A stretch of 20,207 nt of DNA from Treponema sp. (GTDB lineage: Bacteria; Spirochaetota; Spirochaetia; Treponematales; Treponemataceae): the NCBI GenBank assembly GCA_016290335.1, contig JAEETM010000060.1:1-20207 (forward strand), in the 5' to 3' direction. Of the stretch, positions 1-20,207 are shown in pieces. The translations under genes and the position numbers were made by a program. Every line of letters starts with the position of its first letter. The stretch's first letter is position 1. The notes beneath the pieces are model-generated. The model saw only the letters and a list, made by a program, of their open reading frames with translations. It was not told the DNA's origin and made no database searches.

Positions 1-2
1 AT

Positions 3-1397
3 GATGATACAAATACAATTCGTGCCGGAGAAGATATTCTTGCGGAAGAAGACAAGTCTCATCTTGAAATATATACAAGAACCTTTGATATTGCTAATAA
101 GACCTGGACAGTTGTAGCTTCTGTTGAAAAAAATGAAATGCATATAATTTCAAAACAGCTGCAGAAACTTTCTTTGATTGGTGGTGTAATAATTGCAATT
201 ATTCTTGTAATTCTTGAATGTCTTATTATCAAAATTATTCTTGATAAGTTTACAAATATTAAAAAGAATATTGATGACCTTAATACTGGCGATAAGGATC
301 TTACAAAGCGTTTGACTATCTATCATAACAACTCAATTTCAGAGGTAAAACGTTCAGTTAATACTTTTGTTAATACTGTTCATGAAACTGTTCGCGATAT
401 TGGTACGGCAAACTCTAATCTCAGGTCAACCTTTGAAAATGTTAAGACCCAGCTGGATGCAACAAAATCTCAAATGGATAATATCTCCAGCGAAATACAG
501 ATTGCCTCAACTACACTTGAAGCCGAAGATAAGAGCGTAACAGATACAAGTGCCCTTGTTACCCAGATTTCTTCTAACATTGGAACTCTTAATCAGATGA
601 TTGATTCTCAGGTAGAAGCAATTACTCAGGCCAGTGCCGGCATTGAAGAGATGATTGGAAATATTCAATCTATTACTACTTCTGTAGATAAGATGGCTGG
701 TGATTTTACAGAGCTTAATGCTGCAACTGTAGAGGGAATTGAAAAGAACCGTATTGTAAACGAGCTTTTGAACACAGTTCTTGCCCAGAGTCAGTCTTTG
801 CAGGATACCAACATGGTTATTGCAAACATTTCTTCTCAAACAAACCTGCTTTCTATGAATGCTATGATTGAGTCTGCTCATGCTGGTGACGCAGGAAAAG
901 GCTTTGCGGTTGTTGCTGAAGAAATCCGTAAGCTGGCTGATACTTCTGCTGCTCAGTCTAAGAATATTGGTGAAAACCTTAAGCTCATTGCAGAAAATAT
1001 CCGTAAGGTAGTAGAAAGTGCTAATTTGAGTAAGGCAAGCTTTGAGGTTGTATCTGATAAGACAAATAATACTTCTGAGCTTGTTTATTCAATCAAGCAG
1101 GCAACAGAAGAGCAGAGTGAAGGTTCTAAGCATCTGCTCGAAACTCTTGCTAAGATGAACACTATTTCTGGCAGCGTACAGCGTTCAAGTAAAAAGATTG
1201 GCGACCGAGCCCTTACAGTTCTTGATTCAATTGAAGGACTTAAAGAATCTTCAAAGAACATGGCAAGTAACTTCAATAGAATTGTAAGCACAACAGAAGT
1301 TACTCAGGAAACAACACGTAACCTGCAGCAGCTTACAGAAGATATGAATCAGGCTGTAAACGACATTTCTGACCGCATTGACGAGTTTAAGGTTTAA
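3..1397 (+). CDS. Methyl-accepting chemotaxis protein, 3' part (5' end outside window)
   Basis: The frame is open from base 3, so the gene begins left of the window; the ATG at 138 is internal. What remains is the end of an extracytoplasmic sensor domain (a region ending [13 protein letters not shown], as in Cache-type domains), one transmembrane helix (about nt 174-245, [19 protein letters not shown]), a HAMP-like linker and a long coiled-coil signalling domain. The conserved hairpin tip that contacts CheA and CheW is clear at about nt 834-940 ([20 protein letters not shown], then [13 protein letters not shown]). The receptor should sit in the inner membrane and pass ligand signals to the flagellar motor. 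The C-terminus ends DRIDEFKV with no CheR/CheB-tethering pentapeptide. The ligand cannot be told from this fragment. The stop codon abuts the TTG start of dus, so the two genes are probably cotranscribed. Confidence 0.95.
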
Positions 1398-2396
1398 TTG
1401 CCTAATAATAAAATGAAGCTTATCTGTGGTCCTATGGCAACTATTTCTCATCCTGCTTTCCGAATCCTTGTGGAAAGGTTTGGCGGTTGTGATGAATATT
1501 TTACAGAAATGATAAATGCGGGTACCCTTGTTACCGGCGGCCAGTTTGAAAAATATTACATAGACCCGGCTCCTGTGCCGCAAAAGCTTGTGTGGCAGCT
1601 GACGGGGAAAAATGGCGAGCTGATGGAAGAGGCTGCAAAGGTCCTTGTTGAGCTTCCCGGTATAGGTATTGATTTGAACATGGGCTGTTCTGCGCCTGAT
1701 ATTTACCGTTTTGGTGCCGGAATCTCCTGGATGACAAAACCGCGGGAAGAAACCCGGGAAATGGTTCGCTCTGTAAAAAATGTTGTACAGGGGAGTAATA
1801 AACGCCTAAGTGTAAAGCTCCGCCTTGGGGATGATGATTTTACCGAAGAAGGCTTTTTTTCTTTCTGTGATATGCTTGTAGGTGAGGGTGTTCAGCTTCT
1901 TACTCTTCATCCGCGCACAAAAAAAGAAAAGCTTACCCGTCCACCGCGTTATTCCTATTGCCAGCAGCTTGCAGAACGTTATAAGGGGCATGTTATAGAC
2001 GGTAAACCCGTAGAAATCTACCTGAACGGAAATGTACACGATAAGACTTCTTATGATTATACAGTTTCAACCTGCCCAGATGTTTCCGGCATTATGATTT
2101 CACGCGCCGCTGTCCAAAAGCCCTGGATTTTTGCGTCATTGTCGGGCTTGACCCGGCAATCTATAGACTTAGAACAACTCAGCCTTGATTACATCACCCT
2201 TATAGAGCAATACCAGCCCCCTGAGTTTTGGAAAACCAGACTCCAGCGTTTTTTCACTTATTTTTGCCAGAACTTCAAGTTTTCCCATTATGCTCAGAGC
2301 CAATTCTTAAATGCCGCTGCCCAAAGTAATGAAGCCCTCCGCCAGTCAATAATAGATTTTTTTGAAAAATGTCCTGATGAAAGAGTAAAGCAATAA
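1398..2396 (+). CDS. dus: tRNA-dihydrouridine synthase (Dus family, FMN-dependent)
   Basis: 332 residues, the usual Dus length. These cytoplasmic flavoenzymes reduce uridine to dihydrouridine in tRNA using NAD(P)H. Visible Dus signatures in order: GPMATISHPAFR (11-22, FMN-binding first strand), QLTG (67-70), IDLNMGCSAP (91-100) with the presumed catalytic Cys97, SVKLRLG (138-144) with Lys140, HPRTKKEK (171-178) where families usually have HGRT, NGNV (210-213) and GIMISRAAVQKPWIF (231-245) for phosphate/FMN binding. The normal GCP triplet is GCS here, and the GRT loop is atypical, so this is a divergent subgroup; the exact tRNA position modified cannot be predicted. The TTG start at 1398 follows the receptor stop with no gap and has AAGG at 1389-1392 upstream; the ATG at 1413 lacks a Shine-Dalgarno sequence, so TTG with translational coupling is preferred. 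Confidence 0.9.
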   Translation: MPNNKMKLICGPMATISHPAFRILVERFGGCDEYFTEMINAGTLVTGGQFEKYYIDPAPVPQKLVWQLTGKNGELMEEAAKVLVELPGIGIDLNMGCSAPDIYRFGAGISWMTKPREETREMVRSVKNVVQGSNKRLSVKLRLGDDDFTEEGFFSFCDMLVGEGVQLLTLHPRTKKEKLTRPPRYSYCQQLAERYKGHVIDGKPVEIYLNGNVHDKTSYDYTVSTCPDVSGIMISRAAVQKPWIFASLSGLTRQSIDLEQLSLDYITLIEQYQPPEFWKTRLQRFFTYFCQNFKFSHYAQSQFLNAAAQSNEALRQSIIDFFEKCPDERVKQ

Positions 2397-2463
2397 AGCA
2401 GTAAAACATTTGCAATCATTTCTTTTTTATGTTAATCTCATCGTTATAACTATAAAAATGCTC

Positions 2464-2534
2464 GGGTGCCACAATCCCAGTGAGATACCCTGGCGAAAAA
2501 ATCACAAAACGGCCCACGCCAGAGTCGTAAGGAG
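2464..2534 (+). promoter_or_regulatory. Structured leader of glyQS (class unknown)
   Basis: The 144-base gap before glyQS has an AT-rich 5' part (TATAAC 2445-2450 and TATAAA 2451-2456 are possible -10 elements, with no convincing -35). It is followed by a GC-richer segment that can fold. GGGT (2464-2467) pairs with ACCC (2487-2490), enclosing a small CAC/GTG stem. CTGGCG (2490-2495) pairs with CGCCAG (2517-2522). A strong Shine-Dalgarno AAGGAG (2529-2534) lies 6 bases before the ATG. GGGTGCC followed by TGAGATACCC resembles the 5' arm of a TPP (thi-box) riboswitch, but the other arm is not recognisable. No T-box signature is seen. Confidence 0.4.
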
Positions 2535-2540
2535 ATACAA

Positions 2541-4031
2541 ATGGCAAATACTACAGACACACACGCTTGTACATTGGACAAAATCATCAGCTTGTGCAAG
2601 AGAAGAGGCTTTGTTTATCAGGCTTCGGAAATCTACGGAGGTCAGGCAGGAGCTTGGGATTATGGTCCTTTGGGCGTAGAGTTCAAAAGAAATATTCAGA
2701 ACGAATGGTGGCATTACATGACACAGCTTCATGATGATGTTGTTGGACTTGATTCAGCAATCTTCCAGCATCATACAACATGGAAAGCTTCAGGCCACGT
2801 TGACCACTTTTCAGACCCTATGGTTGACTGTATTGAATGTAATGCACGTCACCGCGCAGATAAACTTATTGAAGACTTTGTTCAGACTCATCCGGATGTA
2901 AATCCTGGAAAACCTGTTGATACAATGACTCATGACGAAATGGCAGCCTTCATCAATGCAAACATCAACTGTCCAACCTGTGGCAGCAAAAACCGCAAGT
3001 ATACAGCAGTCCGCGAATTCAACCTTATGTTCAAAACCTACCAGGGCCCAATCGCAGACGACAGCCACCTCATCTACCTTCGCCCTGAAACCTGCCAGGG
3101 TATCTTTACAGACTTTAAAAATATTGTTCAGTCTAACCGCATGAAGGTTCCATTTGGCGTAGCTCAGGTTGGAAAATCATTCCGAAACGAAATTATTTTC
3201 AAGAACTTTATTTTCCGTACCTGCGAATTCGAGCAGATGGAAATGGAATACTTCTGTAAACCAGGAACAGAGGATGAAACCTTTGACCGCTGGAGAAAAG
3301 ACCGCTGGGCCTTCTATCTTAAGTACGGTATTCCAGAAAAACAGCTCAAGTGGCACCACCACGACAAGCTCGCTCACTATGCAAAAGATGCTTACGATAT
3401 CACTTACAACTTCCCAATTGGATTTGAAGAGATTGAAGGTATTCACAGCCGAACAGACTTCGATTTGAGCCAGCATCAGATTTATTCAAAGAAGGATATG
3501 TCTTACATAGACCAGGAAGACGGAAACAAAAAGTACGTTCCATACGTAATCGAAACTTCTGCCGGTTTGAACAGAAACTTCCTTATGTTCCTTTGCGAAG
3601 CTTACGAAGAGCAGAATGTTGCAGAAGCTGGTCAGCCAGAAGATTACAGAACTGTTCTTCATCTTGATCCACGTCTTGCACCTATTACTGTTGCAGTTCT
3701 TCCTTTGATGAAGAAAGACGGACTTGCAGAAAAAGCTAAGGAAATCCAGCACCTTCTTAAAGAAGATTTTGTTACTGACTATGATGTTAGCGGAACTGTT
3801 GGTAAGCGTTACCGCCGCCAGGATGAAGTTGGTACTCCATTCTGCGTAACAGTTGACTACGACACAATTCAGGAAACAAAAGATGACGGAAGCAAGAACG
3901 AACTTTTCAACACAGTTACAGTACGCTACCGTGATTCAATGGAACAGGAACGTGTTTCTCTTGATGATTTAGTTCCATTCATTCAGAAAGCAATCCGCCA
4001 GTACAAACCTGTTGTACGTGCAGACAGATAA
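2541..4031 (+). CDS. glyQS: Glycyl-tRNA synthetase, single-chain dimeric type
   Basis: 496 residues. Class II aminoacyl-tRNA synthetase of the homodimeric eukaryote/archaea-like type, charging tRNA-Gly with glycine in the cytoplasm. Family hallmarks: RRGFVYQASEIYGG and AWDYGPLG (21-44), two CxxC pairs (Cys97/Cys100 and Cys144/Cys147) likely binding zinc, YLRPETCQGIF (179-189), motif 2 around VGKSFRNEI (210-218, Arg215), FRTCEFEQMEMEYF (225-238), motif 3 IETSAGLNR (337-345, Arg345), and a C-terminal anticodon-binding domain from about residue 378 (RLAPITVAVLPLM). Length fits the bacterial members of this type; the alpha2beta2 glyQ/glyS form is absent here. The start is fixed by AAGGAG at 2529-2534. 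Codon choice is richer in C-ending codons than neighbours, consistent with high expression. The aldo/keto-reductase-like gene starts 3 bases after the stop. Confidence 0.97.
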   Translation: MANTTDTHACTLDKIISLCKRRGFVYQASEIYGGQAGAWDYGPLGVEFKRNIQNEWWHYMTQLHDDVVGLDSAIFQHHTTWKASGHVDHFSDPMVDCIECNARHRADKLIEDFVQTHPDVNPGKPVDTMTHDEMAAFINANINCPTCGSKNRKYTAVREFNLMFKTYQGPIADDSHLIYLRPETCQGIFTDFKNIVQSNRMKVPFGVAQVGKSFRNEIIFKNFIFRTCEFEQMEMEYFCKPGTEDETFDRWRKDRWAFYLKYGIPEKQLKWHHHDKLAHYAKDAYDITYNFPIGFEEIEGIHSRTDFDLSQHQIYSKKDMSYIDQEDGNKKYVPYVIETSAGLNRNFLMFLCEAYEEQNVAEAGQPEDYRTVLHLDPRLAPITVAVLPLMKKDGLAEKAKEIQHLLKEDFVTDYDVSGTVGKRYRRQDEVGTPFCVTVDYDTIQETKDDGSKNELFNTVTVRYRDSMEQERVSLDDLVPFIQKAIRQYKPVVRADR

Positions 4032-4034
4032 AAA

Positions 4035-4796
4035 ATGGAATACGTTCGTTTAGGAAAAACTGATTTAATTGTTTCTCGAGTTGGTTTTGGAGCTATGAGG
4101 CTTACTGATAGTATAGGTGTAGATGATGCAGCCTATATTGTCAGAAAAGCATACGAATGTGGTATTAATTTTTTTGATACCACACGAAAGGCTCCCGAAA
4201 GCGAACGGCTCCTGGGCGATGCTATTTACGACATCAGGAAAAATGTTCTTTTATCTACCGCCACTTCTGGAAAAACTGCTGCAGAAATAAAGGAAAGTCT
4301 GGAAGCAAGTCTTATGGCTTTACATTGCGATTGCGTTGATTTGTTCCAGATTGAAGTAGAAAAGTTTCTTCCTTTGAAGGGCGGTGCAGATAAAATCTAC
4401 GATACTCTTATTGACTTGCAGCGGCAGAGCAAAATTAAGCATTTTGGTATTGTTACCACAAATCTTGATACTGCAAAAAAAGCTGTAATCTCCGATTTGT
4501 ATGAAACCCTTCAATTCCCTTTCAACATTATCAGCCCGGATCCTTGTGTAGAGCTTGTAAAAATGTGCGAAGAACATGATGTGGGCTTTATTGCCATGCA
4601 GCCGCTTGGTGGTGGAGTTCTGGAAAATGTTCCGCTGGCTTACGGCTTTTTGAACCAGTATGAAAATGTTGTACCTTTGTGGGGAATAAAAAAACAGGAG
4701 GAGCTTGAGCAGATTCTCTACTTCAATGAACATCCTCCTGTTATTGACGAACAGTTTAATTCAGACGCCGACCGCCTGAAAAACTTTTTCAACTAA
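4035..4796 (+). CDS. Shortened aldo/keto-reductase-like protein lacking catalytic residues
   Basis: 253 residues with an unmistakable aldo/keto reductase (AKR) barrel: YVRLGKTDLIVSRVGFGAMR (3-22), INFFDTT (44-50), SERLLGDAI (56-64), KIKHFGIVTTN (133-143), LYETLQFPFNI (155-165), GFIAMQPLGGGVL (184-196), VPLWGI (213-218). Of the AKR tetrad Asp-Tyr-Lys-His only Asp48 is left. The Tyr position is Ala53 (DTTRKAPESE where relatives have DTAxxYxxSE), the Lys position is Ala76 (LSTATSG versus xxTKTG), and the His position is Glu107 (LFQIEVEK versus LYQxHxxx). The nearest relatives I know have about 370 residues with a C-terminal ferredoxin-like 4Fe-4S domain; this protein stops before it. The frame is intact with no frameshift. 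Oxidoreductase activity is therefore doubtful; a binding or regulatory role is inference. It has no Shine-Dalgarno and begins 3 bases after glyQS, implying coupled translation. Its 3' end meets the convergent HD-GYP-like gene with a 3-base gap. Confidence 0.9.
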   Translation: MEYVRLGKTDLIVSRVGFGAMRLTDSIGVDDAAYIVRKAYECGINFFDTTRKAPESERLLGDAIYDIRKNVLLSTATSGKTAAEIKESLEASLMALHCDCVDLFQIEVEKFLPLKGGADKIYDTLIDLQRQSKIKHFGIVTTNLDTAKKAVISDLYETLQFPFNIISPDPCVELVKMCEEHDVGFIAMQPLGGGVLENVPLAYGFLNQYENVVPLWGIKKQEELEQILYFNEHPPVIDEQFNSDADRLKNFFN

Positions 4797-4799
4797 AGT

Positions 4800-6356
4800 C
4801 TAATTAAAGAATGAAATATCTACAGTTTCCATATCGCCATCACTTGATTTAGTATCTGGTTTTGGAGCAGGCTTGTTAACTGCTGGTTTAGTTTCTGCTT
4901 TATTAGCGTTACTGCCGGCTGAAGTTGTCGCTGCTGTCGCTGTAGAAGGTCTTACAGTCTGTTTTACAGTTGGTTTATCTACAGGAAGTGAATCAATGAC
5001 AGCAGAATCAAAAGGTTCAAGATCTCCAACAGGTTCAAGTAATTCAGTAATCTCATTGTCTTCAGCAGCATTAACAGATGATTCAGATGAATTATTGCTG
5101 TTCGGATTTTCCTTTGCATTAATAAGCTTAAGTAAATCTTCCTGCTCACGCTTGCTCATAATTCTTAAAATCTTTATATCACTGTTTGCCGTTTGAATTA
5201 CAAGAGGTGCTCCATCCTTATCTTTTTCTGTAAGCATCTGAACAACTGGAAGCTTAGGATTATCAGGATTTGTGTCGATTACAATTCCAGGTTTTCTGTT
5301 AGAAAGAAAAACATAAGAACCAATAGGGTAGAGCGAAACTGTATATAAAAGTGCTTTAATAACATTGTCATCATAAGGGTGATTCTGATTCTGGAGCAGC
5401 TCAAGAATTGCATCAAAGTTAGAACGTTCTGCCCTGTAATTTCTGGAAGAAGTAATAGCTTCGTAAGAGCAGGCAACAGAAATAATCTTTGCAATTGAAG
5501 AGATTTTATCTCCAAGAATACGTCTCGGGTAACCGGTTCCATTTTCCTTTTCGTGATGTTCAAGAACACCAAGCTGAATGTTTAATGGAAAGTTTAAATC
5601 CTTAACAATTGTATAACCGAAAATCGGGTGTTTATAAATCTGAATTCTTTCGCCCGGAGTAAGATTTTTATCTGTCATGTAAATCTGCGGTGGAAGTCTG
5701 AGCATACCTATTTCGTGAACTATACAGGAAACACCAAGCTCAATCATTTTAGAAATAGGCATGTGCATCTGCATTGAAATTGCAAGAGCGAGAATAGTTG
5801 TTCTTATAGTATGAATTACAAGAAAGTTTTTACCCGAAGCTTCAATGTTATTGTTTATGCGGAGAATATAGCGTCGGTTATCTCTTATAAATCCGCACAA
5901 ATCTTTTACAAGGTCAGAAACCTCTTCCTGATCAATTTCTTTGTGAGTTGCGTAATGAGTAAAAATCTCTTCTACATAGTTTGTGTATTCATCATAAACC
6001 TTCTGAACCATTGCAATACGAGATTTATCACTACCGTCAAGCTGAGAGTTCAAAGAATTCTTAATTACCTGTCTTACTGATTGACCGATTTTTGCCTTAT
6101 TTTCTTTGTTCTCTCCCTTATCGTCAGATTGTTCTGAAGCTTGCGCCGAGGTAGGTTCAGCATTCGAAAAGAGATTATTTTTAAAATCAACTGTTCCGTT
6201 GCATAAAAACTCGTCAAACTCCCATTCCTTAAGGGCTGGCCCCAATTCCTTTGGAGCAGGGCAGCCGGCCGGGAGAAGAACAAAGTTTTCATCGAGCATA
6301 AGATCGTTTGTAAATGAAAGCTCCTCTCTTAATGAGGTTATAGGGTATCTCTGCAT
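4800..6356 (-). CDS. HD-GYP-domain-like protein with altered metal-ligand residues
   Basis: 518 residues, no signal peptide or membrane segment, so probably cytoplasmic. HD-GYP domains normally hydrolyse cyclic di-GMP at a di- or tri-iron centre. Residues 1-110 form an N-terminal region with an acidic/Lys-rich linker (about 66-90); the HD-GYP-like domain spans about 175-345. Retained: His182, HP (243-244), EHHE (266-269), NGTGYP (272-277), TSSRNYR (302-308). Altered: the HD dyad is His214-Glu215 (IVHEIGMLRLP instead of HDIGK-IP), and the Asp of the usual VAD-x-YDA motif is Cys296 (VACSYEA). The tail (about 412-518) is low-complexity, rich in Asn, Ser, Thr, Pro and Lys. It may be a weak phosphodiesterase or a c-di-GMP-binding effector. 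AGAGG (minus strand, 6369-6365) precedes the ATG; the ankyrin gene stops 15 bases upstream, so they form an operon. Confidence 0.9.
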   Translation of the reverse strand: MQRYPITSLREELSFTNDLMLDENFVLLPAGCPAPKELGPALKEWEFDEFLCNGTVDFKNNLFSNAEPTSAQASEQSDDKGENKENKAKIGQSVRQVIKNSLNSQLDGSDKSRIAMVQKVYDEYTNYVEEIFTHYATHKEIDQEEVSDLVKDLCGFIRDNRRYILRINNNIEASGKNFLVIHTIRTTILALAISMQMHMPISKMIELGVSCIVHEIGMLRLPPQIYMTDKNLTPGERIQIYKHPIFGYTIVKDLNFPLNIQLGVLEHHEKENGTGYPRRILGDKISSIAKIISVACSYEAITSSRNYRAERSNFDAILELLQNQNHPYDDNVIKALLYTVSLYPIGSYVFLSNRKPGIVIDTNPDNPKLPVVQMLTEKDKDGAPLVIQTANSDIKILRIMSKREQEDLLKLINAKENPNSNNSSESSVNAAEDNEITELLEPVGDLEPFDSAVIDSLPVDKPTVKQTVRPSTATAATTSAGSNANKAETKPAVNKPAPKPDTKSSDGDMETVDISFFN

Positions 6357-6371
6357 TTTCTTATCCTCTTA

Positions 6372-9200
6372 CTATTCTGAATCATCCGAATCATCACTAA
6401 TAGTTATAATCTTACTGTCTATATTTTGCAAAGCAGTCAAAACTGTATCAGGACGATGCCATCTCTTAGCAATAATATATGGTGTTTCACCGGCAACATT
6501 TCTTATATCTTTATCAAGTCCATATTGTACAAGTCTTGTAATAGTTTCTGCAGATGAAGTTTTTGCAGCAAAATGAAGAATTGTATTTCCCTGCATATCT
6601 GTCATTGAGCGTGCATACTTAGCGATATAAGAAATAATCTGTTTATTATTGTTTTCAAGTGCAATAGTAACTGCATTTGTTCCTTTTCTATCGATTGGCT
6701 GGTATGGATTAGCTCCGTTTTCCAGAAGAATCAGAGAAAGTTTTTCGTTGTTGTTTGCAATTGCATAACCGAGTGGTGTATAACCATCAGCATTTCTGGA
6801 ATCCATAGGGAAGCCTTCTTTTATAAGGGTTCTAAGCAAATCAGGAGAACCATCATTCTGTACAATAATATGAATTGGAGAGTTACCGTCACTGTCTGTA
6901 ATGTTGAAAGAGTTTCCAAGTACAGCATTGATTACAGAAAAATCTTTTTTCAAAACAATAGAGAAAGGAGTTTTTCCCTGTTTGTCTCTGGAAAGAGGAT
7001 TTCCGCCAGCTTCTCTTATAAGAGTGATAATTTCCTTGTTTCCTGTTGCAGCTGCTGCATGGAAAGCGTTCTGTCCGTTTACTTCCTGAAGGTTAGGATT
7101 GGAACCATTTTTCAAAAGCAGCTTAACCATATCAAGATTCTGAGTTTTGATTGTATCTACAAGAACAGAAACACCGTTTGTATCGCAGGAGTTAGGATCT
7201 GCTCCATTTGCAAGCAGATAGCGGGCAACCTTATATTTTCCGGCTGATGTAGCTTCTGCCAGTGGAGAACGACCGTTACTGTTCTGTGCATTTATGTTAA
7301 TTCCAAGTTTAATAAGCATTTCTGCTGATTTTTCTGCATCCCATCTAACGGCAATGTGGAGAGGAGTATTACCAAGATGTTCACGTTCTCTAAAGGAACC
7401 GCCGCAATCAATTACCGTCTGCAAAATCTTAGGGTTGTTTGTTTTAGCCGCACTGAACAAAGGAGTTTCTCCATTAGCATTCTTTGCATTTATGTCAGCA
7501 CCTTTTGTTGTAAGAGATGTAATTGCCTGACCAAACTGCCATTCAGCTGCATAATGCAATACAGTGTTACCACTTCCATCTGTAGAATGAAGTGTTTTAG
7601 AAGTGAGAAGCCAGTTCTGAATGTCTCCGTTACCTTTAAGTGCTACACGCAATGGAGAATTGTTGTCTATATTTGTAGAGAAAATATCTGCATCTTTAGC
7701 AATTAATAACTCTCCAACTTCCTTCCAGTTCTTTTCAACAGCAAGGAACAAAGCAGAATTACCGTCTCTGTTTCTGATGTTTACGTCATCAGTAAGGCTG
7801 ATAATGTACTGGATTTTTGCAAGAGGAGCATTTTTAATAATTGCTATATGAAGCGGAGTATTACCTTCAGAATCCTGTGTGTTGCTGTTTGTTTTAGTAA
7901 CTGTAGATTCAAAGATTTCATCATCAGAAGCAAGTGCAAGAGAAAGAGGTGAGTCTCCATGTGTATCTTTTGTATGAATGTTTGCTCCGTAGAGAGTGAA
8001 AAGCCTTGTCATTGCAACATCCTTCTGCTGGATTGCAATTGCAAGAGGTGTAACACCTTCCTTGTTTCTTGCGTTGATGTCTGCACCATTTAATGTAAGC
8101 ATACGCATTACGTTTGTAGAAACATGGAGCATTGCTGCTGTATGAAGAACTGTATCACCGTACATATCCTTTTCTTTAAGGTCTGCATGGTAATTAATAA
8201 GAAGATTATATGTATCGTAAACCTTTTTCTTAGGAATTATAAGGAGAATAGGTGTTTTTCCAAGGTTGTCTTTTGCATTTACGTTTGCACCTGCATCCAG
8301 AAGCATACGTGCAATTTCAAGGTTTCCGTATCTTATTGCTTCGTGCAGAGGGGTTGCACCGGAGCTGTCCTGAACACTTGTATTTGCATTGTTTTCCAGA
8401 AGGTATGTAGTAATTGCATTGTGACCATAGATTGCTGCAAGATGGAGAGGGGTTTGTCCATCTTCAAAGCGGTTGTTAAGGTTACGGGCTGCAATTGCAT
8501 CCTGGAAGTAAGAGAAGTCTGTTTCAATTTCTGTAGCGCCACCCTGAATTAACTCTGCAGCAATAACAACAGAATCATAATCATCAATTTCACTGAAAGC
8601 TATATCAAGAGGAGTTTTGCCTTTATCATCCTTTACAGAAATAGGAAGCTGCTTTTCAATGCATTTTCTTATTCCCTGGAGATTCTTTGTTTTTACAAAA
8701 TAGTGAACTATAGTCTGGCCTTCAACATCTCTGATCTGGCCGGCTTTTGTAGTGATGAAAAGATCGTAATAAAGATTGTTTGAAGAAAGACCTAAATCAA
8801 GCGCTGTAATACCGTCTGCATCTCGGGCAAAAAGGTTTCCACCGGTAGCGGCAAGCGTTCTGGCTGCTTCATAGGCATCATTTTTGATTGCAACATGAAG
8901 AGGAGTGTCCCCGTTGTGATTTTTGAGTTCAGGATCAGCTCCCTTAATAATGAAGAATGTAATCAAATCAGGATCATTCATCTGTGCTGCCAGATGAAGT
9001 ACAGTATTTCCTTCATTATCAATTCCATTTATGTCAAACTGATACATAAACTTAGATTTTGCGGCTTCTACCTGTCCTTCTTTTAACATATCCTGTGGAG
9101 TTAAAGATTTTGAACCCGTGCCCGGAGTTTTAGATGATTGGCACCCCGAAAAAGCAAGGACAGCAGATAAGGTAATAAAAAAAGCAATCTTTTTATTCAT
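6372..9200 (-). CDS. Large ankyrin-repeat lipoprotein (about 26 repeats)
   Basis: 942 residues. The N-terminus MNKKIAFFITLSAVLAFSGC is a lipoprotein signal with lipobox FSGC, so Cys20 should be lipidated and the protein exported to the membrane/periplasm or outer surface. A short Ser/Thr/Gly linker follows. Ankyrin repeats fill residues about 48-925. I count 26 units from the G-x-TPLH-x-A type motif, e.g. EGNTVLHLAA at 63, NGDTPLHVAI at 96, SGATPLHEAI at 280, LGNTPLHIAV at 609, QGNTILHFAA at 870. Each forms a helix-turn-helix protein-binding module. The tail is acidic (SDDSDDSE). Units are organised in groups of three, about 98 residues long. Ligands cannot be predicted. AGAGGGG precedes the ATG with good spacing. 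The gene lies 121 bases downstream of fur/perR and 15 bases upstream of the HD-GYP-like gene on the same strand. Confidence 0.95.
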   Translation of the reverse strand: MNKKIAFFITLSAVLAFSGCQSSKTPGTGSKSLTPQDMLKEGQVEAAKSKFMYQFDINGIDNEGNTVLHLAAQMNDPDLITFFIIKGADPELKNHNGDTPLHVAIKNDAYEAARTLAATGGNLFARDADGITALDLGLSSNNLYYDLFITTKAGQIRDVEGQTIVHYFVKTKNLQGIRKCIEKQLPISVKDDKGKTPLDIAFSEIDDYDSVVIAAELIQGGATEIETDFSYFQDAIAARNLNNRFEDGQTPLHLAAIYGHNAITTYLLENNANTSVQDSSGATPLHEAIRYGNLEIARMLLDAGANVNAKDNLGKTPILLIIPKKKVYDTYNLLINYHADLKEKDMYGDTVLHTAAMLHVSTNVMRMLTLNGADINARNKEGVTPLAIAIQQKDVAMTRLFTLYGANIHTKDTHGDSPLSLALASDDEIFESTVTKTNSNTQDSEGNTPLHIAIIKNAPLAKIQYIISLTDDVNIRNRDGNSALFLAVEKNWKEVGELLIAKDADIFSTNIDNNSPLRVALKGNGDIQNWLLTSKTLHSTDGSGNTVLHYAAEWQFGQAITSLTTKGADINAKNANGETPLFSAAKTNNPKILQTVIDCGGSFREREHLGNTPLHIAVRWDAEKSAEMLIKLGININAQNSNGRSPLAEATSAGKYKVARYLLANGADPNSCDTNGVSVLVDTIKTQNLDMVKLLLKNGSNPNLQEVNGQNAFHAAAATGNKEIITLIREAGGNPLSRDKQGKTPFSIVLKKDFSVINAVLGNSFNITDSDGNSPIHIIVQNDGSPDLLRTLIKEGFPMDSRNADGYTPLGYAIANNNEKLSLILLENGANPYQPIDRKGTNAVTIALENNNKQIISYIAKYARSMTDMQGNTILHFAAKTSSAETITRLVQYGLDKDIRNVAGETPYIIAKRWHRPDTVLTALQNIDSKIITISDDSDDSE

Positions 9201-9321
9201 ATTTTCCCCTCTAATAACCTGTATTTGAATTTAAAAAAATCCACTTCTATAAGTGTTATATCGGGTGATTATGAACGTTGATTTAGAGAAATCTTAACGT
9301 TTTTTGATTATTTTATTCGAT
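9201..9321 (-). terminator. fur-ankyrin spacer with two inverted repeats
   Basis: On the minus strand CACTT-ATAG-AAGTG (9255-9242) is followed by GGA and a run of seven T (9239-9233): a short, AT-rich possible attenuator or terminator after fur/perR. A second inverted repeat nearer fur is AACGTTGATTT (9274-9284), loop AGAG, AAATC-tt-AACGTT (9289-9301), followed on the plus strand by T's to 9305, so its T-run faces antisense to the genes. No confident promoter for the ankyrin gene is visible, so readthrough from fur/perR is possible. Confidence 0.35.
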
Positions 9322-9756
9322 TTATTTTCCGGAATCCTTTGCGCAGCTCTGGCAGATTCCCCACAGATTTGTCTGAATCTTTGAAATTGAAAAGCCGTCC
9401 GGTACCATTGTAGAAATATTCTGGAAAAGGTTAGTAACTTCTGTTCCTGCAAAAACATCAAAAATACCGTTGCATTTCAGGCATTTAAAGTGAAGGTGAT
9501 CCCTCATTTCTGCATCAAAACGCAGCTTGTCATCTTCTATTTTAATAGTCTGTATAATCTTTTTTTCTTCAAAGAGCTTGAGCGTATTATATACAGTTGT
9601 TTTAGAAAGAGTAGGATAAATAGGATTTAATGCATCGTAAACGGTTTCTACATCAGGATGAACAGGATGTTCGCAAAGGTATCCATAAACCGCAATGCGC
9701 TGAATAGAAGGTCTAATACCCGCATCAGCAAGAATAGTCTGATATTGCTTAGTCAT
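9322..9756 (-). CDS. Fur-family metalloregulator, PerR-like
   Basis: 144 residues, normal Fur-family length. N-terminal winged helix (about 1-75) with the recognition-helix region PTLSKTTVYNTLKLFEE (48-64); C-terminal dimerisation/metal domain. Two CxxC pairs (Cys92/Cys95 and Cys135/Cys138) give the structural zinc site. The regulatory-site residues match PerR order: His33, Asp81 (RFD), His87 and His89 (DHLHF), and Asp100. PerR has Asp at this last position where Fur has Glu, so a peroxide-sensing PerR-type role is favoured; specificity remains inference. Such repressors bind short AT-rich palindromes when metallated and de-repress stress genes. AAGGA precedes the ATG with about 7-base spacing. 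A perfect 14-bp palindrome 25 bp upstream (9781-9794) suggests autoregulation. It is divergent from lon and upstream of the ankyrin gene on its own strand. Confidence 0.93.
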   Translation of the reverse strand: MTKQYQTILADAGIRPSIQRIAVYGYLCEHPVHPDVETVYDALNPIYPTLSKTTVYNTLKLFEEKKIIQTIKIEDDKLRFDAEMRDHLHFKCLKCNGIFDVFAGTEVTNLFQNISTMVPDGFSISKIQTNLWGICQSCAKDSGK

Positions 9757-9780
9757 TTCTGATTTCCTTATAAAATTGCA

Positions 9781-9794
9781 ATTATTATAATAAT
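9781..9794. promoter_or_regulatory. Perfect palindrome upstream of fur/perR, putative autoregulatory operator
   Basis: ATTATTATAATAAT is self-complementary over all 14 bases and contains TATAAT on both strands, so a bound repressor would cover a -10-like element of the minus-strand gene. It resembles the PerR box (TTATAATNATTATAA) in base content, but has even rather than odd symmetry. The position, 25 bp from the fur/perR start and about 80 bp from the lon start, fits autoregulation and possibly control of lon. Assignment to this regulator is inference. Confidence 0.5.
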
Positions 9795-9838
9795 GGATTT
9801 AGTTTAAATTAGCAATAGTGTTATATATAAAAAATAAA

Positions 9839-9867
9839 TTGCTTTTACTATATACTTTTATTATATT
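9839..9867 (+). promoter_or_regulatory. Candidate lon promoter (leaderless geometry)
   Basis: TTGCTT (9839-9844), a 17-base spacer and TATATT (9862-9867) form a sigma70-like promoter. The -10 ends 6 bases before the lon ATG at 9874, placing the expected transcription start at or next to the start codon. An alternative -10, TATACT (9851-9856), would give a leader of about 10 bases. Neither leaves room for a Shine-Dalgarno sequence, and none is present. Confidence 0.45.
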
Positions 9868-9873
9868 AATTGT

Positions 9874-12261
9874 ATGACTGATGATATCGAACAAAATACA
9901 ATAGAAGAAAACTCTATTATTCCTACAGAAAAAATGCTTCCCGGCAAGCTGCTTCTCATTTCGCTGGATGCCCGTCCTATCTTTCCAGGCATTTTTACTC
10001 CAATGATGATTGAAAAGCCGGAAGAAGTTAAGGTTGTAGAAAAAGCTTACGAAGATGACGGCTTTCTTGGTATTGTGCTTTCAAAAAATCATGAGGAAGC
10101 CCCTGGGGTTTCAGATTTATACAGGGTTGGAACAGCCGTAAGAATCATAAAGAAAGTAGCACTTCCGGATGGCGGAGTTAATATTTTTATTTCAACGTTA
10201 AAGCGTTTCAGAATCTTAAAAACACTCCACGAAACCGCACCAATGGCTGTTACAGTTGAATACCTGGAAGAGGAAGAAGCCGATACCTTTGAAGTAAAAG
10301 CCCTTACCCGTGCGCTTATAAGCGAAATGAAGGAGATTTCTGATAATAATCCTCTTTTCTCTGAAGAAATGCGCATCAATATGGTAAATATCAACGATTC
10401 AGGGAAAATTGCAGATTTTGTTGCTTCTGTTTTAAATGTAGAAAAGGAAGAACAGCAGAAGATTCTTGAAACCCTTAATATCCGCCAGAGAATGGAACGG
10501 GTTCTTGTATTTATTAAGCGTGAACAGGAGCTTCTCCGTGTACAGATGAAGATTCAGCGGGAAATAAACGAAAGGGTAGAGAAAAACCAGCGTGAATATT
10601 TTCTGCGTGAAGAAATGCGTTCAATTCAGGAAGAGCTTGGCGAAGATGCAAACGGAAATGCAACCGACTACCAGAAGTTTAAGCAGAAAATTGAATCGTT
10701 GAACTTCGAAGGCGAAATAAAGGAAACCGTAGAAGATGAGCTTGAAAAGTTCAGTCTTCTTGATCCTAATTCAGCTGAATACATTGGTACAAGAAACTTC
10801 CTTGAACTTGTATGCCAGCTTCCATGGCCACAGACCCAGACCGTAAAGGATGATTATAACCTTGCAACTGCAAAAGAAATCCTGGAAAAAGACCATTTTG
10901 GGCTTGATGACGTAAAAAAACGTATCCTTGAGTATCTTGCAGTCCGCCTTATGAAAAAAGACAGCAAGGGTTCAATACTTCTTCTTGTTGGACCTCCTGG
11001 AGTTGGTAAAACAAGTGTCGGTAAATCAATTGCCAATGCAATGAATAAACAGTTCTACCGTTTTTCTGTTGGTGGAATGCGTGATGAAGCAGAAATTAAA
11101 GGTCACCGCCGAACATATATCGGTGCCATGTGCGGAAAAATCATTCAGGGCTTAAAGATTACAAAAAGTCTGTCCCCTGTGTTTATGATTGATGAAGTTG
11201 ACAAAATGGGTGCCAGTCACAACGGAGACCCTGCCGCAGCCCTGCTTGAAGTTCTTGACCCTGAGCAGAATGTAGCTTTCCGAGATAATTATCTTGATTT
11301 GCCTTTTGATGTTTCAAATGTATTCTTCATTCTTACGGCAAATACACTCGATTCCATACCGTCACCTCTTCTGGATAGGGCAGAAATAATTGAGCTTTCG
11401 GGCTACATCGACCAGGAAAAGCTTGAAATTGCAAAAAAATACCTTATTCCGAAGAATCTTGCAAAAAATGGTTTACAGAAGAATCAGGTTAAGTATACCA
11501 AGAAGGCCTTGTACAGGATTGCAGAAGAATACGCAAGAGAATCTGGTGTGCGCAATTACGAAAAGTGCCTCGATAAGATTCACCGTAAACTTGTTACAGA
11601 AATGATTACAGAAAATCAACCTGATAAAAAATACACAATTGATGCAGAAGATTTGTACAAGTACCTTGGAAAGCCTGTTTTTGATGAATCAGAAATAAAA
11701 ACTGCGAAGGTACCGGGTACTGCAATCGGTCTTGCCTGGACAAGCATGGGCGGAGATACACTTCTTATAGAAGCAACCTCTTTTGCAGGAAAAGGTGGCC
11801 TTGTACTTACCGGCCAGATGGGCGATGTAATGAAGGAATCAAGCCAGATAGCTTTTGACTGGGCAAGAAAGTGTGTTCTTGAAAAAGGAATAAAAACTGC
11901 CGAATGGTTTGAACAGAATATTGTCCATCTTCATATTCCGGAAGGTGCAACACCAAAGGATGGACCAAGTGCGGGAATTACAATGGCAACAACCTTTATT
12001 TCTCTGTTCACCGGAAAAACAATAAAGCCGCATCTTGCAATGACAGGCGAGCTTTCTCTTACGGGGCAGGTACTTCCAATAGGTGGCCTCAGGGAAAAAA
12101 CAGTTGCAGCTAAGCGTAACAAAATCAAGACTATAATTATTCCTAAAGCTAATTTCAGAGATCTGGAAGATATTCCTGAAAATGTAAAGGAAGGAATAAA
12201 GTTCATACCTGTAACCGACATAAAGGAAGTTCTGGCAGAAGCCTTAAAAATGGATTTATAA
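9874..12261 (+). CDS. lon: ATP-dependent Lon protease
   Basis: 795 residues, typical LonA length. It degrades misfolded and regulatory proteins in the cytoplasm as a hexameric ring. Domains: N-terminal substrate-binding domain (about 24-215, KLLLISLDARPIFPGIF onward), helical region with QREYFLREEMRSIQEELGE (239-257), AAA+ module with Walker A GPPGVGKT (373-380), Walker B VFMIDE (436-441), sensor-1 region LTAN (487-490) and Arg502, and a C-terminal Ser-Lys protease domain with catalytic Ser699 in PKDGPSAG and Lys742 in GGLREKTVAAKR. All key residues are present. The start at 9874 has no Shine-Dalgarno, and neither does the next in-frame ATG (9934); a promoter-like pair ends 6 bases upstream, suggesting a leaderless or nearly leaderless mRNA. 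It is divergent from the PerR-like regulator, so stress co-regulation is possible. Confidence 0.97.
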   Translation: MTDDIEQNTIEENSIIPTEKMLPGKLLLISLDARPIFPGIFTPMMIEKPEEVKVVEKAYEDDGFLGIVLSKNHEEAPGVSDLYRVGTAVRIIKKVALPDGGVNIFISTLKRFRILKTLHETAPMAVTVEYLEEEEADTFEVKALTRALISEMKEISDNNPLFSEEMRINMVNINDSGKIADFVASVLNVEKEEQQKILETLNIRQRMERVLVFIKREQELLRVQMKIQREINERVEKNQREYFLREEMRSIQEELGEDANGNATDYQKFKQKIESLNFEGEIKETVEDELEKFSLLDPNSAEYIGTRNFLELVCQLPWPQTQTVKDDYNLATAKEILEKDHFGLDDVKKRILEYLAVRLMKKDSKGSILLLVGPPGVGKTSVGKSIANAMNKQFYRFSVGGMRDEAEIKGHRRTYIGAMCGKIIQGLKITKSLSPVFMIDEVDKMGASHNGDPAAALLEVLDPEQNVAFRDNYLDLPFDVSNVFFILTANTLDSIPSPLLDRAEIIELSGYIDQEKLEIAKKYLIPKNLAKNGLQKNQVKYTKKALYRIAEEYARESGVRNYEKCLDKIHRKLVTEMITENQPDKKYTIDAEDLYKYLGKPVFDESEIKTAKVPGTAIGLAWTSMGGDTLLIEATSFAGKGGLVLTGQMGDVMKESSQIAFDWARKCVLEKGIKTAEWFEQNIVHLHIPEGATPKDGPSAGITMATTFISLFTGKTIKPHLAMTGELSLTGQVLPIGGLREKTVAAKRNKIKTIIIPKANFRDLEDIPENVKEGIKFIPVTDIKEVLAEALKMDL

Positions 12262-12289
12262 ATCATCTGTGTAAGAACATGCAATTCAC

Positions 12290-12307
12290 AGTGTTTGCAC
12301 ACTTTTT
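12290..12307 (+). terminator. Candidate lon terminator
   Basis: AGTGT (12290-12294), loop TTGC, ACACT (12299-12303), followed by T's to 12307, starting 28 bases after the lon stop. The stem is only five pairs and AT-leaning, so termination may be weak. Confidence 0.4.
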
Positions 12308-12468
12308 CCATAATTAATCCACAAGTTATCCACAATTATTGTTCAATTGGCCGGATTTCTTGTGGATTTTTATTTTTCTGTGAAAAAGTCTGTAAGTTTT
12401 ACATAACAAGGAAAATGGAATCTAAATCTATAAAATATATAGAGATAGATATATTTCTATGATAAATG

Positions 12469-12483
12469 TGATAATCATTATCA
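12469..12483. promoter_or_regulatory. Fur-box-like 7-1-7 palindrome
   Basis: TGATAATCATTATCA is a perfect inverted repeat of 7 + 1 + 7. Aligned over 12464-12482 it matches 15 of 19 positions of the classical Fur box, including 13 consecutive bases. It lies between convergent genes rather than before a coding gene, within the DnaA-box cluster. Binding by the PerR-like protein of this window or another Fur paralogue is inference. Confidence 0.45.
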
Positions 12484-12521
12484 AATCTGCCGCAAATGTA
12501 TAGAACTTGTAATACTACTAT

Positions 12522-12544
12522 ACTTCACAAAAAAGAAGTTTTTT
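12522..12544 (+). terminator. Terminator-like hairpin in the lon-STAS gap
   Basis: ACTTC (12522-12526), loop ACAAAAAA, GAAGT (12535-12539), then a T-run to 12544. A wider ACTTGT...ACAAGT pair surrounds it. With no gene just upstream, it could end lon readthrough or an unannotated small transcript. Confidence 0.3.
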
Positions 12545-12595
12545 AAACAAGTTATCCACAAGATATCCACAAAGAACAATTGACAGAAAAGGCAT

Positions 12596-12642
12596 AAAAA
12601 AGACCTGGTTAAGAATAGACTTTCGCCTACCTGTACCAGGTC
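12596..12642 (-). terminator. Terminator of the STAS gene
   Basis: Read on the minus strand, GACCTGGT (12642-12635) pairs with ACCAGGTC (12609-12602) and is followed directly by TTTTTT (12601-12596), about 45 bases after the STAS stop. Inside the 25-base loop, AGGC-GAAA-GTCT (12628-12617) can form a four-pair stem with a GNRA tetraloop. On the plus strand the hairpin is followed by ATTTTC, so it could also act weakly against lon readthrough. Confidence 0.7.
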
Positions 12643-12687
12643 ATTTTCAGTTTAATTATACTGTATATAATCAGTATTTATACTATT

Positions 12688-13239
12688 TTAGCCTAAAGAA
12701 ACTTCAGCCTTATCGTTAATAGCTATAATAGATTTACAGCCTGAGCATCGGAATCTTCCTGCTCTTGTAGCTCTAAGCTTTTTGCTGCATACCGGACATG
12801 CAATTACAAATGGGAATACAGAACCGGCACCTGCACTTTCTTCAGCAAAGAATGCTATAGCTTCTTCAGCAGTATTCTTGATATTGAAGAACTGAGAAAA
12901 ACCGAGAAGCTGGAATACTTCGTAAACCTTTGACTGAATTTCAAGAAGAACAATATCTCCACTCTTAGGCTTTACCATCTTTAAGAATACAGTAAAAGAA
13001 CCGATTCCTGTAGATGAAACATAATTCAAGGAAGAACAGTTGAAAATCAGATTAATATAACCGGCTTCAATAACATTTGTTATTTTCTTCTGGAAGAAAC
13101 TGGAATTATATGTATCGATGTAACCACTAAGATAGATAAAAAGACCATCCTTTACACCTTCTGCTCTCCTTAAACTAATGGTAAGACTGTCATCTCTATC
13201 ATTGTCAAAACCAGGAATAATATCATTATTGCTATCCAT
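12688..13239 (-). CDS. STAS-domain protein with C-terminal zinc ribbon
   Basis: 183 residues, soluble. Residues about 18-130 form a STAS domain of the anti-sigma-factor-antagonist type: FIYLSGYIDTYNSSFFQKKI (34-53), INLIFNCSSLNYVSSTGIG (62-80), then VLLEIQSKVYEVFQLLGFSQFF (97-118). In such proteins a serine in the SS-x-G motif is phosphorylated by a partner kinase; here Ser75/Ser76 are candidates, with Ser76 aligning to SpoIIAA Ser58. Residues 148-168 form a zinc ribbon, CPVC...CSGC (Cys148, 151, 165, 168), not a standard part of anti-anti-sigma factors. No kinase or phosphatase gene is adjacent. The partner is unknown. The start has GGAG 7 bases upstream (minus strand, 13250-13247). A good promoter and a hairpin terminator bracket the gene, so it is probably monocistronic. 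Confidence 0.88.
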   Translation of the reverse strand: MDSNNDIIPGFDNDRDDSLTISLRRAEGVKDGLFIYLSGYIDTYNSSFFQKKITNVIEAGYINLIFNCSSLNYVSSTGIGSFTVFLKMVKPKSGDIVLLEIQSKVYEVFQLLGFSQFFNIKNTAEEAIAFFAEESAGAGSVFPFVIACPVCSKKLRATRAGRFRCSGCKSIIAINDKAEVSLG

Positions 13240-13290
13240 TCGCTAACTCCACCAATTTCTTAATAATAATTTAACATTATCTATTCAAAT

Positions 13291-13319
13291 ATGATACAAT
13301 TATTGTAGACATCTGTCAA
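13291..13319 (-). promoter_or_regulatory. Promoter of the STAS gene with an embedded palindrome
   Basis: On the minus strand, TTGACA (13319-13314), exactly 17 bases, then TATCAT (13296-13291): a near-consensus sigma70 promoter giving a leader of about 45 bases. The spacer and part of the -10 contain the perfect 6-1-6 palindrome TACAATTATTGTA (13295-13307), which differs from the PerR core TATAATNATTATA at two symmetric positions. Repression by a Fur/PerR-type regulator is plausible but inferred. Confidence 0.7.
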
Positions 13320-13337
13320 ATTATTTATCAAAAAAAG

Positions 13338-13364
13338 AATAAACAATTAACAATTTTGTTTATT
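13338..13364. promoter_or_regulatory. Perfect 9-9-9 inverted repeat, putative operator
   Basis: AATAAACAA (13338-13346), nine bases, TTGTTTATT (13356-13364). The arms are perfectly complementary and the spacing is the same as in CIRCE elements, but the sequence is not CIRCE. It covers a possible -35, TTAACA (13347-13352), which lies 17 bases from a -10-like GATAAT (13370-13375) of the plus-strand gene at 13382. It therefore looks like a repressor site for that operon. Confidence 0.5.
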
Positions 13365-13381
13365 TCTTCGATAATTGAAAT

Positions 13382-14362
13382 ATGAAAAAAGCCCTTAAGA
13401 TGATTTTATTGTACCTTTTTCTATTAATTGCCTGTACTGCAATAGGGACAGCCCTGTATTGTATTTATTTGAATGTAAGCGGCTCTGTAACAGGAATTAA
13501 GATAAATCTGTTCGATACTGATGTTTTGTTAAAGTCATTTTTTTATATTGCTGCGTGTGTAATTATCTGTATTGGTCCTTTAGTTTCGTTTTTATGTATA
13601 AGAAATAATGGTGGTATTTCCAGACTTATTACCTATATAATTCTTTCCGGTCTGGTATGGTGTCTTTTGCTTCCGCTTGTAATTCATTTTGGAAAAAAAT
13701 ACGATTTTAATAATCCTTCTATAGAATCAGAAAATGTTGCTTTTTCCGCAGATTGTTTCAGAAAAGGGGAGAAAAAAGTTTATTATTTCCTTGAAGATAT
13801 GGAAAATAACGGAACCTTATATTTCCCGTCTGCACAGGCTGTAGTTATAGATACAGATGCTTTTGGAACAGTTAGTATTAAAGAAATAAGAAATGATCCT
13901 GGTTTTGAATTGAATAATATAAGCGGAAACTACCGTGATGTTATAGTAAGCGAATCTTTTGAAGAAGATTATGTAAATCTGCCAATTAATTTCCATACAA
14001 TAATAGGAAGAGCTGTTAATTCAGTTGAACAGGGATGGACTTTCTTTCTGGGATTCTTATCTCTTGGCCTTTTATTATGCTGTTTATATGGTATTTCACG
14101 TCTTTTTGTATGGAAACTCATTAATTCAGGCTTTGTTATTGCTGTGACCTCAATAATCCTTTTTATAAATACTTTCTGCACAACATCACCGTTTTTCAGC
14201 AGTCTTATGGAAAAAATCAACAGTACAAGTTTTTTTGCCTTCTTGGGACAATATATGTATGAACCTTTCCTTGTTTTTTTAAATCTGGTGTTCTCAATCA
14301 TCGTTATCCTTGTGGGAGTGATTGGATTTATCCATAGAAAAAAGAAGGGACAGCCTCAGTAA
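13382..14362 (+). CDS. Six-TM membrane protein, 3 TM - soluble domain - 3 TM
   Basis: 326 residues, not recognised from sequence. Predicted transmembrane helices: about 7-30, 49-72, 82-104, then a soluble stretch 105-215, then 219-241, 246-266, 294-318, ending in a basic tail (HRKKKGQPQ). The soluble domain has alternating strands (KKVYYFLEDM, GTLYFPSAQAVVIDTD, TVSIKEI), suggesting a small beta domain, most likely outside the inner membrane. This topology matches LptF/LptG permeases, but no sequence signature of that family is clear in this protein. The following gene, 21 bases downstream, has the same topology, so the two probably form a complex. The ATG has no Shine-Dalgarno; a promoter-like pair TTAACA-17-GATAAT ends 6 bases before it, the same geometry as at lon. 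The frame is intact and codon use matches neighbours. Confidence 0.85.
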   Translation: MKKALKMILLYLFLLIACTAIGTALYCIYLNVSGSVTGIKINLFDTDVLLKSFFYIAACVIICIGPLVSFLCIRNNGGISRLITYIILSGLVWCLLLPLVIHFGKKYDFNNPSIESENVAFSADCFRKGEKKVYYFLEDMENNGTLYFPSAQAVVIDTDAFGTVSIKEIRNDPGFELNNISGNYRDVIVSESFEEDYVNLPINFHTIIGRAVNSVEQGWTFFLGFLSLGLLLCCLYGISRLFVWKLINSGFVIAVTSIILFINTFCTTSPFFSSLMEKINSTSFFAFLGQYMYEPFLVFLNLVFSIIVILVGVIGFIHRKKKGQPQ

Positions 14363-14383
14363 TGGAGTAACGGAGAAAGCAGT

Positions 14384-16213
14384 ATGAAAAAAATATTAGG
14401 AATGTTATCAGTTTTTTTGGGAATAGCTTTTGTCCTCTGCTTTGTTCTGGGATTTGTTTTACCGGTAACAGAAGGTGTGCCTGAAAATGGCAGATTTATG
14501 TTCAAGTTCTGCACCGGTATGGAATATTTTCTCACATTTCTTCCGGCCGTTTTATTTACAGGTATTCTTGTAAGCTTTTCAGTACACTTTGGCCATAATG
14601 CAGAAGGCTCTACTACAAGTTTTGCACCTGCAATGTTCACTCGTTATAAAAATGTAATGATATCTAGCCTTATCTGCGCTTTCCTGCTTATGCTTTCAAA
14701 CGAAACAATAGGTATGATGCTCAATCACAAAAAAGAAAAGATTGTTACCCGTCCAAAAATAATTGCGCAATATATTGATTCAGGTAAAACCTTGTACAAT
14801 CAGGGACTTTATGACCGTAGCCTTATGTATGCAAATGCCGCCCTTAGAATGGATCCTAACTCAAAGGAAGCGCGCAATCTTGTCAGCATGATTGATATTG
14901 AAATGAATCGCTCATATATTCAGGACCTTCGTTTTGACCTTACAAATGCAGAACCTGTTTATTCCGAAGATAATTCACTTAAAATAGATAAAGAGCAGCT
15001 TTTAGATGCTTATAAATGTCTTCTTAAAGCTTCTTCTGCCTATGATAGCGGTCAGTGGTTCGATGCTCATTATTATGCCGAAATGGGCATAAAGCTTGCC
15101 ACTTCTAAAGACCCTAATGTCCAGAAGCTCAGACAGATTTCTGCTGATTCGTGGAACAATCTTACAGACCTCAATAAAACTGCAAAAACTCAGTCCGAAG
15201 AGATTTTTGAAGAAAAATACCGCGGTTTTGTTGCGCTTATGGAAGATGATGATTTACAGGCTTATTATATTTTCCGTTACCTGAACGAAACTTACCCTGA
15301 ACTTGAAAAAGATAATGATGTTCAGTTCTATTTTAAGGTTGCACAGGACAGGGTAGAGCAGAAATACTTTTTTATAGACGAAACCTTTGAGCTTAAAAGC
15401 TTTGAAGATGCAAATGACGTTTACTTTAGTTACAGGCAGCTTGACGGTTCTACAGATATAATTTACTTCAAGGGGCTTTCTTATTTAAAATCTGCAGGTT
15501 CATCTGTTCAATATCTGCGTGACCTCACAATCCTTAAGATTAAAAACGGCAAATGGTTCAGAACAATGCATGTGCCTTATGCAAAGGTTATGCCAGTTTC
15601 TGTAAAGAGTCTTAATACTACAACAAAAGCCATGCTTGGTATTTCTGATGATGCAGATTTTGTTCCATATATTTTATTAAAATCAGTTGGCCGTGATGAT
15701 TCAGATCAGGAATACACACCGCTCTATACTTATGCCGACGGTGAAACAACAAGGGTTCCTGAGTATATGATTTATCCAATGCTTTATTCTGATTTCCTGC
15801 TTCTTGAAAAAACAGCATCAAATCCAAAAACAATGCCGTTATCTACGCTGTTTGCCCTTAATTCAAAAGCATCTGATTACGGCTTTACATCTGAATTGTT
15901 CAGGCACACTCTGTTAAACCGTCTGCTTTATCCTCTTTTTATCCTAATAGTGATAATGATGATTGGCGTTTTCAGCTGGAGCTTCAGGATCGGTCAGACA
16001 CTCTACTTTAGAATGTCCTGGGTTTTCAGCTTCCCGTTCTTCATGGTGATTATGTATTTCTTCTACCATATAATGCTCTACATTTTCAAGCTCCTGAACT
16101 ACGCTTTGATTATTCTCACCCAGGGAAAAGGTGCCCTCTCCATAGGCATAGTTTTCTACATAATCCTGTTGTTGATTTCTTCTATTTATTTCCTGTCTCA
16201 AAAAGCTGAATAG
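14384..16213 (+). CDS. Membrane protein with TPR insertion and LptF/LptG-like C-terminal half
   Basis: 609 residues. Transmembrane helices: about 4-26, 47-68, 90-110, then a 400-residue soluble region, then about 509-531, 545-570 and 584-604. The first part of the soluble region is helical with TPR character (AQYIDSGKTLYNQGLYDRSLMYANAALRMDPNSKEA begins at 128; a second unit around 207-245; a third around 273-320). Residues 325-480 look beta-rich (DIIYFKGLSYL, LTILKIKNGKWF). The junction DFLLLEKTASNPKTMPLSTL to LLNRLLYPLFILIVIMMIGV resembles LptF/LptG permeases, where a jellyroll domain is followed by an M-S-L-x-E-L-type segment and TM4. The TPR insertion is not part of that family as I know it. 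Lipid-carrier transport is therefore a hypothesis only. The start is fixed by CGGAGAAAGC ahead of ATG. It follows its partner gene by 21 bases. Confidence 0.85.
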   Translation: MKKILGMLSVFLGIAFVLCFVLGFVLPVTEGVPENGRFMFKFCTGMEYFLTFLPAVLFTGILVSFSVHFGHNAEGSTTSFAPAMFTRYKNVMISSLICAFLLMLSNETIGMMLNHKKEKIVTRPKIIAQYIDSGKTLYNQGLYDRSLMYANAALRMDPNSKEARNLVSMIDIEMNRSYIQDLRFDLTNAEPVYSEDNSLKIDKEQLLDAYKCLLKASSAYDSGQWFDAHYYAEMGIKLATSKDPNVQKLRQISADSWNNLTDLNKTAKTQSEEIFEEKYRGFVALMEDDDLQAYYIFRYLNETYPELEKDNDVQFYFKVAQDRVEQKYFFIDETFELKSFEDANDVYFSYRQLDGSTDIIYFKGLSYLKSAGSSVQYLRDLTILKIKNGKWFRTMHVPYAKVMPVSVKSLNTTTKAMLGISDDADFVPYILLKSVGRDDSDQEYTPLYTYADGETTRVPEYMIYPMLYSDFLLLEKTASNPKTMPLSTLFALNSKASDYGFTSELFRHTLLNRLLYPLFILIVIMMIGVFSWSFRIGQTLYFRMSWVFSFPFFMVIMYFFYHIMLYIFKLLNYALIILTQGKGALSIGIVFYIILLLISSIYFLSQKAE

Positions 16214-16275
16214 TTTAATACGTACTATTGTCTTAATCCCCGCATAGTATTAGAATATTCAGCGGTAGGTTTATT

Positions 16276-16806
16276 ATGAGTATTGAAATGCTTGATAAAG
16301 CGATTCGCCGTGTACCTGACTTTCCAAAGCCAGGCATTCTTTTTTATGACATCACTGGTGTTCTTATGAACCCGGATGCCTTCAAGTTCTGTCTTGATAA
16401 AATGGTAGAACTTTATAAAAATCAAAAGTTCGATGCAGTTGCTGCTGTTGAATCTCGGGGATTTATTTTTGCCGCTCCTTTTGCAGAAAAAATGGGTATT
16501 CCGCTTGTCCTCATCCGTAAAAAAGGTAAGCTTCCAGGTGAAACATATTTCTGCAGTTATGCGCTTGAATATGGTACTGCAACAATAGAAGTCCATAAAT
16601 CAGATGTAAAGAAAGGACAGAAGTTCCTCGTTGTAGACGACTTAATTGCTACCGGCGGAACACTTGCTGCTACCCGTAATCTTATAGAGCAGGGTGGTGC
16701 TGAAGTAACAGATTTCTTTGGAGTAATAGGACTTCCTGCCTTGAATTACGATAAGGTTCTTGCACCATGTAAAGTAACAACCCTCATTAATTACGACGGT
16801 GAGTAA
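16276..16806 (+). CDS. apt: Adenine phosphoribosyltransferase
   Basis: 176 residues, the standard Apt length. It converts adenine plus PRPP to AMP and pyrophosphate in purine salvage, in the cytoplasm. Diagnostic segments: RRVPDFPKPGILFYDITGVL (11-30), AVESRGFIFAAPFAEKMGIP (57-76), RKKGKLPGET (81-90), and the PRPP-binding motif LVVDDLIATGGTLAAT (118-133) with Asp121-Asp122. All key residues are present. The ATG at 16276 is preceded by GGTAGG with about 7-base spacing. The 62-base upstream gap contains an imperfect AT-rich inverted repeat (around 16217-16251) but no convincing promoter, so apt may be cotranscribed with the membrane-protein pair, and with asnA 38 bases downstream. Confidence 0.96.
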   Translation: MSIEMLDKAIRRVPDFPKPGILFYDITGVLMNPDAFKFCLDKMVELYKNQKFDAVAAVESRGFIFAAPFAEKMGIPLVLIRKKGKLPGETYFCSYALEYGTATIEVHKSDVKKGQKFLVVDDLIATGGTLAATRNLIEQGGAEVTDFFGVIGLPALNYDKVLAPCKVTTLINYDGE

Positions 16807-16844
16807 GCTCTAATCTAAAATCTCGAAAATATAAGGAAACAACA

Positions 16845-17876
16845 ATGTATAAATTACCCGCAAAATATAAATCAATTTTAAATACACGTGAAACAGAACA
16901 CGCAATTGTAGCTATCAAGGATTTTTTCCAGCTTGCACTTTCTACAGAGCTTAACCTTACCCGCGTTACAGCACCTCTTTTTGTAGAAGCCGGCACCGGA
17001 ATCAACGACGACCTTAATGGTGTAGAACGCCCTGTTTCTTTCCCTGTAAAATCAATGAACGAAAAGAAAATGGAAATCGTTCAGTCACTTGCAAAATGGA
17101 AAAGAATGAAGGTTACCGATTTAGGACTCGAACCAGGCTTTGGAATCTACACAGATATGAATGCCCTTCGCCCTGATGAAGACCTTGATGCAATCCACTC
17201 TATCTATGTTGACCAGTGGGACTGGGAAATGGCAATCGAAGAAACAGACAGAACAGTTTTCTATCTTCACGAAATTGTAAAGAAGGTTTACCGCTGCTTG
17301 AAACGTACTGAGTTCTTCCTTTACGACCGTTACCCTGAACTTAAGCCTGTTCTTCCAAAGCATATCAAAATCCTTTTTGCCGATGATTTACAGAGACAGT
17401 ATCCAAATCTTACTCCAAAAGAGCGAGAAAACAAGGTTGCCAAGGAATACGGAGCTGTATTTATTACAGGTATTGGTGGCAAAATGGATGACGGCTCTAT
17501 TCACGATGGTCGTGCTCCTGACTATGATGACTGGATTACAGAATCTGGTGACGGTCACCGCGGTTTGAACGGAGATATCCTTGTATGGAACCCTGTGCTT
17601 AATTCTGCTTTCGAGCTTTCTTCTATGGGTATCCGTGTTTCTCCTGCATCTCTCAAGGCTCAGCTTGAAGAACGTGGCATGATGGATAGGGCAGAGCTTG
17701 CATTCCATAAAAAGCTTCTCAATGGTGAACTTACACAGACTTTGGGTGGCGGTATCGGTCAGTCAAGAATCTGTATGTTCCTTTTGCGCAAGGCTCATAT
17801 TGGCGAAACACAGGTTAGTGTCTGGCCTGATGAAATAAGAAAGGATTGTGAAAAGCACGGAATCGTCCTTTTGTAA
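16845..17876 (+). CDS. asnA: Aspartate-ammonia ligase (asparagine synthetase A)
   Basis: 343 residues, close to the 330 of E. coli AsnA. It makes asparagine from aspartate, ammonia and ATP through an aspartyl-AMP intermediate, with a class II aaRS-like fold. Recognisable motifs: RVTAPLFVEAGTGINDDLNG (40-59), ERPVSFPVK (61-69), SLAKWKRM (81-88), DMNALRPDEDLDAIHSIYVD (104-123) followed by QWDWE, WITESGDGHRGLNGDILVWN (230-249), and the ATP-binding GGGIGQSRICMFLL (301-314). All conserved blocks are intact. AAGGAAA precedes the ATG with suitable spacing. The small AsnA type uses free ammonia, unlike glutamine-dependent AsnB. It sits between apt and the radical-SAM-like gene, all on one strand with short gaps. 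Confidence 0.97.
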   Translation: MYKLPAKYKSILNTRETEHAIVAIKDFFQLALSTELNLTRVTAPLFVEAGTGINDDLNGVERPVSFPVKSMNEKKMEIVQSLAKWKRMKVTDLGLEPGFGIYTDMNALRPDEDLDAIHSIYVDQWDWEMAIEETDRTVFYLHEIVKKVYRCLKRTEFFLYDRYPELKPVLPKHIKILFADDLQRQYPNLTPKERENKVAKEYGAVFITGIGGKMDDGSIHDGRAPDYDDWITESGDGHRGLNGDILVWNPVLNSAFELSSMGIRVSPASLKAQLEERGMMDRAELAFHKKLLNGELTQTLGGGIGQSRICMFLLRKAHIGETQVSVWPDEIRKDCEKHGIVLL

Positions 17877-17902
17877 TTCAATCCAAAAATCTGGAAGTTT
17901 GA

Positions 17903-18892
17903 TTGAACAAAGAGTATAAGTTTTCGGCCGATGAATTAGAGTCTCAAATACCAACCTTGAATGATAAGGGTATAACTGAGTTTTCCATTCATGACGAAGA
18001 CTTGTCTAAAAATAAAAAACGACTTGTCCGAATTATAAACGAGCTTGCACGTTACGCACCTGAAGTTTTTGTTTCTCTTTTGATTGATGTTTCCTGCATA
18101 GACAAAGAGGTTGTTCTTGCTGCAACTCAAATCTACTGTGCTTTTGAAATCCCGCTGACGGTAGAAAAAAAAGGTGATAAGCTCCTTTTTGATAAAAAGC
18201 TTTATGCACAGAAATCAAAGCTTTTGAATGATTTTGGAATTGTGTTTGGATTTCAGATGACTTATGCAATTATTCCCGGTGATTCGCTTAAAGCTTTTAT
18301 GGACCGCCTTGATTTTGCTGTGCAGCAGTATCCTAACCATATTGATTTTCCACAGACAGAAAACGGTGCAGCAGAAGCTTTTGAACCGAACGTAACGGGC
18401 TTTTTTTCTGCCATAGATATTCGTGGTGCAAGAAACGTAGCTTTTGCCTGCCGAACTTTTTATTCAACAGGAAGGGCTGTCCCATGGATGCTTTCTGTTC
18501 TTAAACCGCTTAAAATCTATCCTTCAAAGTTTTTTGCCGATTTTGCAGAATGGCAGCTTTGTAACAACTGCGACTACAAAAGCGGCTTTTTACCGGAAAG
18601 TCAGAATCACAAGGATATAGAAAAAATGCAGCTTGTTTTCCTTGACGAAAAGTACGAAGAAAAACACTGCCAGGATATGATTCCGCTTGTAAACGATATT
18701 GTAAAAATAAACGGAGCAATGTCCCGCGTTGTTAGTGATAATGAAGAAGCTGTAATTGAAACTTCCTATAACCCGGATGATTTGCTTGGTCCCGAAAGCT
18801 TTGATTTACGCAGCTTTATGGAAAATGTCTGCATGGAAGGCTGCCGTGTAAAGATTTTTGCCGGTGAAGAAGGCCCTGATTACGAGTATTAA
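17903..18892 (+). CDS. Radical-SAM-like barrel protein without the iron-sulfur motif
   Basis: 329 residues, not assigned to a named family. The middle resembles the later part of radical SAM barrels found in B12-binding radical SAM proteins: GITEFSIHDEDLSKNKKRLV (23-42) like the strand with FD-x-TFN, EVFVSLLIDVSCIDKEVV (54-71), FGIVFGFQMTYAIIPGDSL (111-129) like GI-x-x-x-x-D-x-IYGLPGD, and RLDFAVQQYPNHIDF (135-149) like LDFAL-x-x-x-P-x-H. The N-terminal CxxxCxxC loop that holds the 4Fe-4S cluster is missing and there is no room for it upstream, because asnA ends 26 bases before the start. Cysteines occur later (Cys220 and Cys223 in LCNNCDY; Cys310 and Cys314). Classical radical SAM chemistry is therefore unlikely. 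The start is a TTG, with GGAAG (17893-17897) 5 bases upstream; no nearby ATG fits. Similarity was judged by eye. Confidence 0.8.
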   Translation: MNKEYKFSADELESQIPTLNDKGITEFSIHDEDLSKNKKRLVRIINELARYAPEVFVSLLIDVSCIDKEVVLAATQIYCAFEIPLTVEKKGDKLLFDKKLYAQKSKLLNDFGIVFGFQMTYAIIPGDSLKAFMDRLDFAVQQYPNHIDFPQTENGAAEAFEPNVTGFFSAIDIRGARNVAFACRTFYSTGRAVPWMLSVLKPLKIYPSKFFADFAEWQLCNNCDYKSGFLPESQNHKDIEKMQLVFLDEKYEEKHCQDMIPLVNDIVKINGAMSRVVSDNEEAVIETSYNPDDLLGPESFDLRSFMENVCMEGCRVKIFAGEEGPDYEY

Positions 18893-19012
18893 TGCATAAT
18901 TCATAATTCATAATATATAATTAAGTGAATAGATAACGGAGAAAGCATTATGCATAATTAAGTGAATGTTATGAATTAAGAATTGTGAATTGTGAATTGT
19001 GAATTATGCATT
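18893..19012. repeat. AT-rich heptamer-repeat spacer with inverted ends
   Basis: The left edge has CATAATT-type heptamers (18895-18916); the right edge has three GAATTGT units and one GAATTAT (about 18980-19007). The ends are inverted copies: TGCATAATTCA (18893-18903) and TGAATTATGCA (18999-19009). A 14-bp direct repeat ATAATTAAGTGAAT occurs at 18917-18930 and 18954-18967. Between these lies TAACGGAGAAAGCATTATG (18934-18952), a good ribosome-binding site leading only to Met-His-Asn-stop. It resembles a small non-coding repeat element or MITE-like insertion. No transposase or long target duplication is visible. Confidence 0.6.
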
Positions 19013-19029
19013 ATAAGAGGGAAAGGGCT

Positions 19030-20043
19030 GTGGGTGAAAGATTTGAGTTTATAATACAGAAAAGGCAGCGGCTTGATGAGTTTTTAAGAGAAAATCTTCT
19101 GCAGAAAATAAAGGCAAAAATAAAAACTCAAAATCTGGAAAAATCAATTGAAGCGAACAGTATTTCCAATTCAAAAATCCGTCGGCTAATAATTTCTGGC
19201 AGTGTAACAGTAAATGGTAAAACTGTTGTGCGACCAGCCTTTGAACTTCGAGAGAAATCTGTTCTTGCTGTTAACTTTGAAGCCGAAAAGTTTTTTTACG
19301 AAAAGCAGCCGGACGACATCACTTTTGAAGTTTCTGATGATGATGTACTTTTTGAAAACGATGATTTAATTTTTATAAATAAACCTGCCTTTTTCCCCGT
19401 TGAACAGACTATTACCGGAAACAGAGACAATCTTCACGATGCGGTTGTACGCTATCTTTGGAAACGCAACCCGGAGCTTCGAAATCCTCCATATGTAGGA
19501 ATCATGCATCGGCTTGACCGCGAAACAAGCGGCGTAATCCTTTTTACAAAAACAAGAGCTGTAAACAAAGAAATCCACGAAATGTTCGAAAATCACTCCT
19601 TTATTAAAGAATACCTTGCAGTGGTCACACAAAAAGATTCCAAAAGTAAAAAGGATTTGTCGCCAAAAACTCCAGAAAAAAAACTTTCACCGGGCTATAA
19701 GTTCACCGTAGAAAAATACATTGGAAGAATCACCGGAAAATCGCAGGCTGGAAAATGGGGAAGCCTTCCAGAAGAAAAAGGCGGGCTTTATTCCAAAACC
19801 GATTTTGAAGTCATCTCCGCAGAAAATCGTGGAAATACAGTGTTTTATTCTATTAAATGTACTTTATATACAGGCCGCACTCACCAGATTCGGGTACATT
19901 TGAGCGAAGCAGGTCTGCCAATTCTTGGAGATGAATTGTACGGCGGGCAGAAAGCAAGTCGCCTATATCTTCATTCCAGTCGTCTTGCCTGCAATATGTC
20001 CTCTACCTGCAATTTTGATGTCCGCAGTGAACTGACTTTGTAG
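19030..20043 (+). CDS. RluA-family pseudouridine synthase
   Basis: About 337 residues from a GTG start. The enzyme isomerises specific uridines in rRNA or tRNA to pseudouridine. Numbering from the upstream ATG at 19006: an N-terminal S4 RNA-binding domain (RLDEFLRENLL at 22-32 and SNSKIRRLIISGSVTVNGK at 54-72, separated by a Lys-rich insertion), then the catalytic domain with DLIFINKPAFFPV (120-132), the catalytic motif HRLDRETSG (168-176, Asp171), and GRTHQIRVHLSEAGLPILGD (290-309). A second Lys-rich insertion lies at about 209-262. RluB/C/D-type target assignment is not possible by eye. I prefer GTG at 19030 because AGAGGG (19016-19021) lies 8 bases before it, while the ATG at 19006 lies inside the repeat spacer and has no Shine-Dalgarno. 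If the ATG is used, eight residues are added. Confidence 0.92.
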   Translation: MGERFEFIIQKRQRLDEFLRENLLQKIKAKIKTQNLEKSIEANSISNSKIRRLIISGSVTVNGKTVVRPAFELREKSVLAVNFEAEKFFYEKQPDDITFEVSDDDVLFENDDLIFINKPAFFPVEQTITGNRDNLHDAVVRYLWKRNPELRNPPYVGIMHRLDRETSGVILFTKTRAVNKEIHEMFENHSFIKEYLAVVTQKDSKSKKDLSPKTPEKKLSPGYKFTVEKYIGRITGKSQAGKWGSLPEEKGGLYSKTDFEVISAENRGNTVFYSIKCTLYTGRTHQIRVHLSEAGLPILGDELYGGQKASRLYLHSSRLACNMSSTCNFDVRSELTL

Positions 20044-20072
20044 TAAAATCCAACACCGTCAAAACATCTGTC

Positions 20073-20095
20073 ATTGTCGTGTTTTACACGACAAT
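20073..20095. repeat. Perfect 10-bp hairpin downstream of rluA-family gene
   Basis: ATTGTCGTGT (20073-20082), triloop TTT, ACACGACAAT (20086-20095). The stem is perfect and starts 30 bases after the stop. No T-run follows on either strand, so it may be a non-canonical terminator or an operator for the gene at 20196. Confidence 0.6.
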
Positions 20096-20128
20096 CTCAA
20101 TAATTCTTAAAAAAAATTAAAAAAAATA

Positions 20129-20188
20129 TTGACGATTTAATCTCAATATTATTATTTTTTAACGTAGATATATAATATTTTATAAGGA
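20129..20188 (+). promoter_or_regulatory. Candidate promoter and ribosome-binding site of the right-edge gene
   Basis: The region 20100-20180 is almost pure A/T. TTGACG (20129-20134) is a -35-like hexamer with a weak TATTAT -10 at 20150-20155. A consensus TATAAT lies at 20171-20176 without a good -35. AAGGA (20184-20188) is a clear Shine-Dalgarno 7 bases before the ATG at 20196. Confidence 0.4.
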
Positions 20189-20195
20189 TTTACTG

Positions 20196-20207
20196 ATGTC
20201 TAAGGAA
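20196..20207 (+). CDS. Start of a gene continuing beyond the window
   Basis: Only ATG TCT AAG GAA (Met-Ser-Lys-Glu) is present. Support for a real start is the AAGGA 7 bases upstream and the promoter-like AT-rich region. Four residues are too few to name the product. Confidence 0.6.

Follow-up and report, generated by a model that had tools for sequence, protein, structure and literature searches.

We describe a conserved non-coding module in Treponema in which two arrays of DnaA boxes flank a 25-bp palindrome, and which is probably a control site for DNA copying of the datA/DARS kind and not an origin itself. In the reading we favor (probability roughly 0.55), it is a cis-acting DnaA-control site where DnaA would form a looped complex with a protein of the HU/IHF type, lowering the DnaA available for the origin. 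Observed are the arrays and the palindrome, their conservation, the mostly single copy, the separation from the dnaA-linked origin and the reuse of the palindrome at that origin. The timing of replication initiation in spirochaetes is little known, and a site that is conserved, mostly present as one copy and of defined anatomy predicts DnaA binding outside oriC and points to an architectural protein common to the origin.

The module was analyzed starting from the window, i.e. the whole 20,207-nucleotide stretch of Treponema sp. DNA, where it occupies the 426-bp gap between lon and a gene for a STAS-domain protein (Table 1). Perfect TTATCCACA boxes lie on the plus strand at 12326-12334 and 12552-12560, with their starts 226 bp apart, and each has a one-mismatch box at a distance of 2 bp (12315-12323, TAATCCACA, and 12563-12571, ATATCCACA). 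These positions confirm the original prediction, made from the sequence of this stretch, of two perfect boxes about 230 bases apart with one-mismatch neighbors 2 bases away. Its relaxed minus-strand boxes are present as words at 12361, 12379 and 12662, but two mismatches have to be allowed for them. The inner segment is 75% AT compared with 71% for the whole gap. Across the 20-kb window, the total of nine boxes with at most one mismatch is not unusual (shuffle mean 5.9; nine or more in 13 of 100 shuffles), and four of these nine are contained in 257 bp. Using 20,000 first-order Markov simulations of the gap, the probability of at least one perfect box was 0.008 and that of at least two was 0.0001. 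A perfect pair thus arose in about one of 10,000 simulated gaps, and four boxes with at most one mismatch were seen in none of 3,000 simulations. The stronger proof against chance boxes, as judged by sequence comparison, is their conservation in relatives.

Table 1. Features of the module and its surroundings in the window.
Feature	Position	Strand	Details
Far DnaA box array	12315..12334	+	TAATCCACA (one mismatch), 2 bp, TTATCCACA (perfect); at least 90% conservation in 15 of 20 aligned columns (22 sequences)
DnaA box array nearest the STAS gene	12552..12571	+	TTATCCACA (perfect), 2 bp, ATATCCACA (one mismatch); array kept in relatives
Central palindrome, 31-bp motif	12420..12450	no strand	25-bp heart at 12423-12447; far array 116 bp away, near array 121 bp away
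AT-rich inter-array segment	12335..12551	no strand	75% AT; sequence unconserved outside the palindrome
Weak terminator-like hairpin between module and STAS gene	12629..12641	+	5 pairs; 1 found vs shuffle mean of 0.2
STAS-domain protein gene	12688..13239	-	183 aa; Pfam PF01740, E=7.6e-20; zinc-ribbon match below cutoff
lon protease gene, convergent neighbor	9874..12261	+	Pfam Lon_C, AAA, LON_substr_bdg

Relatives were collected via the STAS protein, which yielded 43 loci with record titles of Treponema, Treponemataceae or Spirochaetaceae. The window protein is 97% identical to its homologue in a rumen Treponema MAG (L001). In the window and in most relatives the 3' end of the STAS gene faces the module, and the twin arrays of the relatives are located 3' of this gene, mostly beginning 14-190 bp past it. 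At 25 of the 43 loci, two perfect boxes lie on the same strand at a distance of 150-300 bp, in each case no more than 2 kb past the 3' end of the STAS gene, and some of the remaining loci keep one-mismatch versions of the boxes. In 1.6 Mb sampled from four chromosomes, three of the four samples having been chosen so as to include the module, such perfect-box pairs occurred three times and were the module every time. Full perfect-box listings of four genomes (G001, G002, G003 and G005), read by eye, likewise contained the module as the only such pair. lon is located next to the module in 3 of the 43 relatives, the contigs of some of which end early. Its linkage is accidental; what is conserved as a neighbor is the STAS-domain gene on the opposite flank of the module. 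The 34 far-side neighbor genes compared are encoded on both strands and fall into ten sequence clusters; nine of the 34 genes are convergent with the STAS gene. One of the 34, in L021, is a doubtful short frame, since a separate neighbor listing has a relative of the largest cluster at that position. With the exception of the STAS gene, what stays is the arrays and the palindrome and not the genes.

The order of elements in the module is DnaA box array, about 100 bp, 25-bp palindrome, mostly 103-119 bp, and DnaA box array, all of it non-coding. The arrays are about 190-245 bp apart and their boxes mostly point in one direction. Box arrangement was compared in 37 regions, namely the window and 36 of the 43 loci; L005, L007 and L037-L041, with a contig end, a displaced module or a distant or paralogous STAS copy, were left out. 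At least one array contains a box pair 2 bp apart in 20 of these regions and both arrays do so in 8, while neither array is a full 2-bp pair in 17. According to the available text of PMC11317965, E. coli DnaA favors box pairs 2-3 bp apart. Palindromes were aligned from the 29 of 37 regions with two clear arrays, giving the 25-bp consensus TAAnTCnnTRTAWTAYAnnGAnTTA with seven invariant positions. Alignment A1 was built from 22 sequences, the palindrome matrix from 28 (the misplaced L028 having been removed) and R2 from 26. In the 22-module alignment, majority identity was 0.84 and 0.88 for the box columns and 0.82 for the palindrome columns compared with 0.47 for the spacers, where none of 180 columns reached a conservation of 0.9. 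Distances from palindrome to far array cluster at 95, 103-106, 114-119, 127 and 136 bp, suggestive of whole helix turns (R=0.66 at 10.5 bp for distinct values and 0.58-0.68 for any period of 10-12, computed without a shuffle control), while no such clustering is seen on the near side (R 0.29). Because the phasing is one-sided and not sharp, we do not use it as a main argument.

Three loci (L007, L038 and L039) have their arrays displaced by 1.2-1.9 kb, with similar spacing and a palindrome between them; the arrays of L007 are reversed, and L038 and L039 come from Spirochaetaceae MAGs with a GC content of 53 and 55%. Two others (L008 and L188) combine two strong arrays with no recognizable palindrome. 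In a set of Treponema from rumen and gut (L009-L015, L019 and L022), GTGAAACA / TGTTTCAC words, which we take to be parS half-site-like, were seen by eye to recur between the near array and the palindrome. The window additionally carries a perfect 15-bp palindrome, TGATAATCATTATCA, at 12469-12483 between the central palindrome and the near array, which fits the 7-1-7 pattern of a Fur box, and a Fur-family gene (PF01475) is found at 9322-9756. Since this Fur/PerR-like palindrome is missing from all 217 loci compared, it is not part of the module. A phage search with the gap sequence returned zero matches.

We surveyed the genus using the module model R1. At E<=1e-6, 133 of 200 genomes (about two-thirds) gave a match, a count in which up to 21 of the 22 source sequences of the model may be included, and 67 gave none. 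A single match was found in 126 of the 133; of the remaining 7, three (G007, G098 and G190) have their second match on another contig. A first survey of 59 genomes had contained 20 with a weak match or none, all of which gave at least some match to STAS, with a clear homologue in 18. In the 800 bp 3' of STAS, 8 of these 18 have zero boxes with at most one mismatch and 5 more have one, while the other five have diverged arrays (L188, L201, L204 and L205) or two boxes (L197). As boxes are sparse 3' of the STAS homologue in such genomes, the module can be lost, moved or diverged.

The palindrome was also detected in 23 of 31 dnaA loci, a set in which some loci are closely related and one (L044) is probably a second or foreign dnaA, with about 1.3 expected from the sampled background; it was not found in the other 8. 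In 19 of the 23, a DnaA box with at most one mismatch is located at exactly -78 from the palindrome, and further boxes are found at -100, -48, -40 and +34, mirrored loci having been turned by hand. In T. parvum the palindrome is 5' of dnaA and no boxes lie close to it. Clusters of DnaA boxes were additionally seen 6-9 kb from dnaA in L095 (9526-9672), L096 (11817-11866), L102 (16956-17056) and L092 (6690-6719). All four adjoin TGTTTCACGTGAAACA / TGTTCCACGTGAAACA words, which we assume to be parS-like, and have a palindrome copy within about 0.2-0.9 kb. The MAG of L001 (G005) contains two dnaA genes, L044 (C40) and L054 (C66), with open frames of 458 and 506 aa, only one of which has the palindrome nearby; this may represent a second dnaA or contamination.

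Further palindrome copies occur elsewhere. The 3.43-Mb main contig of G069 has four palindromes at E<=0.1, one in the module, one at dnaA and two lying upstream of integrase genes. A tRNA followed by the palindrome and an integrase is found in L268 and L271 (ARAGORN tRNA and Pfam integrase), while L171 and L187 have the tRNA and an integrase-like frame without Pfam match, and L269 and L273 have a Pfam-matched integrase with no tRNA called at the junction. The palindrome is positioned 3-36 bp from the tRNA end and roughly 60-185 bp from the start of the integrase or integrase-like frame (L268, L271, L171 and L187), and is possibly an accessory site of Treponema integrative elements. Two copies lie beside the plasmid initiator genes Rep3 and RepA_C. 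Many more are found beside unrelated genes in T. parvum, T. socranskii, G052 and G072, some of them far from DnaA boxes. The palindrome as operator of a single regulon was considered and rejected, 20 other copies in T. parvum, T. socranskii and G052 having no common neighbor gene except for integrase-like frames at two of them (L171 and L187). A variant of the palindrome, AATTAAGTC...GACTTAATT, forms a dispersed repeat, with identical copies in L142/L147 (G052) and L150/L157 (T. socranskii) and equal-scoring ones in L255/L259/L266 (G072). The frames beside two other copies (L179 and L184) share a KTSVFGQLP tail.

In E. coli systems, IHF is used at the origin, at a distal DnaA site, in phage-type att regions and at plasmid origins. 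Because the palindrome is found at the origin, at the distal DnaA site, in att-type regions and at plasmid origins, we infer an IHF-like architectural protein that binds it; between the arrays the palindrome is IHF-site-like by location, though unlike the IHF consensus. HU-family genes were present in all six genomes searched, and Borrelia Hbb at dnaA-dnaN may offer a parallel. It is conceivable, though we advance it tentatively, that Treponema has a DnaA-control system of its own, with a widely conserved locus of the datA/DARS type that combines its arrays with a palindromic site bound by a spirochaete equivalent of IHF, this protein acting at oriC, the distal locus and att regions.

The original prediction had noted that dnaA was not nearby and had left the choice between an unlinked origin and a regulatory DnaA locus. 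Indeed, no dnaA was recognized among the window ORFs, which were read by eye and without profiles. In the five genomes with dnaA and module on one contig, the dnaA/dnaN linkage of an oriC was not found, the distances being about 368 kb in T. parvum, 388 kb in G059, 473 kb in G072, 562 kb in T. socranskii and 864 kb in G069 (14.0%, about 14%, 16.9%, 20.5% and 25.2% of the chromosome). A fixed chromosomal position of the module was rejected, since given this spread it is only loosely mid-arm. Orientation relative to the fork, as read from coordinates, varies as well (3 of 5 co-directional). GC skew was followed in four related chromosomes by sampling 20 stretches of 20 kb in each. All four showed one skew sign around the homologous locus, and the sign switched between the stretches flanking dnaA in T. 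socranskii, where skew is noisy at the far scaffold end, G069 and G072. T. parvum was sampled coarsely. Its skew is already weakly positive in the stretch at 2.49 Mb, which puts the switch 0.12-0.25 Mb from dnaA, and it is negative at both 2.23 and 2.36 Mb, the stretches on either side of the module. An origin unlinked to dnaA, or a rarely used standby second origin, would be in line with an AT-rich segment flanked by DnaA boxes and with a palindrome common to dnaA loci. However, this is highly improbable, as the sign changes at or near dnaA and not at the locus, the dnaA loci have boxes of their own in a fixed geometry that the module does not follow, and no rep or helicase-loader gene was recognized by eye beside the module. 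The regulatory locus or titration site, for which DnaA binding is predicted, in turn gains support from the conserved and unique twin-array module.

The direction of such control and the nature of the site allow for further readings. A DARS core consists of three boxes with a set orientation, whereas the strong boxes of the window are two tandem same-direction pairs. A DnaA-reactivating site of this type, promoting ADP-to-ATP exchange and raising initiation, is thus unlikely, even though the module is located mid-arm and DARS2, too, has IHF and Fis sites in addition to its DnaA boxes (available part of PMC4585315). We also find it quite unlikely that the module is a DnaA-responsive transcription signal for a neighboring gene or small RNA. 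At 22 of 34 loci the far neighbor is a member of either of two clusters whose genes point away from the module, and a TTGACA-like word near the far array was seen by eye to recur in several lineages, but cluster and strand of the neighbor vary (9 of 34 convergent), promoter-like matches equal those in shuffles (4 compared with a mean of 3.3), spacer columns at 0.9 conservation are absent and the Rfam search of the module gave no match at E<=0.1. Finally, the further palindrome copies, between tRNA and integrase genes as well as next to plasmid Rep3/RepA genes, could indicate a sequence derived from a tyrosine recombinase or att site, the module being the scar of a fossil integration or plasmid origin. 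This is improbable because the module is widely kept and the palindrome has a fixed geometry in dnaA loci, which is not expected of a scar; moreover, no integrase, tRNA or rep gene was recognized by eye beside the window module or among the far-side neighbors.

In case of the favored cis-acting control site, DnaA would occupy both box arrays while a DNA-bending nucleoid protein, presumably of the HU/IHF type, would bind the palindrome midway and help the two DnaA clusters to form one looped complex. The locus would double some time after initiation because it lies 14-25% of the chromosome from dnaA (five genomes). Once copied, it would compete with the origin, and DnaA (or ATP-DnaA) would be lowered by titration and perhaps also by stimulated ATP hydrolysis, as by E. 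coli datA. We assign the larger share of probability to negative control because an architectural site flanked by two arrays is closer to datA than to the three-box core of DARS. If true, the datA/DARS idea, known from E. coli and related bacteria (PMC4585315, in the text available), would extend to another phylum. If Treponema has the control system of its own considered above, the protein of the palindrome would be the architectural factor of spirochaete replication, and datA logic would have arisen or persisted outside proteobacteria.

In the literature searched, mainly titles and the beginnings of abstracts with subscription papers mostly outside, no spirochaete account of such a locus or palindrome was found; Borrelia DnaA has been studied at dnaX-ebfC and at the dnaA-dnaN origin (PMC9879097). 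DnaA-box clusters outside oriC are known in E. coli, Bacillus and Streptomyces, and those of Bacillus subtilis and Streptomyces coelicolor, which are close to oriC, are able to repress untimely initiation (PMC4585315, as far as available). The module resembles the latter as a cluster outside oriC and differs in being one mid-arm site with paired arrays and a second conserved site that is common to dnaA loci. With these Treponema dnaA loci it shares DnaA boxes and the same palindrome (23 of 31), but its arrays lie about 100 bp to each side of the palindrome and not at the fixed -100/-78/-48/-40/+34 positions. DARS1 and DARS2 of E. coli are, in the descriptions at hand, also non-coding DnaA-box sites far from oriC, of which DARS2 uses IHF, whereas their three-box core arrangement was not recognized in the module. 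IHF is found at oriC, datA and DARS2 of E. coli (PMC4585315), and in datA an IHF site lies between required DnaA boxes whose spacing matters (PMC4585315 and PMC5835720, both in part). Like datA as described there, the module is a DnaA-box cluster in a non-coding region away from oriC, with boxes to either side of what would be an architectural-protein site. It differs from datA in its phylum, in having two arrays separated by about 190-245 bp whose boxes mostly point the same way, and in a palindromic site unlike the IHF consensus WATCAANNNNTTR.
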